From Bdellovibrio sp. ZAP7 (GTDB taxonomy: Bacteria; Bdellovibrionota; FAC87; UBA2466), in assembly GCA_945878405.1 (NCBI GenBank), contig CAMCTJ010000001.1:196304-260303 (forward strand): 64,000 nucleotides of DNA. Reading direction: 5' to 3'. A program made the translations under genes and the position numbers. The stretch's first letter is position 1. Each line of letters begins with the position of its first letter. The notes under the pieces were generated by a model. It worked only from the letters and a program-made list of their open reading frames with translations, ran no database searches and was not told where the DNA came from. Positions 1 through 64,000 of the stretch are shown in pieces.

Positions 1-87
1 GAAGACCAGGCAGAATGGAAAAACCTAGACCTATTAGTGTCTAACGTTTCCCATCTGCGTTCCAAAGAGTTTCAACCCGCTTCATGA
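1..87 (+). CDS. C-terminal end of an unidentified protein (partial)
   Basis: The frame is open from base 1 to a TGA at 85-87, giving 28 residues that end in LRSKEFQPAS. The TGA overlaps the ATG of the next gene (ATGA), the usual sign of translational coupling, which is the main reason to believe the frame. Too little is visible to name a family. Confidence 0.45.
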   Translation, partial: EDQAEWKNLDLLVSNVSHLRSKEFQPAS

Positions 88-1646
88 GAAAAGTGTCTCT
101 GGTTGCTCTGGCCCTAACTTTGGGGCTGGTTTCATGTGTTCAACCAAGTCAGTCGCCGGATCCGTCTCTCACGCCCGTGATAGTTGTACACTCCAATGAT
201 ATTCACGGAAGGGCATGGCCTTTTTTAAGAGAAGATGGAAAGTGGGTGGGAGGATATGCTGCCCAAGCCGAATTGATCTCTAAGATTCGCAAAGAGGCCG
301 AAAACAAAAAGGCTGCTTTTCTGCTCCTTTCGGCCGGAGATGTAAACACCGGAGTCCCCGAATCGGATTTCTCAGAAGCACAGCCCGACTTTGAATCCCT
401 GAAAGCAATTGGTTACGACGCCATGGTGGTTGGAAATCATGATTTTGATCATGGATTTGAACTTCTTCTGAAACAACTTTCATGGGTTAAATTTCCCTTT
501 CTGGCGGCAAACCTGAAACTTAAAAGCACGCAAAAACCACTTTTCCCCGCTGACACAATGATCAATCGGCAGGGAATCCAGTTTGGAGTTTTGGGTATTA
601 CTACCGACCAACTTCCAAAACTTATTCTGACAGAACATGCAAAAAAGCTCGTCGTCGAAGATGCGATCGAAGCAGCATCTCGTACTGCAAAGAGGTTAAC
701 AACCAGCGGGGGAGAGATTTTGATTGCCCTGAGCCACTTGGGAATAAGTCAGTCCGGGTTGAGCATTCACCGAAACATTCCCAACGATGACAAAAAACTA
801 GCCAGGCAAATTCCCGAGCTAGATCTAATTGTAGGCGGTCATTCGCATACCTTTATTAAAGAGGGGGTTCGAGAGGGAAATACTTTGATTGTCCAAGCTG
901 GCTACCGGGGCGATTTTTTGGGCCGGGTCGATCTCTTATGGGATAGACTGAATAAGAGAATCATCTCTTCAAAAGCCCAATTGATTGAAGTAGATCCCGC
1001 AGATGGTGAGGACTCCGAAATAAAAAAATTGGTTCTTCCCTATAAGGAGAAATACGAAAAGGAACTCGCGATTCCCGTCTTTGAAGCAAAAAAGGTTATC
1101 CTGGGCCAGAGAAACCAAACGCAGAGTCTCGAACTACCACTCGGAAATCTTATTTGCGATGCTCTCAGAAAAGAAACCCAAACAGACATTGCGTTTTTTA
1201 ATTCTGGAGGGCTCCGTTCCAGTCTCCCCGCGGGCATCGTTCAAAGAAGACATATTTTAGAAGCGTTTCCTTTTAGAAATCTGGTCTCAACAGGAATTTT
1301 GAAAGGGCGATATGTTGTTGAGCTTTTGAACGATGGCTTACGAGAGGGAGATTATGCCGGAGGTGTTCTTCAAGTCTCCGGACTATCTTACGAAATCAAG
1401 GACGGAAGAGTGTCTTCGGTAAAGGTCGGAGATCAAGAACTCAACACCAATAAAGACTACTCTTTTTCAACGAATAGCTATGTGAGCTCTGGAGGCGATA
1501 GATTAAAAGCTATTTTGAAAGCTAGATCGGTAAGAAATGGTCCTGGCACAGTAGATGAAATTTTTACTCGGTATGTCTCTAACTTAAAAATAGTCGAGGC
1601 AAAAATCGAGGGCCGAATCAATCTTAAAGATCCTTTGAATCCATAA
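84..1646 (+). CDS. 5'-nucleotidase/UshA-family metallophosphatase, lipoprotein
   Basis: A 520-residue two-domain 5'-nucleotidase. Residues 1-18 form a lipoprotein signal ending in LVSC, so the mature protein is probably a membrane-anchored periplasmic lipoprotein with Cys18 lipidated. The N-terminal metallophosphoesterase domain carries the dimetal motifs in order: HSNDIHGR (36-43), GDVNTG (85-90), GNHDFDHG (117-124) and GGHSHT (251-256). The C-terminal half, from about residue 330, matches the nucleotide-binding 5_nucleotid_C domain, with an FNSGGLR segment. Known family members hydrolyse nucleotides or UDP-sugars in the periplasm, which would suit nucleotide salvage; the exact substrate cannot be read from sequence. 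The start overlaps the previous stop, and the last 23 bases overlap the convergent gene. Confidence 0.9.
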   Translation: MRKVSLVALALTLGLVSCVQPSQSPDPSLTPVIVVHSNDIHGRAWPFLREDGKWVGGYAAQAELISKIRKEAENKKAAFLLLSAGDVNTGVPESDFSEAQPDFESLKAIGYDAMVVGNHDFDHGFELLLKQLSWVKFPFLAANLKLKSTQKPLFPADTMINRQGIQFGVLGITTDQLPKLILTEHAKKLVVEDAIEAASRTAKRLTTSGGEILIALSHLGISQSGLSIHRNIPNDDKKLARQIPELDLIVGGHSHTFIKEGVREGNTLIVQAGYRGDFLGRVDLLWDRLNKRIISSKAQLIEVDPADGEDSEIKKLVLPYKEKYEKELAIPVFEAKKVILGQRNQTQSLELPLGNLICDALRKETQTDIAFFNSGGLRSSLPAGIVQRRHILEAFPFRNLVSTGILKGRYVVELLNDGLREGDYAGGVLQVSGLSYEIKDGRVSSVKVGDQELNTNKDYSFSTNSYVSSGGDRLKAILKARSVRNGPGTVDEIFTRYVSNLKIVEAKIEGRINLKDPLNP

Positions 1647-2499
1647 GAAAAAAGGGTTCTTGGAGTTCGATCATCTCGTTTGGAGGCCACTTCAAACGTT
1701 TGGCCATTAAGGCAATGCGATTGGGATGAAAGCTTTTTTCGGTTGATCCATAAAGCTTATCACCAACAATGGGACACCCCATAAAAGCAAGTTGTGCTCG
1801 AATTTGATGGGTACGCCCGGTATGGAGATCAACTTCAATCTGAAAAAAGTTCTTAGGGCCAAGTGATTTGGGACTACAACTAAGAACCGAGAGCTCACAA
1901 GATAGCCAACCGGATCTGGATTCGGAGGAAAGAACTTTGGGACTACGTTCTGAGGGTTGCATCCAATGAATCTGATGCCCCAGAGGACTAGCCTTCTCTA
2001 CTAGGGCCACATAAGTTTTCTGCAAGTTTCTCTCGCTTAACCATCGATTAAACTTCGCTTGGTAATCCTTGTTCTTAGCAAATAATAATATCCCGCCTAC
2101 AGGCGTGTCTAATCGCTGAGTCACAAAGAGCTCGCAGCCCAAAACCTTTCGCATCTGAGCTAGAGAATTTTCAATGGCATTATCTACGGTAGCGTGAGTA
2201 GGAACTCCTGCTGGTTTATTAATAACAATAAAATTGGCCGTTTCTTTGAGTAGCCTGCTTTTCCAATCGATTTCTTCGATGGGGAACCGTTTGGGATGTA
2301 AATGGAAACGAAGATAAGTTCCTTGAGCGAGCTCCCTATCTTCAAAAATGCGCCTCTTATTAGAATAAATAGCCCCCAGGTTGATGAGCTCCAAAGCGCG
2401 ATCTTCGGTTAATTTAAAATGCTCAGTGAGCACTCGTTTTAAGCGCGTGGGTTTTGCGGTTACATGATGAAAAATGCGATTAGAGGGGATAAGTGCCAT
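1624..2499 (-). CDS. RluA-family RNA pseudouridine synthase
   Basis: A 291-residue protein of the RluA/RsuA fold that isomerises uridine to pseudouridine in rRNA or tRNA. An S4-like RNA-binding domain spans about residues 20-65. The catalytic motif RLDTPVGG contains the expected Asp (about 131), where classical enzymes read HRLDxxTSG, so the His is replaced by Gln. The C-terminal signature GRTHQIR and GDKLYG is intact. The exact target base cannot be assigned. It converges on the 5'-nucleotidase gene and overlaps it by 23 bases. Its start lies 92 bases from the divergent TIGR02147 gene. Confidence 0.88.
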   Translation of the reverse strand: MALIPSNRIFHHVTAKPTRLKRVLTEHFKLTEDRALELINLGAIYSNKRRIFEDRELAQGTYLRFHLHPKRFPIEEIDWKSRLLKETANFIVINKPAGVPTHATVDNAIENSLAQMRKVLGCELFVTQRLDTPVGGILLFAKNKDYQAKFNRWLSERNLQKTYVALVEKASPLGHQIHWMQPSERSPKVLSSESRSGWLSCELSVLSCSPKSLGPKNFFQIEVDLHTGRTHQIRAQLAFMGCPIVGDKLYGSTEKSFHPNRIALMAKRLKWPPNEMIELQEPFFLMDSKDL

Positions 2500-2532
2500 A
2501 AAACTAAGCTCTTTTAACAGATGTTTATTTTA

Positions 2533-2550
2533 GTTAACAGCTATGTTAAC
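2533..2550. promoter_or_regulatory. Palindromic GTTAAC-N6-GTTAAC site, possible operator
   Basis: Two copies of the self-complementary hexamer GTTAAC are separated by six bases, and a third TTAACA lies at 2514-2519. The site sits in the short divergent region between the RluA gene and the TIGR02147 gene, 42 bases before the latter's ATG. This is the geometry of an operator for a dimeric regulator. No known regulator motif is claimed. Confidence 0.35.
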
Positions 2551-2591
2551 ACTTATTCCAACTGAGATGCCCCTAACCGAGGTGTAATGGT

Positions 2592-3452
2592 ATGGGAGAA
2601 AAAGTAACACTAGAAATCAGTAGTCGACCGAATCTATTTGATTATTTCGACTATCGAGACTTTCTTCAAGATTTCTATCACTTCCATAAAAAAAGAAATT
2701 CTGCTTACAGCTATCGCCTCTTTGCTCGCAAGGCCAAGCTCGGATCTCCCAATTATCTAAAACTCGTGGTGGATGGAAAACGTCGAATTACGGATAGAAC
2801 TCTTTATCAGTTTTCGCGAGGCCTGGGGCTTAATCGAGATGAGGAAAAGTATTTTAGAGAGCTTGTTATGTATCAAGAGGTGTCTGACCCCGACAGCAAA
2901 GATCAGCACCTAAAGGCCCTGATGAAGTATCAGGAAAAGCAAAGAACCCCGACCCCTCTGACTGAGACACGCAGCCGTGCTCTCACCGATTGGCATCATT
3001 TGGTAATTAGAGAGCTGGTGGCCACCAAAGGGTTTAAAGAAGATCCCTCATGGATGGTCAAACGTTTGGGTGGAAAAATTACTGAGTCTCAGGCCAAAGA
3101 AAGCATTGAGCTTTTATTAACCCTGAAACTCTTAAAACGAAACTCTGAGGGAAAGTTAGAACAAACTGAGCCTCTTCTAACGAGCTCGGATGACGTACCA
3201 GCGCACCTACTACGTTCGCTTCATCGGTTCTATCTTCGACGAGCCCTCGCCTCGATTTTTTCAGTCACTGCTGACAAACGAGAAATGTCGGGACTTCTCT
3301 TGGCGATTCCAACCAATCGACTCAAGGACGTAAAAGAAGAGATTAAGGAATTCCGAAAGAAACTTAATCGAAAATACGGAATGGAAAAAAGTGGTGAAGA
3401 AGTCTTCTTTGCTGGGCTGTACCTATTTCCGATCACTCAACGAGCCGAATAA
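2592..3452 (+). CDS. TIGR02147 family protein
   Basis: A 286-residue protein of the TIGR02147 family, known mainly from Fibrobacter and Bdellovibrio-type genomes, where many paralogues occur and no function is established. The N-terminal block, with FDYRDFL near residue 20 and the stretch containing SYRLFARKAKLGSPNYL, is characteristic and resembles a DNA-binding helical segment; the C-terminal half is basic and helical. ATG 2592 is chosen because GAGGTG lies about seven bases upstream; an ATG at 2587 is in another frame. A palindromic site upstream may regulate it. A transcription-regulator role is often suspected for the family but is an inference. Confidence 0.85.
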   Translation: MGEKVTLEISSRPNLFDYFDYRDFLQDFYHFHKKRNSAYSYRLFARKAKLGSPNYLKLVVDGKRRITDRTLYQFSRGLGLNRDEEKYFRELVMYQEVSDPDSKDQHLKALMKYQEKQRTPTPLTETRSRALTDWHHLVIRELVATKGFKEDPSWMVKRLGGKITESQAKESIELLLTLKLLKRNSEGKLEQTEPLLTSSDDVPAHLLRSLHRFYLRRALASIFSVTADKREMSGLLLAIPTNRLKDVKEEIKEFRKKLNRKYGMEKSGEEVFFAGLYLFPITQRAE

Positions 3453-3495
3453 AAAAGGGGCTCACAAGAGTTCTAATAAACTCTAGCAAACCCCT
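3451..3495 (-). terminator. Rho-independent terminator of the rplI operon
   Basis: Read on the minus strand, an imperfect hairpin with outer arms AGGGG/CCCCT and inner arms AGAGTT/AACTCT is followed by CCCCTTTTTT, a run of six T. It lies 27 bases beyond the rplI stop and touches the stop codon of the convergent TIGR02147 gene. The outer and inner stems are separated by an unpaired bulge, so strength is uncertain. Confidence 0.6.
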
Positions 3496-3521
3496 CAATC
3501 ACCATTTTAGAGACAATAGAT

Positions 3522-3965
3522 TTATTCTTTCACAACCCAGACTTTTGTGTTGGCGATGACCTCATCGAAAACACGGATGGGTACTGTGTATACGCCCAAA
3601 GCTTTAATGGGTTCAGCTAGAAGGATGTCCTTTTTATCAACTTGGAAGCCCTCTGCTGCAAAAGCTTTTTCGATATCGTGCGTAGTCACTGCGCCAAACA
3701 GTTTGTCTTGCTCGCCGACCTTCTTAGAAATTGAACAGGAGGTTCTTTCAAGCTTTGCCTTGATTCCTTCGGCTTCTTTTTGGCGCTTTGCTCTGCGACC
3801 TTCTAGAACAGAGCGCTCGTGTTCAAATGCTCTCAAATTATTCGCTGTAGCCGGAATCGCATAATCCCTTGGAATTAAAAAATTTCGCGCAAAACCTGGC
3901 GCTACCTTTACGATGCTTCCTGCAGTTCCAAGGTTCGGAACGTCTTCTCTTAGAATAACTTTCAT
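3522..3965 (-). CDS. rplI: 50S ribosomal protein L9
   Basis: A 147-residue L9 with the classic N-terminal domain (MKVILREDVPNLG..., conserved GxxGxxVxVxxGxARN region) joined by a long basic helix to the C-terminal 23S rRNA-binding domain. The length equals the usual 147-150 residues. The start has an excellent Shine-Dalgarno sequence, GAGGAGG, five bases before ATG. It overlaps the stop of the upstream YybS-like gene by four bases. It is the last gene of the rpsF operon and is followed by a hairpin terminator. Confidence 0.98.
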   Translation of the reverse strand: MKVILREDVPNLGTAGSIVKVAPGFARNFLIPRDYAIPATANNLRAFEHERSVLEGRRAKRQKEAEGIKAKLERTSCSISKKVGEQDKLFGAVTTHDIEKAFAAEGFQVDKKDILLAEPIKALGVYTVPIRVFDEVIANTKVWVVKE

Positions 3966-4894
3966 ACTGCCTCCTCTAATGGTTTAGTCTGACATCCCAT
4001 CAGACTGTTCTTTTTAATAAAAACAAACGGAGACATCAAGCCGAGTCCCACCAGTGCGTAAAATCCAACAAAGAGAAATCCGACATACACAAGAGCCCTT
4101 GGTCCATTTTTCCAGCCTCTTTGAGCCATGAAAGTGGACAATACGGTCGTCCCCTGAATACTAAAAATTACAAAAAACAGATGAAGAAGGCCAGCCAACC
4201 AAAACTGGGAGGGGGTTTGATTAAAAGCATTGGCCGCCCAAACAAACAGGACGATAACACTCATCGCCCTGGGAAGGCGCAAACCTCTCAGATTTTGGCT
4301 GCTATAAACATCTTGTTCGGACTGCCATTTCAAATGCGCGGCTAAACCTACGCTAAACCAAACCGACAAAAGACAACCCGAAAGAAAGTAGAATGGTCCT
4401 TGATAAAGAAGAAGGTTCCGGAGCATCGCTGGATCCCATCCAGGAAATAATAAGCCGCTTTGCTGTGCCTGCTGAACAACTCGGTCGACAAATTGGATCC
4501 AGCCAGTAAGTAACTTGGCGCCATCTAAGGACTGACTGATTACCGCTAATCCAATAAGCCCTAAAACTGTTGTCAGCAACAGAGTACGAATCATCAGATT
4601 CCAAACAGGAACTTGGCGTTGGATGCTATCTGCGACAAACACAGCCAAAACAAATGAAAGAAGTACAATCGGCAGTGGCACTTCTAATACCAGTAAAGCA
4701 ATCAAGGCCCCCGCGATACTAACTACTTTAGGCCAATAGTCCGGCAATCGACGATGAACTAAAATAACTGCGAAAGAGCTCATTAAAACCGAAGAAAAAC
4801 CAAGCCCACATAAAAGCGCATAGAACGGTAAGCTCAAAAGATTTACCGGCTCCGCCTTGGGCTTATTTTCATTTTGGTCGTTAACGACTCTCAT
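3962..4894 (-). CDS. YybS-like (DUF2232-type) integral membrane protein
   Basis: A 310-residue hydrophobic protein with about eight predicted membrane segments, beginning after a short polar N-terminus (about residues 1-18). Both the position between rpsF and rplI and the membrane topology match the DUF2232/YybS family, which is often linked to rplI; the family call rests on context and topology rather than on a sharp motif. Function is unknown. The start lies 14 bases inside the end of the PriB-like gene and the stop overlaps rplI by four bases, so all these genes are probably co-translated. Confidence 0.65.
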   Translation of the reverse strand: MRVVNDQNENKPKAEPVNLLSLPFYALLCGLGFSSVLMSSFAVILVHRRLPDYWPKVVSIAGALIALLVLEVPLPIVLLSFVLAVFVADSIQRQVPVWNLMIRTLLLTTVLGLIGLAVISQSLDGAKLLTGWIQFVDRVVQQAQQSGLLFPGWDPAMLRNLLLYQGPFYFLSGCLLSVWFSVGLAAHLKWQSEQDVYSSQNLRGLRLPRAMSVIVLFVWAANAFNQTPSQFWLAGLLHLFFVIFSIQGTTVLSTFMAQRGWKNGPRALVYVGFLFVGFYALVGLGLMSPFVFIKKNSLMGCQTKPLEEAV

Positions 4895-5204
4895 TTAAAA
4901 CACTCGCTAAAATTTTTGTCTCTTTTTGTGAGACGCCTTGCCGATTTCGAAAGTTTCGACTCCACAACTGGCCAGAAATTTCCAGATTTAATCCAACCTT
5001 CAATCGAGAAAACCACTGTTCAGCTAATTCGCCGGAAAGAACCACATCGAAGTATCCCATGTTGGTCAGCTCCAGATGAGACTGCTTCACAGCGATAACG
5101 ACTTCTCCCACCGGCACTCCTGAGGGAGTGTAGCGAAGCGGGCCTACCTGGCTCACCTTGCCCACTAGAAACACTTCGTTTCTCTCGGCAGAAAAAGGTT
5201 TCAA
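4881..5204 (-). CDS. PriB/Ssb-like OB-fold single-stranded DNA-binding protein
   Basis: A 107-residue single OB-fold. The pattern NxVFLVGKVxQxGPLRYTPSGxPVG followed by a central FDVVLSGELAE and an ISGQLW strand resembles PriB and short Ssb proteins, which bind ssDNA; PriB works in replication restart. It lacks the acidic C-terminal tail of Ssb. In enterobacteria priB sits between rpsF and rpsR, and this gene occupies the same position after rpsF, supporting the PriB-like call. The start is TTG with only a weak ribosome-binding site. The next gene begins inside it. Confidence 0.7.
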   Translation of the reverse strand: MKPFSAERNEVFLVGKVSQVGPLRYTPSGVPVGEVVIAVKQSHLELTNMGYFDVVLSGELAEQWFSRLKVGLNLEISGQLWSRNFRNRQGVSQKETKILASVLNESR

Positions 5205-5211
5205 GTGCGAA

Positions 5212-5631
5212 TTAAGCCTGTTGTTGTGGCTGGTGTTGAGCGCGCTTTCGCAGCTCTTTTGCCTCTCGGTTCTTCTTCATTTCTTCTTCAGCTAAAGTGA
5301 TCTGCTTTTTGATCTTCGTATAGTCGTAATCAGCTTCCACTTGAACTGTAATGAACCGAATTACTTCGCCTAAAATTTTGAAATGGCGCTCAATTTCTTC
5401 AACAACGCCAGATTTTCCCTTGTAAACAACCACGGAGTAGCTACCCATGGTTTCATCATTGATAGGATAGGCCAAATGAGTCAGGCCCCAATTATCGCGG
5501 TTAACAACTTTACCGCTGAATTTCTCAATCACATTATCAACTTTTTGATGAATGGCGTTTGCTTCGGCTTCTGGCAAACCAGACTTCAAGATGTAAACGG
5601 TTTCGTAGGTGTTACTAGTACTGTAGGACAT
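5212..5631 (-). CDS. rpsF: 30S ribosomal protein S6
   Basis: S6 of 139 residues beginning MSYSTSNTYETVYILKSG. A longer frame reaches 5661, but ATG 5631 has AGGAG seven bases upstream and places the conserved YETVYIL strand at the usual distance. Typical features include the NWGLTHLAYPI stretch and a Gln/basic-rich C-terminal tail ending in QPQQQA. S6 normally binds S18 in the 30S platform, but no rpsR gene is present in this operon. A stable hairpin sits in the 5' leader. Confidence 0.97.
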   Translation of the reverse strand: MSYSTSNTYETVYILKSGLPEAEANAIHQKVDNVIEKFSGKVVNRDNWGLTHLAYPINDETMGSYSVVVYKGKSGVVEEIERHFKILGEVIRFITVQVEADYDYTKIKKQITLAEEEMKKNREAKELRKRAQHQPQQQA

Positions 5632-5651
5632 TTTATTTCTCCTTCTGGACA

Positions 5652-5669
5652 GGAGCGACAATTCGCTCC
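5652..5669 (-). promoter_or_regulatory. Hairpin in the rpsF leader
   Basis: In the rpsF 5' leader, GGAGCGA and TCGCTCC form a perfect 7-bp stem with a 4-base loop, about 13 bases before the Shine-Dalgarno sequence. Just outside it, GG and CC could pair around an internal loop containing GCCG. Known S6:S18 autoregulatory leaders have a stem with a CCG-bearing internal loop, so this may be a divergent member. That match is an inference. Confidence 0.4.
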
Positions 5670-5677
5670 ACGGCCCT

Positions 5678-5710
5678 AAAAAATCAGAGCAAGGTTATTT
5701 CTAAGCCTTG
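5678..5710 (-). terminator. Possible weak terminator before rpsF
   Basis: On the minus strand, CAAGG and CCTTG can pair across an 11-base loop, and six T follow after a 6-base gap. It lies between the 235-residue unknown gene and rpsF and would separate their transcripts. The stem is short, so confidence is low. Confidence 0.35.
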
Positions 5711-5735
5711 GAGATCTAACAGGAGTTACCAACCT

Positions 5736-6443
5736 TTACAACTCTAAAGGGATATCCAGGTGGGACTCACTCCCGCTGGGTAGATTCTTAAAGGTTTTCT
5801 GGTTTTCGAGGGTTTTTTCTAGCTGCCAGACAGCAAGCTCAAACCCCTTTAGATTCAGGGGGTTGTCAGCGGGCAAGTTAATAACGGAATAAGAAGTTTG
5901 GCTGAGATCTTTTTGGTGCTCACTCGTAATGAAGTTAGGAAAAAAGCTAGCTCGAATGATTTTTCCCCTAACGCAATGGAATAGAAAAGCATCGACAGAA
6001 CCTGAATTTTCAATTTGCACACAGGCTAATTCATTTTGGGTCAATGCGGATTCGAATCTTTGAAACAAAGTTCTCAGCTGCTCGCATTTGTTTTGAAAAC
6101 CCCAATCTGAGAACTCAAGTACTACATCCGGCCTTGTTGCTCTCGAAAGAATCGTAGACCAAGGGAAGGGGAGTAACTGGTCAGTAAGTGCGGTTTCGCG
6201 CTCGGGCTGGCGCTCGGGTAAAAGTACTGAGTGTCTTAAGGTCACCCGAGGAACCTCAGGGGGAACTACCGCCTCAAGAAGGGCGCGGACAGTTCCATTT
6301 TCAAAAAATAAAGTTCTTAACGTGTTTCCCGGTAGCTCTTCAAAGAAGACAAAATTTTCTCGCCAAAAACCTAAGCGTTGAATAAACGCCCACCGGTTTG
6401 CAGGCCTAACTTCTTTTGCAAAGACCCGCTGAAAGAGCATCAT
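5736..6443 (-). CDS. Unknown protein, possible second half of a GH42-like polypeptide
   Basis: About 235 residues with no clear family match; it is rich in aromatic residues and strands, without signal peptide or membrane segments. ATG 6443 (AGGGGG eight bases upstream) is favoured over GTG 6452. Its start overlaps the stop of the preceding frame (ATGA), and its frame is exactly the -1 frame relative to a slippery T TTT TTA. The two frames together would make about 627 residues, close to a full GH42 protein, so this may be the C-terminal part made by frameshifting, or a separately translated subunit, or the result of a frame error. Confidence 0.65.
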   Translation of the reverse strand: MMLFQRVFAKEVRPANRWAFIQRLGFWRENFVFFEELPGNTLRTLFFENGTVRALLEAVVPPEVPRVTLRHSVLLPERQPERETALTDQLLPFPWSTILSRATRPDVVLEFSDWGFQNKCEQLRTLFQRFESALTQNELACVQIENSGSVDAFLFHCVRGKIIRASFFPNFITSEHQKDLSQTSYSVINLPADNPLNLKGFELAVWQLEKTLENQKTFKNLPSGSESHLDIPLEL

Positions 6444-7618
6444 AAAAAACACCCCCTGAGTTTTTCATAAAAATTCTCTTTCACTTCCCAGAGTTGACCA
6501 GTGGACGGGCCCGATTTCCACTGAAGACTTTCCATGTTTTCGTCCCACTTAGGTGCACCAAACGGAAAAACAACTTTGCCCCCCGACTCCAAAAAAGCAT
6601 TCAAAGTCACATGGGCTTTTCGAGTGATAAATTTGGAGCAGATTACGACACATGCTTTGCTTTCGGAAGTTGGGGCCCACGAACTCAACCAACAAAGTTC
6701 TTCACAAAAAGACGCTGCCTCGGTTTTTAACATCTCGGCAACACGGAAAGCTCTGAGGGAGTTGGGATCTACCTCCCCTTGAACAAGCACCGGATGAAAC
6801 CCACTTTGATCATCGTTTAACTCTAATAGCGTATCATCAACCACAATACTGTTAACTCCAGTTGCTGGAGCAAAGGAAACCGATGACGATAGCCAAGGAA
6901 ATTTAGCCTGCTCAAAAAGTGCTTTGATTTCATCTTCCCAAATCTGGAGCATTTTTGCTTTCAGGGATTTGTATTCCCAAAAAGCAATCCAGGGACGTTT
7001 ATTCATCATGGTCTTTAACCCGCTCGGTTTTGATACGGATTGAAAGTTATTGAAGTTGGTTTGGAATAAAGAATTGAATCGTTCGATGGACCCGTACCGT
7101 TGCGAGAGCTCTTTTTCAATGAACAAAGGATCCAGTTGGCATGAGTCAGAACGCAAAATCCCCCAATCAAAGGAAACGCTCTGCAGACTTCCTTCAGGAG
7201 CGCGGTGAAGACTCAGTAAGGAAAGAGCCTCGGCCAAAAATCCGGTAAACCCTCTTCGAACCTCTTCATTTCTGAATGAGGGAACTCGAATAAACTCCCA
7301 CTGGCTAATCAGCTCCTCTTCTGTTTTACACGGCACGAGGGCTTGAGGAGCAAGTTGGTGTGTCCAATTCGGAAAAGATCGCATTTCCTCATTAAAACCA
7401 AAGCGAATGTGAAGTGGGATTTGAAGAGATTGGGCTAAGGAACAAACTTTTTCCAGTTTAAGACGAGATTTCGAATGAAAATCTCTCACCCCCTGAAGAG
7501 TTTCATGATCTCCCCAGAATACTCGAACCAGGACGCCTCTAGATGATGTACGGTTCAGCTCCTGTAAATGAGCAGTCCAGTCCCCGGTGGGTAAGTTTGA
7601 GTAATCAAAAAATTGCAA
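6440..7618 (-). CDS. Degenerate GH42 (beta-galactosidase)-like protein
   Basis: A 392-residue protein. Residues 171-195 (LSQRYGSIERFN...NNF) match the family-42 pattern around YGTxxxLNxAWGT, followed by a WxxFWEYKS helix. A later segment, KACVVICSKF...GGKVVFPF near 335-365, resembles the start of the GH42 trimerisation domain. Where active enzymes have the acid/base motif with Asn-Glu, this protein has SFDWG, so the catalytic Glu seems lost and a binding or structural role is more likely than hydrolysis. No signal peptide is seen. It ends with a C-F-L-stop that contains the slippery heptamer. Confidence 0.6.
   Translation of the reverse strand: MQFFDYSNLPTGDWTAHLQELNRTSSRGVLVRVFWGDHETLQGVRDFHSKSRLKLEKVCSLAQSLQIPLHIRFGFNEEMRSFPNWTHQLAPQALVPCKTEEELISQWEFIRVPSFRNEEVRRGFTGFLAEALSLLSLHRAPEGSLQSVSFDWGILRSDSCQLDPLFIEKELSQRYGSIERFNSLFQTNFNNFQSVSKPSGLKTMMNKRPWIAFWEYKSLKAKMLQIWEDEIKALFEQAKFPWLSSSVSFAPATGVNSIVVDDTLLELNDDQSGFHPVLVQGEVDPNSLRAFRVAEMLKTEAASFCEELCWLSSWAPTSESKACVVICSKFITRKAHVTLNAFLESGGKVVFPFGAPKWDENMESLQWKSGPSTGQLWEVKENFYEKLRGCFL
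6443..6449 (-). other. T TTT TTA slippery heptamer, candidate -1 frameshift site
   Basis: The zero-frame codons are TGT TTT TTA TGA, so the heptamer T_TTT_TTA has the X_XXY_YYZ form in phase and is followed at once by a stop. A -1 slip enters exactly the downstream gene's frame. An AGGGGG lies directly upstream and could serve as ribosome-binding site for the second gene. Seen in sequence; use as a recoding site is inferred. Confidence 0.5.
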
Positions 7619-7631
7619 GTTGTGGTCTCCG

Positions 7632-8378
7632 TCACAAATCCGTCATCGGATGTGATTTAGTATAAAAGTCGGAGCCATCAAACTCAAGATAGGTAAAATT
7701 CTGAACCCAATCGCCCGTATTTATGTAGCGACATTTGCGTCCGTTGATTAGCGTTGTCACGTCGTCAGGCAGATGCGTGTGACCCATGACGACCACGTCA
7801 TATCCTTGATAAAAAATCTTTTCTGCAGAGGCTCGGTAAATCTGTCGAATTCTAGTGGCCCCTTGAGGATATTCCTTGGTTTCTTGATATCTGCGACTAG
7901 CTCCGGATGTCCTGACTCCTAGATCAAAGATCCACTTAGGGGGAACCGGTCTGAGGGCTAGATGAAGAAGATCTTGCCTTAATAAACTCCGCAAGAGTCG
8001 ATAACCCCGCTCGGAGGGATTGCCGAGATCCCCATGGGCTAAATAAACTTTTTTATCCCCTAAGGTTATCGACAATTCATCTGTATGAACCTGAACACCT
8101 AGCTCGTCAGAAAAATAGGAGCCCAATCGGAAGTCATGATTTCCTTCAATATAATGGACTTCATGTCCTTGACGAGAAAGCGAACGCAGAACATCCGTGA
8201 CCGGCTTAAAACGCTCGATCAAATAGGGCGTAGTACCGGGCCAAACATCAAAGAGATCGCCCAAGATATAGATCTTTTTAAATTGAGAGGCTACTTCCTG
8301 AAGAAATCGGATCACCAGACGAGTTTTTACGCTGGTGGCGTCCTGCAAATGAACGTCGGATAGAAATATTGCACTCAC
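7632..8378 (-). CDS. lpxH: UDP-2,3-diacylglucosamine diphosphatase-like metallophosphoesterase (LpxH type)
   Basis: A calcineurin-like phosphoesterase of about 248 residues. Metal-binding motifs are intact: FLSDVHL (Asp8, His10), GDLFDVW (Asp41), EGNHD (Asn80, His81), HGD and GHTHLPD, followed by NTGDW as in LpxH. LpxH removes UMP from UDP-diacylglucosamine to make lipid X in lipid A synthesis, which suits the lpx cluster a few kilobases away; no LpxI (DUF1009) gene is seen there. GTG 8378 is preferred because LpxH normally starts a few residues before the first motif; a TTG at 8414 would extend it by 12 residues. Neither has a strong ribosome-binding site. LpxH versus a related hydrolase such as LpxG is not settled. 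Confidence 0.75.
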   Translation of the reverse strand: MSAIFLSDVHLQDATSVKTRLVIRFLQEVASQFKKIYILGDLFDVWPGTTPYLIERFKPVTDVLRSLSRQGHEVHYIEGNHDFRLGSYFSDELGVQVHTDELSITLGDKKVYLAHGDLGNPSERGYRLLRSLLRQDLLHLALRPVPPKWIFDLGVRTSGASRRYQETKEYPQGATRIRQIYRASAEKIFYQGYDVVVMGHTHLPDDVTTLINGRKCRYINTGDWVQNFTYLEFDGSDFYTKSHPMTDL

Positions 8379-8423
8379 AGATAAAAGTTTTAACAAGTTA
8401 GGCGGGAATAGCAAGTAATGGCT

Positions 8424-8714
8424 TTAATCGGTTGGGGGAATGTGGGATTTAACGGAATTTTTCCTTTGAGACTCAGTTAGTTGTCGATTTTGGTTGAGCT
8501 GAGATTTTTCCTCAATGGCTTTAATTTGCGATTCAAACTGAAGCAGTTGATCTAGACCTTGGGGGGCGAGTGTAGCTTCGGCTCTGTAGCTAACAGCCTC
8601 GAGAGGACGTAAGGAAGTCAGTCTGCCTGGTTTTTGCTCCACCATGAAATAGGAGCTAGCCAAGACTCCCATCAAAACAGAAATACTGTAGAGGTACTGT
8701 AGCTTGTTCCTCAT
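8424..8714 (-). CDS. Small single-pass membrane protein of unknown function
   Basis: About 96 residues starting MRNKLQYLYS. A hydrophobic segment (about residues 8-25) is followed by a polar, Gln-rich, probably coiled-coil tail with QLLQFESQIKAIEE, so it is likely an inner-membrane protein with a periplasmic tail or an uncleaved secreted one. The reading frame extends upstream to a TTG at 8789, but ATG 8714 places the hydrophobic segment near the N-terminus. It precedes the LpxH-like gene by some 45 bases on the same strand. No family recognised. Confidence 0.5.
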   Translation of the reverse strand: MRNKLQYLYSISVLMGVLASSYFMVEQKPGRLTSLRPLEAVSYRAEATLAPQGLDQLLQFESQIKAIEEKSQLNQNRQLTESQRKNSVKSHIPPTD

Positions 8715-8890
8715 TTTTTCGGATTCATCCCCTCTGCCAGTTAGTCCCGTGACTACGGCCTTTCTTTGAAATACAAGGCTCGTGCCCAAGGGCAGGGCTC
8801 TAAGCTTCTGTATATAAAGGGCTTTTCTTTTGTCTTTTGGGGCGATTTTGAGAAGGTCCTGACCACTCTTGTGCGTTTAAAGCAGACGGG

Positions 8891-8968
8891 GCTGATAAGT
8901 GCTTGAAACTCTCGGATTAAAGTTGGGCTTCCTCAGGTGCCAAATAAGTAAGCAGCTGATAAGTCCTT
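8891..8968. repeat. Direct repeat pair GCTGATAAGT-n-CTT upstream of ispE
   Basis: GCTGATAAGTGCTT at 8891-8904 recurs as GCTGATAAGTCCTT at 8955-8968, 13 of 14 bases identical and 64 bases apart start to start. The second copy ends seven bases before the ispE-adjacent AGAG. The pair may be a regulatory element or a small duplication. The surrounding gap 8715-8972 holds no other convincing gene. Confidence 0.4.
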
Positions 8969-8972
8969 AGAG

Positions 8973-9851
8973 ATGTGGCAGGCGCCAGCTAAATTGAATT
9001 TAGGACTGCGAATTGTAGGGAGAAGACCGGATGGTTACCACCTGTTGGAGAGTCTTTTCTGGCCAATCACATTTCAAGATGAATTAAGGATTGAACCCTC
9101 CTCTCAATCATCCGTTTCTTGCGCTTGGACTGAAGACGCTCCTTTTAAGAATGTTTCTTTACATCAAGACAAAGAAAATCTGGTGGGAACTCTTTTGCTA
9201 GGGGGCTTTGGCTGGAAACCCTCTCGTGGGTTTTCTGTCGATATAAAGAAAAAGATTCCCATCGGCAGTGGACTCGGAGGAGTTTCTTCGAACGTGGGCA
9301 CCCTCCTTCGATACCTTTGTGAAACAAACGAAATTACCAAGACTCAATCAGAGGCAGTTGCGAGACAAGCCGGAGCAGATGTTCCCTTTTTTTTAAATCC
9401 GACTCCCTCTTGGGTAACTGGAATCGGTGAGTTTCGAAATCCTCTGTCTTTTGTGCCGGGTACGAAGGAACGGCTTTACTTCCTGCTGATTCTGTTTCCC
9501 TTTGCAACCTCAACCCCGCTTTTATTTAAAAGCTTCCGAGAGAAAAATATTTCTTTTAGTCCTTCGACACCTATCGATATCGAACGAACCTGGGATTTCA
9601 AATCTCTCTGTGGTTTTCTAGAGTTCACTAAAAATGATTTGGAATCTCTCGCGGCGTCAGAGACTCCAGAAATTTCTAGGTCCTTGGAATCTTTAAGATT
9701 AACAAGACCTCTTTACTCAGGTTTATCGGGAACGGGTTCCACTTGTTTTTCGGTTTACCCAAGCAAAGAAAAAAGAGCAGAAGCAGCTAAAGAATTACAG
9801 AAATTGTGCCGAGATCTCCCTTGTAGGATTGTACTTGCAGAAACTTATTAG
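8973..9851 (+). CDS. ispE: 4-diphosphocytidyl-2-C-methyl-D-erythritol kinase
   Basis: A 292-residue GHMP kinase of the MEP isoprenoid pathway that phosphorylates the 2-hydroxyl of CDP-methylerythritol. The N-terminus APAKLNLGLRIVGRRPDGYH is diagnostic for IspE. The ATP-binding GHMP motif appears as PIGSGLGGVSSN (about 91-102), GADVPFF follows, and the C-terminal motif SGLSGTGSTCF is intact. The usual GAGLGGGSSD is slightly altered. The ribosome-binding site is poor (only AGAG next to ATG), yet the start fits the family exactly. spoVG follows 42 bases downstream and may be co-transcribed. Confidence 0.95.
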   Translation: MWQAPAKLNLGLRIVGRRPDGYHLLESLFWPITFQDELRIEPSSQSSVSCAWTEDAPFKNVSLHQDKENLVGTLLLGGFGWKPSRGFSVDIKKKIPIGSGLGGVSSNVGTLLRYLCETNEITKTQSEAVARQAGADVPFFLNPTPSWVTGIGEFRNPLSFVPGTKERLYFLLILFPFATSTPLLFKSFREKNISFSPSTPIDIERTWDFKSLCGFLEFTKNDLESLAASETPEISRSLESLRLTRPLYSGLSGTGSTCFSVYPSKEKRAEAAKELQKLCRDLPCRIVLAETY

Positions 9852-9893
9852 CTTCGTAGCGTTTCAACTGAGAGTGCTTCACAAGGAGACAAC

Positions 9894-10223
9894 ATGGAAA
9901 TCACAGAAGTAAAAGTTTTTCCAGTCAACGAGGATAAACTAAAAGCCTACGTCACCATCATCTTCGATAATTGCTTTGTCGTTCGCGACTTAAAGATAAT
10001 CAACGGCAACACCGGTCTCTTCGTAGCCATGCCGAGCAAAAAACGTAAAGATGGTACCTTTAGAGACATTGCTCACCCGCTCAATAGCGAACTTAGAGCT
10101 TCAATTGAGAAAAAGATTCTTCAAGTTTACGAAGAAGAACTCAAAAAAATGTCCTCGGCGGCTGCCGAAAACATGAAAGCGCTTGGTCAAAAAAAGAGAG
10201 ACTATGATGACGAGGGTCCCTGA
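9894..10223 (+). CDS. spoVG: SpoVG family protein
   Basis: A 109-residue SpoVG. The opening MEITEVKVFPVNEDKLKAYV and the motif MPSKKRKDGTFRDIAHP are diagnostic. SpoVG proteins bind nucleic acid and act as pleiotropic regulators in Gram-positives, spirochaetes and some Bdellovibrio-type bacteria. AAGGAG lies six bases before ATG. The C-terminal tail is Lys/Asp-rich. Linkage to ispE parallels the ispE-purR-spoVG neighbourhood of Firmicutes. Its TGA stop abuts the convergent cmk stop, giving the palindrome TGATCA with no spacer. Confidence 0.96.
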   Translation: MEITEVKVFPVNEDKLKAYVTIIFDNCFVVRDLKIINGNTGLFVAMPSKKRKDGTFRDIAHPLNSELRASIEKKILQVYEEELKKMSSAAAENMKALGQKKRDYDDEGP

Positions 10224-10919
10224 TCAGACCAGTTCTCGATGAGCTCTTACGTGATCGGCCATAAATTTTACGACCTGAACAATTCCCATTCTTGACGTAT
10301 CTACGACTACCGCATCTGCAGCGCACTTGAGAGGGGCATGTTTGCGAGTTGAATCTTGCTCGTCTCGATGTTGGTTCTGTCTGAGAATTTCCGATAATTT
10401 TATTTTTGTTCCGGTCTTTTTTAACTGTTTAAACCGGCGCATCGCTCTCACCTTAGAATCAGCCGTTACGTAAAACTTATAATCGGCCTGAGGAAAAACT
10501 GCGGTACCAATATCTCTGCCCTCTAAGACCACAGGAAATTTTTTGCTCCAACTTTTTCCTAAAGTACGCTGTCTTCGAGTGAGGGCATCTCGAACAGCTT
10601 TGAATCGACTCACTGACGAAGCTGCTTGACTTACTTTTGGACTTCTCAGTTTCAAACCCAAATCAATCCCGTTGACTAATAAATGCCGGCGATCAGGGCT
10701 GGGTTGAAAAGTTAAAGCCCGTGCAGTAATTGCAAAATCTCGTTCTGTTTTGGCTCCCGCCCTTAATCCAAAATAGGCAACACTTCGATACATAGCGCCT
10801 GTATCGAGCAGCATCCCTTGTAATTCCTCTGCCAACAATCTACTCACCGTAGATTTTCCAGCACCTGCGGGACCGTCGATCGCAATAATAAAACCTTTTT
10901 TGGAATGCTTTTTCACCAT
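10224..10919 (-). CDS. cmk: Cytidylate kinase
   Basis: About 231 residues. The P-loop IDGPAGAGKSTVSR, the LDTGAMYRS segment and LEGRDIGTAVFP are standard for CMP kinase, which makes CDP/dCDP from CMP/dCMP. ATG 10919 is favoured: GGAG lies eight bases upstream, whereas the GTG at 10925 is too close to it. The stop abuts spoVG. The start is two bases beyond the end of the acyltransferase/DUF3108 frame, so it belongs to the lpx operon. Its product pool also feeds CMP-sugar and phospholipid synthesis. Confidence 0.95.
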   Translation of the reverse strand: MVKKHSKKGFIIAIDGPAGAGKSTVSRLLAEELQGMLLDTGAMYRSVAYFGLRAGAKTERDFAITARALTFQPSPDRRHLLVNGIDLGLKLRSPKVSQAASSVSRFKAVRDALTRRQRTLGKSWSKKFPVVLEGRDIGTAVFPQADYKFYVTADSKVRAMRRFKQLKKTGTKIKLSEILRQNQHRDEQDSTRKHAPLKCAADAVVVDTSRMGIVQVVKFMADHVRAHRELV

Positions 10920-10921
10920 GC

Positions 10922-12751
10922 TCACTGCTCCTTAATAGAGACCAGCCTTCCCAGCAAAGAACCGATTTTCACTTTTGCATCAAATCTTACTAGGTACTTT
11001 TTTGAATCATCGCTCAGCCACATGTAGAGATCTCCGGTAGGCCTCAAAACGTTGTTCAGCTTTACGTCTACTTTGATTTTCCAACACTGGAAAACCCCCG
11101 CTCCACTGGTAACTATTTCTTTGGCAACAGGAGTGAGCTCTACATTCAGGTTCTGTCCGTTCTCATAAATCCAGAACTGTTGTTTTTTATTTAGCTCATA
11201 GTTAAGGGCTCTCGCATAATACAAGGCACTAAACATGTCGCGCGACTGAGGAGGCATCGAGTCCGCTCGATCGATGTCCTGATTGCCCCACTTCTGAGAA
11301 ATCCTCTTTGACCAATAATAAGCCTTTTCATTGGGGTGATCAAAAACCACGCGAGTTTCTTTCTTTTGGGCTGTTTCAAACATAGAAAGCAGAAACTTAT
11401 AGGGGATAAACCCAGACCTATCGATGAATGATTCAATCGTATTATCCACGTGATAAATGGTGTCGACCATTTTTGAAGAAAGAACATTTCCCCAAAGATG
11501 AAAGCTAGGACGTCCTTGAATTTCCGGTCCTTCACGAACTTCCAAAACACCCTTTCCGGCCGGAAGGGTGAGCCATGTTAAATCGATTACCATTCGCTCG
11601 CCTATTTCGAAGGGGACCTTATCCACTGGAACAATTGAGAAAGGTGTTTTTGCAGAGACCTTTTTCGGGGCATTCTTCGCTTCTACTTTTTTTGTTTTTT
11701 TCTCCAAAATCACCGGGACGGCTTCTGTCGAATCCACCTGACCATAAGTAGGCACAGCGATATTTGGATCGGGAGGAAGCTCAATACCCGTGGGAGTAGC
11801 GTTCATTTTCTGCGACGAACACCCTTGAAGCACAAAGGCTAATAACAAAGCCATAATAACGGGTTTTATTCGCCATCGAGACTCGCCACGAAAGGGTTTC
11901 CATCGTTTGTGCAACCACAACCACTGCTCGGGAAACTGTCTCACCTGTTTCTCGATGGTATCGTTATACCATTGAGTCTTTTCATAGAGCCGTTCCTCTC
12001 GTGTTTCTGACCCAACAACAGATTCCTCTAACTTTTCAATATGGACTTGAATTTTTCCGTTCCTTCCGCGGTAGCTATAAGCCGTAAAAAGAGAATTTTT
12101 ACTTTTTTCAGTGATAAGGGCAAGTCCCGCCGCCGTGCCAGCCTCCCGCCCGAAAAAAGTGACGGGTAAGCCAATGGGCGGCCCCATAAACTGGTCCAAA
12201 ACAAAAACCACAAAACGCTGTCTTCCCAAAGATTCAAAAATATCTCGGATCGTCCCCGACTCATAGATCACACGAGCTCCAAAACGAGTCCTAAACCAGG
12301 TAAGAAAGTGCTGGGCCACCTGAGTTTGTTGTCGCTTTACAATGATATCGCATGGCATTCCATGGGCAGAAGCTGACTGAATCGCAAACTCCCAATTGCC
12401 CAGGTGACTGGTCAAGAGGATCCCTCCTTGATTGAGGGCCATTTGCTTTTTGACCGGTTCCCAAAAGAGATCTGTTTTGGTCTTAAAATCCTCTGAGGTC
12501 CAAATAAGAGACTCTATCCACTCAAGCAAAACGAGCGCATAGTGAATATAGTTTTGCTTGCCAAGTTCTTTAATTTCTTCTGGACTTTTCTCATCTCCAA
12601 AGGCTCGAGTAAGATTTCCGATCACGATAGCGCGCCTGAATCGAAAAACATCAAAGAAAAGCAGTCCTGCTGCACGACCAAGGAACAATTTAGCCCTGTA
12701 AGGAACCCAATTGAGCAAATAAGAAAAGGGAAGGAGAAACAATCTTAGCAT
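10922..12751 (-). CDS. Lipid A acyltransferase (LpxL/HtrB-like) fused in frame to a DUF3108 lipoprotein-like region
   Basis: A 609-residue frame with two unrelated parts. Residues 1-290 are a lipid A late acyltransferase: hydrophobic N-terminus, catalytic HLGNWE (His116, Glu121), and the terminal WLWLHKRWK typical of LpxL/LpxM ends. Directly after this comes SRWRIKPVIMALLLAFVLQGC, a basic stretch, a hydrophobic core and a lipobox-like LQGC (Cys311), then a Pro/Lys-rich linker and a DUF3108-like domain (about 385-605). The second part looks like an independent lipoprotein without its own stop before it. Options are a true fusion, an internal start at ATG 11854, or a one-base error: an out-of-frame ATG at 11876 would begin a normal signal peptide if one base differed. 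Confidence 0.8.
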   Translation of the reverse strand: MLRLFLLPFSYLLNWVPYRAKLFLGRAAGLLFFDVFRFRRAIVIGNLTRAFGDEKSPEEIKELGKQNYIHYALVLLEWIESLIWTSEDFKTKTDLFWEPVKKQMALNQGGILLTSHLGNWEFAIQSASAHGMPCDIIVKRQQTQVAQHFLTWFRTRFGARVIYESGTIRDIFESLGRQRFVVFVLDQFMGPPIGLPVTFFGREAGTAAGLALITEKSKNSLFTAYSYRGRNGKIQVHIEKLEESVVGSETREERLYEKTQWYNDTIEKQVRQFPEQWLWLHKRWKPFRGESRWRIKPVIMALLLAFVLQGCSSQKMNATPTGIELPPDPNIAVPTYGQVDSTEAVPVILEKKTKKVEAKNAPKKVSAKTPFSIVPVDKVPFEIGERMVIDLTWLTLPAGKGVLEVREGPEIQGRPSFHLWGNVLSSKMVDTIYHVDNTIESFIDRSGFIPYKFLLSMFETAQKKETRVVFDHPNEKAYYWSKRISQKWGNQDIDRADSMPPQSRDMFSALYYARALNYELNKKQQFWIYENGQNLNVELTPVAKEIVTSGAGVFQCWKIKVDVKLNNVLRPTGDLYMWLSDDSKKYLVRFDAKVKIGSLLGRLVSIKEQ

Positions 12752-13761
12752 GCTTGTCTCATCCTTATCTCCAGAGTCTCCCAGAATTCCAAAGGCAAAT
12801 CGTACTCTGTATGAGCTACCCTCAAGGGTAAATCGAATTCGCCAAACAGGTCCTTTACCTTGAAAAAGTCTTTTTCCGTCGTAACAAAAAACTCTACAGC
12901 GCGGTCTTTGGCTAATTTTATGAGCTCTTTAATATCGTCTTTAGTATAGGCGTGGTGGTCTGGATATATTTTTAAAAACTCGGTGGGCGCCCAATGACTA
13001 AGATCCTCAATAAATCGCTGGGGCCTCCCAATTCCACAAAAGGCCCCAAAACGCGTTTGATCGGGATTCACGGTCTCTCCCTGATCATCCAAAACAGAAA
13101 CAGGTTTTCTGAGACCTACAAAGCAGGGAACACCTGGGGCTAATTGGCTAACAATATTTTTCCAATCTTGAACCCAAGCCGAATTCCGATTCGAACAGGT
13201 TATCAAAATCAAAGTAGCCCTTTTTACTGAACTAAGTCCTTCTCTCAGGTTTCCCAGGGGAACGCAGGCGGTCTCCCAGGGATTGTCATCACCCGGGAGG
13301 ACTAACAGATTAATAGTTCTTTCCAGTTGGACATGCTGGAATCCATCGTCGAGCAGAGCTACCTGATATCGATTAGCCAGATCGAATTTTTGAATAACCT
13401 CAAACCGATTAGCTCCTATATACACGTCACTATCAGTTGAATGACTGATGACCCAAGGCTCATCTCCAAACTGAGTCGGGCCTGATTTTGATTGCTCATC
13501 TAATTGAACACCCACTTTTGTCGAATGGCTTTTATAACCACGAGATAAAATCACTGGCTTTATGGACTTCAAATGATTTGCTAGCTGAATTACAATGGGC
13601 GTTTTGCCAGTTCCCCCTAGGTGGATATTCCCAACGGAGATAACCAACAGGCCAGGATTATTTCTTTTTCTACTCCTCAAAGTAAAATCAACTGCGAGTG
13701 AATAAAGCCAGGACAAGGGCAGTAATGCTATCCAGAGCAAATCACGTACGAGTTGAGCCAT
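12745..13761 (-). CDS. lpxK: Tetraacyldisaccharide 4'-kinase
   Basis: About 338 residues. LpxK phosphorylates the 4' position of the lipid A disaccharide at the inner membrane. The Walker A region reads VGNIHLGGTGKTP, followed by LSRGYKS and DDGFQH, all family hallmarks; an N-terminal hydrophobic segment (WIALLPLSWLYSLAV) anchors it. ATG 13761 (MAQLVRDLL) is preferred over 13809 because it removes a long overlap with lpxB and has AAGG upstream. It still overlaps lpxB by 20 bases and the next gene by seven. Confidence 0.95.
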   Translation of the reverse strand: MAQLVRDLLWIALLPLSWLYSLAVDFTLRSRKRNNPGLLVISVGNIHLGGTGKTPIVIQLANHLKSIKPVILSRGYKSHSTKVGVQLDEQSKSGPTQFGDEPWVISHSTDSDVYIGANRFEVIQKFDLANRYQVALLDDGFQHVQLERTINLLVLPGDDNPWETACVPLGNLREGLSSVKRATLILITCSNRNSAWVQDWKNIVSQLAPGVPCFVGLRKPVSVLDDQGETVNPDQTRFGAFCGIGRPQRFIEDLSHWAPTEFLKIYPDHHAYTKDDIKELIKLAKDRAVEFFVTTEKDFFKVKDLFGEFDLPLRVAHTEYDLPLEFWETLEIRMRQAC

Positions 13762-14905
13762 AGGAACCTTGATTTGAACTCGCACGGCTCTTTTTAAGGT
13801 TTTCAACAACTCGAGAGGCAGCTCGCGTTTGATCTCCCTTTTCTCCCAAAAGCTGTCGACAGCTTAAAAGTGAGGACGCCATGTTTAGTCGGGAGAGACC
13901 ACTATTAATCATAAATTTGATTTCAGAGAACAACTTTTGAGGAGATGCGTTTTCCTGGAAACATTCTTTTACTACTTCTCGGCCCAGCAAAATATTAGGC
14001 ATCCCAATAAAACCTTGATACTTGATCAGGTTTTTGAAAAGCCAAGAGGACGACTGGCTGACTTTATAAAAGAGACAAAAGGGCGTTCCAATAAGTGCGG
14101 TTTCTAGGGTCGCAGTTCCGCTCGCTACAACGGCAATATCTGCCCACTGCAATGATTCCCAACTATCCTGGGATACCTCTGCTGGCTTCAGCCCAAGTTT
14201 TTCACTGACCCAAGAAGTTGAGAGGGTATTCGCTATCGGAACCTGAATTTGTGCTCGTGGATACTCTTTCTTTATCAACTCCATCAGACCACGAAGAATA
14301 GGGGCATGGTGCCGTATCTCGCTTTTTCTACTTCCTGGTAATAAAGCTATGCGGGGCTCTTTTTCGATTACCGCTTGGTCTCGATACCTTCTTCGAGGTT
14401 GTACCATTTCAACCAATGGGTGCCCCACAAAGGAAACTGAAATTCCGGCCTTTTCATAAATTTCTTTCTCAAAGGGAAAAACCACCAGCATCTCATCGAC
14501 TCGTTCTTTGATGAGTTTGATTCTGTTTTTTCTCCAGGCCCACAATTGGGGAGAAACATAATAAATGACTGGAACTCCCAACTTTTTTAATTTCTTGGCC
14601 ACTCGAAGATTAAAATCAGGAAGATCAATTAAAACCGCAATGTCAGGCTTTCGCTGTTCGATGACCTTGAGAATTTTTCGGTAGGATAACAAGACGTCTT
14701 TGGCGCGGTCCCACCAATCCGAGAAACCAACCACATTCAGGGACTCCGCTGGAACCACAACTTCCATCCCCTGCTCAACAAGCCTTTTTCCCCCAACCCC
14801 GTAAAAGGTTGCTCCAGGCACAAGCTTTTTTACTTCACGAACAAGGCTTGCTGCTGCCAAATCGGCAGAGGCTTCTCCTGCAACCAAAAAGATATTAGTG
14901 GACAT
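13742..14905 (-). CDS. lpxB: Lipid-A-disaccharide synthase
   Basis: About 387 residues of a GT19 glycosyltransferase condensing UDP-diacylglucosamine with lipid X. The opening MSTNIFLVAGEASADL matches the LpxB GExSGD region, with Ala-Asp in place of Gly-Asp. Further conserved pieces are FYGVGG, VGFSDW, DLPDFNLRVAKK, YYVSPQLWAWR and FVGHPLVE, and LLPGSRKSEI for nucleotide binding. ATG 14905 is chosen over 14941 because of a GGGGGG ribosome-binding site close upstream. It overlaps the oxidoreductase gene by 11 bases. Confidence 0.96.
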   Translation of the reverse strand: MSTNIFLVAGEASADLAAASLVREVKKLVPGATFYGVGGKRLVEQGMEVVVPAESLNVVGFSDWWDRAKDVLLSYRKILKVIEQRKPDIAVLIDLPDFNLRVAKKLKKLGVPVIYYVSPQLWAWRKNRIKLIKERVDEMLVVFPFEKEIYEKAGISVSFVGHPLVEMVQPRRRYRDQAVIEKEPRIALLPGSRKSEIRHHAPILRGLMELIKKEYPRAQIQVPIANTLSTSWVSEKLGLKPAEVSQDSWESLQWADIAVVASGTATLETALIGTPFCLFYKVSQSSSWLFKNLIKYQGFIGMPNILLGREVVKECFQENASPQKLFSEIKFMINSGLSRLNMASSLLSCRQLLGEKGDQTRAASRVVENLKKSRASSNQGSYGSTRT

Positions 14906-15908
14906 ATTCCCCCCAATATCGCGATAGGAATTTCTTCTCAAGTGGAGAAAGTCTTAATTTTTCTGGTTGGCCCTGCTTCTCGGTTATTTTCTGTTTGATT
15001 GCTTCGGTAACTTCCAGAGCGCGAAGACCGTCTGGGCCGCTCACGGGAACTTGCCCCAATCCTTTTACTGCCTTCACAAAAGCATCTACTTGTTCCGATA
15101 ACGAATCACTCTGTCCCAAAGAAATAGTTTGCTTTTCAAGGGGCTCGTCATTTTCAACATCTAAAATCTGAGTCGTTCCAGAAAGAAGATCACAATTAAC
15201 AATTCTATCATTCCAGATAAGTTGCGTTTCCCGATGTCGCTCGGAGGCAACCCAATTGGCTTTCAGGTGAGCAACGGTTCCCGACGGAAATTCAAGTCGA
15301 GCATAGGCTATATCTATGGGGGTAAGTCCCGCCGAAACTCCTTCTGCAGAAATAGAGACTGGGGGCTCCTGCATTAACCACAGCACAAGATCTATGTCGT
15401 GAATCATTAAATCAGTAACTATATCCATGCCTCGTTCTCGAGAGGGAACTAGGGAATTTCTTTCCGTCGAAATGACAACGGGCTTTTTGTAAGATCTCAG
15501 CGGAATCTGGCGCAACAGCGAAAGCCAACGGTATCTCTCAACAAAGCCAGTCTGCAAAACGAGATTTTTTTCTTGGGATATTTTCACAAGTTCTGCGGCC
15601 AGTTCGACACGGTCACAAATTGGCTTTTCAATAAACAGGTGAAGGTTGTTGTCTAAAGCTTGTTTTGCTATCTCGAAATGCGTGCTCGTGGGACTTGCTA
15701 TAAAAACTGCGTCAACCTCAAAAAAAAGCTCTTCTGATTTTTCGTAGGTTTTTAATCCATGTTCTTTAGCAACTTGGGTTAAACGCGCTTGATCTTTGTC
15801 ATAGGCTCCCACCAACTCGACTTCGGGGTGCTTTAATAACTTTTCCAGATGGTAAGTCCCCATCTTCCCAAGACCAATCAAGCCAATTTGTAATTTTTTA
15901 TCCAGCAC
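14895..15908 (-). CDS. Gfo/Idh/MocA-family oxidoreductase in the lpx operon
   Basis: A 337-residue NAD(P)-dependent sugar oxidoreductase. The Rossmann motif GLIGLGKMGTYH opens the protein, EKPICD is the usual EKP dipeptide motif region, and MIHDIDLVLWL carries the conserved HD pair. Oxidoreductases of this kind often sit between lpxA and lpxB. In some bacteria the homologue GnnA oxidises UDP-GlcNAc at C3 for a diamino lipid A, working with the aminotransferase GnnB. No aminotransferase is visible here, so that role is only a possibility. The GTG start shares one base with the lpxA stop (TAGTG). Confidence 0.88.
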   Translation of the reverse strand: MLDKKLQIGLIGLGKMGTYHLEKLLKHPEVELVGAYDKDQARLTQVAKEHGLKTYEKSEELFFEVDAVFIASPTSTHFEIAKQALDNNLHLFIEKPICDRVELAAELVKISQEKNLVLQTGFVERYRWLSLLRQIPLRSYKKPVVISTERNSLVPSRERGMDIVTDLMIHDIDLVLWLMQEPPVSISAEGVSAGLTPIDIAYARLEFPSGTVAHLKANWVASERHRETQLIWNDRIVNCDLLSGTTQILDVENDEPLEKQTISLGQSDSLSEQVDAFVKAVKGLGQVPVSGPDGLRALEVTEAIKQKITEKQGQPEKLRLSPLEKKFLSRYWGEYVH

Positions 15909-16702
15909 TATCTGACGAACCCCACTTTAGAGTTTTGGACGAAATCAATAAAATGTTGGGCCTCGGGTAAGGAACCAAGCTCGGAAACAGCTTTTTCGAC
16001 AGCAGAGGAAACCGTAAGATTCTGTAAATAGAAAATCTTGTAGAGGCTTTTTAGCTTTTGAATAGTTTCATTGCTGATTCCCCGGCGGCTCATCCCAATT
16101 GAATTTATTCCCTGAACCTCAAACTCATTCCCTTTACCCATTAGGTAAGGGGGAAGATCTTTGCGAAGGAGAGTGCCCCCACCGATATAACAAAACTTTC
16201 CAACGCGACAAAACTGAACCACTCCACTAACACCGCCAATATTGGCATAATCTTCAACTACGACGTGACCCGCTAACTGAACCGCATTGCAGAGGATGAC
16301 ATGGGAACCCACTACGCAATCGTGAGCCACGTGGGCGTAGGCCATTAAGTACGAATCCGATCCAATAGTTGTTTTACCCGTTCCCTGTGCTGTTCCACGA
16401 TGAACGGTCACAGACTCACGTATGATGGTGCGATCGCCAATTTCTGTTAGGGTTGGCTCCTGATGATAATGCAGATGCTGTGGCTCAGAACCTAACACTG
16501 TAAAGGGAAAAACTTGGACCGCTTTACCCAAGGTAGTATTTCCTCGAATAGACACGTGCTCTTGAAGATTGGAATCATCACCAATGCTGACCCCTTCTCC
16601 AATCACTGAGTAGGCTCCAACACGCACGCGGTGACCTAACTGCGCTTTTGGATGAATAATCGCAGTGGGATGAATCACTGTTTCAGTAAAACCCTCAGCC
16701 AT
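15908..16702 (-). CDS. lpxA: UDP-N-acetylglucosamine acyltransferase
   Basis: A 264-residue left-handed beta-helix protein of hexapeptide repeats, starting TVIHPTAIIHPKAQLG. The central motif AYAHVAHDCVVGSHVILCN contains the catalytic His of LpxA, and the C-terminal helical part with GINSIGMSRRGIS is typical. LpxA attaches the first 3-hydroxyacyl chain in lipid A synthesis. ATG overlaps the end of lpxD (AATGGCTGA). Whether it prefers UDP-GlcNAc or the 3-amino sugar cannot be read by eye. Confidence 0.97.
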   Translation of the reverse strand: MAEGFTETVIHPTAIIHPKAQLGHRVRVGAYSVIGEGVSIGDDSNLQEHVSIRGNTTLGKAVQVFPFTVLGSEPQHLHYHQEPTLTEIGDRTIIRESVTVHRGTAQGTGKTTIGSDSYLMAYAHVAHDCVVGSHVILCNAVQLAGHVVVEDYANIGGVSGVVQFCRVGKFCYIGGGTLLRKDLPPYLMGKGNEFEVQGINSIGMSRRGISNETIQKLKSLYKIFYLQNLTVSSAVEKAVSELGSLPEAQHFIDFVQNSKVGFVR

Positions 16703-17729
16703 TTAGTTTTTCCTCGAGTTTTTTTAATTTCCTAGCCATCTCTGGTAGCTTTTTTGAAATCTGATAGGTTCGGAGAGCCTCCGTAAGGGGAGTTGCCGGA
16801 CACTGAAAATATTTTTGGTTAGCTTCCAGATCGCGAGTCACTCCTGTTTGTCCCCCACAAATTACATTTTCATTAATGGTGAGATGGCCCGCGACACCCA
16901 CTTGTCCTCCCAAAATCACTCCATCTTTCAGAACTGAGGAACCCGCAAGCCCAACTTGCGCACAGAGGATACAGTTTTTCCCAATTCGACAGTTGTGACC
17001 TATGTGAACTTGGTCATCAATTTTCGTGCCTCGTCCAATGAAGGTATTTCCAATCGTACTCCGATCAATGGTACATTTGGCTCCAATTCGAACATCGTCT
17101 TCGATTGTCACACCACCGATTTGTGGCATTTCAGTAAATCCGCTATCTCCCTCAAGAAACCCAAAGCCTTCCGAACCAATCACAGCTCCAGAAAAAACTC
17201 GAACTCGATTACCCATTTCAACCCGGCACAGAATCGTTACAAAGGGGTGAATCTCGCAATGGTTTCCAATAACAACATCAGGTCCAATATAGGAAGATGG
17301 ATAAATAATCGTTCCCTCTCCTATAGTGACATTCTCGCAAATAATGGAACCAGGACCAATCGAAACTCCCTTCCCCATTCGGACGGAAGGATGAATTTTT
17401 GCCTCGAAAGAAATTCCTTTCCAGGGTGATGCTGGCAATAAGGTCTTTGCAATTTCTGCAAAGGCTGCCTTGGGTTCTTCGACGATTAAAAAAGTAATGG
17501 GGGAGTCTTTGATGACAGACTCTCGATTGGTGAGAACAACAACCCCTGCCTCTAACTGATTTAAATGGCCCCGTAATTTTGGGTTTGAGAAAAAGGCAAG
17601 GCTCCCCGATCGGGCATCTTCGAGAGAAGACAAACGCTCTATAGATACTTCCCCGTTTCCAACCAAAGAAGCATTTAAAACTTTGCTTAATTTCCCCGCG
17701 GTTAGGGGAAACGACACCGATTCCATCAT
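16695..17729 (-). CDS. lpxD: UDP-3-O-(3-hydroxyacyl)glucosamine N-acyltransferase
   Basis: About 344 residues. The N-terminal uridine-binding domain (SSLEDARSGSLAFFSNPKL) precedes hexapeptide repeats, and the catalytic His region reads TKIDDQVHIGHNCRIG. LpxD adds the N-linked acyl chain. The frame extends to 17828, but ATG 17729 (MMESVSFPLTAGKL) gives the normal family length and spacing. It is the first gene of a minus-strand run lpxD-lpxA-oxidoreductase-lpxB-lpxK-acyltransferase-cmk; lpxC and fabZ, often neighbours, are not in this window. Confidence 0.96.
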   Translation of the reverse strand: MMESVSFPLTAGKLSKVLNASLVGNGEVSIERLSSLEDARSGSLAFFSNPKLRGHLNQLEAGVVVLTNRESVIKDSPITFLIVEEPKAAFAEIAKTLLPASPWKGISFEAKIHPSVRMGKGVSIGPGSIICENVTIGEGTIIYPSSYIGPDVVIGNHCEIHPFVTILCRVEMGNRVRVFSGAVIGSEGFGFLEGDSGFTEMPQIGGVTIEDDVRIGAKCTIDRSTIGNTFIGRGTKIDDQVHIGHNCRIGKNCILCAQVGLAGSSVLKDGVILGGQVGVAGHLTINENVICGGQTGVTRDLEANQKYFQCPATPLTEALRTYQISKKLPEMARKLKKLEEKLNG

Positions 17730-17765
17730 GGCCAAAAACCTATATGCTGCAAGGCATGAAGTAAA

Positions 17766-17780
17766 TGGACTTTCAGTCCA
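17766..17780. promoter_or_regulatory. Short perfect hairpin between lpxD and the MFS gene
   Basis: TGGACT and AGTCCA form a perfect 6-bp inverted repeat around a TTC loop in the divergent region 17730-17917. It lies 37 bases upstream of the preferred lpxD start and could be an operator or leader structure. There is no T-run, so it is not a terminator. Confidence 0.25.
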
Positions 17781-17917
17781 AACCTCCAAGGTTAACGAGG
17801 ACATACCAAGGCGCAGAAACAAACGCAATGCGCCGCAACAATGGCCTCGCTAAAAGTTGAATATCTTGCTAGAATTAAAGATATTTCTGGCTCATAGCCT
17901 ACAATCCCCACAAGTCC

Positions 17918-19219
17918 ATGACATCGCCAAAATCAGCTCATTTTTGGAAAAGCAATCCAACTTTTCGTAACTTTCTCTCGGTAAGCACCATTTCCTTGCT
18001 GGGAAGCAATGTTTTTGATGTGGCCATTCCTGTTTATGTCGCCCAAAAAACGGGGTCGGTGTACGCCCTTTCCGCCGCCACCGTAGCCCTTCATTTACCC
18101 TTTTTTCTCATGGCGCCGTTTACCGGATATTTGGTCGACAACTTCAATAAGCGAAAAATTTTGCTCTACTCAGATATTGGTCAGGTCCTCTGTCTTGTTC
18201 TTTTGTTGCTCTATGAATTTGTTTCGGCGAAAGCCCTCTGGCCCCTGCTATTGTCCGTGTTTGTTGCCAAAACCTTGATGATTCTTTTTGAAACGGTCAC
18301 TACTTTTCAGTTGATTCCGTCACTGGTTTCAAAACAAGAACTCTCCGAGGCAAACGCCTGGTTTTTATCCTCACAGCGCCTGGTTCAAATTGCAGGACCC
18401 CTGATTGCCGGTCTTCTCATGGCCACCCTAGGGCTTACGAGCTGCATCGGTCTGAACATTTTGAGCTTTTCAGCGACTTTATATTTTGTGGTCAAAATGA
18501 AGAATTTGGATCGGCTGATCGGCGAGGAAAATCAATCGGGAAACTGGAGAACAATCACCTTAGGAGATATTGCTTCCAACTTTTCGGGAAGTTTTAAATT
18601 TATTTGGAACTCCCCCGTCTTTAAGCCCTTTGTGTTAATGATGTTTTTCTGGAACATGTCTTCCATCAATCAGAATCACCCGACAATTACTCATTATTTT
18701 TCTATTTTGAATAACTTTAACCCGGAAAAATTTGGGTTAGTGATTTCCCTGTTTCAGGTTTTGGGTTTCATTGGATTATTTCTCTCGGGAAGCTGCTATC
18801 GAAGATGGGGCTTTTTGAAAGCTTTCGTGGGGGCAACCGTTTGGCTCGCGGCATTCACTACCCTTTCACTTTTATTTTTTGATGCACCCATCGCTCTCGC
18901 CATCGGAATTGCTATTTCAAAAGTTGGTAGCTCAGTTTTTTCCACAGGAACTTTTTATATCCGGCAAACCCGCGTACCCCGTTCTCGAATGGGGGGAGTG
19001 AACGCCTGCCTGAGAATGTTGTTTATGCTGGCCACTCCGGTATCTTGCTTTATTCAGCCCATCCTCGTTGAGCATTTTGGATCTCTGACATCGTTTGGAT
19101 TTGGCGCCCTGTGCTTGTGGGCAACGGTATACTTCGCTCTCAAGGTAGGAAGAACTTATTCATCTGAGAAATCGTTAGGAGATCAGGTAGACAACGTCAG
19201 CTCTACGTTAGCTGCCTGA
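17918..19219 (+). CDS. MFS transporter (MFS_3-type exporter)
   Basis: A 433-residue protein with about twelve membrane segments. The N-terminal sequence FRNFLSVSTISLLGSNVFDVAIP and the loop GYLVDNFNKRKIL (the A-like motif between helices 2 and 3) match the enterobactin-exporter/YfiS-like branch of MFS. The substrate is unknown. No good ribosome-binding site precedes the ATG; a TACAAT at 17900-17905 would give a very short leader. It is divergent from lpxD and its end overlaps the glycosyltransferase by 37 bases. Confidence 0.85.
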   Translation: MTSPKSAHFWKSNPTFRNFLSVSTISLLGSNVFDVAIPVYVAQKTGSVYALSAATVALHLPFFLMAPFTGYLVDNFNKRKILLYSDIGQVLCLVLLLLYEFVSAKALWPLLLSVFVAKTLMILFETVTTFQLIPSLVSKQELSEANAWFLSSQRLVQIAGPLIAGLLMATLGLTSCIGLNILSFSATLYFVVKMKNLDRLIGEENQSGNWRTITLGDIASNFSGSFKFIWNSPVFKPFVLMMFFWNMSSINQNHPTITHYFSILNNFNPEKFGLVISLFQVLGFIGLFLSGSCYRRWGFLKAFVGATVWLAAFTTLSLLFFDAPIALAIGIAISKVGSSVFSTGTFYIRQTRVPRSRMGGVNACLRMLFMLATPVSCFIQPILVEHFGSLTSFGFGALCLWATVYFALKVGRTYSSEKSLGDQVDNVSSTLAA

Positions 19220-20355
19220 ATGGAATTTGTCTGTGGGGCATTCCAATAGAGGTGAATTATCTCGGAAGAAATTTTCGACCAATCTAAATAACTCACAACC
19301 CAATCTCGAGCGTTTTGAAGAAGAGAGCGGCGCTCTTCAGAAGAGTTTCTTTCGGCCCAAAGCATTCGCTTCGCTAGAGAACCGGATTTTGCTGTGGGAT
19401 AAATAGATTCGGGTAAAACAGGTTTTAGATATTCGGCCCCGCCACTCTCGCTGGGCACGATCGGAAAGCCCCCAGCCAAAAGCGTTTCGAAAGGCACTCG
19501 ACCAAAAGGCTCATCCAAACAGGGGTAAATGACGGCGATCGCTTGGTTGAGATGTCGCCATTTTTCGGGACCATAGGTCGGAGCTAAGATTGAAACGTGA
19601 TGTCCTAATTGGAGCTCTTCGATTTTTTTTAGAATCAGTTGCTCATATCCATGCTCGATTGGTCCCTTCAGACGAAGCTTTTTGTTTCCTCCCAGCTGCC
19701 GATACTCATGGTATGCGTCCAAGAGAAAGAGAAGATTCTTTCGGTGTTCCAATCTTCCAAAGTAGAGAAAGTGATCCGAGAGCGCCTGGACCTCGTGAGG
19801 TTGTTCAGTCTCACGAGCCCCGCAAACTCCATTGGGAATCACCGCCAGTTGATCTTCACTGAGGTCATAAGGTTTCAGCTGATGGGTCTCGTAATGGCTT
19901 AGGGCAATTACCTTATAGGCTCTTTGAACAATGCTCTTGCCGATGAAATAGTTAAAGGCTCTTTTGAGCTGTAGCTTTCGTCCAGCTACTAACATCATGC
20001 CCCTCGGGTGCAAAATGTAAGGAACATTGAGCTCCTGACAAATCTTAGAAATAAAATAATATTCCCAGCGCCAATGTCCGTTGAGGTGCACAACTGAGAC
20101 ATTGGAGAACCAGTTTCTGAAAGGGTGATTAGAATCTTTCCAACAGTCGTAGAAATCTTTCGGCGTGTACTCGAGTGGATTTTTTAGTCCAAAATCTCGC
20201 ACAAATTTTCGGTTCCATCTATCTTCCCGACACACCAGCTGAAGATTCACCTGGTTTGCTAGCGACTTGCAAAGCGAAGCTTCGGAGATCGCAGCTCCCC
20301 CATATTCGGGAGCTAAGCCAGAGGAAAAGAAAAGGATCCGCATTTCTTGTTTCAT
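19183..20355 (-). CDS. Glycosyltransferase family 4 protein
   Basis: A 390-residue GT-B glycosyltransferase. The N-terminal GLAPEYGGA loop, HPRGMM, VIPNGV and FGRLEHRKNL are typical GT4 pieces, and EPFGRVPFE gives the EX7E nucleotide-sugar motif. Membership in exopolysaccharide or LPS assembly is likely but acceptor and donor are unknown. It overlaps the PilZ-like gene by four bases (ATGA), so the two are co-translated, which suggests regulation linked to cyclic di-GMP. Convergent with the MFS gene, overlapping by 37 bases. Confidence 0.88.
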   Translation of the reverse strand: MKQEMRILFFSSGLAPEYGGAAISEASLCKSLANQVNLQLVCREDRWNRKFVRDFGLKNPLEYTPKDFYDCWKDSNHPFRNWFSNVSVVHLNGHWRWEYYFISKICQELNVPYILHPRGMMLVAGRKLQLKRAFNYFIGKSIVQRAYKVIALSHYETHQLKPYDLSEDQLAVIPNGVCGARETEQPHEVQALSDHFLYFGRLEHRKNLLFLLDAYHEYRQLGGNKKLRLKGPIEHGYEQLILKKIEELQLGHHVSILAPTYGPEKWRHLNQAIAVIYPCLDEPFGRVPFETLLAGGFPIVPSESGGAEYLKPVLPESIYPTAKSGSLAKRMLWAERNSSEERRSLLQNARDWVVSYLDWSKISSEIIHLYWNAPQTNSIQAANVELTLST

Positions 20356-20720
20356 GGGCCTAATCGGACTCCCGCTTTTTTTAAACGCGTAAAGTAATCA
20401 ACTGTCTGCTTAAGCGCTTGGGTCTGATTCAGATTAAGATCGAGGAATTTAACGAGAAAAACTTTTTTGTTATCACTCCAATTGAGATGGTTTTTTACGG
20501 TAGCAACCAGAGTCGTAGTTGAGTCGATGCTGAGTAGGAGGGTTATTGAATCACCAACTGAGGGAGAAAAATCCGCTTTTAAAATTCCGCCCTCCATGGA
20601 AAGAACTAAAATCTCAACTGGAACTGGGCGGTGATTTTCGCTTTGAATTGAGACTTTTGCTTCTAGGTTCACTTCAACGAAAGAACTTAATTCGGAAACA
20701 AGAGATTTTGCGTACTGCAC
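20352..20720 (-). CDS. PilZ-like domain protein
   Basis: A 122-residue beta-rich protein resembling PilZ: VSIQSENHRPVPVEILVLSMEGGIL parallels the RxxxR...DxSxxG layout, but the Arg pair is not evident and DxS is replaced by SMEG, so cyclic di-GMP binding is doubtful. GTG is the start, with AAGGAG seven bases upstream. It is translationally coupled to the downstream glycosyltransferase and may control it. The PilZ call is tentative. Confidence 0.5.
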   Translation of the reverse strand: MQYAKSLVSELSSFVEVNLEAKVSIQSENHRPVPVEILVLSMEGGILKADFSPSVGDSITLLLSIDSTTTLVATVKNHLNWSDNKKVFLVKFLDLNLNQTQALKQTVDYFTRLKKAGVRLGP

Positions 20721-20734
20721 ACCTGAACTCCTTA

Positions 20735-21286
20735 CTAAATTCTGCCAAACATCAGCTGTATCGAAAAACTGGGGCTCTGAAGTCTGCTAATGTTGGGTAA
20801 GAAATATCCAATGGAAAATCCTAACGATGCCCACTGACCAATTTTGATGTCAGCAACAATCTGTGGGTGAAAGAGAAGAAATCCTCCCGAAGAAATCCGC
20901 TGAACCTGAAGCGTGGTATCTGTTTCTGAAATAATTTTTGAAACGGAGAATCCCCCACCACCAATCATGAGCCGGGCCATCAGCCATTCGGAAATAATGT
21001 ACTCGCCAACCATTCCACCATAACCAATACCGAATTGGGCAGACTCACTCCCGCTCCAGAGAAATCCACCACCACCACCACCACCAATGCGAAAAGTTTT
21101 GCTTGCCCAACCAAAACCGATACCGCCAATGATAAGGGGATTTCCGGCTATGGTTTTGTCGAAGTTAGCTAGGGAAGCGTTATTGTATTGAATGAAGGGC
21201 CCGCCTTTGCCTCCGCCGAGAGTCTCAGCGTTGGAATTCGGCACTAGAAGAAAAAAGCACAGAAGCCCCCCAAAAATGAATCGCAT
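20735..21286 (-). CDS. Secreted Gly-rich barrel-like protein of unknown function
   Basis: A 183-residue protein with a clear signal peptide (MRFIFGGLLCFFLLVPNSNA, cleavage after about residue 20). The mature part is made of short amphipathic strands rich in Gly, with GGGKGGP near the start and IQLMFGRI at the C-terminus, ending in a pattern like an outer-membrane barrel though the last residue is not Phe. A run of seven Gly (from a CCA repeat on the plus strand) lies in the middle. Function unknown. Fourteen bases separate it from the PilZ-like gene. Confidence 0.6.
   Translation of the reverse strand: MRFIFGGLLCFFLLVPNSNAETLGGGKGGPFIQYNNASLANFDKTIAGNPLIIGGIGFGWASKTFRIGGGGGGGFLWSGSESAQFGIGYGGMVGEYIISEWLMARLMIGGGGFSVSKIISETDTTLQVQRISSGGFLLFHPQIVADIKIGQWASLGFSIGYFLPNISRLQSPSFSIQLMFGRI
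21066..21086. repeat. CCA trinucleotide microsatellite (7 copies)
   Basis: Seven perfect CCA repeats encode a heptaglycine on the minus strand within the barrel-like protein. Changes in copy number would keep the frame and alter loop length only. Confidence 0.7.
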
Positions 21287-21349
21287 TTTTAAATTTTAAT
21301 TCATTTTGCGAGTGGAAGCTCGACCTATTTGTAGTGTTGAGAAGTTGGT

Positions 21350-22387
21350 TTAGTGCGTTAAACGCCCCATTGCATGTGGACTTCCTTCAACTCGACCCGC
21401 CTGAGTTACTTCCATGAATTGTGCTTTGCGTTGGAGATCTTTAATCGTGGCAGCTCCACAATAAGTCATGCCTGAACGAATTCCACCCATGAGATCTTGA
21501 ATCACTGCTTTTACGGGGCCCTTCGCGACTACTTCAATCGCTACTCCCTCGGCAGTTTTCCAATCGGCCATTCCACCCATGTAGTCATCTTGAGCTTCTT
21601 TTGACGCCATTCCGCGGAATCTTTTGAATTTTACTTTTTTTCCTTGGCGATCTTCTTCAATGATCTGCCCAGGGGTTTCATCAGTTCCTGCTAACATTCC
21701 ACCCAGCATAACAAAGTCCGCTCCAGCAGCGAGCGCCTTTACCGCGTCGGAGGGATATCGAATTCCACCATCTGAAATCAAAACGCGATCAACTTTTCGG
21801 CACTCATGCAAGGCAGTTAACTGAGGAACTCCAAATCCTGTTTTAATTCGCGTTGTACAAACCGAACCCGATCCAATTCCCACCTTGATGGCATCAGCGC
21901 CAGCTGCAGCTAAATAATCTGCACCGGCGTAGGTGGCGACATTGCCTGCAATTACTAAAATATTGTCCTTATATTTTTGACGAAGAGATTTGATTGTTCG
22001 GTTTACCTCTTTAGAGTGCCCATGAGCCACGTCCACACAAATGATGCTCGCACCAGCCGCAACGAGAGCTTCCGCTCTTACTAGACCGTCTTCTCCAATT
22101 CCAATCGAAATTCCTGTCGAATCTTTGTGAGTAATTCGATTGAACATCGAAACATTTTGTTCGATGGTCAAAAAACGATGAAGGATGGCCATCCCGCCCA
22201 AAGCTCCGATCGTGTTTGCCATTTCATCTTCGGTAACGGTATCCATGTTCGAAGAGATCAAAGGAAGAGAGAAGTTTCTTCCTTTTAAACTGACAGTGGT
22301 GGTAACGAGTTGCCTCGATTTAATTCCGTTGTATCCAGGAACTAATACGACATCATCAAATGTTAAACCCTTCAAAGCGCTGAACAA
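21350..22387 (-). CDS. GMP reductase / IMP dehydrogenase family protein without CBS domains
   Basis: About 345 residues, a TIM-barrel of the IMPDH/GMPR family. The catalytic Cys lies in [22 protein letters not shown] and GGMLAGTDE are family motifs, and no CBS pair is present, matching the length of GMP reductase (about 347). The K after CTTR also fits GMP reductase, but the C-terminal [11 protein letters not shown] resembles IMPDH, so the reaction (GMP to IMP, or IMP to XMP) is not settled. TTG 22387 is favoured as start: AGGAGG lies six bases upstream, whereas it directly abuts the GTG at 22393. Confidence 0.85.
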
Positions 22388-22429
22388 GAGCACCCTCCTG
22401 ACTAAATTGTTCGAGAGCCTTTTTCTCTC

Positions 22430-22981
22430 CTACTTCAGGTGAAAAAGCAAACTGAAGCCTAATTGGGCTGCTCCCTTACCATCGAGAAGACCCGCTCGGG
22501 TCCAAAACTTCAGCCAAGCATAGTCGCTAAGTCTTTGGTTTCCGGAGACTTCAAAGAATCCAGCCGGAATTGTGCGGCTTACGGGAAGTTCCCCTCCAGA
22601 AAATCCTGCCCCCAGCAATAATCCCAAGGATAAGAAGCGCTGAGAAACACTCGGATGACTGAAATAATACCAAGCTCCTCCCAGGGTAGTAAAAAGTGAG
22701 CCTCCCGAAACTAAAAGAAGCTGGCCCTCGAGTCCCCAACCGATTTTGTCTCCGGGTCCGGGAAAAACCCCCAGTCCAACTCCGCTAAAAAAACCCATTC
22801 CTTCCCAACGACTTGCTCCAAACGAGGCATTCACAAAAAAGGGGCTCGGATTGGGTTCGGATTCTTTTTGGGTGATCGTAGATTTTGTCCGTTTTTTACC
22901 AAGCTTCTTCTTAGGAGCTGCTAGGGAGAGCGGGGCCAGAAGGATACAAAGGAGAATAAGATTTTTTCTAAGCAGTCCCAT
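22430..22981 (-). CDS. Secreted barrel-like protein of unknown function
   Basis: A 183-residue protein with a signal peptide (residues 1-21, LLAPLSLAAP) and a basic segment KKKLGKKR straight after it. The rest alternates polar and hydrophobic residues with many Gly and aromatic residues, as in small outer-membrane barrels (GFSLLFHLK at the end). AGGTGA lies seven bases upstream of ATG. The gene is seven bases from the next upstream gene. No family recognised. Confidence 0.55.
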   Translation of the reverse strand: MGLLRKNLILLCILLAPLSLAAPKKKLGKKRTKSTITQKESEPNPSPFFVNASFGASRWEGMGFFSGVGLGVFPGPGDKIGWGLEGQLLLVSGGSLFTTLGGAWYYFSHPSVSQRFLSLGLLLGAGFSGGELPVSRTIPAGFFEVSGNQRLSDYAWLKFWTRAGLLDGKGAAQLGFSLLFHLK

Positions 22982-22988
22982 CAGAGTG

Positions 22989-23903
22989 TCACCTGAGTTC
23001 CTTCATTTCTGATTTTCGAAACTCGGATATTGTTTCTTCCATCCTAGGTTTAAATAAAGTTCGGATGAGATCGCTCTTTTTTAACTCGTCTACTTCCATT
23101 AGGTCTGTCACTACATAAACTGCTTTATTCGGATCGGGGGGCCACGCAAAAACTTCTGCTATTCGTATTGAGGAATCAAAAAAATGATTCGTATAAACAT
23201 GGATTTCAATATTGAGATATCCCTTTTCCTCAAACTCCATATTTTCTGAAAGCCGGTAAATGGGCTGGCTTTTGTCTCCGGTTATATGAATGCTTTCTGA
23301 TCGAACGTACTTATTCTTTGGGCCTTCTGGCTTCATCTTATTTGCCCAGAGATCTCCCATTAAATATTCATAAGATTTCGGATAGCGAGATTTTAAAAAC
23401 TTGGTCAATCGAAATGCTTTTTTTACATACGGGACATTATCAATCCTGTTCTCATAGCCTCTGAGTTTTTTTTCATTCAAATACTCATTTAGTCTTTGGC
23501 CAACAAATTGAGAAAAAAGTTTAACTCGATTTTTTGATTGCAAGAGCGGCTTGATCTCAGAATCAAGTTGAAGTTTAAACGCACACTTTTCAATCGTACA
23601 ATTTTGGAGGCCTTCTAGTTGATCTCCGGTAATTACCTCTTTGGGAATGGGAAAGGAATCAAAAGAAAAGGGCGGCTTTATTTTTCTTTTAAAGCGCTGA
23701 TTCTGAATTCTTTTTATAATTTCAGCGGCTGGAATTTCAGTTACTTCAGCAGACTGCGAGATAAGAAAGTCTTCTTGATAATCCGCCCAATCCAAACGCC
23801 CTCTACTGTCTAAGGAATTAAGATAGGGCCTTGAGGGATCCAGAGAAACGCCAGCCCACCCGTTTAGGCCAAACACAAGAATCAAGAGATAAGCGTTTTT
23901 CAA
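22989..23903 (-). CDS. Secreted protein of unknown function
   Basis: A 304-residue protein with an N-terminal signal peptide (KNAYLLILVFGLNGWAG). The mature part is polar and basic with a mixed alpha/beta pattern, and pieces such as SIHITGDKSQPIYRLSENMEF and a PPDPNKAVYVVTDLMEVDEL segment do not match any family I recognise. TTG 23903 has GGAT close upstream. It lies 14 bases after the TPR gene and is probably in the bamD operon. Confidence 0.6.
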   Translation of the reverse strand: MKNAYLLILVFGLNGWAGVSLDPSRPYLNSLDSRGRLDWADYQEDFLISQSAEVTEIPAAEIIKRIQNQRFKRKIKPPFSFDSFPIPKEVITGDQLEGLQNCTIEKCAFKLQLDSEIKPLLQSKNRVKLFSQFVGQRLNEYLNEKKLRGYENRIDNVPYVKKAFRLTKFLKSRYPKSYEYLMGDLWANKMKPEGPKNKYVRSESIHITGDKSQPIYRLSENMEFEEKGYLNIEIHVYTNHFFDSSIRIAEVFAWPPDPNKAVYVVTDLMEVDELKKSDLIRTLFKPRMEETISEFRKSEMKELR

Positions 23904-23917
23904 TTTATCCGATAGGT

Positions 23918-24667
23918 TTAGTAGTCTCTGGTTTGTTCAATCGTGGGATCCCCTTCAAGCATGCTGAGGTACATCGCAGCCATCTTGTTCTCGGGATCCA
24001 AAGACTGCGCTTCCATCCATTCTCTTTGAGCTTCAGCAAAACGCTTCTGGGTGTGATAGCAAATTCCCAACTGAATTTTAAGCTCGGGTGAACGAGGGTG
24101 TTTTTCAATGGCTTTTCGAAGCAAAGCAAAAGCGCCTTCTTTTTCCCCCGTTTTAAAAAGGCATTTAGCCATTTGAAGATTATATTGGAGGCTTTCTGGC
24201 TCTAGATTCAGTGCCTTCGCAAATTCATGATAGGCCTCTCGAAACCTCTCGTACCGCATATAAAAAGTTCCCAGCTCCGCATGCTTTTGAGAGAGTTGCT
24301 TATTAATTCGGGGATCAAACCCGGGTTGAAGTTTTTCAAGCCGTTTTTTGGTTTTCGAAAAAACCTGAGCGCCTTCTTTGTATTTGCCCATGTCGTTGTA
24401 GAGACTACTGAGGGCAATAGCAGCTTCAGTGTGAAAGGGATCTAAATGGAGGGTCCGCTCAAAAGCCAGGGCCGCTTTTTTAAACTTTCCTTTTTTGGTG
24501 TAAACGTTCCCCAACAAATGGAAAACTTCGGGAGCCTGATTATTGACCAAAACCGCTTGTTCCAGGATTTTTTCTGCTGAATTCAAGCTGCTTCTGGCCA
24601 AATCTTCCTGCGCCATTCTTATCAAAGACTCAATACTCTGTTGCTGAGACCCCAACGTGGCTGACAA
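23918..24667 (-). CDS. TPR-repeat protein linked to bamD
   Basis: A 249-residue protein of tandem tetratricopeptide repeats, at least five, including LGNVYTKKGKFKKAALAFER and repeated A..L...P units. No signal peptide is seen, so it probably acts in the cytoplasm. It may serve as a protein-interaction scaffold. TTG start with GGGG upstream; the bamD stop ends three bases before it. The partner is unknown. Confidence 0.8.
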   Translation of the reverse strand: MSATLGSQQQSIESLIRMAQEDLARSSLNSAEKILEQAVLVNNQAPEVFHLLGNVYTKKGKFKKAALAFERTLHLDPFHTEAAIALSSLYNDMGKYKEGAQVFSKTKKRLEKLQPGFDPRINKQLSQKHAELGTFYMRYERFREAYHEFAKALNLEPESLQYNLQMAKCLFKTGEKEGAFALLRKAIEKHPRSPELKIQLGICYHTQKRFAEAQREWMEAQSLDPENKMAAMYLSMLEGDPTIEQTRDY

Positions 24668-24670
24668 CGG

Positions 24671-25465
24671 TCACCCCTTTTTTCTCATGGTTTCCAGAAC
24701 ACCTTTTACTTCTGGTTTGTACTTAGTGTTAGGAAACTGATTAAACAGTCGCTTTGCAGCATCCTCTGCGTTGTCGTACATCTTTATATGGTAATAGCTC
24801 TGTACTAATCGATAAAGCGCTTCTTCATCATACCCTAGATTACCGTAGTCCTGAAGAAGGGCAGAGTATCGGTAGGATGCGGAAAGATAGTGTTGGCGCT
24901 GATAGTAAAAGTTAGCGACGTAGTTTTCGTGTTCAGCTAGCCGTTTTCGAGCATCAATGGTGTGCTCCTTAGCCTTGGCGACGTATTCAGAAGAGGGGTG
25001 TTTTTGCTCTAGCACTCCAAAGGCCTCAATCGCTTTATAAGCAGCACTCAGATCTCGTGCGGAATCATCAGGAATTTGCTTAAAAAAGGATAATCCAATT
25101 CGGTACTGCACGTAGTCCGCTTTTGGATGGGTAGGATGAAGCTCTTTGAAGATTTCGTAGGCGCTTTCTGCTTCAATATAACTCTCCTGCTCGAAGTAGG
25201 TGTCCGCAATCCGTAGTTCTGAATCGATTGCCCGTGAGCTGTAAGGAAATCGGTTTTTGATGTCCCGATATTTCTCTAAGGCGATTAAGTAATGTTCTTC
25301 GTTGAAAGCCTCTTCAGCACTTTTAAAAAGTGCATCGGCATCTTCTCGGTTAACTTCTTTTCCGGCGCAGGCACCCAGTAGCGCGGCTAAGATCCCGCAC
25401 AAAACAACGAATCCCGCCCACTTTGTGACGATTCCTTCACATTTAATTTCCACAGAAGTCCGCAT
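24671..25465 (-). CDS. bamD: Outer membrane protein assembly factor BamD
   Basis: A 264-residue lipoprotein. After a basic N-terminus and hydrophobic core comes the lipobox LLGAC (Cys about 33). The mature part is a TPR-like array with ADALFKSAEEAFNEEHYLIALEKY and RIGLSFFKQI typical of BamD, the essential lipoprotein of the BAM complex that inserts outer-membrane barrels. GAGGG upstream supports ATG 25465. It leads a minus-strand run including the TPR protein and two barrel-like proteins. Confidence 0.9.
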   Translation of the reverse strand: MRTSVEIKCEGIVTKWAGFVVLCGILAALLGACAGKEVNREDADALFKSAEEAFNEEHYLIALEKYRDIKNRFPYSSRAIDSELRIADTYFEQESYIEAESAYEIFKELHPTHPKADYVQYRIGLSFFKQIPDDSARDLSAAYKAIEAFGVLEQKHPSSEYVAKAKEHTIDARKRLAEHENYVANFYYQRQHYLSASYRYSALLQDYGNLGYDEEALYRLVQSYYHIKMYDNAEDAAKRLFNQFPNTKYKPEVKGVLETMRKKG

Positions 25466-25609
25466 GAAATTCCCTCGTTCTTTCGGACATTACCACAGGC
25501 TCCGGGCTGGCAAAAACTATCTCTTAAGTTCTGCGGGGCGTCACACGATAAGTCTACTGTAATTAATGCGGTGCGTTTTGGTTGTGCCGTTTCAAAGGGT
25601 GAGGTTGTG

Positions 25610-25891
25610 ATGAAAAGAATGTCGAACGATTTAAGAGAAGATGTTTCTGAACTGGTTGAGAAGGTCACAGTAGAGGAAGCTCGAAATACAGTTTTAGACA
25701 AACTGGAGTCGGCTTTTAAAACTCTCGACCCAAAATCTCTGGAGGTTTTGCAGGCTTATTTCAACGGGGTCACTCTCGAAGAACTTAGCCAACAAAACGC
25801 CATCTCCGTTGACCAAACACAAGATTGGATTCGCCAAATTAAAAGACAGCTGATCACTCAGCTTCAGAGAAACAATTCTGTGAGGCACTAA
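25610..25891 (+). CDS. Small sigma-70 region-4-like helix-turn-helix protein
   Basis: A 93-residue protein whose second half, KTLDPKSLEVLQAYFNGV followed by TLEELSQQNAISVDQTQDWI, has the form of sigma-70 region 4 (the -35-binding helix-turn-helix). No region 2 is present, so it is not a complete sigma factor. The GTG-initiated longer frame (25571) is rejected: ATG 25610 has GAGG five bases upstream. Its TAA overlaps the ATG of the next gene (TAATG), starting a four-gene operon with a rhomboid protease at the end. Confidence 0.7.
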   Translation: MKRMSNDLREDVSELVEKVTVEEARNTVLDKLESAFKTLDPKSLEVLQAYFNGVTLEELSQQNAISVDQTQDWIRQIKRQLITQLQRNNSVRH

Positions 25892-26556
25892 TGGACTTCT
25901 ATCAAGATCAGATTTTCAGAGAGTTGGTTCAGGAGCTTTTGTTAGAACCCTTTGCTCAACGCCACCACTTTCATGAAAAAAATTTACTCAGTGTTTGCCA
26001 GGAAATTGAGTTGGGCTTCAATTCCCTTGATGCCCAGACAGAGAGCTATCAAAAGTCTCGGGATTCGGTTTGTTTGATTTTGAGCCATCTTGAAATATCC
26101 GGTTTATCCGAAATGCCCGAAGGAACTCTCGGCACATTCATCGGAAACAAAGGAAAAACTTCTCCACAGCCCGCTTCTTCTTTTATGGATGCCGTTGATT
26201 TTTTCGGCGCTTTAAAATTATCGGGCCAAGCGATATTAAGCTCCCAACATCTCGATCGTCTAATTGGTCAAAACTTGTGTCTGGAAATTGAAAAACAGGC
26301 TAACGCGGTTTTGATAAAAAAAACCTCTAAACATTTTTCGTTGGAACAACTCGGCAATGTGGCGCAGGCACTGGGATTGAGCCCTAAGCTAGCCGAGCTG
26401 CTTTTCTACTTCGATGAGAAAAAGAACGAGTCACTTTCATGGGAAGCTGACCTGTCTTCAGATTGGCTCTCAAAATTAGAACAGAATTTTTCAGCAGCTC
26501 TTGATTATCTCAATCAATCACTGGAGCCCAGCTTCAGGCAGGACAGGGCGGCTTGA
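25891..26556 (+). CDS. Unknown cytoplasmic protein in the rhomboid operon
   Basis: A 221-residue soluble, mostly helical protein without membrane segments or signal peptide. The N-terminus MDFYQDQIFRELVQELLLE is amphipathic; no family is recognised. Position directly after a sigma-region-4-like protein, in coupled translation, makes a role as its partner or antagonist possible, but nothing in the sequence shows it. Confidence 0.65.
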   Translation: MDFYQDQIFRELVQELLLEPFAQRHHFHEKNLLSVCQEIELGFNSLDAQTESYQKSRDSVCLILSHLEISGLSEMPEGTLGTFIGNKGKTSPQPASSFMDAVDFFGALKLSGQAILSSQHLDRLIGQNLCLEIEKQANAVLIKKTSKHFSLEQLGNVAQALGLSPKLAELLFYFDEKKNESLSWEADLSSDWLSKLEQNFSAALDYLNQSLEPSFRQDRAA

Positions 26557-26563
26557 GGGGGTT

Positions 26564-27091
26564 ATGGAACAGGCACCATTAAATAGAGAGGGAACTCCTA
26601 GTATTCAGGAGGCTCTTTCACAAGCAGAGCAGGAACATTGGCTTGAACGCCCCAATGCTCCTCTGGCTATTCGACTAGCTAGCTTTGTTCTCGACCTGAT
26701 TTTCATTTATCTGTTTATTCACGGCCAACACCGATTACTACAAGCGCTGTCTATTTACTCAGCTACTTCGACCCAAAGCACTTTGTTTTTACTAAATCCT
26801 TTTTTCCTCGGATTCGTGGATATCTTTGTCAGAACTAGCTTCCTTTTCTTTTACTTGGTTTTTTCAGTGAGCCATTTTGGGGGCACCCTCGGAAATCTCC
26901 TGCTAGGGCTTCGAGTAGTTGACGACCAATCGGGCAGGAAGTTGAGTTTAGCTCGCTCAACGACTCGCTTACTTTTCGGTGTATCCACCAATCTACTCTC
27001 CCTATCAGTGGCTATGTCTCGACCCGATGGGCGAACTCTGCATGATCTCTTGAGTAGAACCATCATTAAGAAGATTCGAGGTCGAGCATGA
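26564..27091 (+). CDS. RDD-family membrane protein
   Basis: About 176 residues with three or four hydrophobic segments. The RDD pattern shows as IRLASFVLDLIF near the start, FGGTLGNLLLGLRVVD and RPDGRTLHDLLSRT near the end. RDD proteins are small inner-membrane proteins of mostly unknown role, some ion-linked. ATG 26564 has GAGGGGG upstream; the frame upstream of it (26501) is out of the coding signal. It overlaps the rhomboid start by four bases. Confidence 0.8.
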   Translation: MEQAPLNREGTPSIQEALSQAEQEHWLERPNAPLAIRLASFVLDLIFIYLFIHGQHRLLQALSIYSATSTQSTLFLLNPFFLGFVDIFVRTSFLFFYLVFSVSHFGGTLGNLLLGLRVVDDQSGRKLSLARSTTRLLFGVSTNLLSLSVAMSRPDGRTLHDLLSRTIIKKIRGRA

Positions 27092-28350
27092 TTCTGTTGG
27101 TACCGACATCTCCGGAGGTTCCTCGATTTCATCGCCCTACGTGGGGCGTCTCTTGGATTGTCGCCCTGCTTTTGATCGTTTGTTATGTTCAGTTCTATCC
27201 CACGGTTCAGGCGGATCAAGACTACATTGATCATTTTCAAGGCTTGAAAGAAGATGGCTTTCTAAAGGACCCAGCTGCCGAAGCTAAATATCTTTCAGAG
27301 AGACCTCTTTTAAGCTTAACGATTTCACCTAAGAGCTGGAGCGTGGAGCGTGCGATCTTCTCAAACTTCATTCATGGGGGAGCTCTTCACCTCATCCTTA
27401 ATCTTATCGGTGTCATCGCCGGAGTAAGAATTTGCACAACGTTTATTCCTTTTTTATGCACATTTTCTATTTTTATAGTCGGAGGAACGCTGGGCCTTCT
27501 TTCCAGTATTTGGATAACAACTCCTGGGGTTGGAGATTATGTTCCTCATTTGGGGGCAAGCGCTGGCCTTTTTGCGCTGATGGGAACTTATTACGTCTAT
27601 AATTTTAGATTTAGAACGTCCTACTTCTTTTGGTTCCCCAGCAAGCATGGCCAAATTTCGCTCAAGACAAGTTGGTTTTTCTTCTTGGATGTCATTCTTT
27701 TGGAGCTCCTCCTTTCCACAGCACAGTTTCTTCCAAGCTCTTTTGATGGAGTGGATCATATTGCACACGTGGGCGGCTTCATTTCGGGTTGTTTCTTGGC
27801 GCTTGCCTTAAGGGCTTTTCAACGTTGGCCCTCAATGCTTCAAACTCGCGGCGAGTTTCTTTACTGGACAACTTTTCTGGGAGAGAAATTAAAGAGTTCT
27901 GGATTTGATCCGGTTCAGGCTACCTTCGTCGGATGGATGGAGTTACTGAAGATCAATTTTTTTAATGACCAACTCAAATCAAAACTCGCTCGGCATTTAG
28001 CCAATCATTCCGCTTCTTTTTCAGATGAGCAAATCAAAGCTGCCATGCGATTTTTTGGGCCCACTTTTATCCGTTTGTTTCCAGCGGATATGGCTTCCCT
28101 GATTCAAGCCCTCAATCAAAACAAACAGTCTTTACCGCTCGAATGGTTGAAAAGGATTCCCTACGACAACATCATTTGCATATCTAAAACTCTTGCCACC
28201 TCTAAAGAAAACGAAGGAGATATTCTTATCCTAGTCTCGTCTTACCAAAGAGCTCACCAATCAAACAAAAGACTGAGTCAGCGACTCGAGGTTTTGATCA
28301 AACAAATGGAGAAGGTCACACCGAACCGTTTGCAGGCTTCTGGGGAGTAG
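27088..28350 (+). CDS. Rhomboid-family intramembrane serine protease
   Basis: A 420-residue protein. The rhomboid signatures are intact: HGGALHLILNLI (the His/Asn of helix 2), the catalytic Ser in GASAGLFALMG, and the catalytic His in DHIAHVGGF. About 160 residues of cytoplasmic C-terminal region follow the membrane core, longer than in GlpG. The 3' end of the gene overlaps the convergent gene by 35 bases. Substrates are unknown; partner genes suggest membrane-signal processing. RDD stop and this ATG overlap (ATGA). Confidence 0.9.
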   Translation: MILLVPTSPEVPRFHRPTWGVSWIVALLLIVCYVQFYPTVQADQDYIDHFQGLKEDGFLKDPAAEAKYLSERPLLSLTISPKSWSVERAIFSNFIHGGALHLILNLIGVIAGVRICTTFIPFLCTFSIFIVGGTLGLLSSIWITTPGVGDYVPHLGASAGLFALMGTYYVYNFRFRTSYFFWFPSKHGQISLKTSWFFFLDVILLELLLSTAQFLPSSFDGVDHIAHVGGFISGCFLALALRAFQRWPSMLQTRGEFLYWTTFLGEKLKSSGFDPVQATFVGWMELLKINFFNDQLKSKLARHLANHSASFSDEQIKAAMRFFGPTFIRLFPADMASLIQALNQNKQSLPLEWLKRIPYDNIICISKTLATSKENEGDILILVSSYQRAHQSNKRLSQRLEVLIKQMEKVTPNRLQASGE

Positions 28351-29158
28351 CTCCGCCGGGCCGATACTGCCGGTACTTCCACCTAAGAAAATATCCCGAG
28401 CCAAAAAAGACTGCCGAAAGAACAATGAAGGGCCACACCGGCAGAAGAATCATGCCCATAATGAATCTCATATAGATATACGGAAGAAACGTGTTCCAAC
28501 CCAAGAAGCAGAGAAATTTTCCTAGGGCAAAGACGTGGCTACCCCATTGATATCCCCCGAGGCCATCCACGATTTCTGGGGATTCAAAGTTTTCAGGAGC
28601 GACCAACTCCGGATGTTCGGTCGTGACCTTAGCGGCCTCTAAATTCACTCTCTCAAGAATTGCGGCATTTTCTCGAACACATCGGTATTCAAGCCAAAAA
28701 GTCTTGATGTTGTAAGCAAAGGTGAGCCAGGCCATCAGGCCATGGAGCGTTGACCAAAAAGAGCTTCTTGCAGTGGAGAGAGCCCCTCCAAGAAAAGCAG
28801 TTATTAATATCATCAGGATCGCATAAAGAGCTGGAGGGAAAGTAATTTTTCTAAACGATTTCGTCTGTCCGACAAATTCCGGATTTAAGTGAAGATCTTG
28901 GACCAACTCTCGAGTGTCTTTGCCAGCACCGGTAAAGATACCAAAAATTAAACAATGGGCGGAAATGGCGAAAAAAGCGGCTGTCAGGCTAAACATTAAA
29001 TGACTTGGATGTCCCAAATACCCTAAAAGGAGGGCTAAGCCCAAAAGACCCGAACTAAGAATGGAGGAGAATCCAAAAAAACCTGTCATTTGGCTTCGCA
29101 CCCTAGCCGAAACCATCCATCCACGCAAGATTTTGAGCGTTCGGCCCCCGAAGACCAT
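28316..29158 (-). CDS. Multi-pass membrane protein of unknown function
   Basis: A 280-residue protein with about six hydrophobic segments and a polar middle loop (residues 185-205). No family recognised. The start is uncertain: the frame runs to ATG 29158, which lies 35 bases from the preferred start of the divergent transketolase gene, but in-frame ATG codons at 29116 and 29089 are also possible and would free more room for promoters. It overlaps the convergent rhomboid gene by 35 bases. Confidence 0.7.
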   Translation of the reverse strand: MVFGGRTLKILRGWMVSARVRSQMTGFFGFSSILSSGLLGLALLLGYLGHPSHLMFSLTAAFFAISAHCLIFGIFTGAGKDTRELVQDLHLNPEFVGQTKSFRKITFPPALYAILMILITAFLGGALSTARSSFWSTLHGLMAWLTFAYNIKTFWLEYRCVRENAAILERVNLEAAKVTTEHPELVAPENFESPEIVDGLGGYQWGSHVFALGKFLCFLGWNTFLPYIYMRFIMGMILLPVWPFIVLSAVFFGSGYFLRWKYRQYRPGGATPQKPANGSV

Positions 29159-29193
29159 TGCAGGTTTATGGCCATCCGATTATAAGAATTCCA

Positions 29194-30042
29194 ATGTTAA
29201 GTTCACGAGTTCCTTTAAGGCTTCCGCAGTCCGAATTAGAATCTATTTCCCTGAAATGCCGGAGGCTTATTCTTACGATGCTTGAAAAAGCCCAGAGTGG
29301 ACATCCGGGGGGCTCACTTTCGGCAATTGATTTGATTACTGCTCTGTTTTTTCATGAAATGCAGATGGACCCCACAGATGCGGCTTGGGAAGACCGAGAT
29401 CGATTCGTTCTCTCTAAGGGCCATGGAGTTCCGGCCTTATATACAGTTTTGTCTCAACGGGGAGTTCTTCCTGAGTCAGAATTATCCACTTTGCGTCGGA
29501 TTAACTCTCGACTACAGGGACATCCTGATCGCGTTCTTTTTCCATTCGTTGAAGCCTCTACTGGCTCTCTGGGGCAAGGGCTTTCTATTGCACAGGGAAT
29601 TGCATTAGCGCTGAAGCTTCAAAAGAAAACAGCGCGCGTTTTTTGTTTAATGGGCGACGGAGAAACCCAAGAAGGGCAGATTTGGGAGACTGCTATGTCG
29701 GCCCCGAAATACAAGCTAAATAATTTGGTCGCACTCTTAGATAACAACAACGGCCAAATTGATGGTCACGTAACGGAAGTCATGGATCTCGAACCGATTG
29801 CGGAAAAATGGCGCGCTTTCAACTGGGCCGTTCACAAGATTAATGGACATTCTTTTTCTGAAATTATTTCAGCACTTGAAAAAGCTCGAACTGAGAAAGA
29901 TCGACCTACTCTTATTTTAGCAAAAACAGTCAAGGGCAAGGGTGTGTCGTTCATGGAGGATAAGATCGGCTGGCATGGAGTTGCTCCCACTGCTGAAGAA
30001 CTTAAAAAAGCCCTCGAAGAGTTAAAAGGGGAGAAATCCTAA
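29194..30042 (+). CDS. Transketolase, N-terminal subunit
   Basis: About 282 residues, the TPP-binding half of a split transketolase. GHPGGSLSAIDL, SKGHGVPALYTVL, the TPP motif GDGETQEGQIWE and LDNNNGQIDG are typical. The start at ATG 29194 is chosen because TTG 29158 overlaps the divergent gene. Its TAA overlaps the ATG of the C-terminal subunit (TAATG), so the halves are co-translated. Together they link the pentose phosphate pathway and glycolysis. Confidence 0.93.
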   Translation: MLSSRVPLRLPQSELESISLKCRRLILTMLEKAQSGHPGGSLSAIDLITALFFHEMQMDPTDAAWEDRDRFVLSKGHGVPALYTVLSQRGVLPESELSTLRRINSRLQGHPDRVLFPFVEASTGSLGQGLSIAQGIALALKLQKKTARVFCLMGDGETQEGQIWETAMSAPKYKLNNLVALLDNNNGQIDGHVTEVMDLEPIAEKWRAFNWAVHKINGHSFSEIISALEKARTEKDRPTLILAKTVKGKGVSFMEDKIGWHGVAPTAEELKKALEELKGEKS

Positions 30043-30962
30043 TGGGTGCAAAAGCAACTCGGGATAGTTTTGGCGAAGCGGTCCGGGATCTTGGAAAAGA
30101 AAATCCTGCCATTGTCGTTTTAGATGCCGACCTAAGTGTCAGCACGAAGAGCGTTACTTTTGCAAAATCATTTCCTGATCGTTTTTTTCAGATGGGAATT
30201 GCAGAAGCCAACATGATAGGCACTGCCGCGGGAATGGCTTTCTCGGGTCTCATTCCTTTTTGCTGTAGTTTTGGCTGCTTTCTCACCGGAAAATATGAAA
30301 CGATTCGAGTCTCTGTTGGATATTCAAAAGCAAATGTAAAGCTGGTGGGAACTCACGCAGGTTTAGGGATTGGTGAAGATGGTTACACTCAAATGGGTTT
30401 AGAGGACATGAACCTCATGCGAGGATTACCAGGGATGACCGTAATCAATCCAAGTGATGACAAAACAACACGAGCTGCCGTTCGGTTCGCGGTTGAACAC
30501 CAAGGGCCTGTTTATTTACGTCTTACCCGTCAAAAGCTTCCGGATCTTCATGCCTCTGAATCTGTTTTTAAAGTGGGCAAAGGAATCGTCCTGAAAAAAG
30601 GCGCTAAGCTTGCTCTCATTGGTACGGGCGGAACGGTAGCAGAAGCTCTTCAGGCTTCCGAAAACCTTGCTGACCGTAATCCGTGGGTAATTGATATTCA
30701 CACGGTTAAGCCAATCGACAAAGACCTGCTGAAAACTTTGGCCCACGAATGCACTCACATTGTGACTGTGGAAGATCACAACATCATTGGCGGATTGGGA
30801 TCCGCCGTGGCGGAAGTCTTGAGTGAAACTGGGTTTCAAGGAAAGCTCCTGAGACTCGGAGTTCAAGATACTTATGGAGAATCAGGACTCCCTGATGAAC
30901 TGTTTGAAAAGTATGGATTCTCGGCTCATCAAATTGCTCAAAAAGTAAACGATTGGTGCTAG
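30042..30962 (+). CDS. Transketolase, C-terminal subunit
   Basis: A 306-residue pyrimidine-binding and C-terminal part of split transketolase. FFQMGIAEANMIGTAAGMAF carries the conserved Glu region, THAGLGIGEDGYTQMGLEDM gives the usual active-site stretch, and IIGGLGSAVAEVL is in the C-terminal domain. Family resemblance to DXS exists, but the split arrangement and the G-D-G subunit upstream favour transketolase. Confidence 0.93.
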   Translation: MGAKATRDSFGEAVRDLGKENPAIVVLDADLSVSTKSVTFAKSFPDRFFQMGIAEANMIGTAAGMAFSGLIPFCCSFGCFLTGKYETIRVSVGYSKANVKLVGTHAGLGIGEDGYTQMGLEDMNLMRGLPGMTVINPSDDKTTRAAVRFAVEHQGPVYLRLTRQKLPDLHASESVFKVGKGIVLKKGAKLALIGTGGTVAEALQASENLADRNPWVIDIHTVKPIDKDLLKTLAHECTHIVTVEDHNIIGGLGSAVAEVLSETGFQGKLLRLGVQDTYGESGLPDELFEKYGFSAHQIAQKVNDWC

Positions 30963-31124
30963 AGTAGGTTTTCACTTCTGCACCCACAAAAAAGCTCATG
31001 TTTTCATGTGTTTATAGTCACTCCCCTGGATCAGTGTCCAACCTGTAGTCAAATTGAGAATACAGTTCTCGGCTAAAAATCTGGCCGTTCGAATGCAGTG
31101 TTTAGCAATTGGAAAAACATTTTT

Positions 31125-32042
31125 ATGTACGGCTTATTCTTTATTTTAATGCTGGGATTTTTTCTCTCGGCGTCAGTCCACGCGGATTGCTCAGACGGTG
31201 TCTGCACCCTCAATAGTAGACCTGTAGCCCCAGAGACTCGCGAAGTAGCTGGAAAAGAAAAAGAAGAATCATCAGAAAACGAACCCCGCCCTTACAATAT
31301 TCCACTTCCTGGCGGTGGCTCTTACCAGGCAACCGAAAAAGAATATCAACAATGGGTCACGCAACAACAGAAGACCCAGCAACGCCAACAAATGCAGCAA
31401 CAAATTCAAAACCAACTTCAAGGCCTCATGGGTGGTGGTGGCGGGGGCGGGTCGGGCGGCGGTGGAGGCGGCGGAGGAGGAGGCGGCGGTGGTGGATCCG
31501 GGGGCGGTGGTAAATCGTCTGGAAACTCGAATGCGATAAAGCCATTAGAGGCATCTGCTTTTGGACAAATTCCTAATTTTTCATCGAACCCATCTCAAAA
31601 GGCGCTTGAGGAATTGGTCGGTCAATCTGGAAAACCGGATTCTGATTCCCAACAGTTTTTGGATGAGATTAAAAAGCAAATTGAAGAGTCAGCAAAGAGA
31701 CCCGCGCCAACTCAGCTCAATGCAAAACTGACTAGTGGAATCAATGACCTTAATCAGCTGATTATGGAAACCCTAGCAGCACTTCAGGCTCTTCCCGCAA
31801 CGCTTTCTAGTAATGAACAACTACTTAAAAATGCGAGGAGCATCAAAAAGCACCGTGCAGTGGGAAGGCCTCTAGAGGTTCCAAGAGATCGGGGTATTGT
31901 GGTGGGGCAATCTTATTCAACTATGATGGGCGGGCGAGGAATAGCAAGTTTGGCCAGTGGGACCGTTCCCAAAGCTCCGGAGCCAGTCATAGAAGCTCCG
32001 AGAAGGGGACGTTCTTTAAGATCCTCTCACCATCGCAGGTAA
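31125..32042 (+). CDS. Secreted low-complexity Gly/Gln-rich protein
   Basis: About 305 residues. A signal peptide (MYGLFFILMLGFFLSASVHA) is followed by two Cys (CSDGVC), an acidic stretch, a Gln-rich probable helix and then a 27-residue run of Gly with two Ser, encoded by 31431-31512. The C-terminal part is polar with a strongly basic end (RRGRSLRSSHHRR). No enzymatic motif is visible; surface or periplasmic structural roles are possible. The frame also opens at GTG 31098; neither start has a strong ribosome-binding site. Confidence 0.65.
   Translation: MYGLFFILMLGFFLSASVHADCSDGVCTLNSRPVAPETREVAGKEKEESSENEPRPYNIPLPGGGSYQATEKEYQQWVTQQQKTQQRQQMQQQIQNQLQGLMGGGGGGGSGGGGGGGGGGGGGGSGGGGKSSGNSNAIKPLEASAFGQIPNFSSNPSQKALEELVGQSGKPDSDSQQFLDEIKKQIEESAKRPAPTQLNAKLTSGINDLNQLIMETLAALQALPATLSSNEQLLKNARSIKKHRAVGRPLEVPRDRGIVVGQSYSTMMGGRGIASLASGTVPKAPEPVIEAPRRGRSLRSSHHRR
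31431..31512 (+). repeat. GGN-rich tract encoding polyglycine
   Basis: About 80 bases of mixed GGN codons, nearly all G, interrupted by TCG and TCC. The mix of GGT, GGC, GGA and GGG shows selection for glycine and not a recent simple-repeat expansion. It encodes the Gly tract of the secreted protein. Confidence 0.85.
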
Positions 32043-32047
32043 CTCTT

Positions 32048-32881
32048 CTAGTTGAGAATCTCTCGATAGCCTTTCAGCATTTGCGTGAGTTTTTTTATTT
32101 CGTGAACATCTTCAGCTTGCGGTCGAACTTCTAAATAGTGCTTCAAATCGTCCATTGCTTTTGAAAAGTATTCCATCTCGCAATAGAGAATTCCGCGATC
32201 CCTAGTAAACTCTGGGTTTTCTGGGAAAAGAGAAGTTAAGATCTCAACTGCACGAAGTGCCTCAACGGCTTGGCTTCTCAGGATATAAATATGTTTGAGT
32301 TGTTGCACAAGACGGGAGATGAGCTGGGTAGAGTTTACTTTTTCAAAAAGACTTGCCGACAGCATTCGACTTTTGTGTAATGCAGACCGAAACTTTTTCT
32401 GAAACTCTTCTTGTGAGAGGAGTTTTCCTTGGTCGAAAACATCGACATAAAAGTCCATTCCCTCGGAATGGATCCTCATTAAATAATAAGAAGGAAGAGC
32501 CAAGCACTCGTACGAAAGTCCAAGTCCTTCAGCAAAAATACTGTAAATCACGGCCATGCAAAGCGGACTTGCGATCTGTTTTTCTAATACCAAGTGAAGA
32601 TAATAACGGTTGGGATCATCAATCACCTGTTTATATTTTTCACTTTTCCCTTCAATACCAAGGACTTTAAATATCACATGGTTGATTGCTTCCACTACAG
32701 CGAAGGGATCTTCCTTAGATTTGTCAGCGCGCACTCGAGCCTGTTCAATCGAGTGCTCAAGCTGGTCGACATAGGATTGAGTTTCAAAAGCAGAATCCTG
32801 AATCTGGCCGACCAAAAGACTTCCTTCAAGCAAGTTATTATTGCGAATACAGTCTAATAAAGCTGCCTTGGCAGTTTGCAT
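32048..32881 (-). CDS. SirB1/transglutaminase-like protein with TPR tail
   Basis: A 277-residue protein. The middle part (NRYYLHLVLEKQIASPLCMAVIYSIFAEGLGL) matches the SirB1 family, where NxxLxxVLExRxGxPISLxxxY is usual; here GIPIS is changed to ASPLC. A DVF segment and C-terminal TPR-like helices (about 205-270) follow, as in many SirB1 proteins. Function is unknown; the fold is transglutaminase-like but no catalytic triad is evident. It ends five bases from the convergent Gly-rich gene. Confidence 0.78.
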   Translation of the reverse strand: MQTAKAALLDCIRNNNLLEGSLLVGQIQDSAFETQSYVDQLEHSIEQARVRADKSKEDPFAVVEAINHVIFKVLGIEGKSEKYKQVIDDPNRYYLHLVLEKQIASPLCMAVIYSIFAEGLGLSYECLALPSYYLMRIHSEGMDFYVDVFDQGKLLSQEEFQKKFRSALHKSRMLSASLFEKVNSTQLISRLVQQLKHIYILRSQAVEALRAVEILTSLFPENPEFTRDRGILYCEMEYFSKAMDDLKHYLEVRPQAEDVHEIKKLTQMLKGYREILN

Positions 32882-32906
32882 ATGAACTTTCGTTTAAGGA
32901 TTTAAG

Positions 32907-33050
32907 ATGAAAAAACGCGAAGAAAAAAGAACCTACAAATTTAAGTTTATCGACCACACTAAAAAAATCAATGTCGGTTCCCTGACGCTTTTGATTGGGT
33001 CATTCGCACCGCATACAATCCACAACACCGCGCTTCTTTATAAAGGTTGA
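32907..33050 (+). CDS. Candidate small basic protein (47 residues)
   Basis: A short frame opens with MKKREEKRTYKFKF and has AAGGA six bases before its ATG, one of the better ribosome-binding sites nearby. It fills the gap 32882-33082 between two genes and ends 33 bases before radA. It could be a real small protein or a leader peptide for radA. There is no homology I recognise. Confidence 0.35.
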   Translation: MKKREEKRTYKFKFIDHTKKINVGSLTLLIGSFAPHTIHNTALLYKG

Positions 33051-33082
33051 CGTAGCTAAATACGGCTGGGAAAACAAAACCT

Positions 33083-34447
33083 GTGAAAAACAAAGCAAAA
33101 TTTATTTTCGCATGCCAACAATGTGGCCAGCAGTACTCTAAATGGGTGGGACGATGCACAGACTGTGGGGAATGGAATAGTGTTGTTGAAGAACGCGATA
33201 GCTCGGCCCCCGCTGGAAGTAAAAGCAGTGGAAGCACGAGCCAAACATCGCCCGAACCCATCTCCCAAATTTTAGCGAGCGATTACCCACGTTACGTTTC
33301 TGATCTTCCTGAGCTAGACAACGTTTTAGGCGGGGGGTTGGTTCCGGGTAGCGTCGTGCTATTGGGCGGCGAACCGGGAGTTGGAAAATCTACTCTTCTT
33401 CTTCAGGCGGCCGATCAATTTGGACGCTTGGGAAAAACCATTCTTTATGTGAGCGGGGAAGAATCCGGTTCCCAAGTGGCTTTGAGAGCTTCGCGATTGG
33501 GAGTCAGCACCGATCGAATACTCTTTGTCTCTGAGACTTCTTTGGAATCTATTCTGGGTCATATCGAAAAAACCAACCCGCAGATTCTCATTCTGGATTC
33601 GGTTCAAACAGTCCACAGTCAGGAAATGGAATCGCAACCAGGGAGTGTCGGACAGCTTCGCGAATGCTCCAATGCGATCATTGCCACCTGCAAGGGCAGA
33701 AATATGGCCGCTTTTCTTGTGGGTCACGTCACAAAAGAAGGGGCAATTGCGGGACCGAAAGTTTTAGAGCACATGGTAGATGTGGTTCTTTATTTCGAAG
33801 GAACTTCGTCTCAAAATTTTAGAGTTCTCCGGTCCAACAAAAATCGATTCGGCTCGACTCACGAGATCGGAGTTTTTGAAATGGGTAGCCAGGGTATGCG
33901 CCAAGTCGCCAACCCTTCTGAGCTTTTTTTATCTGAGAGACCACAAACGATTCCCGGTTCAGTTATCGTTGCAAGTGTGGAGGGAACTCGGCCAATTTTA
34001 GTTGAGGTACAGGCTCTTGTTTCTCACAGCGCGCTTGCTATGCCTCGTAGGACTGCGCTGGGAGTAGATCAAAATCGTCTTTGTTTGCTTGTAGCCATTT
34101 TGGAAAAGCGGGGCGGATATCGGCTCTATGATCAAGATGTTTATCTCAATATTGCAGGAGGAATCCGAATTAATGAGACAGCTACGGATCTGGGAGTGGT
34201 TGCAGCTTTAATTTCAAGTGAAACGGGTAAAGCAATTAATCCAAAAACTGTTTTTTTTGGAGAAGTCGGCCTTGGGGGAGAGGTAAGAAGCGTTCCGAAA
34301 GCTGCAATTCGCCTGAAGGAAGCGCAGAGAATCGGGCTAAAACAAGCCTATGTTCCAATGAAGATCCAAAAGGAAGTTGCTAAAGAATTTCCTCAAATGG
34401 ACATCATCGGAATCGATCATATTCGCCAACTAAACCAACACCTTTAA
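33083..34447 (+). CDS. radA: DNA repair protein RadA
   Basis: A 454-residue RecA-related helicase acting at recombination intermediates. The zinc motif has Cys 11, 14, 25 and 28, Walker A is GGEPGVGKST (95-104), the RadA-specific KNRFG is present, and a Lon-like C-terminal domain follows (GVDQNRLCLLVAILEKR). GTG start without a strong ribosome-binding site. The final 18 bases overlap glpK on the other strand. Confidence 0.97.
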   Translation: MKNKAKFIFACQQCGQQYSKWVGRCTDCGEWNSVVEERDSSAPAGSKSSGSTSQTSPEPISQILASDYPRYVSDLPELDNVLGGGLVPGSVVLLGGEPGVGKSTLLLQAADQFGRLGKTILYVSGEESGSQVALRASRLGVSTDRILFVSETSLESILGHIEKTNPQILILDSVQTVHSQEMESQPGSVGQLRECSNAIIATCKGRNMAAFLVGHVTKEGAIAGPKVLEHMVDVVLYFEGTSSQNFRVLRSNKNRFGSTHEIGVFEMGSQGMRQVANPSELFLSERPQTIPGSVIVASVEGTRPILVEVQALVSHSALAMPRRTALGVDQNRLCLLVAILEKRGGYRLYDQDVYLNIAGGIRINETATDLGVVAALISSETGKAINPKTVFFGEVGLGGEVRSVPKAAIRLKEAQRIGLKQAYVPMKIQKEVAKEFPQMDIIGIDHIRQLNQHL

Positions 34448-35917
34448 GGCCTTGATAGCCTTGTCCCATTTTTGGATCTTTTCTTTTCGTTCTTTGGCAG
34501 ACATTTGAGGCTTAAAAGTCTTATCTGTTTTCCACTTTTTAGTAATTTCTTCTAAATCACTCCAAAACCCGATCCCCAAACCAGCCTGTAAAGCTGCTCC
34601 GAGGGCAGTCGTCTCAATGACTTGAGATCGAATCACTGGAACCTGAGAAAGATCGGCTTGAAACTGCATCAAAAAGCTATTTTCAGAAGCTCCCCCATCG
34701 ACTTTGAGAGGCGAAAGCTTTCTCTGAGAATCCATTTTCATTGCGGCCAAAAGTTCGTTTACCTGAAAGGCAACGCCTTCCAAGGTCGCTCGAGCGATGT
34801 GCGCAGGAGAGGTTCCCCGAGTGAGGCCAGTGAGGAGGCCTGTGGCTCCGGGAATCCAGTGAGGGGCCCCCATTCCAGAAAGCGCCGGGACAAAAAGAAC
34901 GCCTGCGCTGTCAGATACGGAGAGAGCTAGCTCCTCAACTTCTTGGGAGGCACTTAAAAGACCAAGACCCTCTTTGAGCCACTGGACTGCCGCACCGGCA
35001 ATAAAGGCACTACCCTCTAATCCATAAGTTACTTTGTCTTTTAGTTTCCAACTTACCGTGGTTAACATTCCATGCTTTGAAAACACCGGAGTAGTTCCGG
35101 TATTCACCAGTGCGAAAGCTCCAGTTCCATAAGTGCACTTGGCGCTACCCTTTTCAAAACAAGCTTGCCCAAAAAGAGCAGCCTGCTGATCGCCCGCGAT
35201 CCCAGTAATCGGAATTCCATCAGGTAGAGAGCCGAAGTTTTTTGTTTTACCGTACAAAACCGCTGACGGACAAATTTCGGGAAGAATGTTTTGAGGAACC
35301 TTAAACAGCTTTAATAAATCTTCATCCCACTCGCAGGTTTTGAGATCCATGAGGAGGGTTCTGCTGGCATTTGAGACATCTGTTTTGTGTTCTCCCGACA
35401 TCCGATAAAGCAAATATGAATCGATGGTACCAAAACAAAGTTTTCCCGAGCGGGCCAAAGCATTTAGTCCCGAATCATTTTTAAATCTCCAATGAATTTT
35501 GGTCGCACTAAAATAGGGATCCAGTAATAGACCCGTTCTCTTTTGAATCTTCTTTTCCAGCCCCTTGGACTTTAAAGTCGCACAGAAATCGGCTGTTCGC
35601 CTGTCCTGCCATACAATTGCTTTACCAACGGGAGTTCCTTGTTCGTCGCGTAACCAAAGAGCTGTGGTTTCTCGTTGATTCGTGATTCCAATTGCTGACA
35701 CATCTTTGGGCGAAACTCCGGTTTTGTTTAAAAGGCGATCAATCGCATGAAGGACCGAGCTCCATATTTCTTCTAAGTCATGCTCTACCCACGACGGTTT
35801 TGGATAATGTTGCGGAAAGTCTACCGTCTCTTTTCCCTTAACGGCGAGTTCGCGATCCACCAGGAGGGCGGTGGTCCCTGTGGTTCCTTGGTCGATAGCT
35901 AGAATAAAAGCCGGCAT
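34430..35917 (-). CDS. glpK: Glycerol kinase
   Basis: A 495-residue FGGY kinase, full length for GlpK. LAIDQGTTGTTALLVD, AIGITNQRETT, WQDRRTADFC and the glycerol-site GIAGDQQAALFGQACF are diagnostic. It makes glycerol 3-phosphate from glycerol and ATP, feeding lipid synthesis. It stands alone, without glpF or glpD nearby. It overlaps radA by 18 bases at its 3' end. Confidence 0.97.
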   Translation of the reverse strand: MPAFILAIDQGTTGTTALLVDRELAVKGKETVDFPQHYPKPSWVEHDLEEIWSSVLHAIDRLLNKTGVSPKDVSAIGITNQRETTALWLRDEQGTPVGKAIVWQDRRTADFCATLKSKGLEKKIQKRTGLLLDPYFSATKIHWRFKNDSGLNALARSGKLCFGTIDSYLLYRMSGEHKTDVSNASRTLLMDLKTCEWDEDLLKLFKVPQNILPEICPSAVLYGKTKNFGSLPDGIPITGIAGDQQAALFGQACFEKGSAKCTYGTGAFALVNTGTTPVFSKHGMLTTVSWKLKDKVTYGLEGSAFIAGAAVQWLKEGLGLLSASQEVEELALSVSDSAGVLFVPALSGMGAPHWIPGATGLLTGLTRGTSPAHIARATLEGVAFQVNELLAAMKMDSQRKLSPLKVDGGASENSFLMQFQADLSQVPVIRSQVIETTALGAALQAGLGIGFWSDLEEITKKWKTDKTFKPQMSAKERKEKIQKWDKAIKALKVLV

Positions 35918-35948
35918 GGTGCCTCCCTAAATAAACAGTTTTCCATGT

Positions 35949-35954
35949 TACAAT
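35949..35954 (+). promoter_or_regulatory. Possible -10 box for a leaderless transcript
   Basis: TACAAT lies so that a transcription start seven bases on would be the ATG at 35961, and no Shine-Dalgarno sequence precedes that ATG. No matching -35 was found, so this is only a candidate. Confidence 0.25.
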
Positions 35955-35960
35955 AACTAA

Positions 35961-36467
35961 ATGTCAGCCATTAAGCAGCGAGATCTTGAGCGTTTCAAAA
36001 AAACCCGAGCAGGGCTTATTGAGTTTGCCTGCATCCTTGAGCAAGCCAATCCGAAAGTTCGAGATAAAATAATAACTGAAGTGGGAGGCCTTGATCCTAG
36101 TTTTTTGAGGACCGCGCTGAAAAAGGTGGTTTTTTTTGAAGAAATCATCTACTTGGATGAATCCATACTTGCAGAACTTTTGAGTCACGTTTCCCCCAAG
36201 CTTCTGGCCTATTCACTTTCGGGAATGCCCCCCGAGTTTAACAAAACCATTTTAGACTCTTTGGATTTTAGAAAAATGCGCCAAGTTCAGGAAGAGCAGG
36301 AAAAAATGGGGAAGACGAGCAATAGCCTGGTATTTGGCTCTCAGATCCAAATTCTTAAGATCGCTCGGGAACTGGAAGAGAAGAATAAATTTATATTTGA
36401 ACTTGTGGATTGTCCCCGTTTCAACTCCCCGGGGAAACACCATCTTCGCTTGGTTGGCCCCAAATAA
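35961..36467 (+). CDS. FliG C-terminal-domain-like protein
   Basis: A 168-residue protein. KKVVFFEEIIYLDESILAE, then SGMPPEFNKTILDSLDF and ILKIARELEEKNKF, parallels the FliG C-terminal pattern (F.FEDI..LDD..I..LL, A.KG....., I..IAR.LEE.G). FliG-C forms the torque ring that meets MotA and MotB. Here it stands alone without flagellar genes. It could be a FliG paralogue with a different partner. It precedes the TIGR02757 gene by nine bases in what seems one operon with rlmE. Confidence 0.55.
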   Translation: MSAIKQRDLERFKKTRAGLIEFACILEQANPKVRDKIITEVGGLDPSFLRTALKKVVFFEEIIYLDESILAELLSHVSPKLLAYSLSGMPPEFNKTILDSLDFRKMRQVQEEQEKMGKTSNSLVFGSQIQILKIARELEEKNKFIFELVDCPRFNSPGKHHLRLVGPK

Positions 36468-36476
36468 ACTGGTAAG

Positions 36477-37319
36477 GTGCCGGCTTCTATGGCACAGCTG
36501 AATCCCGACTTAGCTCTTATTTTTGAAAAAGCTTATCGAGATTTCCACTCCGTGGCACATCGAAATCAAGACCCGATTCGTCTGGTCTATCAGTATCAAG
36601 ATCCAAAAGATCAGGAAGTCTCCGCCTTCTTAACTGCTCTTCTCGCTTATGGGGGAGTCACGACGATTATTTCGAGTGTTAAGAAAGTTTTGGCCCCGCT
36701 TGGAAAAAACCCGCATGCATTTCTGAAAACGGCCTCTTTAAGAGGATTGTGGAGTGGTTTCTACCACCGCTTCACAACAGGAGAAGATATCGAAATAGTG
36801 ATGCAGCGGCTTCAATGTGTGCTTCGCCAGAACGACTCTATTGAAGCTTTTTTTCTAAAAGAGGGGAATCAACAGCCAATGAAGGTTCTCTTAAGTTCTT
36901 TTGTGAGAAGACTTGAAAACGAACCTTTACCTCTCTACTTGAAAAAAACAGCGGAAAAGAGATCTCGAAACTTGAAATACCTCATTTCAGATCCGGCGCG
37001 CGGAAGCGCTTGTAAAAGACTGAATTTATTTCTCCGCTGGGTCGTTCGGCCAAAGGATGGAATCGACTTGGGCCTTTGGAAACAACTTTCTCCCAAGCAG
37101 CTTATTTTACCGGTAGATACGCATCTGCTGCAGACATTGAAGCGCTTGAAATGGACTCGGTCTGATCAAGCTACCTGGAAAGTGGCTGAACTAGCTACAG
37201 AGAAGTTACGGTTTTTTTGTCCGGAAGATCCGATCCGCTACGATTTTGCTCTCTGCCACTTATCTATGTCAGGACATTCTCTTCAAATACCTGAATCACG
37301 AGGTAAATCCCATGCGTAA
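36477..37319 (+). CDS. TIGR02757 (DUF2400) family protein
   Basis: A 280-residue protein of the TIGR02757 family. KRLNLFLRWVVRPKDGIDLGLW followed by LILPVDTHLLQ is diagnostic. A helix-hairpin-helix-like nucleic-acid link has been proposed for the family, but function is unknown. GTG 36477 begins the frame; ATG 36489 is an alternative four residues later, with AAGG upstream. It overlaps rlmE by eight bases. Confidence 0.88.
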   Translation: MPASMAQLNPDLALIFEKAYRDFHSVAHRNQDPIRLVYQYQDPKDQEVSAFLTALLAYGGVTTIISSVKKVLAPLGKNPHAFLKTASLRGLWSGFYHRFTTGEDIEIVMQRLQCVLRQNDSIEAFFLKEGNQQPMKVLLSSFVRRLENEPLPLYLKKTAEKRSRNLKYLISDPARGSACKRLNLFLRWVVRPKDGIDLGLWKQLSPKQLILPVDTHLLQTLKRLKWTRSDQATWKVAELATEKLRFFCPEDPIRYDFALCHLSMSGHSLQIPESRGKSHA

Positions 37320-37899
37320 ATGGAATGATGACCCTTTTACCAAAAAGGCCAAAAAGGAAAATTATGAAGCCCGGTCCGTATATAAACTTGAGGAGATAGA
37401 TAAGAGAGAGCGCGTGATGACGGGCGTGACAAACGTGCTTGATTTAGGAGCCGCTCCGGGTTCCTGGACTCAATACTGTCTTAAAAAAATTCCAGCTCAG
37501 GGCAAAGTGATCGCTGTTGATTTAGCACCTTTAGGGTTTTCTCACCCTCAAGTCATCTTTCTTCAAGAATCGATTGAGGGATTGGATTTGGCTCCGATTA
37601 TTGGAAGCGCCCAAATTGATCTCGTCTTAAGTGATATGGCTCCGAAAACGACGGGGGTTCACGATACGGATGTTGCACGCTCTTTTGATTTGGCCTCTTT
37701 AGCACTTGAATCCGCAAAGCGTTTTCTAAAGCCGGGAGGAATTTTCATTGTAAAACTTTTTATGGGAGATTCTTTCGAAGAGTATCGAGCGCTTCTCAGA
37801 TCATCCTTTGAACAGGTCAGGATCCTTCGGCCAGAAAGCACCCGCAAACACAGCCGAGAGGTCTTTTTTGTCGCGAAGGGGTTTAAGAAGTCTCCTTGA
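37312..37899 (+). CDS. rlmE: 23S rRNA 2'-O-ribose methyltransferase RlmE (FtsJ)
   Basis: About 195 residues of SAM-dependent methyltransferase. RSVYKLEEID, LDLGAAPGSWTQY (SAM site), LSDMAP, KLFMGD and REVFFVAKGF supply the K-D-K-E tetrad of the RrmJ family. It methylates U2552 (E. coli numbering) of 23S rRNA. ATG 37312 (MRKWNDDP) has GAGG upstream; the frame extends to 37246 but that would overlap the upstream gene by 74 bases. The last 17 bases overlap the convergent NUDIX gene. Confidence 0.92.
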   Translation: MRKWNDDPFTKKAKKENYEARSVYKLEEIDKRERVMTGVTNVLDLGAAPGSWTQYCLKKIPAQGKVIAVDLAPLGFSHPQVIFLQESIEGLDLAPIIGSAQIDLVLSDMAPKTTGVHDTDVARSFDLASLALESAKRFLKPGGIFIVKLFMGDSFEEYRALLRSSFEQVRILRPESTRKHSREVFFVAKGFKKSP

Positions 37900-38470
37900 T
37901 AATCTGACCAAGAATTTCATGAATTTGCTCCAGCATCTTAGCTGTAGCTCCCCATATCAGCTCCCCCTCCCAAGAGATTCCGATACTTTGAATCGTATAG
38001 TGTTCTTCTCGTGCTTCAACAGGCTTGAGTCCCTGCTGAAGAAGGGTTTCGATAGGCAAGAGGACTATTTTTTCGACCTCATCGGGATTTACTTGAAACT
38101 GATAGGGAGAATTTAAGATGCCAACATAGGGGACAATGGTAATAGCCCCTTTGGTCAGCACGGGGTTCAAACATCCCAGGACATGCACTTGGTCTCTAGA
38201 AATACCCACTTCTTCTTGAGCTTCTCTCAGTGCGGTTTCTAGCCAGCCGGCATCTGTTTTTTCCCGAAAGCCCCCGGGAAAACTCATTTGTCCCTTGTGG
38301 CTTTCGACTTTCGAAGTCCGTTTCGTGAGCAAAAGGTGCCCAAGCCCGTTGTCGGTGGAGGGCAAGAACAGAACCAATACAGCTGCGCTTGTTTCGTGGG
38401 GCAGTTGAAAATCTTTCTCCGGCTCCACCCTTAACTTTTGCGCTAATTTTTTTGGCCACATGGTTTGCAT
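37883..38470 (-). CDS. NUDIX hydrolase, CoA pyrophosphatase-like
   Basis: About 195 residues. LLTKRTSKVESHKGQMSFPGG and the NUDIX box with REAQEEVGI fit the CoA pyrophosphatase (NudL/UPF0035) branch, which cleaves CoA to phosphopantetheine and 3',5'-ADP. The frame extends to 38578, but ATG 38470 is preferred; GAAG lies about eight bases upstream. The start faces the HIT gene, 88 bases apart. Substrate inferred from motif. Confidence 0.8.
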   Translation of the reverse strand: MQTMWPKKLAQKLRVEPEKDFQLPHETSAAVLVLFLPSTDNGLGHLLLTKRTSKVESHKGQMSFPGGFREKTDAGWLETALREAQEEVGISRDQVHVLGCLNPVLTKGAITIVPYVGILNSPYQFQVNPDEVEKIVLLPIETLLQQGLKPVEAREEHYTIQSIGISWEGELIWGATAKMLEQIHEILGQIIKETS

Positions 38471-38558
38471 AGAAACGACTTCAAAGAGAATTGGCAAGTT
38501 GAGAAAACTTGAAAAGCCCCTGATTTCATCAAATAATATCCTCAAAAAGGAGCCGCCC

Positions 38559-38927
38559 ATGGGAGTTGTCCCGAACAAATCTAAGGAATGTATTTTTTGT
38601 AAACTGATTCAGGGAACTTTGCCCAGTAAAAAAGTATATGAGAATGAACACGTGTTTGCGTTTCGAGATATCGCTCCTCAGGCTCCGGTTCATGTATTGA
38701 TCATCCCCAAAAATCATGTTGATGACGTCCTGGATATCAGGCCAGAGGACGGCGCCGTTTTTCAGCAGCTTTTCCTGGCCGCCCAACAAATCGCAGGCCA
38801 GCTTGAAATTGCCGGAAGTGGTTTTCGACTTGTTTTTAATAGCGGGGATCACGCTTGCCAAACAATCCACCATCTGCATCTTCACTTGTTAGGGGGCGCG
38901 CAGATGGGGGGATCCATGGTGGGATAA
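38559..38927 (+). CDS. HIT-family hydrolase (HINT-like)
   Basis: A 122-residue HINT protein. CIFCKLIQGTLPSKKVYEN opens the domain and the histidine triad reads HHLHLHLL near the end. HINT proteins hydrolyse purine nucleoside phosphoramidates. ATG 38559 has AAGGAG seven bases upstream, so the longer frame (38460) is rejected. Divergent from the NUDIX gene. Confidence 0.93.
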   Translation: MGVVPNKSKECIFCKLIQGTLPSKKVYENEHVFAFRDIAPQAPVHVLIIPKNHVDDVLDIRPEDGAVFQQLFLAAQQIAGQLEIAGSGFRLVFNSGDHACQTIHHLHLHLLGGAQMGGSMVG

Positions 38928-38980
38928 AAAAGTAAACAAAACTATTTTTGCAGTAACACTGCTGCGTCATCGGAAGTCAA

Positions 38981-39009
38981 TTGACAGTATTTTTCATGTT
39001 ATTTAATTT
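38981..39009 (+). promoter_or_regulatory. Candidate sigma-70 promoter upstream of nrdA
   Basis: A perfect -35 TTGACA at 38981-38986 is followed after 17 bases by TAATTT, a poor -10. The region 38928-39138 is AT-rich. I saw no convincing NrdR box pair and no B12 riboswitch features. Confidence 0.35.
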
Positions 39010-39138
39010 CCAATTTACGGAATTTTTTTAGGGCGTTTTGCCCAAACAAAGCATCACTTTTGAGGAAGAGTAGAAACGCTTTTTAGTAAGCGGGGGGATG
39101 TTTTACTTTTTGTTTTCAAATTGAGGTTAAGAAGCAAC

Positions 39139-41460
39139 ATGCACGTCATCAAAAGAGATGGAAGTAGAGAAGAAGTAAAAATAGAGAAGATCCTCCATGC
39201 GGTTAATCGGGCTTGTCGCGGCATTCCAAATGTTGAGGCTCTAGATATTGCAAAACGAACGATCAGCGGACTTCACGATGGAAGCACAACCGAAGAACTA
39301 GACAACCTTTCTATCGCGACGGCTGTCATGTTAATGGCCGAAGAACCAAACTATTCCAAAGTGGCTGCCCGAATGCTTTCAGAAAGCGTTCGAAAAGAAG
39401 TCGGGCGCGACATGGCCTTTCGGGATTATTTAAAAAGAGCTTCTGAACATGGGGCCTTAAGTGATCGAGTCCTGGGGCTTGCAACAGAAGATTTTCAAAC
39501 TATCGAATATGCCATTCGCCATGAGCGAGATGATTTGTTTGAATATTTCGGCCTGAAAACTTTAGTTGATCGCTACTTATTAAGGCATCCCGAAACCAGA
39601 AAAGTAATTGAGCGGCCTCAGTGGATGTTAATGAGAGTTGCACTGGGACTTTCCGAAAATGTAGGCGAGGCAATCGAGTTCTACGACATAATCAGTCAGT
39701 TCCTGTACATGCCTTCCACGCCTACTTTATTTAATTCAGGAACCCGTCACCCTCAAATGAGCTCGTGTTATTTGCTCACCGTAGCGCAAGATAGTCTTCA
39801 AGGAATTTATAAAACCATCACGGACTGCGCCCACTTATCGAAGTGGTCTGGCGGCCTGGGAGTCGATTGGACACCCGTTCGAGCATCCGGAGCCCTGATT
39901 AAAGGAACCAACGGCCTCAGCAATGGGATTATCCCTTTCTTAAAAGTTTTTGATTCTTCTGTTCACGCCGTAAATCAAGGCGGAAAGAGAAAAGGGGCTG
40001 CTGCAGTTTATCTGGAGCCCTGGCACGCCGATATTGAGACCTTTTTAGAGCTGAGAAACAACACAGGCGCAGAAGAACGAAGAACCCATAATTTAAATTT
40101 GGCCCTTTGGATTCCAGATCTTTTTATGCGAAGAGTGGAGAGCGATTCTGATTGGTCGCTTTTTAGTCCAGAAATGGCGCCAGCGCTCTTAAAAACCTTC
40201 GGGCCCGAATTCGATAAAGCTTACGAAAGTTATGAGCGCGAAGGAAAGGCACTTAAAAAGGTTTCTGCCCGCCAGCTTTACTCGAGAATGATGCAAACTC
40301 TGGCTGAGACAGGAAATGGTTGGATTTGTTTTAAAGACAAAGCAAATCTGCGCTGCTCGCAGACTGCGCGCCCCGGAACCATCGTTCGAAGCTCGAATTT
40401 GTGCACTGAGATTTTGGAAGTAACGAGTTCTGAAGAAACAGCTGTTTGCAACCTCGGAAGCATCAACTTGAGTGCCTACGTCAATCAATGCAAATTTGAC
40501 TTTGAAAGACTCGGGCAAGTTGTCGAAAGAGCAGTAACTTTTCTAGACCGCGTGGTAGATATCAATTTCTATCCCACGAACGAAGCCAGCAGCTCCAATA
40601 AAAAGTGGCGGCCGGTTGGATTAGGCATCATGGGACTTCAGGACTGCTTCTTCAAAATGGGTTATGTTTTCGATTCACCGGAAGCAAAGAAACTTTCAGA
40701 TCATATTTCTGAAACTATTTACTACCACGCATTAAAAACAAGCTCCAAAATTGCAAAGCAAAAGGGCTCTTTCCCGGCATTCAAAGACTCCAGATATGCT
40801 TCGGGAGAGCTACAGGTTCAATTGGCTCAACCAAACCAGCCTTTTATGCCTGAGCTTCACTATGACTGGGATGCTCTTGCTCGAGATATTCAGCGCGACG
40901 GTCTTCGAAACAGCTTGTTAATAGCTGTGGCTCCTACTGCGACTATCGCTTCGATCGTAGGATCTTATGAGAGCATCGAACCCCAAATCTCAACTTTTTT
41001 TAAGCGAGAGACCTTGAGTGGGGAGTTTCTCAATATTAACAGATACTTGATTGATGACCTAAAACAGATGGGGCTTTGGACACCTCAAATGCGCGCTAAG
41101 ATTATCGAATCAGAAGGCTCGGTCCAAAACATTGAGGCGATTCCTTTAGAAATTCGCGCCAAATACAAAACCGTCTGGGAAGTTTCCCAAAAGACGCTCA
41201 TCGATATGGCAGCCTCTCGCTCTGCCTTTATCGACCAATCCCAGTCTTTGAACTTGTTTTTGGAAGAACCAAATATTGGGAAATTATCGTCGATGTACAT
41301 GTATGCTTGGAAGCAGGGAATCAAAACTACCTACTATCTTCGTTCGCGCGCAAAGACTAAAATTAAGAAAACGACGGTCGAAACTCCAAAGGCCGTGACT
41401 GCTGAAGAAGCCGTCGCATGTTCTTTGGAAAATCCGGAAACCTGTGAAGCTTGCACATAA
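39139..41460 (+). CDS. nrdA: Ribonucleoside-diphosphate reductase, alpha subunit (class I)
   Basis: A 773-residue catalytic subunit reducing NDPs to dNDPs. An N-terminal ATP-cone (HVIKRDGSREEVKIEKI) is present for allosteric control. FNSGTRHPQMSSCYLL holds one substrate-site Cys; NLCTEILEVTSSEETAVCNLGS contributes the radical Cys, the Glu and the second redox Cys; the tail has CEAC. ATG 39139 is preferred over TTG 39121. nrdB follows 12 bases on. Confidence 0.96.
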   Translation: MHVIKRDGSREEVKIEKILHAVNRACRGIPNVEALDIAKRTISGLHDGSTTEELDNLSIATAVMLMAEEPNYSKVAARMLSESVRKEVGRDMAFRDYLKRASEHGALSDRVLGLATEDFQTIEYAIRHERDDLFEYFGLKTLVDRYLLRHPETRKVIERPQWMLMRVALGLSENVGEAIEFYDIISQFLYMPSTPTLFNSGTRHPQMSSCYLLTVAQDSLQGIYKTITDCAHLSKWSGGLGVDWTPVRASGALIKGTNGLSNGIIPFLKVFDSSVHAVNQGGKRKGAAAVYLEPWHADIETFLELRNNTGAEERRTHNLNLALWIPDLFMRRVESDSDWSLFSPEMAPALLKTFGPEFDKAYESYEREGKALKKVSARQLYSRMMQTLAETGNGWICFKDKANLRCSQTARPGTIVRSSNLCTEILEVTSSEETAVCNLGSINLSAYVNQCKFDFERLGQVVERAVTFLDRVVDINFYPTNEASSSNKKWRPVGLGIMGLQDCFFKMGYVFDSPEAKKLSDHISETIYYHALKTSSKIAKQKGSFPAFKDSRYASGELQVQLAQPNQPFMPELHYDWDALARDIQRDGLRNSLLIAVAPTATIASIVGSYESIEPQISTFFKRETLSGEFLNINRYLIDDLKQMGLWTPQMRAKIIESEGSVQNIEAIPLEIRAKYKTVWEVSQKTLIDMAASRSAFIDQSQSLNLFLEEPNIGKLSSMYMYAWKQGIKTTYYLRSRAKTKIKKTTVETPKAVTAEEAVACSLENPETCEACT

Positions 41461-41472
41461 AGGGTAAACACC

Positions 41473-42480
41473 ATGATTCTCAACACTGAACTCAACTTGA
41501 CCCTGCGGCCAATGCAGTACCCGCAGTTTTTCAAACTTTACAAAGATTCCATAAAAAATATTTGGACAACAGATGAGCTGGATTTCTCCATCGACTTCGA
41601 ACATCTCAGAGACAAGATGTCTCCAAAAGAAGCCCACCTTATTAAGCGCTTAGTTGCTTTTTTTGCAACAGCCGACAATTTGGTTGCGCATAATTTAGTT
41701 TTGAATTTCTACAAACACATCAACAGCCCTGAATATCGAATGTTTTTGGGTAAACAGCTTTTTGACGAAATGTTGCACGTCGAAACTTACTTGCTGTTGG
41801 TAGACAATTACCTCCCAGACCCGGTTGAGAGAAGCGAAGCTTTCGATGCCTATCGAAGTATTCCATCAGTAAAACTCAAAGCGGATTTTTGCTTTAAGTA
41901 CATGGATTCGATCAACGAACTGGATAAATTAGACACCGATCAAAAGAAAAGGCAGTTTGTTCAAAACTTGATTTGCTTTGCGGCCTGTGTGGAAGGCCTC
42001 TTTTTCTTTGGTTCGTTTGCTTATGTTTATTTTTTAAGAAACAAAGGATTATTGCCAGGACTTGCCGCCGCTACAAATTGGGTTTTTCGTGATGAAACCA
42101 CACACATCGATGCTGCAATGTCAGCTATTCAAGTGATCCGAGAAGAGTATCCACATCTCTTTGATGAGCAACTGAGAAAAGCTACTGAGAACATGATCGA
42201 TGAAGCGATTGAAGTAGAATTGGCTTTCTGCTCAGATGCCCTAAGCCTCGGAGTGAGCGGGATTTCACCCAACATGATGAAAGACTACCTCATGTACTGT
42301 GCTGATAATCGGCTGGTGCAGTTAGGTTATCCGAAAAAATACTTAACCAAGAATCCATTCCCCTTCATGGTTCTTCAAGATGTGCAGTCGTTAACAAACT
42401 TCTTTGAGAAGAGAGTGACGGAATATCAGAAGGGGTTCTCGGCAACGAAACAGGCCGTGGTATTCGACGAGGCTTTCTAG
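41473..42480 (+). CDS. nrdB: Ribonucleoside-diphosphate reductase, beta subunit (class I)
   Basis: A 335-residue radical-generating subunit. The iron ligands and radical Tyr are visible: Asp68, Glu99, His102 and Tyr106 in DEMLHVETY, Glu in ACVEGLFF, and Glu/His in FRDETTHI. The E-x-x-H-x-x-x-Y arrangement shows the tyrosyl radical type (not a Phe variant). AAAGGG precedes ATG. The TAG stop overlaps the bactofilin stop by four bases. Confidence 0.96.
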   Translation: MILNTELNLTLRPMQYPQFFKLYKDSIKNIWTTDELDFSIDFEHLRDKMSPKEAHLIKRLVAFFATADNLVAHNLVLNFYKHINSPEYRMFLGKQLFDEMLHVETYLLLVDNYLPDPVERSEAFDAYRSIPSVKLKADFCFKYMDSINELDKLDTDQKKRQFVQNLICFAACVEGLFFFGSFAYVYFLRNKGLLPGLAAATNWVFRDETTHIDAAMSAIQVIREEYPHLFDEQLRKATENMIDEAIEVELAFCSDALSLGVSGISPNMMKDYLMYCADNRLVQLGYPKKYLTKNPFPFMVLQDVQSLTNFFEKRVTEYQKGFSATKQAVVFDEAF

Positions 42481-43022
42481 CCAACAGCTAGGCTGGGAAT
42501 AAGAAGTTCTGCACTAGGAACCGCCTCAAGTTGATTGAGGGCGCCAGATACTTTGGCCCCTTTAAGAACTGATAGTCCCTCACGATAATTGAGCTCGCCA
42601 TTTAGTTTCGCATTGGAACCAATTTCAATATCAGTCGCTTCTATTTTTCCAGAAAACTCGCCATCGACGTAACACTTTCCACCCGCGACAACTGAGCCCC
42701 CAACAAACTTCCCGGTAATATGAACATCTCCTCCAGCCGAGATATTTCCCTCAATCATTTCACCTTCGACTTGAACATTACCGCTCAGGGTTTCTATATT
42801 CCCTCTGCAACTTCCTTTAATACAAACACTAGAGCTATCTCGTGCAGTGATGTTTCCTAGGATTTCGCCACTGAGTTCCAGATCACAGGTAACTAAAATA
42901 TCCCCCTTGAGCCGGCTACCTTTTAGAATGGAATTGATTTTCTTTGGAGTTGGAGAGACTCTCAAAATGGGCTCGACTGTCACTGCTGTTTTGACCTCGT
43001 TTTTTTTGTTAAAAAAAGACAT
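42477..43022 (-). CDS. Bactofilin family cytoskeletal protein
   Basis: A 181-residue protein with an unstructured basic N-terminus, then a right-handed beta-helix of about 100 residues (SRLKGDILVTCDLELSGEILG..., repeated hydrophobic strands with Gly turns) and a short tail. Bactofilins self-assemble into filaments for cell shape and stalk or polar functions, and link to murein enzymes. It overlaps the convergent nrdB stop. Confidence 0.93.
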   Translation of the reverse strand: MSFFNKKNEVKTAVTVEPILRVSPTPKKINSILKGSRLKGDILVTCDLELSGEILGNITARDSSSVCIKGSCRGNIETLSGNVQVEGEMIEGNISAGGDVHITGKFVGGSVVAGGKCYVDGEFSGKIEATDIEIGSNAKLNGELNYREGLSVLKGAKVSGALNQLEAVPSAELLIPSLAVG

Positions 43023-43248
43023 GGGTTCCCTACCTTTTCTCCTTCCTAAATCGGCAGTTTTGATTCCTAACTTGACCCGTTCTCAACACGCCGTGCTGTA
43101 AACGAACGTGCCGCTTACCTGCCTTTTTTTGGCGTGGTCTTAGGGAATACGGGACTTCTTGCGGAAAACTTAGGCCCTGAACTTGGCACCTGCTTGCAAA
43201 TAACAAGTCGAAACGCGAATGGCTTCGGCGTGGAGCGTGTGCGGAATT

Positions 43249-44124
43249 ATGAAGAACTTTTTAATTGTCCTAACCCTATCGGCTCTGTCCCTGATGGGCT
43301 GCAATAAAAATTCAACTAGTGGCTTTAGTACCAAAATTGGAATTGTTCTCGATGGGTCCGTTCCAGAAGATCAACGCGACTTGATTGATCTCGATTTATC
43401 AAACCTATCGCGCCTGAATCTTTCCGTAAGCTCGTCAGATCTCCAAGTTTTAAATGTGAATAGCTTTAGTGGCTCAGATCTCGTTGGTTGGCTCACCACC
43501 CGTGTCCATTTTATAGTAGGGGAAGATTTTGATTATGCCGAGCAAGCCTCGATCGTAGGAACTCTTTCTTACCGTCCTCAGATTTTTTCAAGTACGCTTT
43601 TGGATGATGATTTTCTAGCTCAGAATAGTCTGGTAACTATTATGGTGAACATCGGAAGCGCACTCTACCGCTATGGCAAAAACAATTCCGAAGTCCTAAC
43701 GCTCGATGTAGGGGGCCAGCGCATTTACGTCCGAAGCCCGCGAGTAGGAGTAATTCAGATTGGTGAAGGGCTTTTTTCTTCTTGGTCCGTGAGAGGCACC
43801 AGCAGCAATACCCTTGCGAATAGTCTCATACGACTTTCTGTTTTTTTCCACGAAGCGCGACACTCAGATGGAAACGGCGACAACGTCACATTTCCCCATG
43901 CGGTGTGTCCTGATTGGCATGATTATGGAGGAAACTATTCTTGCGATAGCAGCTCCAACGGCCCCTACGTAGTGGATTCTATTATGTTGAGAAACCTCAG
44001 ATCTGCTTGCGTGGGTTGCTCCAACACAGAAATTCAAACGTTCAAGGCTTTCCAGGCAGATGCAGAAAGTCGTCTTCTTCCTGGTTCTACTTATAAAGAT
44101 ATACGACCTGAGCAAATCCCTTGA
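43249..44124 (+). CDS. Lipoprotein with HEARH zincin-like motif
   Basis: About 291 residues. A lipoprotein signal ends LMGC (Cys18). Residues 201-205 read HEARH, the HExxH zinc-binding pattern, followed by SDG and later by Cys pairs (CPDW, CDSSS, CVGC). A metal-dependent protease or peptidase is suggested, but the third zinc ligand and family are not clear. The mature region before residue 190 contains beta-type sequence. ATG 43249 with GGAAT upstream is preferred to GCG-rich 43219. The next gene overlaps its stop. Confidence 0.6.
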   Translation: MKNFLIVLTLSALSLMGCNKNSTSGFSTKIGIVLDGSVPEDQRDLIDLDLSNLSRLNLSVSSSDLQVLNVNSFSGSDLVGWLTTRVHFIVGEDFDYAEQASIVGTLSYRPQIFSSTLLDDDFLAQNSLVTIMVNIGSALYRYGKNNSEVLTLDVGGQRIYVRSPRVGVIQIGEGLFSSWSVRGTSSNTLANSLIRLSVFFHEARHSDGNGDNVTFPHAVCPDWHDYGGNYSCDSSSNGPYVVDSIMLRNLRSACVGCSNTEIQTFKAFQADAESRLLPGSTYKDIRPEQIP

Positions 44125-44678
44125 AGAAAAAGAAAAGACATCTTTATTTTTTATTCTGGGCGCTTACTTTCATAAGCTTTGCCTCTTTGCTTGGCTGGTA
44201 TTTATTAGATCAGTTCAAGGAAAAGTCCTCCGAACAAGCTAACTTTCTCGAAGAGCCGTCAAATGCTGTTCAGGTAGTTGAACAAAGAGATGCCGACCCT
44301 GAAGAAGTAAGGCCCCTACCAGATATTTCTTCGGAGGAATTGGCGTTTCGCCAACGAGCCAATCAAGTGCTAGAGGACTTTCCCAAGAAAAACATTTTGA
44401 AAGAACGGGGGCGAGATCAGCATAAGCCGCCAAGAGAGCTCGTGGAGGCGAGTAGTGAGTTAGGGACAATAGAGGATTTACTCGATAAAAATCCGGAGTT
44501 AGCAAAAGAAGGACTCCGATTTTATCGAAAATGTGCCCTGAGAGACGAGCTCCTCACCTCGCTTAGAGCGCTCTGTCTGCACAATTTAAAAACAAGGGCT
44601 AAAAAGACTGGCTTTGATAAGCGGATTCGCTGGAGTGAATTTCCAGACAATCTTCATCGAATAGCTGACAAACTATAA
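44121..44678 (+). CDS. Single-pass membrane protein of unknown function
   Basis: A 185-residue protein: Lys-rich N-terminus, one membrane span (about 9-29), then a charged periplasmic region. TTG start overlaps the previous stop (TTGA), so it is coupled to the HEARH lipoprotein and may be its partner. No family recognised. Its last six bases overlap the convergent outer-membrane gene. Confidence 0.6.
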   Translation: MKKKKRHLYFLFWALTFISFASLLGWYLLDQFKEKSSEQANFLEEPSNAVQVVEQRDADPEEVRPLPDISSEELAFRQRANQVLEDFPKKNILKERGRDQHKPPRELVEASSELGTIEDLLDKNPELAKEGLRFYRKCALRDELLTSLRALCLHNLKTRAKKTGFDKRIRWSEFPDNLHRIADKL

Positions 44679-45407
44679 TCGGAATCGAAGGCTGGCTAAC
44701 AGCTGAATGACTCGATTGTAAATTCCTTGTTCGAGAGCCACTTGATTGATGTCAGAAAGACCCCAACCGTAACGAGCGCCAATTCCCATTTCTAAATCAT
44801 CAGAAAGCGCTAACTCAAGGCCCGCTCCTACATAAATCCCAACTTCGAAACGGTTTGTTGCTGAAGTAGTGTCGAGTGAAATTCCGTTAGTGGCATCTGA
44901 TGCTGAATGCAGATAAGCGATCCACGGCCCGGCCATTAAACTGGGGGCGATATTATTCCAAGGAAACTTGGCCTTTAAAAAGACAGGGACTTCAAAATAT
45001 TTGAGGCTTGTTTCTCTAACAGTGACTACTCCAGACTCCTTCCAGCCTTTGTTCATGTAATTGAGTTCTGCTTGAACAAACCATTGGTCCATTAATCGAT
45101 ATTCAACACCAGCGCCGCCGGTATAGGCGGTCTTTTCCAGTTTTCCACGATCTGAATTATTGGTTCGAAGTTGCCCCAGGTGGATTTCGAAAAACCAAGG
45201 AGAAAGATTTGCGGGAGTCTCAGAGTCGGATGGAACAGGCTTCGCAACAGGCTGAACAACTGCTTGCGGGGCCGCCACCTCAGGCTTTACGATTTCGGCA
45301 GCTGGGGTTTCCTCTACCGCCATTTCTTCAGAGTTGATTTCATTAACATCTGCTGCGAATCCATTAACGGCGATTAAAAGGGCCAAACCAAAAATCTGTT
45401 TTTTCAT
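44673..45407 (-). CDS. Outer membrane beta-barrel protein
   Basis: About 244 residues with a signal peptide (MKKQIFGLALLIAVNGFAA) and an acidic, Pro/Val-rich linker, then about eight amphipathic strands ending in LASLRFRL, similar to PorT/OmpW-like barrels. GGGA precedes ATG 45407. The gene follows tRNA-Phe by 33 bases on the same strand. Specific function unknown. Confidence 0.7.
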   Translation of the reverse strand: MKKQIFGLALLIAVNGFAADVNEINSEEMAVEETPAAEIVKPEVAAPQAVVQPVAKPVPSDSETPANLSPWFFEIHLGQLRTNNSDRGKLEKTAYTGGAGVEYRLMDQWFVQAELNYMNKGWKESGVVTVRETSLKYFEVPVFLKAKFPWNNIAPSLMAGPWIAYLHSASDATNGISLDTTSATNRFEVGIYVGAGLELALSDDLEMGIGARYGWGLSDINQVALEQGIYNRVIQLLASLRFRL

Positions 45408-45440
45408 AAATTCCCACGTTTTATTTGATGTAAAAAGATG

Positions 45441-45513
45441 TGCCCAGGGACGGAATCGAACCGCCGACACGAGGATTTTCAATCCTCTGCTCTACCGACT
45501 GAGCTACCTGGGC
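45441..45513 (-). tRNA. tRNA-Phe (GAA)
   Basis: Reverse complement folds as a 73-nt cloverleaf: acceptor GCCCAGG/CCTGGGC, anticodon stem GAGGA/TCCTC with loop TTGAAAA (anticodon GAA), T loop TTCGAAT. Discriminator is A; the CCA end is not encoded. It lies between rdgB and the outer-membrane gene. Confidence 0.95.
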
Positions 45514-45566
45514 AAGCCGAACACGTACAAAAAGAGCTAAGAAGGTATCTTCTCGGTCGGGGGTGG

Positions 45567-46163
45567 TCAAGAGAGCTTGTGGGGATTCTTTTTCGCCCAA
45601 TCTAAGAAAGCTTGTACAGCTTGAGCTCGGTGGCTCACCAGGGCTTTCTCCGCCGAAGGTGCCTCTCCCAGGGACTTTGCTAACTGGCTGGAATAAAAAA
45701 TGGGGTCATAACCGAACCCACCGGTCCCCTTAGGATTTCGGTCGATTCTTCCCTCGCAGACCCCCTCAAAATAGAGAGGCTCGCCCCGGGGAATTAAGTA
45801 ACAAAGAATGCAGCGAAATCGGGCAGTCCACTGATCGGCCGGATAAGGGGCTAACTGTTCATACAGTTTTTGAAACCGCTCTTTCCAGGAAATACCCTCT
45901 CCCCCGAATCGAGCGCTCCACAGTCCCGGTGCCCCATTCAGGGCATCGATCTCAAGGCCTGAATCATCTGAAAGCACGGGAATTTGATAGATCTCGACGT
46001 ATGCCTTTGCTTTCTTGTATGCGTTTTCTCGGTAAGTGGTTCCGTTTTCATCAACTTCGGGAGCGCGATGGTCGGCCGGCACACAACTAAACTGGGGGGA
46101 CAACAGACTTTGGAATTCTTTTAGCTTTCCTAAATTTTGAGAAGCAATCAAAACAGAATTCAC
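45567..46163 (-). CDS. rdgB: XTP/dITP diphosphatase (non-canonical purine NTP pyrophosphatase)
   Basis: A 198-residue Ham1/RdgB enzyme that removes ITP, dITP and [33 protein letters not shown] and [10 protein letters not shown] are standard. GTG start overlaps the rph stop (GTGA), so both are one operon, as is common. Confidence 0.95.
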
Positions 46164-46876
46164 TTCATCAGAACCTGTTTTTGAATTTGAAAGAGCTCCT
46201 GAATTCCCTTTTCTGCCAATGACAAGAGACTGTGTAAACTTTCACGATCGAAAGGTTCGCTTTCTGCGGTTCCCTGAACCTCAACAAATTTTCCCTCAGA
46301 AGTCATGACCACATTCATATCCACTTCAGCATCTTTATCTTCTGGGTAATCCAAATCGAGAACAGGAACTCCTTTTACAACGCCAACTGAAATCGCAGCC
46401 ACTGATTTTCGGGCAGCTTGGCTTAAGGAGGGAATTTTTTGCGACATTTTTTGGAGTGCTAACATCACCGCCACATAGCTCCCGGTAATGGACGCAGTTC
46501 GCGTTCCTCCATCAGCATCAATGACATCGCAATCAACCAAAACAGAACGTTCTCCTAATAAAGAAAGATCAACGGCAGCTCGCAAGGACCGACCAATCAA
46601 CCGTTGAATTTCCATGGTCCTACCGCCAATTTTACTTCTTTCTCTTTGAATTCTTTGACCCGAACTTGCGGGCAACATCGAATACTCAGCACTCAACCAA
46701 CCTTTTCCCTGACCTCTCAGCCAACCAGGAACCGAGTCCTCAATCATGGCAGAACAAACGACGCGAGTGCCTCCCATTTCAATCAAACAAGAACCAGGCG
46801 GATGAGATAGATAGTGCGGAGTAATTTTAATGGGGCGTAGTTGATCGGCAGTGCGGCCGCTATGTCGTAACGTCAT
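46160..46876 (-). CDS. rph: Ribonuclease PH
   Basis: A 238-residue phosphorolytic exoribonuclease trimming tRNA 3' ends. [22 protein letters not shown], the [20 protein letters not shown] region and [18 protein letters not shown] are diagnostic. Followed by rdgB and preceded by the amidase gene three bases away. Confidence 0.97.
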
Positions 46877-46878
46877 TT

Positions 46879-47832
46879 TTATCCTAACTTTCTAGTTCTG
46901 AGACCAAACTCAATAATGCCGGAGCTTATAGCACTGGCCAGACGTTTTAGGTAGGCTTCTTTCGTAAGGAGTGTGGATTCTTCGGGATGGGTCACGTAAC
47001 CAACTTCAACCAAAATGGCAGGCATATTGGTTCCATGCAAAACGGTGAATGGTCCCTGTCGAACTCCGCGTCCGTTAGAGAGCACCTTATTAGAAATGGA
47101 AGAAAACATTTCTTCTGCAAACTTAGCACTTTCATTTGTATGAAAAGTAGTCCGAACGTCCGACAAAATAGACAGCACATCGTCTTTGCCGGATGGAATT
47201 TGGCCTTCACTCTCTTTCAATGCAAGCCGCTCGGTTTCGGGATCAGACGCCTCTGGACTTAAAAAATAAACTTCAAAGCCCCGGGCTTTAGATACGGGCG
47301 AAGAATTGAGGTGAACACTCACAAACATGTCGGCACCCCACTCATTTGCCATTCGAGCTCTTTCCTTGAGAGGAATGAAAACATCTTCTTCGCGTGTCAG
47401 TCTCAGCTCCACCGGATAGCCCTGCAGTTTGGAAATTCGCTCGACTTCTCTTTTTACTTTTTTGGCAATATTCAGGCTTGCTTGTTTTTCTCGAATCCCG
47501 TGGCGGCCTGCTGCCCCATCATCTTTTCCCCCGTGTCCGGGATCAATCATGACTTTAAGTCGATAGCTTGCAGTTTCTTTGTCAGGATCACTTACCCGTT
47601 TTGATTTCTCGGTTTTTTTCTGGGCCGGCTTCTCAAGCTCGACAATATTCACGGGGCTCATCAATAGATTCTGGTCACGATCAAAATGGTGAGGAAGCGC
47701 ACTGTCAGATTCCTCGAAGGGAGAAGGCGGTTCTTTCGCGATGCAACGTCCTTCAGTGACGCTCAAAGCAACCAAAAAAAGCAGTAATAGCTTACAATGA
47801 GAAATCCACTTCCGGCATCTCGTCTTACTCAT
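46879..47832 (-). CDS. N-acetylmuramoyl-L-alanine amidase (Amidase_3)
   Basis: About 317 residues. A signal peptide is followed by a linker and the zinc amidase domain: [11 protein letters not shown] (first His), HLNSS (second His) and [11 protein letters not shown] (catalytic Glu). It cleaves the bond between MurNAc and the stem peptide. ATG 47832 is preferred over GTG 47865; it lies only 12 bases from the divergent SpoIID start. Three bases from rph, so probably in the same operon. Confidence 0.92.
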
Positions 47833-47844
47833 CTGGAAATCTTG

Positions 47845-49005
47845 ATGAACAAAAAACTTCGACACATTTACCTTCTTGGGTTCTTTTTTTGTTTGGGATT
47901 TGTTGCGACGATCAGTGAGGGAGTAACTAGTAATAAAGATAGTAACACAGCCGTCAGAGTTCTTCTAGACAAGGCGATCCCAAAAGGAAAAGTAAATTCA
48001 CTCCTCTATTCAACCTTTTATCGTTCTCAGCCGGCTCGAGGCTGGATCCGCGCAGAGCGAAATCTTGATATCTTGCTCGGCCCATCGCAACAGAACCCGA
48101 TCATAGTAAATTCAACTCCCCTTCAGGATAGTTTCGTTTTTGTTCGGGGTGGGAGAAACCCGTCAGACAAAATTAGTTTTCACGGGCGCTTATTTCGAGG
48201 CGCCTTAAAGTGGATGCGGAACCGAGATCGGTCTTTCTCTGTCGTAAACTATTTAAGCCTGGAGGATTATTTATTGGGAACGCTAGGAAGCGAGATGAGT
48301 CCTTCTTGGGAACTCGAGGCTCTCAAAGCACAAGCCGTCGCTTCGAGAACCTACGCTTTGTATAGGATTCAACACCCGAAGCAAGCCGAGTTTGACTTAG
48401 AAAAAACCACTCAAGATCAAGTCTATGGAGGAGTGGAATCGGAACACCCCAGAGTAGCAGAGGCGGTAAAACAAACTGCGGGTGAAGTGCTTTTATTTAA
48501 AGATCTTCCGATTAAGGCCTTTTTTCATTCCCGGTGTGGTGGCAGCACTGAGACCCCGGCTTTTGTATGGAACCACCAACAGGGATATCCTCAGAAGAAA
48601 GTTTCCTGCCCTTACTGTCTGCAAAAGCCGTTTTCATGGCAAACATTTGTGCGAATAGATGAACTGCTGAAGTGGACGGGTTTAGACTTTGGTCGAGACT
48701 TTAAAATTGAGCCAGGAGATCGGGGCCCCTCGGGACGCTTGGCCAGCTTAAAGCTCATCTCCGGCGAACAAAGAGCCACAATCGGTACCGACACCCTTCG
48801 AAGTCACCTCGGTTACACTCGATTGAAAAGCGCAAACTTTGATTGGCAGCACGATGGGGAGCTGGTGATGTTTCAAGGAGTTGGAAATGGGCACGGGGTG
48901 GGAATGTGTCAATGGGGCGCTCGGCACTTAGCCCAAAAGGGCAAGACCTATCGAGAAATCCTTGCACATTATTATCCGGGATCCACTCTTAAAGTTTCAC
49001 ACTAG
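47845..49005 (+). CDS. SpoIID/LytB domain protein
   Basis: About 386 residues with a signal peptide (LLGFFFCLGFVATISEG). SLEDYLLGTLGSEMSPSWELEALKAQ, RCGGSTE and the C-terminal GNGHGVGMCQWGA are diagnostic for SpoIID, a lytic transglycosylase acting on glycan strands without stem peptides. GGAAAT lies seven bases upstream of ATG 47845. Divergent to an amidase that would make such denuded strands. Confidence 0.93.
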   Translation: MNKKLRHIYLLGFFFCLGFVATISEGVTSNKDSNTAVRVLLDKAIPKGKVNSLLYSTFYRSQPARGWIRAERNLDILLGPSQQNPIIVNSTPLQDSFVFVRGGRNPSDKISFHGRLFRGALKWMRNRDRSFSVVNYLSLEDYLLGTLGSEMSPSWELEALKAQAVASRTYALYRIQHPKQAEFDLEKTTQDQVYGGVESEHPRVAEAVKQTAGEVLLFKDLPIKAFFHSRCGGSTETPAFVWNHQQGYPQKKVSCPYCLQKPFSWQTFVRIDELLKWTGLDFGRDFKIEPGDRGPSGRLASLKLISGEQRATIGTDTLRSHLGYTRLKSANFDWQHDGELVMFQGVGNGHGVGMCQWGARHLAQKGKTYREILAHYYPGSTLKVSH

Positions 49006-49037
49006 CTTTTTACCCTCTTTTTTTTTATGACACTGCA

Positions 49038-50051
49038 GTGAGAATCGACGAATTTAATTACGAGCTACCCGATCACCTGATTGCAAGGGAACCGGTTAAC
49101 CCGAGAGATCATTCAAGACTCTTGGTGGTTGAAAGAAAATCGGGGCAGATCTCTCATCACCATTTTTTTGATCTGCCAAAATTTCTTTCGGCTGGAGACT
49201 GTCTCGTCCGAAATACTTCGCGAGTGATTCCCGCGAGAATCCCCTGTCTCTCTTTAGATGGAAAAAAGTTTGAAGTTTTTTTATTAAAAAAGAAACTGGG
49301 CAACCCAAACGTCTGGGATTGTTTGGTTAAGCCCGGGAAGAGAGTAAAAGAGGAAACTCCCCTCGTGTTGAAAGATCAAACGGTGGTGCGCGTTCGAAAA
49401 ACTCCCTCTCAAAGCTTTGAAGTTTCACTTCCAGACCGATCAGATTTTTGGACCTGGCTCGAAACCGTGGGAGAACCCCCGCTTCCTCCTTACATCAAAA
49501 GAAAACTCACGCCGGAGGATTCCCAGCGGTATCAAACCGTTTTTTCGAATGAGCTGGGATCAGTTGCCGCGCCCACAGCTGGACTGCATTTCACCGAACG
49601 TCTTCTTGATGAATTAAAGAAAAACCAGGTCCAATTCGCAGATGTTCTGCTCCATGTGGGATATGGAACTTTTGCACCTATGCGTGGGGTTCATCTGAAC
49701 GATCATGTCATGCACGAAGAGTTTTATAGCATTCCCCAAAAATCCTTAGACCTGATAAAACAAACTCAGGACTCCGGAAAGCGGGTCATTGCCGTGGGAA
49801 CAACTTCGTTAAGATCGTTAGAGTCCCTTTCTGTTTTTGGGGCCGAAGGAAACACAAACCTGTTCATCACGCCGGGCTATGAGTTTAAAGAAATCAAGGG
49901 GTTGGTGACCAATTTCCATCTCCCCTTATCAACTCTTTATGTCCTGGTTTCTGCTTTTTTAGGACAAGATCTTTGCAAAAAAGTGTATCAAGAGGCCATC
50001 GAAAAGGAGTACCGATTCTATAGTTATGGCGATGCAATGCTCGTACTCTAA
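49038..50051 (+). CDS. queA: S-adenosylmethionine:tRNA ribosyltransferase-isomerase
   Basis: A 337-residue QueA making epoxyqueuosine in tRNA wobble positions. YELPDHLIAREPVNPRDHSRLL, GLHFTE, DVLLHVGYGTFAP and LPLSTLYVLVSAF are typical. GTG start without a good ribosome-binding site. Thirty-two bases after the SpoIID gene. Confidence 0.95.
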   Translation: MRIDEFNYELPDHLIAREPVNPRDHSRLLVVERKSGQISHHHFFDLPKFLSAGDCLVRNTSRVIPARIPCLSLDGKKFEVFLLKKKLGNPNVWDCLVKPGKRVKEETPLVLKDQTVVRVRKTPSQSFEVSLPDRSDFWTWLETVGEPPLPPYIKRKLTPEDSQRYQTVFSNELGSVAAPTAGLHFTERLLDELKKNQVQFADVLLHVGYGTFAPMRGVHLNDHVMHEEFYSIPQKSLDLIKQTQDSGKRVIAVGTTSLRSLESLSVFGAEGNTNLFITPGYEFKEIKGLVTNFHLPLSTLYVLVSAFLGQDLCKKVYQEAIEKEYRFYSYGDAMLVL

Positions 50052-50059
50052 ACTCCGCC

Positions 50060-50078
50060 TTGACGATCAGGGCGTCAA
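50060..50078. promoter_or_regulatory. Hairpin between queA and rpsU
   Basis: TTGACG and CGTCAA form a perfect 6-bp stem with a 7-base loop nine bases after the queA stop. No T-run follows, so Rho-independent termination is unlikely; it may lie in the rpsU leader or overlap its promoter. Confidence 0.3.
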
Positions 50079-50168
50079 ACCAGTACCCTTGAGCACTTTA
50101 ATAGGCCAGCTGCCAACTCTAGTGAGTTGTTCGGCTGTAATCCTTAACTTGATTGGAGAGTGATTCCT

Positions 50169-50369
50169 TTGCCAAGCCTAAAGGTAAAAGACAACGAGCC
50201 TTTTGAAGGAGCGCTTCGCCGCTTTAAAAAGCTGTGCGAAAAAGGTGGAGTTCTTTCAGACGTTCGCAGAAGAGAGTTTTATGAAAAACCCTCAGTGCGA
50301 CGAAAGAAGAAGTCCATTGCTGCTCGAAAAAGAGCCTCGAAACGCGTTTTTGAGCGTCGCTCAGGGTGA
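50169..50369 (+). CDS. rpsU: 30S ribosomal protein S21
   Basis: A 66-residue S21, [20 protein letters not shown], with the basic C-terminus. TTG 50169 is the start: GGAGAG ends eight bases before it, while GTG 50160 overlaps that site. S21 opens the macromolecular-synthesis operon. yqeY follows seven bases on. Confidence 0.95.
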
Positions 50370-50376
50370 GATCCTT

Positions 50377-50829
50377 ATGGATTTAAAAACCACTCTGCAA
50401 AACGATATGAAATCCGCTATGAAGTCGCAGGAGCCTACGAAAGTGGGATGCTTGCGGATGCTCATAGCGGAGATCAAAAAGCGTGAAATCGACAAGCGAT
50501 CCCCGCTTGATAACGCTGAAATTCAAAAAGTCATCGCCACGCTCATTAAACAGCGTGGGGAATCAGTGACTGCTTTTGAAAAAGGCGGCCGCGCCGACCT
50601 AGCAGACAAAGAAAAAGCAGAGATTGATGTTCTCAAAGTTTATCTTCCTCAACAACTATCTCAGGCTGAAGTCGAGGCCTTAGTAGTTGCAGCTATAAAT
50701 GACTCGGGGGCCACTGGGCCTAACGACATTGGAAAAGTAATGAAAGCTGCTCTTGCAAAAGCCGACGGACGAGCCGACGGAAAATTAGTCAATGAAATTG
50801 CCAGAGCAAAGCTCACCCCTTCCGCTTAA
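50377..50829 (+). CDS. GatB/YqeY domain protein
   Basis: A 150-residue YqeY-like protein: MRMLIAEIKKREID-like sequence near the start and DIGKVMKAALAKADGRADGKLVN near the end. Related to the C-terminal tRNA-binding tail of GatB; role unknown. ATG 50377 has GGTGAG upstream. Lies between rpsU and dnaG as in many bacteria. Overlaps the next gene by 38 bases. Confidence 0.93.
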   Translation: MDLKTTLQNDMKSAMKSQEPTKVGCLRMLIAEIKKREIDKRSPLDNAEIQKVIATLIKQRGESVTAFEKGGRADLADKEKAEIDVLKVYLPQQLSQAEVEALVVAAINDSGATGPNDIGKVMKAALAKADGRADGKLVNEIARAKLTPSA

Positions 50830-51397
50830 GTTCTACCAAAGAGATACTGTCACCGTAGCTAAAGACCTCCTGGGCAAGGGACTTTTTGTTCGTAAAAACA
50901 AGGCTCGGTTTCTGTGCGAAATCGTAGAAGTTGAAGCCTATTTGGGTAAGCACGACGAAGCCAGCCATAGCTTTCGAGGGCCGACCCAAAGAAACCAATC
51001 GATGTTTCAAGTCGGAGGAACGGCTTACGTTTATTTGATTTATGGTTTTTATTTTTGTGTGAATGTTGTGACCGAGGAGAAGGGCGTCGGATCAGCTGTC
51101 CTTTTGAGAGCTGCGGCACCTTTAAGTGGACATAAAGAAATGCAAAAGAATCGAAAACTTAAAGAGCTTTCGCGCCCCGAACAACTCTTAAGTGGCCCAG
51201 GCAAACTAGCCCAGGCCCTGGGAATTGATCGCGCTTTTGATGGCAAAAAATTTAATCGACCCGACTTTAAAATTATCGACTTAGGAAACGTTTTGAGCGA
51301 ATCTGCGATTAGTTCTTCACCTCGGATTGGCATCAGTAAGGCAAAAGATCAGCACTTAAGATTTTTTATTAAAAACAGCCCTTGGCTCTCAAGATAG
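50792..51397 (+). CDS. 3-methyladenine DNA glycosylase (AAG/MPG family)
   Basis: A 201-residue alkyladenine glycosylase. LGKGLFVRK, IVEVEAYLGKHDEASHS (catalytic Glu), YVYLIYGFYFCVNVVT and SGPGKLAQALGID are family hallmarks. It excises alkylated purines. Found inside the rpsU-dnaG-rpoD cluster, overlapping yqeY by 38 bases; an internal start would reduce the overlap but none is better placed. Confidence 0.93.
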   Translation: MKLPEQSSPLPLKFYQRDTVTVAKDLLGKGLFVRKNKARFLCEIVEVEAYLGKHDEASHSFRGPTQRNQSMFQVGGTAYVYLIYGFYFCVNVVTEEKGVGSAVLLRAAAPLSGHKEMQKNRKLKELSRPEQLLSGPGKLAQALGIDRAFDGKKFNRPDFKIIDLGNVLSESAISSSPRIGISKAKDQHLRFFIKNSPWLSR

Positions 51398-51412
51398 GGA
51401 AAGGAATAGATT

Positions 51413-53269
51413 TTGTTTTCGGATTCGACATTAAACGAAATTCGAAGCCGCTGCGATATTGTCGATGTCATTGGCCGCTACGTTTCCCTAAAAAAAAGCG
51501 GGCAGGGCTATCAAGGTCTTTGTCCTTTTCACAACGAAAAGACCCCTTCCTTTCATGTACACCCGGCGAAGCAGGTTTACCGATGTTTTGGTGGTTGCGC
51601 GAAGGGCGGAAATGTTTTCACTTTTATCATGGAACACGATGGTCTTTCATTTCCCGAAGCGGTTAGAAAACTTGCTGGAGAGGTGGGAGTCCGAATAGAA
51701 GAAGACAAAAATTTTGTCAGACAATCCCCGAAGCCCATTTCTGAAAGCCAGGTGCGCGCATCCAAAGCCTTGGAACTCGCAGCAAAATATTTTAATCACC
51801 TTCTCGCCCAGAACAAAGAATATGCTTTTGCGCTTAAGTATGTAGAAAATCGCGGCCTCACAAAAAAGTCGATTGAGAAATTTCGCTTGGGGGTCGCCCC
51901 AGCTGGCTGGAACACACTCATCCAGTTCATGACGAAGCGAGGATTTACTTGGGAAGATCTGCTCTCGGCTGGTTTGGTTGTTCCCAAAGAAGACTCTAAA
52001 TACAAAGGCTACGATCGTTTCCGAGAACGCCTCATGTTCCCCATCACTGATAAGAACGGACAAGTGGTTGGGTTTGGAGCACGCGCTTTAAAAGAAGGCG
52101 ACGAACCCAAGTACTTAAATTCACCCGACACACCTTTATTTAATAAGAGCAAAATTCTCTACGGTCTTTCTGAAAATCAGCGCGATATCCGATTGAAAGG
52201 GGAAGCCTTGGTCGTCGAAGGCTATATGGATGTCGTGGGGCTTTACGAAGCAGGGGTTTCCAACGCCATAGCCCCCATGGGAACTGCTCTTACCGTCGAG
52301 CACTGTCGAGAAATAAAATCTCTGACTCAAAAAGTAGTTACTATATTTGATCCAGATGCCGCTGGAATCAGCGCTTGGCATCGAAGCATGCCGATTTTTT
52401 TAGAAACGGGTCTTTTTGCAAAAGACGTGTCACTGCCAGACGGCTTAGACCCAGATGAGTTTGTAAAAAAAGCCGGGGCTGAAAAGTTTTACGAGCTCTG
52501 TGACAAAGCTCCCCAACAAATTACTAAGTATTTAAAGGAAATTGCGGATAAAGGGGTATTGGGGGAAAAAGATAGAGGCCGATACTTACAAGAACTGATT
52601 CCCATTCTGGTTGCGAGTCGCCGTCTCCCTGACAAAGGAGCTGTGCTTTGGGACGACGTTTCGAGACTCCTCGCCATTTCTTTTGATGCGATAAAAAAGC
52701 TGGTGCAGGAGTCTCCTTCGCGAATCACAGCCCCTACGCCCGCGCCTGTTACAACACAAAATCGACCCACACCCACGCGCAAAGATATTCGACAGAAAAA
52801 GTTTCCTCTGGACTGGGAATTTTTTAAGGGCGCTCTGAGATACCCGGAGGCTTTCTTAAGTTTTCCAAAGGAAGACTGGGTGGGCTTCCTCAAGGACCAA
52901 GAGCTTGAGGCCATTCTTCTTCGTCTTTGGGAAACGCAATCGGCTTCAAAGATGGTTGAAATTTTAGAAGAGCTCTCCAAATCCCAAACTTGTCCTGAGA
53001 TTTTAGATGCGGTTTCAGAGCCTCTTTTAAAGGAAGTTGCATCCACCCCAAACGAGCCCCAATGGTTCGCGGAAGTCGCAAAACGGATCTCCGAAAGGCG
53101 TAAAAAGGCCCAAATTCATGGAATAGCTAATCAGGTTCGAATGAGCCAAAGATTAGGTGACGACCAGGAACAAATTAAGCTACTGGAACAATTGAGGAAT
53201 TTGAGATCCGCCAGCGCCCCCACCCCCCAAGAACCCACTAGTCCAAAAACCGGTCCCCAGGACCATTGA
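51413..53269 (+). CDS. dnaG: DNA primase
   Basis: A 618-residue primase. The zinc-binding domain CPFHNEKTPSFHVHP has Cys37, His40, Cys58 and Cys62, with CX3C (CFGGC) where CX2C is usual. The Toprim core (EGYMDVVGLYEAG, FDPDAAG) is intact; the C-terminal helicase-binding part is divergent. TTG start with AAGGA seven bases upstream. Confidence 0.97.
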   Translation: MFSDSTLNEIRSRCDIVDVIGRYVSLKKSGQGYQGLCPFHNEKTPSFHVHPAKQVYRCFGGCAKGGNVFTFIMEHDGLSFPEAVRKLAGEVGVRIEEDKNFVRQSPKPISESQVRASKALELAAKYFNHLLAQNKEYAFALKYVENRGLTKKSIEKFRLGVAPAGWNTLIQFMTKRGFTWEDLLSAGLVVPKEDSKYKGYDRFRERLMFPITDKNGQVVGFGARALKEGDEPKYLNSPDTPLFNKSKILYGLSENQRDIRLKGEALVVEGYMDVVGLYEAGVSNAIAPMGTALTVEHCREIKSLTQKVVTIFDPDAAGISAWHRSMPIFLETGLFAKDVSLPDGLDPDEFVKKAGAEKFYELCDKAPQQITKYLKEIADKGVLGEKDRGRYLQELIPILVASRRLPDKGAVLWDDVSRLLAISFDAIKKLVQESPSRITAPTPAPVTTQNRPTPTRKDIRQKKFPLDWEFFKGALRYPEAFLSFPKEDWVGFLKDQELEAILLRLWETQSASKMVEILEELSKSQTCPEILDAVSEPLLKEVASTPNEPQWFAEVAKRISERRKKAQIHGIANQVRMSQRLGDDQEQIKLLEQLRNLRSASAPTPQEPTSPKTGPQDH

Positions 53270-53347
53270 AACCCCGCACAAGCAGTGATACAAATCTGAA
53301 CTTATTTTGAAAATGCGGGAGCCTGCTCTAAAAGGAGTAATAACGCG

Positions 53348-55204
53348 ATGCCGAAGATCGACAAGAAAAAAGAACTTCAAAAGCTAGTTGTACTCGGAAA
53401 AGAAAAAGGTTTTTTAACTTACGAAGAAATCAACGACGCCCTTCCTGAAGAAATTTCTGAAAGCGATTCGATTGATGAAGTGATGACGCTTTTAGAAGAC
53501 AATGACATTGAAATCGTTGAAAACGAAAAACAATTTAAACAAGCCAAAAAACAAGTAGCAGCAGACAAAGAAGAGCTGGAAAAAGAAGACACGCTCAGTC
53601 GCGGGCTCGACCCAGTTCGTTTGTATCTGAAAAAAATGGGTTCGGTTGCCCTTCTGACTCGCGAAGGTGAAATTGAAATTGCAAAGCGAATCGAAGATGG
53701 CGAAGCCGAAGTTCTTGATGTGATTTTAAACTCCTCCATGGGCGTAAAAGAATTTTTGGCCATTGGAGATAAAATTGAAAAGGGCAAACTCCGAGCAAGA
53801 GACGTTCTGCGAGGTGCGGAAAGCGAAGGGGAAAGCAGCGAAGAAGAAGATGCTTCCGCTGAGCCTTCTACTGAAGCAGCCGTAGCTGTGGCTGTAGCCG
53901 GAGAGGAAGAAGAATCCGAAGAGCGAGATCCTGGCTCTACATTGGTCGGCGGACTGAACGAAGGGGAAGCTCGAACCAAAATTCTTGAAGGCATGGCGCT
54001 TGTTCGCTCCTTTGAAAAGATTTTGAGTGGAGTTGAAGCAAAGCTCTTGAAGTCTGGGCTTAATCCCGAAGAAAGAAAAAAGCTTCGCGAAAAACTCGCT
54101 TCAAACCGAAAAAAGATTGTAGATGTTTTTCAAGACATCAACTTCAATCGAAAAACTATTAATAAGATTGTTGCTAAGTTTAAACAGCAAGTCAGCCGAA
54201 TCGAAGAAGCTGAAAGAGAAGTGTACGGGGCTTTGAGAAAAGTCGGCACCGATCAAATTGGGAAATTCAGAAATCTTCTTAAAGACGCAAAGAAGAATAA
54301 GAAAATCGAAGAACAAGTACAAGCTAAGTACAACTTGGATTACCAAGGCCTCTTGGAAATTGAGCACATCATCAACTTGGCTGCCGAGAAAATTGATGTG
54401 GTTGAAAAAGAAGCTAATTTGCGTGCCCGAGAACTTAAGGACATGTACGAAGCGATTGTCGCCGGAGAACAAAAGTCGGACATCGCTAAAGCAGAGCTGG
54501 TAGAAGCCAACCTAAGATTGGTTGTTTCTATTGCAAAAAAGTACACCAATCGTGGGTTGCAGTTTCTTGACCTGATTCAAGAAGGAAATATTGGTTTGAT
54601 GAAGGCCGTGGACAAGTTTGAGTATCGAAGAGGATACAAATTCTCTACCTATGCTACTTGGTGGATTCGCCAAGCCATCACCCGTGCGATTGCAGATCAG
54701 GCTCGAACTATCCGTATCCCAGTCCACATGATTGAGACCATCAATAAACTCATTCGAACTTCACGGTATTTAGTACAGGAATTAGGTCGCGAACCCACAC
54801 CTGAAGAAATCGCTGAGAAAATGGAAATGCCGGTGGATAAGGTTCGAAAAGTTCTTAAAATCGCAAAAGAGCCTATTTCACTCGAAACTCCGATTGGTGA
54901 AGACGAAGATTCTCACTTGGGCGATTTCATCGAAGACAAAGCCATGCTGTCACCTTCCGATGCAGTGACCAACGTAAACCTCTCTGAACAAACTCGTAAG
55001 GTCCTTGCGACTCTGACGACTCGTGAAGAGAAAGTTTTACGTATGCGCTTTGGTATCGGGGAAGCTTCTGACCATACTCTAGAAGAAGTGGGACAAGACT
55101 TTAACGTGACCCGTGAGCGTATTCGTCAGATTGAAGCGAAAGCGCTACGAAAACTTCGACATCCAAGCCGAAGCAAGCGCCTAAAGGCTTTCATAGAGAA
55201 CTAA
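53348..55204 (+). CDS. rpoD: RNA polymerase sigma-70 factor RpoD
   Basis: A 618-residue primary sigma factor. Region 1.1 is N-terminal, an acidic Glu/Ala-rich insert lies near residues 157-197, region 2 shows [29 protein letters not shown] and [11 protein letters not shown], and region 4 ends with [28 protein letters not shown] precedes ATG. Last gene of the rpsU operon. Confidence 0.98.
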
Positions 55205-55223
55205 AATTTCTCGGTGCTATGGG

Positions 55224-55300
55224 GGGCCCATAGCTCAGTTGGTTAGAGCAGTCGGCTCATAACCGATAGGTCCCAGGTTCAAGTCCTGGTGGGCCCACCA
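55224..55300 (+). tRNA. tRNA with CAT anticodon (likely tRNA-Ile2, possibly Met)
   Basis: A 77-nt tRNA with acceptor GGGCCCA/TGGGCCC, D arm, anticodon stem GTCGG/CCGAT and loop CTCATAA (anticodon CAT), T loop TTCAAGT, encoded CCA. The GGCTCATAACC anticodon-loop context resembles tRNA-Ile2, whose C34 becomes lysidine, more than initiator tRNA. Ile2 and elongator Met cannot be separated with certainty by eye. Confidence 0.9.
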
Positions 55301-55365
55301 CAAACTTTTTCGATGAGTTCCCTGGCACACCCGTTGCTTCCGTTAGCGCCCAGCGAGGTGCGGGC

Positions 55366-55812
55366 ATGTTGCGGGCGTTGTTCCTGATTGTTTTCCTAAT
55401 AAACTCAGTTTCCTTTGGTTCCGTTTGTCTCTCCCACGAAAAAGCAGTCCTTCCTAAGTTTATGAAGGGTAAGACTTTTGTCTCGGGAGCGCCTCTTTTA
55501 GTAAAAGTTTCGCAAGCAAAGAAGGCAGGGCCCGAACACTGTACTTCCTCGACAAACGAGCTGGGTTGGCAAACCTTAACGTATTCCTTTCCGGAACGCC
55601 TGCCGTTGAAAGTCAGTCTCTACTCTTCAACGCTGGGAAGTCTTCTCTGGAAAAGTGAGCGAAGCTTTTCCCTCTCCAAAATCACCCTTCTTAAAAAACA
55701 AGGGGATAAAGAGATTTATCATTGTGAAATAGAGGATCCGAAGTCGAAACTGGTTTATGAGTTCTTACTCAATTTAGAAAATTCGGATACTCGTCTTCGA
55801 GTAAAGCCCTAA
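55366..55812 (+). CDS. Secreted protein of unknown function
   Basis: A 148-residue protein with a signal peptide (LRALFLIVFLINSVSFGSV) and a beta-rich mature domain with three Cys. No family recognised. No strong ribosome-binding site is seen (GAGG 14 bases before ATG). Confidence 0.55.
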   Translation: MLRALFLIVFLINSVSFGSVCLSHEKAVLPKFMKGKTFVSGAPLLVKVSQAKKAGPEHCTSSTNELGWQTLTYSFPERLPLKVSLYSSTLGSLLWKSERSFSLSKITLLKKQGDKEIYHCEIEDPKSKLVYEFLLNLENSDTRLRVKP

Positions 55813-56016
55813 GTTTTAGCCGTAGCCTCTCTGTATTCTCCTTAAACCCCTAAGATCCTTTCAAAAAGATGCCTGTATAAGATCTTTACAGCCTCTTGTT
55901 TCTCCCTGCGTGTTTTGACAGTTGAAGAGTCCATTCCCATACCAAAAATCTGAAATGGCTTAGATTCTTAGAGTGGTCCCTTTCTTGCTCTTAAACGCCC
56001 CAACGGGGGACGGTAC

Positions 56017-56478
56017 ATGACAAAGCCTGCTTTTCTTTTTCTCTGTCTTTTCTTGCTCTCTTTGAATGCCCACGGGGAACACGCTTTTCAAAAAGACAAT
56101 ATGATTCGTGGGTGGGCTGGCCGAAAAGACCGAGTTCAGGAAAATTTTGAGTGGGAAGTAAAAGATATTCGCTCGAAACTTGAAGATGCTTCGGCCCTGA
56201 CAGATGAAGAGCTAAAAAAACTTTTGGAACGCGTTCAAAAGCTTCGAGCAGTCCAGGAGGTTTTCAAACAGCAGGCAGAAAAGCTTCAAGTAGACGAAGA
56301 AGTGAGTGCCGTAAACAAAGCCCGCTTGCCGGGATTAATCAAAATCTATGATGAAAGACTTGCGACTGCCCAGAAGCTTTCCTTGGAAGTTTTGCAGAAA
56401 CAACTTCAAGCAAATCAAAGAAAAAGTCAGCGGCCGTTTGTGGAGGCAGGCCAGAGCGAGCTAACTTTTTCTTATTAA
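56017..56478 (+). CDS. Secreted coiled-coil protein of unknown function
   Basis: A 153-residue protein with a signal peptide (about 1-20) and a mature part that is nearly all charged helix (ALTDEELKKLLERVQKLRAV), a coiled-coil candidate. First of three secreted-protein genes with the thioredoxin-fold protein 20 bases on. Function unknown. Confidence 0.6.
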   Translation: MTKPAFLFLCLFLLSLNAHGEHAFQKDNMIRGWAGRKDRVQENFEWEVKDIRSKLEDASALTDEELKKLLERVQKLRAVQEVFKQQAEKLQVDEEVSAVNKARLPGLIKIYDERLATAQKLSLEVLQKQLQANQRKSQRPFVEAGQSELTFSY

Positions 56479-56498
56479 AACGAAAGGAATATTACGCC

Positions 56499-56999
56499 AT
56501 GAATAGTATTCACTTTGCATTGCTCTTTACTTTTATTTCCTTGAGTCATCCCAGTATAGCTGGGACCCCCGGCCTTCATTCGGGTCCAGGGAAGGAGCCG
56601 ACTTTGGATGGCCGCCCGGAAGAAGGTAAGACAATCGAGCAGAATGGGGAGCCTGTGGAAATCCCCACCGATATCACTTCAATCGACGCTCTCCGAAAGT
56701 GGCTTCAGCGGTTTCCAGAAGAAGAAGTGGTCATCAAAATGGGAGCGACTTGGTGCGGGCCCTGCCGAGACCTTCATCCCGAGATTGAAAAGCTTGCTAA
56801 GAAACAAATAGGAAAGCTGAAATTTTTAACCATCGACATCGATAACAACCCGATGTTGGCCAAGCTACTATCTCCGAGGGGGATGGTGCCTGCGGTTGTA
56901 ACACTCAAAAACGATGGCAAGAGCACACCCTCTCAACCCCTCATTGGATTTAAAGTGAATCAACCATCACCCATTGGGAATTGGCTAAAGACGAAATAA
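56499..56999 (+). CDS. Secreted thioredoxin-fold protein
   Basis: A 166-residue protein with signal peptide (about 1-21) and thioredoxin fold. The active site WCGPC (85-89) is intact and a cis-Pro in MVPAVVTL follows. It may reduce or form disulfides in the periplasm. It is coupled to the papain-like protease downstream, whose start is three bases after its stop, so it may keep that enzyme's Cys reduced. Confidence 0.85.
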   Translation: MNSIHFALLFTFISLSHPSIAGTPGLHSGPGKEPTLDGRPEEGKTIEQNGEPVEIPTDITSIDALRKWLQRFPEEEVVIKMGATWCGPCRDLHPEIEKLAKKQIGKLKFLTIDIDNNPMLAKLLSPRGMVPAVVTLKNDGKSTPSQPLIGFKVNQPSPIGNWLKTK

Positions 57000-57001
57000 C
57001 C

Positions 57002-58177
57002 ATGAAGAAACTGCTCCTCATTTTGCTTTTAAGTTTTCAAGCCTGGGCCTTTCCAAGCCTCTGCATGAAGGCTTTTAAGAAGCTCACACCGGGAGAGTTG
57101 CGGTACATTACGCCCGAATTTTTGAAAGCCCACACCCCCAAGTACTCTTTGGAAATCGATTACACAGCGGTTTCAGATCAATGTGCTTACGGAAGCTGTT
57201 GGTTACACGCCAGGCTTTCACACATTGAGCAGGAGATGAAAAAAAGAACGGGCGAAGAAATCAAGCTTTCTCGTCATTACCTCATCGCCCAGTCTCTTTT
57301 GGATAGAATCGATGCGGCCTTGGAGAGCCCGTCTTCTCCGATCTTCCAGGGCGGAAATGCTCATTACGCTGATGAGCTCGTAAAACGTTTTGGCGTTGTT
57401 CCCGATCATCCAGAAATTTGGAAGCCTAGAGTCCAGTTTGAAAAATCGCCACATGGCGGGCGCCTGGTTTATTTCTTAAATGCGAGAGCCGCTAAGTTTC
57501 ACCAAGACGCCAAAGACCTGACTATTGAGTCGAAAGCCTATTTGGACCTTCAAGACGAGGCCAGAAAGGACATGCGAGAAATTCTTAAGACTTATACGGG
57601 GCCGCTTCCCAAGAAATTTACCCTTGCTGATAAGACGTTAAGCCCAAAAAGCTTTTCGAAGATCCTCACTCAAGGTTACAACCCAAAACCACTTTGGGTA
57701 TTTCCTGAAGTGGAACCCCTCAGTGGGAACTTAAAACGAGAAAGCTCGTTACAAGTCGCTGCTTTGCCAAGTTATGCTAAGTCATCGCGAGAATCGCTAG
57801 AGAAGATTGAAAAACGAATTATTAAAGCACTCCAAAATGGGCAAAGCGTTACCCTCTCCTACGAAAACAACACGCTTTTTGCGGATCGGGACACTGGAAT
57901 TATGTCTATTAATGCGTTTGCAACGCCAGGAGGCTTTTCGCCGCCACCCCGACTTTATCGAGACGCCTTCATGAGCGGGAGCGGCCAACACGCAGTCGAC
58001 ATTGTGGGGGCAGATTTAGATTCAAATAGCCGAATCATTAAACTGAAAATTAAGAATTCCTGGGGTACCGAATCGGGAGATGGCGGCTTCTACCATATGT
58101 ATCGGGACTACTTTGAAAACTTTGTAACCAGCATTTATGTTTCCGATTCTGAGGCTACGCGGCCTTCTCAGCCCTAA
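57002..58177 (+). CDS. Secreted papain-like (C1 family) cysteine peptidase
   Basis: About 391 residues with signal peptide (MKKLLLILLLSFQAWA). The papain active site is complete: oxyanion Gln60 and catalytic Cys66 in DQCAYGSCW, His330 in GQHAVDIVGAD and Asn352 in KNSWGTE followed by GGFYHM. A large middle insert (about 130-290) separates Cys from His, longer than papain and more like C1B/bleomycin-hydrolase relatives. ATG 57002 preferred over 56981. Likely exported; predatory or envelope role is inference. Confidence 0.85.
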   Translation: MKKLLLILLLSFQAWAFPSLCMKAFKKLTPGELRYITPEFLKAHTPKYSLEIDYTAVSDQCAYGSCWLHARLSHIEQEMKKRTGEEIKLSRHYLIAQSLLDRIDAALESPSSPIFQGGNAHYADELVKRFGVVPDHPEIWKPRVQFEKSPHGGRLVYFLNARAAKFHQDAKDLTIESKAYLDLQDEARKDMREILKTYTGPLPKKFTLADKTLSPKSFSKILTQGYNPKPLWVFPEVEPLSGNLKRESSLQVAALPSYAKSSRESLEKIEKRIIKALQNGQSVTLSYENNTLFADRDTGIMSINAFATPGGFSPPPRLYRDAFMSGSGQHAVDIVGADLDSNSRIIKLKIKNSWGTESGDGGFYHMYRDYFENFVTSIYVSDSEATRPSQP

Positions 58178-58222
58178 GTTCTCCTTCCCAATTGACCCAG
58201 ACTGATCCAAGATAGAGTCCTC

Positions 58223-58948
58223 ATGAAAGCTCTTTATCTTTTTTTAAATGATCTCAAACGAATAGATGAAAAAGTCTTTCGCTTACGCCAGGAACTGGAC
58301 CAAATCCCCGTTGATTTGGCTGCACTGGATACCGAAATCGGCAAAAGTCTCGCAGGCTTTCAAGCGGTGAAAACCCAACACGATGATTTAGAGAAATCAG
58401 TAAGAAAGGCCGAGAGCGAGCTCAGAGAAAAAGAAGACTTCCTTCGAAAAGCTGAAAGCAAAATGATGGAAGTTAAAACGAATGAAGAATATAAGGCAGC
58501 CCAAAAAGAAAATGAGACCCACAAAGGCGAAAAAGAACAGCTCGAGGAAAGGGTGCTCGGGCTTCTCTCTGAACTCGAAGGTTTCAAGAAAACCGTAAAA
58601 GAAGCAGAAGGCGTTCATCAAAAACGTGCTGCTGAGCTGACCGAATCCAAAGGCAAGCTCCAAGAAGAGGGAAAAAGCATCCAGCGCTCTTATGAAGACC
58701 TCTTAGAAAAAAGAAAAGGGGTCCTTTCTCAAATGGATCCTAACACCAAGTCACTCTATGAAAAGGCAAGTCAGACCGTTAAGGGTGTTCCCATTTCAAA
58801 AATTGATAAGGGGATGTGTTGTTCCTGTAACGTCCGCATCCGTCCCCAGCTCTATAACGAAGTCCTAGGGTTTAAGGCGGTTCACCGTTGTCCCAGCTGC
58901 TATCGAATTCTCGTAGCACCAGTCGACGAAACTGAGGCCCTGTCTTAA
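58223..58948 (+). CDS. Coiled-coil C4-type zinc ribbon protein
   Basis: A 241-residue protein: long coiled coil (about 10-180) and C-terminal zinc ribbon CCSCNVRIRP...HRCPSCYRIL. Family known as CT398-like, role unclear. Two bases before the RNase H gene. Confidence 0.85.
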   Translation: MKALYLFLNDLKRIDEKVFRLRQELDQIPVDLAALDTEIGKSLAGFQAVKTQHDDLEKSVRKAESELREKEDFLRKAESKMMEVKTNEEYKAAQKENETHKGEKEQLEERVLGLLSELEGFKKTVKEAEGVHQKRAAELTESKGKLQEEGKSIQRSYEDLLEKRKGVLSQMDPNTKSLYEKASQTVKGVPISKIDKGMCCSCNVRIRPQLYNEVLGFKAVHRCPSCYRILVAPVDETEALS

Positions 58949-58950
58949 AA

Positions 58951-59358
58951 GTGAAAGGAAAGCACTTGATACTTTATTGTGATGGAGCCTCTCGCGGTAA
59001 TCCAGGTCCCGGAGCTTACGGATTTGTCCTGATGCACGAAGAAGATGTCGTCTTTAGTCACGGAGCTCGGATGGGCGTAGTTACCAACAATGTGGCTGAA
59101 TATGAAGGTCTTTTGAAGGGCCTAGAAAAGTCGATTGAGTTGGGAGCCACGGAACTCACCATCAAGAGCGACTCTCAACTTTTAGTAAGACAACTTAACG
59201 GCCAATACAAAGTGAAAGCCCCACACATCATTCCTTTAGTTCAAAAGGCTAAGAAACTCTTGGTCCAGTTTAAGAAAGTGGAGATAACCCATATCCCCCG
59301 GGAACAAAACTCCATGGCTGATGCACTGTGCAACGAAGCATTAGACCGGAGTCCGTGA
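58951..59358 (+). CDS. Ribonuclease HI family protein
   Basis: A 135-residue RNase H fold: CDGASRGNPGPGAYG (Asp), NNVAEYEGLLKGL (Glu), SDSQLLVRQLNG (Asp) and the final Asp in SMADAL. It is of the RnhA/YpdQ-like short type. GTG 58951 opens the frame; TTG 58966 with AGGA six bases upstream is a serious alternative. Confidence 0.9.
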   Translation: MKGKHLILYCDGASRGNPGPGAYGFVLMHEEDVVFSHGARMGVVTNNVAEYEGLLKGLEKSIELGATELTIKSDSQLLVRQLNGQYKVKAPHIIPLVQKAKKLLVQFKKVEITHIPREQNSMADALCNEALDRSP

Positions 59359-59370
59359 TATTATTAAGTA

Positions 59371-60492
59371 ATGTCAGATAGATCCCCTCTTGAGAAGCAG
59401 CTCATTACTTGTGTTGTTTTGTTTCTTCTTTTGGGACAAGTCATCTTGTTCAGCGCAACTGGAGTTCCCGCACTTCAAAGATACGGATCAGAATTTTATT
59501 TTGTGAGCCGACAAGCGGTTTCAGCTGTGTTGGGTTTTCTGCTCATGCTGTTTCTTTCCAAAGTGAGATATCAATTTTGGTTCAAGATAGCGTACGCACT
59601 TTTTGCGTTTGAAGTCCTCCTCGTGGCTGCAACGTTTATTCCCGGAGTAGGCCATCACGCACAAGGAGCTTCTCGATGGATTCGGTTTCAGGGTTTTTTA
59701 CTTCAACCGAGTGAGCTCTCAAAAATCGTTGTTCCCCTTTTTGTAGCACGATTACTTGCTGAATCGAAATTGGAACCCTTCTCTACAAAAAAATTTCTGG
59801 GAGCCACCGCTTCGGTTTTGCTTTTGTTGGGGCTCATCTTCAAGCAGCCGGATCTGGGAACCACCACGCTTCTGGTGCTTGCCATGCTCGGAATGTTTTT
59901 CATTGCGGGATTAAGCCTCATGTACCTTTTTACCGGCGTTCTTCTCGGAGGAGCTGGGTTTGCTGCTGCTCTGATTCGCTATGAATACCGAAGAAAACGC
60001 GTTTTTGCTTTTTTGAATCCGTGGGCGGATCCCCAGGGATCCGGATTTCAAACCATACAAAGTTTTCTTTCATTTCACTCAGGTGGAATTTTTGGTTCCG
60101 GAATTGGAAATGGAAACGCAAAACTTTTCTACCTCCCAGAAGTACACACCGACTTTATCTTTTCGTTAATTGGAGAAGAATTGGGTTTCATTGGGGCCGT
60201 TGTAGTGGTTGCTGTCTTTGCTTACTTTTCTTATCTTCTCTTTCGCACTTCGTTTAAAGCAGCCGATCGCTTTGCTTGCTACTTCGCTTTCGGACTCGCT
60301 TTCCTTTTGACAGCACAAGTTGCTGTTAATTTAGGAGGCGTAACTGGACTTCTGCCAATCAAAGGATTGCCTCTGCCTTTTATTTCTTGGGGGCGTTCCG
60401 CACTCATCGTCAATCTCTCCATGGTCGGAATCCTTCTCAACATTGTCAGGCAATCAGATCCTGAATCAGGAAGGGTCTCTTCCGAGTCATGA
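59371..60492 (+). CDS. ftsW: Peptidoglycan glycosyltransferase FtsW (SEDS family)
   Basis: A 373-residue SEDS polymerase with about ten membrane segments. GASRWI, LQPSELSKI, GSGFQTIQS, LPEVHTDFIFSLIGEELGF and TGLLPIKGLPLPFISWG are SEDS landmarks. Position before murG-murC-murB supports FtsW over RodA. It overlaps murG by four bases. Confidence 0.93.
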   Translation: MSDRSPLEKQLITCVVLFLLLGQVILFSATGVPALQRYGSEFYFVSRQAVSAVLGFLLMLFLSKVRYQFWFKIAYALFAFEVLLVAATFIPGVGHHAQGASRWIRFQGFLLQPSELSKIVVPLFVARLLAESKLEPFSTKKFLGATASVLLLLGLIFKQPDLGTTTLLVLAMLGMFFIAGLSLMYLFTGVLLGGAGFAAALIRYEYRRKRVFAFLNPWADPQGSGFQTIQSFLSFHSGGIFGSGIGNGNAKLFYLPEVHTDFIFSLIGEELGFIGAVVVVAVFAYFSYLLFRTSFKAADRFACYFAFGLAFLLTAQVAVNLGGVTGLLPIKGLPLPFISWGRSALIVNLSMVGILLNIVRQSDPESGRVSSES

Positions 60493-61565
60493 AAAAAAAG
60501 AAGGTTGTCATTACCGGGGGCGGAACGGGTGGTCATGTTTTTCCCGCGCTCGCCATTGCTGAAGAGTTAAGAAAGCGCAAGTTCAGCGTGCTCTATGTTG
60601 GCACCGAGCATGGAATGGAAAGTAAGTTCGTTCCAGAAAAGGGCTTTCCGTTTTACACGGTCTCAACTGGCGCTCTCAAAAATCAAAGCGTTCTGAAACG
60701 CATCTCTTCGCTGATTCATTTGTTGAAGGGAGTACTCTGGTCCATCGGTTTTCTCCTGCGAGAAAAACCGAGCCTCACGATTGGTGTGGGGGGCTACGTT
60801 TCAGCACCGATTTGTTTGGCGAGTTTTATTCTTCGCATTCCTATTTTCCTTCAAGAGCAGAATGCTTCGGTAGGTATTGCCAATCAACTCCTGGGGAAAT
60901 TAGCAACCAAGATCTTTCTCGGATTCAAAGAAGCCGAGTACGCCTTTAATCCAAAGAAATGTATCGTCAGCGGCAATCCCCTTCGAGAAGACTTTCTTTC
61001 TTCGCCTGTTTCACCTGTTAATCCAAAGTCCCTTCACCTCTTAGTTTTGGGAGGTAGCCAAGGGGCTAAGGCAATTAATCAAGCGATGATGGATTTAGCT
61101 TCCGATTTAGTCTCTCGATTTCCTGGAATTCAAGTCACTCACCAAACAGGACAAAGTGACGCTCCCCGGGTTGCCGAGTGTTATGAAAAGATCGCAAAAG
61201 AGAGATTTCAGGTTCGTCCCTTTATTCAAAACATGGTCGAAGCCTACAACCAAGCAAGTTTGGTTATTTGCAGGGCCGGTGCCCTGACGGTTTCTGAACT
61301 CATCCAAATGGGTAGGCCAGCCATTTTTGTGCCGTACCCACGCCGGGGACAAAACGATCAAACGGCAAACGCACGGTTTGTAGCAGAAGCCGGTGCCGCA
61401 AAAGTAGTAGAACAAGGGCCTCAGTTTAAAGAACGCCTTTGGTCTGCTTTGGAGGGCTCTTTTAACCCGGTAACCCTCCAAGAAATGGCCGAAAAAACCT
61501 CCCGATTGCGATCTTCCTCAGGGCTTGCTACCATCGGCGACCAGTGCGAAATTGCATTGCGTTAA
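60489..61565 (+). CDS. murG: UDP-GlcNAc:lipid I N-acetylglucosaminyltransferase
   Basis: A 358-residue GT28 enzyme making lipid II. GGGTGGHVFPALAIAEEL, LQEQNASVGIANQLL and VLGGSQGAKAIN are typical, and a CRAGALTVSELI donor site follows. Overlaps ftsW by four bases; murC follows 20 bases on. Confidence 0.97.
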   Translation: MKKKKVVITGGGTGGHVFPALAIAEELRKRKFSVLYVGTEHGMESKFVPEKGFPFYTVSTGALKNQSVLKRISSLIHLLKGVLWSIGFLLREKPSLTIGVGGYVSAPICLASFILRIPIFLQEQNASVGIANQLLGKLATKIFLGFKEAEYAFNPKKCIVSGNPLREDFLSSPVSPVNPKSLHLLVLGGSQGAKAINQAMMDLASDLVSRFPGIQVTHQTGQSDAPRVAECYEKIAKERFQVRPFIQNMVEAYNQASLVICRAGALTVSELIQMGRPAIFVPYPRRGQNDQTANARFVAEAGAAKVVEQGPQFKERLWSALEGSFNPVTLQEMAEKTSRLRSSSGLATIGDQCEIALR

Positions 61566-61585
61566 AACCTTGGGCTTTTTGATAA

Positions 61586-62944
61586 ATGTACAATAATATC
61601 AATCGGATACACCTTATCGGGGTCGGCGGAATCGGCATGAGTGGAATTGCCGAATTGCTTCTAAGAAATGGCTACCGTGTCAGCGGCTCTGATTTAAAGG
61701 AATCTGAGCTTTGTCTGCACTTAGAACGCCTTGGGGTAAAGATTTTTCGAAGCCATGAAGCTCAAAACATCGAGGGCGCTGATTTAATCGTCTATTCATC
61801 GGCTGTTTCTGAGACTAACCCAGAGTTTTCAGCTGCCCTAGCGAAAGATATTCCCTGCATTCCCCGTGCGGAAATGCTCGCAGAACTTATGCGACTTAAA
61901 TATGGAATTGCAGTCGCAGGCGCCCATGGAAAAACAACCACCACATCGATGATTGCTTTAGCTCTGACTCAAGGGGGACTCGATCCCACGATTGTTGTCG
62001 GCGGCCGAATGGATAATTTTGGGGGGACAAACGCACGTTTAGGATCTGGCGACTTTATGGTCGTTGAAGCAGATGAGAGTGATGGTTCTTTTAACAAGTT
62101 AACCCCTTCGATAGCTATCGTCACAAACATGGATAGAGAGCACATGGATCATTACGAAACCATGACGAAGCTTAAAAAGGCGTTTGTTTCTTTTTTGAAC
62201 AAAGTTCCTTTTTATGGGCTTTCCGTTGTGTGCGGTGATGATCCGTATTTGCGAATGCTCTTAGGAAAAGTGACTCGAAGAAAGAAGACTTACGGCTTTG
62301 GAAAAAACAATACCTATCAGATTACTGACTACACTCCGACGACCGAGGGGACTCAAGGAAGAGTTCGCATCGGAAAAGATATTCTTCAGCTAAAGCTCCA
62401 GGTGCCCGGAAAACACAATCTTCTTAATGCTGTCGCAACCCTCGCGGTTGCAGACGAACTTTCTATTTCTCGAGCGACAACGCTAGAGGCTCTTTTGGCT
62501 TATCAAGGAGTTCAAAGACGCTTTCAAAAACGAGGAGAGGTGAGAGGCATTACTTTCATTGATGATTATGCCCATCATCCCACTGAAATTTCAGCAACTC
62601 TATCCGCTGCCCGAGAGCGCTTTCCCAAAAGTAAAATCCGAGTGGTTTTTCAACCGCATCGATACTCTCGAACAGAAGATCTGTTTGATCAGTTCTCCAC
62701 CTGTTTCCGCTCTTGTGATGCAGTAGCCGTAACAAATATTTATGCGGCTGGAGAAAAACCCATTTCTGGAGTGAGCTCTGAGATTTTGGTCGACAGTATT
62801 TCTAGAGCCGGACACCCCATGGCCCTTTTTTCAGAAAAACCAATGGAGGCGATTGAAAACTGGCTAGGTGAAAGCGCTCCCGGAGATATTATTCTCACTT
62901 TAGGAGCTGGAGACTTACCCAGTGTCTATAGAAACCTCTTTTAA
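61586..62944 (+). CDS. murC: UDP-N-acetylmuramate--L-alanine ligase
   Basis: A 452-residue Mur ligase. HLIGVGGIGMSGIAELLL, AGAHGKTTTTSMIA (ATP loop), VEADESDGSF and FIDDYAHHPTE are diagnostic. It adds L-Ala to UDP-MurNAc. Its end overlaps the murB start by 23 bases. Confidence 0.98.
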   Translation: MYNNINRIHLIGVGGIGMSGIAELLLRNGYRVSGSDLKESELCLHLERLGVKIFRSHEAQNIEGADLIVYSSAVSETNPEFSAALAKDIPCIPRAEMLAELMRLKYGIAVAGAHGKTTTTSMIALALTQGGLDPTIVVGGRMDNFGGTNARLGSGDFMVVEADESDGSFNKLTPSIAIVTNMDREHMDHYETMTKLKKAFVSFLNKVPFYGLSVVCGDDPYLRMLLGKVTRRKKTYGFGKNNTYQITDYTPTTEGTQGRVRIGKDILQLKLQVPGKHNLLNAVATLAVADELSISRATTLEALLAYQGVQRRFQKRGEVRGITFIDDYAHHPTEISATLSAARERFPKSKIRVVFQPHRYSRTEDLFDQFSTCFRSCDAVAVTNIYAAGEKPISGVSSEILVDSISRAGHPMALFSEKPMEAIENWLGESAPGDIILTLGAGDLPSVYRNLF

Positions 62945-63836
62945 GAATCGCCTAGGAAAGAGCGTACTCTTTCACGAGCCCTTAAAAAATCACGTGGCTT
63001 ATCGAGTGGGTGGCCCAGCTGACATTCTCGCTTTTCCTCAAAGTGAAGAAGATTTGGTTTGGATAGGTCAAAAAGCTCAAGCGCTCTCTCTTCCTCTTAC
63101 TGTCATTGGACGGGGAACAAATTTGTTGGTTTCTGATAAGGGAATTAGAGGGATTACCGTTTCACTGGAAAAAGCCTTCAAAACCATCGAGCTTCTTTCT
63201 CAACAACCGGACGGTAAGATCTGGGTGAAAGCCGGGGGCGGAGTGAGCAAGCCCGAGCTCCTAGAATGGGCCGTTCAAGGCGGATTTACGGGTCTTGAAT
63301 TTAGCTCAGGAGTTCCAGGAACCATTGGGGGCGGCATCTTCATGAATGCGGGGACCAAGTATGGCTGCTACGGAGATATCCTGAAGGAGCTTAGACTCTT
63401 CGATTTCTCAACCGGTGCCCAAACTTTTTCGAGAAATGAATTTCATTTCGGTTACCGCGAACAGACGGCGGTAAAAAACCGCTTAGTTCTTTGGGCCACA
63501 TTTGAGCTCATCCGCGGAGAGCCCATGGCGATTCGCACTGAAGTTAATCGAATTATTCAGGAGCGGGCTGACAAACAGCCGCTTGATTTTCCGAGCTGTG
63601 GATCCACTTTTAAAAATCCGGAAGGATATTCTGCTGGAAGACTGATTGAAAAAGCGGGACTCAAAGGGCGAACGGTCGGTGGAGCACAGATTTCGGAAAA
63701 ACACGCAAACTTCATCCTGAATAAGGGGAATGCAACCGCACAGGACATTTTGGACCTTATCCAAATCGCCAAAGACACGGTACAATCTCAATTTGGAGTG
63801 ACGCTCGAGTGTGAAGTGATTATCTTAGGTAACTAA
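62922..63836 (+). CDS. murB: UDP-N-acetylenolpyruvoylglucosamine reductase
   Basis: A 304-residue FAD reductase making UDP-MurNAc. VGGPADILAFP, GRGTNLLVSDKGIRG, SGVPGTIGGGIFMNAG and the catalytic Ser in SCGSTFKNPEG are present. GTG start inside murC with GGAG nine bases upstream. Its TAA overlaps the next ATG (TAATG). Confidence 0.96.
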   Translation: MSIETSFKNRLGKSVLFHEPLKNHVAYRVGGPADILAFPQSEEDLVWIGQKAQALSLPLTVIGRGTNLLVSDKGIRGITVSLEKAFKTIELLSQQPDGKIWVKAGGGVSKPELLEWAVQGGFTGLEFSSGVPGTIGGGIFMNAGTKYGCYGDILKELRLFDFSTGAQTFSRNEFHFGYREQTAVKNRLVLWATFELIRGEPMAIRTEVNRIIQERADKQPLDFPSCGSTFKNPEGYSAGRLIEKAGLKGRTVGGAQISEKHANFILNKGNATAQDILDLIQIAKDTVQSQFGVTLECEVIILGN

Positions 63837-64000
63837 TGGGCAGAGAAAGAACCAAAAATAGGATTGAGTTTTCTAAGACCGCGCTGGTCTGCAGTGGCGG
63901 GGCAACCAAAGCGGCTGCTTTTCATATTGGGGTCTGTCTCGCTCTTCGTGACAAGGGATTTTCCTTTGTGGGCGGAAAAGCGGATGCTTCCCCAGAGATC
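63836..64000 (+). CDS. Patatin-like phospholipase (N-terminal part)
   Basis: The frame opens at ATG 63836, overlapping the murB stop, and runs off the window. ALVCSGGATKAAAFHIGV resembles the patatin oxyanion segment (GGGxKG...), here with Ala-Thr in place of Gly. The catalytic Ser (GxSxG) and Asp would lie beyond the edge, so identity is tentative. Confidence 0.5.
   Translation, partial: MGRERTKNRIEFSKTALVCSGGATKAAAFHIGVCLALRDKGFSFVGGKADASPEI

What the first reader, a model, noticed from the sequence alone, without database searches (positions are those of the whole stretch)
10922..12751. Lipid A acyltransferase reads without a stop into a lipoprotein with its own lipobox
The acyltransferase ends like normal LpxL proteins (WLWLHKRWK) at residue 285, and a basic n-region, hydrophobic core and LQGC follow at once, then DUF3108. 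If real, a cytoplasmic-side acyltransferase would carry a second anchor and a periplasmic domain. Alternatively ATG 11854 is an internal start, but MALLLAFVLQGC lacks a basic n-region. An out-of-frame ATG at 11876 opens MANKTR, a normal n-region, and needs a one-base indel in the AAAACCC stretch to reach the lipobox frame.
Basis: partly seen in the sequence, partly recalled or inferred. Interest (0 to 1): 0.66.

Follow-up and report, generated by a model that had tools for sequence, protein, structure and literature searches.

The report
Lipid A enzyme fused to lipoprotein
In one whole class of little-known bacteria, the gene for a lipid A (endotoxin) building enzyme runs straight into the gene for a neighbouring membrane lipoprotein, with the lipoprotein's own cleavage signal kept in the middle, which suggests one long protein that the cell cuts in two.

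Summary
The 609-codon frame at 10922-12751(-) joins an LpxL-type acyltransferase (residues 11-285) to a DUF3108 lipoprotein (Cys 311; DUF3108 at 390-599). All 15 held genomes of the window's class read through the junction without a stop; all keep a hydrophobic stretch with Cys, and an invariant linker [FY]-x-G-x-[PS]-[RK]-W right after the acyltransferase. Outside the class, 39 of 39 examined pairs are separate genes, the lipoprotein with its own signal. Fused DUF3108 domains form one clade: one old, retained fusion. The frame is the genome's only match to either family. No internal start is conserved; four of 15 have no ATG/GTG/TTG that could start even an 11-residue signal peptide. Best reading: a polyprotein whose internal type II signal peptide inserts in the membrane, is lipidated by Lgt and cut by LspA, giving an acyltransferase with the signal peptide as C-terminal anchor, plus a free lipoprotein. 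Fused translation is well supported; cleavage is inferred. Both enzymes are in the genome.

The parts
10922..12751 (-). Whole fused reading frame, 609 codons: LpxL-type acyltransferase + linker + internal lipoprotein signal peptide + DUF3108 lipoprotein
   Evidence: homologues without a stop at the junction in 15 of 15 class genomes
11897..12721 (-). Lipid A acyltransferase domain (residues 11-285), with HLGNWE (HX4E) motif
   Evidence: PF03279 126.6 bits, cut-off 22.3; H-x4-E in 13 of 15 rows, the other 2 rows are cut before it
11873..11896 (-). Junction linker PFRGESRW (residues 286-293); [FY]-x-G-x-[PS]-[RK]-W in 15 of 15
11822..11872 (-). Internal type II signal peptide, basic start and hydrophobic core RIKPVIMALLLAFVLQG (residues 294-310)
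   Evidence: 12-residue hydropathy maxima 2.10 to 3.15 and net positive charge before the core in 15 of 15
11819..11821 (-). Lipobox cysteine (residue 311), predicted lipidation site and new N-terminus
   Evidence: Cys in 15 of 15; local lipobox pattern met in 12 of 15 (pattern recalled)
11852..11854 (-). In-frame internal ATG (residue 300), candidate but unconserved internal start, no Shine-Dalgarno core
11585..11818 (-). Variable linker of the mature lipoprotein (residues 312-389), with a conserved TPTGI-LPPDP start
10955..11584 (-). DUF3108 domain (residues 390-599)
   Evidence: PF11306 107.1 bits, cut-off 26
12745..13809 (-). lpxK, overlapping the start of the fused frame
   Evidence: TIGR00682 171.8 bits, cut-off 91.95
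13742..14941 (-). lpxB
   Evidence: TIGR00215 269.8 bits, cut-off 190.25
15908..17828 (-). lpxA (15908-16702) and lpxD (16695-17828), same lipid A gene run
   Evidence: NF003657 and NF002060 over cut-off
10224..10925 (-). Cytidylate kinase gene, its GTG start overlapping the stop of the fused frame
   Evidence: PF02224 211.9 bits

Best explanation
A fused gene making a polyprotein. Shown by sequence: an LpxL-type acyltransferase and a DUF3108 lipoprotein, separate neighbours elsewhere in the phylum, share one reading frame throughout this class, with the lipoprotein's signal peptide and lipobox kept in the middle and a conserved short linker before it. Inferred: the acyltransferase folds on the cytoplasmic side of the inner membrane; the basic linker stays inside and the hydrophobic stretch enters the membrane as an internal signal peptide; Lgt puts a diacylglyceryl group on Cys 311 and LspA cuts before it. 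This yields an acyltransferase (residues 1-310) with the signal peptide as C-terminal anchor, and a lipoprotein (311-609) without Asp at +2, which by the E. coli rule (recalled) would go to the outer membrane. The two products are made one to one.
For: Read-through in 15 of 15 class genomes, 8 genera and 2 families. Linker [FY]-x-G-x-[PS]-[RK]-W invariant in 15 of 15: these codons lie after the acyltransferase and before the hydrophobic core, and in 43 of 43 outgroup acyltransferases the enzyme ends at a stop there or further on. In the signal peptide dN is high (0.12 to 1.66 in nine pairs), yet no stop has arisen, hydropathy is kept and Cys is invariant: the pattern of a working signal peptide. 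+2 residues are S, A, T or V, never D. The genome has two LspA and two Lgt matches over cut-off, and no second match to either domain. A likely picture of the pre-fusion state is seen in G328: same frame, HRRWKPFRGGAR, stop, then at once ATG of a lipoprotein.
Against: No protein evidence. Cys 311 lies far beyond the usual place of a lipobox. Three of 15 rows miss the local lipobox pattern, and the window's own LQGC fails the stricter [LVI][ASTVI][GAS]C (met in 5 of 15). An internal start with an unusual codon is not excluded: in L053, a separate-gene relative, the only ATG/GTG/TTG within 45 codons before Cys is a TTG four codons before it, and in L037 the only one is 44 codons away. The structure model was useless (mean pLDDT 36.6).
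Confidence: 0.66

Rival explanations
1. The fusion is translated whole and stays whole: a two-anchor inner-membrane protein with a cytoplasmic acyltransferase and a periplasmic DUF3108 domain, lipidated on Cys or not, but not cut.
For: One frame in 15 of 15; an internal membrane span with a basic cytoplasmic side is a normal membrane anchor.
Against: Cys with a small residue before it is kept in 15 of 15 while the rest of the span changes fast; a plain anchor would not need it. The separate-gene relatives carry the DUF3108 domain on a lipoprotein, and the +2 residues fit release.
Confidence: 0.15
2. Two products by two starts: ribosomes also (or mainly) start inside the frame just before the hydrophobic core, so that the lipoprotein is made separately; the read-through is tolerated or gives a minor form.
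For: ATG 11854 exists; 11 of 15 rows have some ATG/GTG/TTG 11 or more codons before Cys; two rows (L007, L008) have ATG 13 codons before Cys with GAG or GAGG upstream. Many separate-gene relatives have the two frames overlapping.
Against: Start codon and place are not conserved; L002, L009, L013 and L015 have none at a useful distance; the window's ATG has no Shine-Dalgarno core and leaves no basic residue. The invariant linker lies upstream of nearly all these starts and needs the joined product.
Confidence: 0.16
3. Assembly or sequencing error: a lost stop or a one-base indel in the AAAACCC stretch joins two normal genes.
For: Draft assembly; separate genes are the rule in the other classes of the phylum (39 of 39 examined pairs).
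Against: 15 of 15 class genomes from separate assemblies show the same join at the same place.
Confidence: 0.01

Closest known systems
LpxL/LpxM lipid A acyltransferases (PF03279; solved relative 5KN7)
   Same: Whole domain with HX4E, in a lipid A gene run behind lpxK
   Different: No NCBIfam acyltransferase model reaches its cut-off (best 118.8 of 248); the chain goes on into a second protein
Separate LpxL-DUF3108 lipoprotein gene pairs of the same phylum
   Same: Same two families in the same order and strand, close together in 37 of 39 examined genomes (2 are over 2 kb apart)
   Different: Two genes with a stop and a separate lipoprotein start, in 39 of 39 examined
FbcH polyprotein of Bradyrhizobium japonicum (cytochrome b + c1; recalled, no paper seen)
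   Same: A bacterial fusion whose second half carries an internal signal peptide at which a signal peptidase is thought to cut the two proteins apart
   Different: There signal peptidase I; here a type II (lipoprotein) signal and LspA would be used

Membership tests
Lip_A_acyltrans / LpxL-type (PF03279) | Profile score over Pfam cut-off | tested here: met
   126.6 bits, cut-off 22.3
Lip_A_acyltrans / LpxL-type (PF03279) | HX4D/E catalytic motif (recalled as defining) | tested here: met
   13 of 15 rows; 2 rows (L003, L013) cut before the motif
LpxL equivalog (substrate and order of acylation) | Score over an NCBIfam equivalog cut-off | tested here: not met
   best NF006270, 118.8 of 248; so which acyl step it does is not settled
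DUF3108 (PF11306) | Profile score over Pfam cut-off | tested here: met
   107.1 bits, cut-off 26
Bacterial lipoprotein (Lgt/LspA substrate) | Hydrophobic core and lipobox with Cys | tested here: met
   Cys and hydrophobic core in 15 of 15; local PS51257-like pattern (recalled) in 12 of 15, window included
Bacterial lipoprotein (Lgt/LspA substrate) | Signal peptide at the N-terminus, Cys within about the first 40 residues | tested here: not met
   Cys at residue 311 of the frame
Bacterial lipoprotein (Lgt/LspA substrate) | Basic residues before the core | tested here: met
   net charge +1 to +4 in 15 of 15, counted from RWK to 14 residues before Cys; not met if translation began at ATG 11854
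Bacterial lipoprotein (Lgt/LspA substrate) | Lipidation and cleavage | not testable with these tools
   needs protein chemistry; Lgt and LspA genes present
Polyprotein cut by a signal peptidase | One frame for two proteins with an internal signal peptide | tested here: met
Polyprotein cut by a signal peptidase | Shown cleavage into two products | not testable with these tools
   none

The most novel reading that the evidence does not exclude
A bacterial polyprotein whose maturation enzyme is the lipoprotein signal peptidase LspA: the same cut frees an outer-membrane lipoprotein and leaves the signal peptide as the permanent C-terminal membrane anchor of a lipid A acyltransferase. It ties lipid A acylation one to one to an envelope lipoprotein in a whole bacterial class, perhaps served by a class-typical tandem pair of LspA genes.
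Probability: 0.6. Interest if true: 0.7.

Novelty: new variant of a known kind. Interest (0 to 1): 0.55.

Why it matters
If true, LspA, a drug target, processes a fused enzyme-lipoprotein precursor and not only small N-terminal leaders, and lipobox finders that look only at protein N-termini miss such lipoproteins. It also gives a firm link between DUF3108, a family of unknown function, and lipid A synthesis: the genes stand together across a phylum and were fused and kept fused in one class.

Tried and rejected
Indel or lost-stop artefact: rejected by 15 of 15 class genomes. Out-of-frame ATG 11876: present in 7 of 15 where the R/K codon ends in A before TGG; opens a 31-codon frame without a lipobox in the window. 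Structure: AlphaFold on a 3-row alignment, mean pLDDT 36.6; no fold search was run on it. DUF3108 against solved structures by sequence: phmmer with the window's domain gave only three chains at E 1.1 to 1.9, and the 14-row profile gave none up to E 1 (L015 left out, it lacks most of the domain). Papers: ten searches. No paper on an internal lipobox, an LspA-cut polyprotein or an LpxL-lipoprotein fusion turned up (listings only); DUF3108 occurs in 4 papers, passages read in two; [quoted passage not shown] PMC4364669), which I could not confirm by sequence. FbcH was sought and not found (one unrelated listing), so it rests on recall. Tandem LspA as a cause of the fusion: partly tested; 12 of 15 class genomes have it (three have no LspA match), but 2 of 44 relatives outside the class have it too (G031, G038; in G031 the acyltransferase and DUF3108 lie on different contigs), so I keep it as a lead only. 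The lack of start codons is weaker than it looks, because some separate-gene relatives also lack a near canonical start (L037, L053). My first automatic pick of the lipobox Cys was wrong in four rows (L002, L003, L004, L014), corrected. A script failed and was repeated; one printed nothing because of a bad pattern and was repeated.

Full report
What is there. The minus-strand frame 10922-12751 is open for 609 codons from an ATG with a Shine-Dalgarno core to one stop. Residues 11-285 match the lipid A acyltransferase family and 390-599 match DUF3108, both well over Pfam's cut-offs. Between them are the usual LpxL end (WLWLHKRWK, to residue 285), a short linker PFRGESRW, a basic and then hydrophobic stretch, LQGC with Cys 311, and a variable linker of 78 residues. 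The frame lies behind lpxD, lpxA, a Gfo/Idh/MocA-type gene, lpxB and lpxK, and before a cytidylate kinase gene. It is the only match to either family in the genome assembly (95.75% complete).

Is it an error? No. A search of all 15 held genomes of the window's class (8 genera, 2 families, the window's own included) found the relative in 15 of 15, and in each the frame crosses the junction without a stop. Three of these rows are partial for other reasons: G002 has a frame change near residue 172 of the acyltransferase, and G008 and G004 are cut by contig ends; all three still cover the junction. Over the same stretch, frame +1 holds a stop in 14 of 15 and frame +2 in 10 of 15.

What the rest of the phylum has. 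I looked at 39 acyltransferase-DUF3108 pairs outside the class: 37 regions fetched and read, and two loci read. In 39 of 39 the acyltransferase frame ends at a stop, in nearly all within some 40 residues of its H-x-R-[WF] motif (one, G017, runs on for longer), and DUF3108 sits in a separate frame downstream; in two (G046, G059) the genes are over 2 kb apart. Four more acyltransferases, fetched because one search showed a long open frame, also end at a stop; in three of them a lipobox frame follows in the same frame, in the fourth (G329) I saw only the end of the enzyme; DUF3108 itself was not checked in these four. A simple rule found a hydrophobic stretch and Cys in front of the DUF3108 domain in 35 of the 37; the two it missed (L068, L069) show one by eye. 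Genomes whose two matches lie on different contigs were not examined. A wider search of 368 genomes of the phylum gave 184 with a match; among the rows printed, every frame of 600 codons or more without a stop belongs to the class (the list was cut, so this is not a full count). One genome, G328, shows what a pre-fusion state could look like: the acyltransferase ends ...HRRWKPFRGGAR, stop, and a lipoprotein's ATG follows at once in the same frame. Loss of one stop codon there would give the arrangement found in the class.

One event, long kept. A maximum-likelihood tree of 43 DUF3108 domains (14 fused, 29 separate) puts all fused ones on one side of a branch with support 100/99. Left out of it were L015, which lacks most of the domain, 8 of the 37 regions, and all six loci. 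The simplest account is one fusion before the class diversified, with no later split in the 15 genomes seen.

Signs of selection at the join. Right after the acyltransferase motif, all 15 have [FY]-x-G-x-[PS]-[RK]-W with fixed spacing. These codons come before the hydrophobic core, so they are kept for the joined product. By contrast the signal peptide changes fast (dN 0.12 to 1.66 in the nine pairs), but always stays hydrophobic, has net positive charge in front, and ends in a Cys with Gly, Ala or Ser before it, in 15 of 15. The local lipobox pattern PS51257 (recalled) fits 12 of 15; a stricter one fits 5 of 15, the window not among them. The residue after Cys is S, A, T or V, never Asp.

Could the lipoprotein start inside? 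The window has ATG 11854, but it leaves no basic residue and has no Shine-Dalgarno core. Eleven of 15 rows have some ATG/GTG/TTG 11 or more codons before Cys, at differing places; four (L002, L009, L013, L015) have none, and L009 has none at all between the acyltransferase and Cys. This argues for one translation product, with a caution: among separate-gene relatives, L053 has only a TTG four codons before Cys and L037 only a TTG 44 codons away, so unusual or distant starts may be used in this phylum.

How it would work. The enzyme half should sit on the inner side of the inner membrane, as LpxL does (established knowledge, recalled). The linker's basic residues keep that side in, and the hydrophobic stretch spans the membrane, bringing Cys 311 to where Lgt and LspA act. 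The genome has two matches for each enzyme over the cut-off; the two LspA genes are in tandem and both keep the NMIDR/NIAD and NLIDR/NVAD motifs that I recall as holding the catalytic aspartates. A cut before Cys 311 would leave residues 1-310 as an enzyme with a C-terminal anchor and set free a lipoprotein of 299 residues. Translation as one chain I hold at about 0.85; the full scheme with the cut at about 0.66. What the DUF3108 lipoprotein does is not known; its steady company with lipid A genes and the fusion suggest a part in LPS or outer-membrane assembly (inference).

Novelty. In ten paper searches I found nothing on an internal lipobox cut by LspA or on an LpxL-lipoprotein fusion; the library holds open-licence papers only. 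The closest precedent I know, FbcH of Bradyrhizobium, is recalled and uses signal peptidase I. Fusions and signal-peptidase-cut precursors are known kinds, so I file this as a new variant of a known kind.

Noticed in passing
L073 971-1959 (G000 contig C3: 94040-94965): Two lspA genes in tandem with overlapping ends; tandem pairs in 12 of 15 class genomes (three have no match) and in 2 of 44 other relatives searched, G031 and G038. The first copy reads HHRNKGFALSF where the second reads YVRNKGAAFGF, so they may have different substrates.
   Followed up: partly
L075 and L076 (G000 contigs C8 and C9): Two separate Lgt matches over the Pfam cut-off in a 2.2 Mb genome.
   Followed up: no
L032 near 5463-5473 (G002:C98): The frame changes inside the acyltransferase near residue 172 (query 1-173 and 171-608 in different frames); real or an assembly error, not tested.
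   Followed up: no
L080 (G328:C41:42400-44700): Same-frame pair with one stop and then at once a lipoprotein's ATG, and a linker PFRGGAR like that of the fused class: a likely picture of the state before fusion.
   Followed up: partly
window 14895-15908 (-): A Gfo/Idh/MocA-type oxidoreductase gene between lpxA and lpxB; from recall, gnnA of the diamino-sugar lipid A pathway sits in this place in other bacteria. No gnnB partner was looked for.
   Followed up: no
L068 (G017:C128:5750-7850): The acyltransferase frame of this relative runs on into a tail containing ASEVVIASEAKQSHPQS, which looks like a translated repeat element.
   Followed up: no
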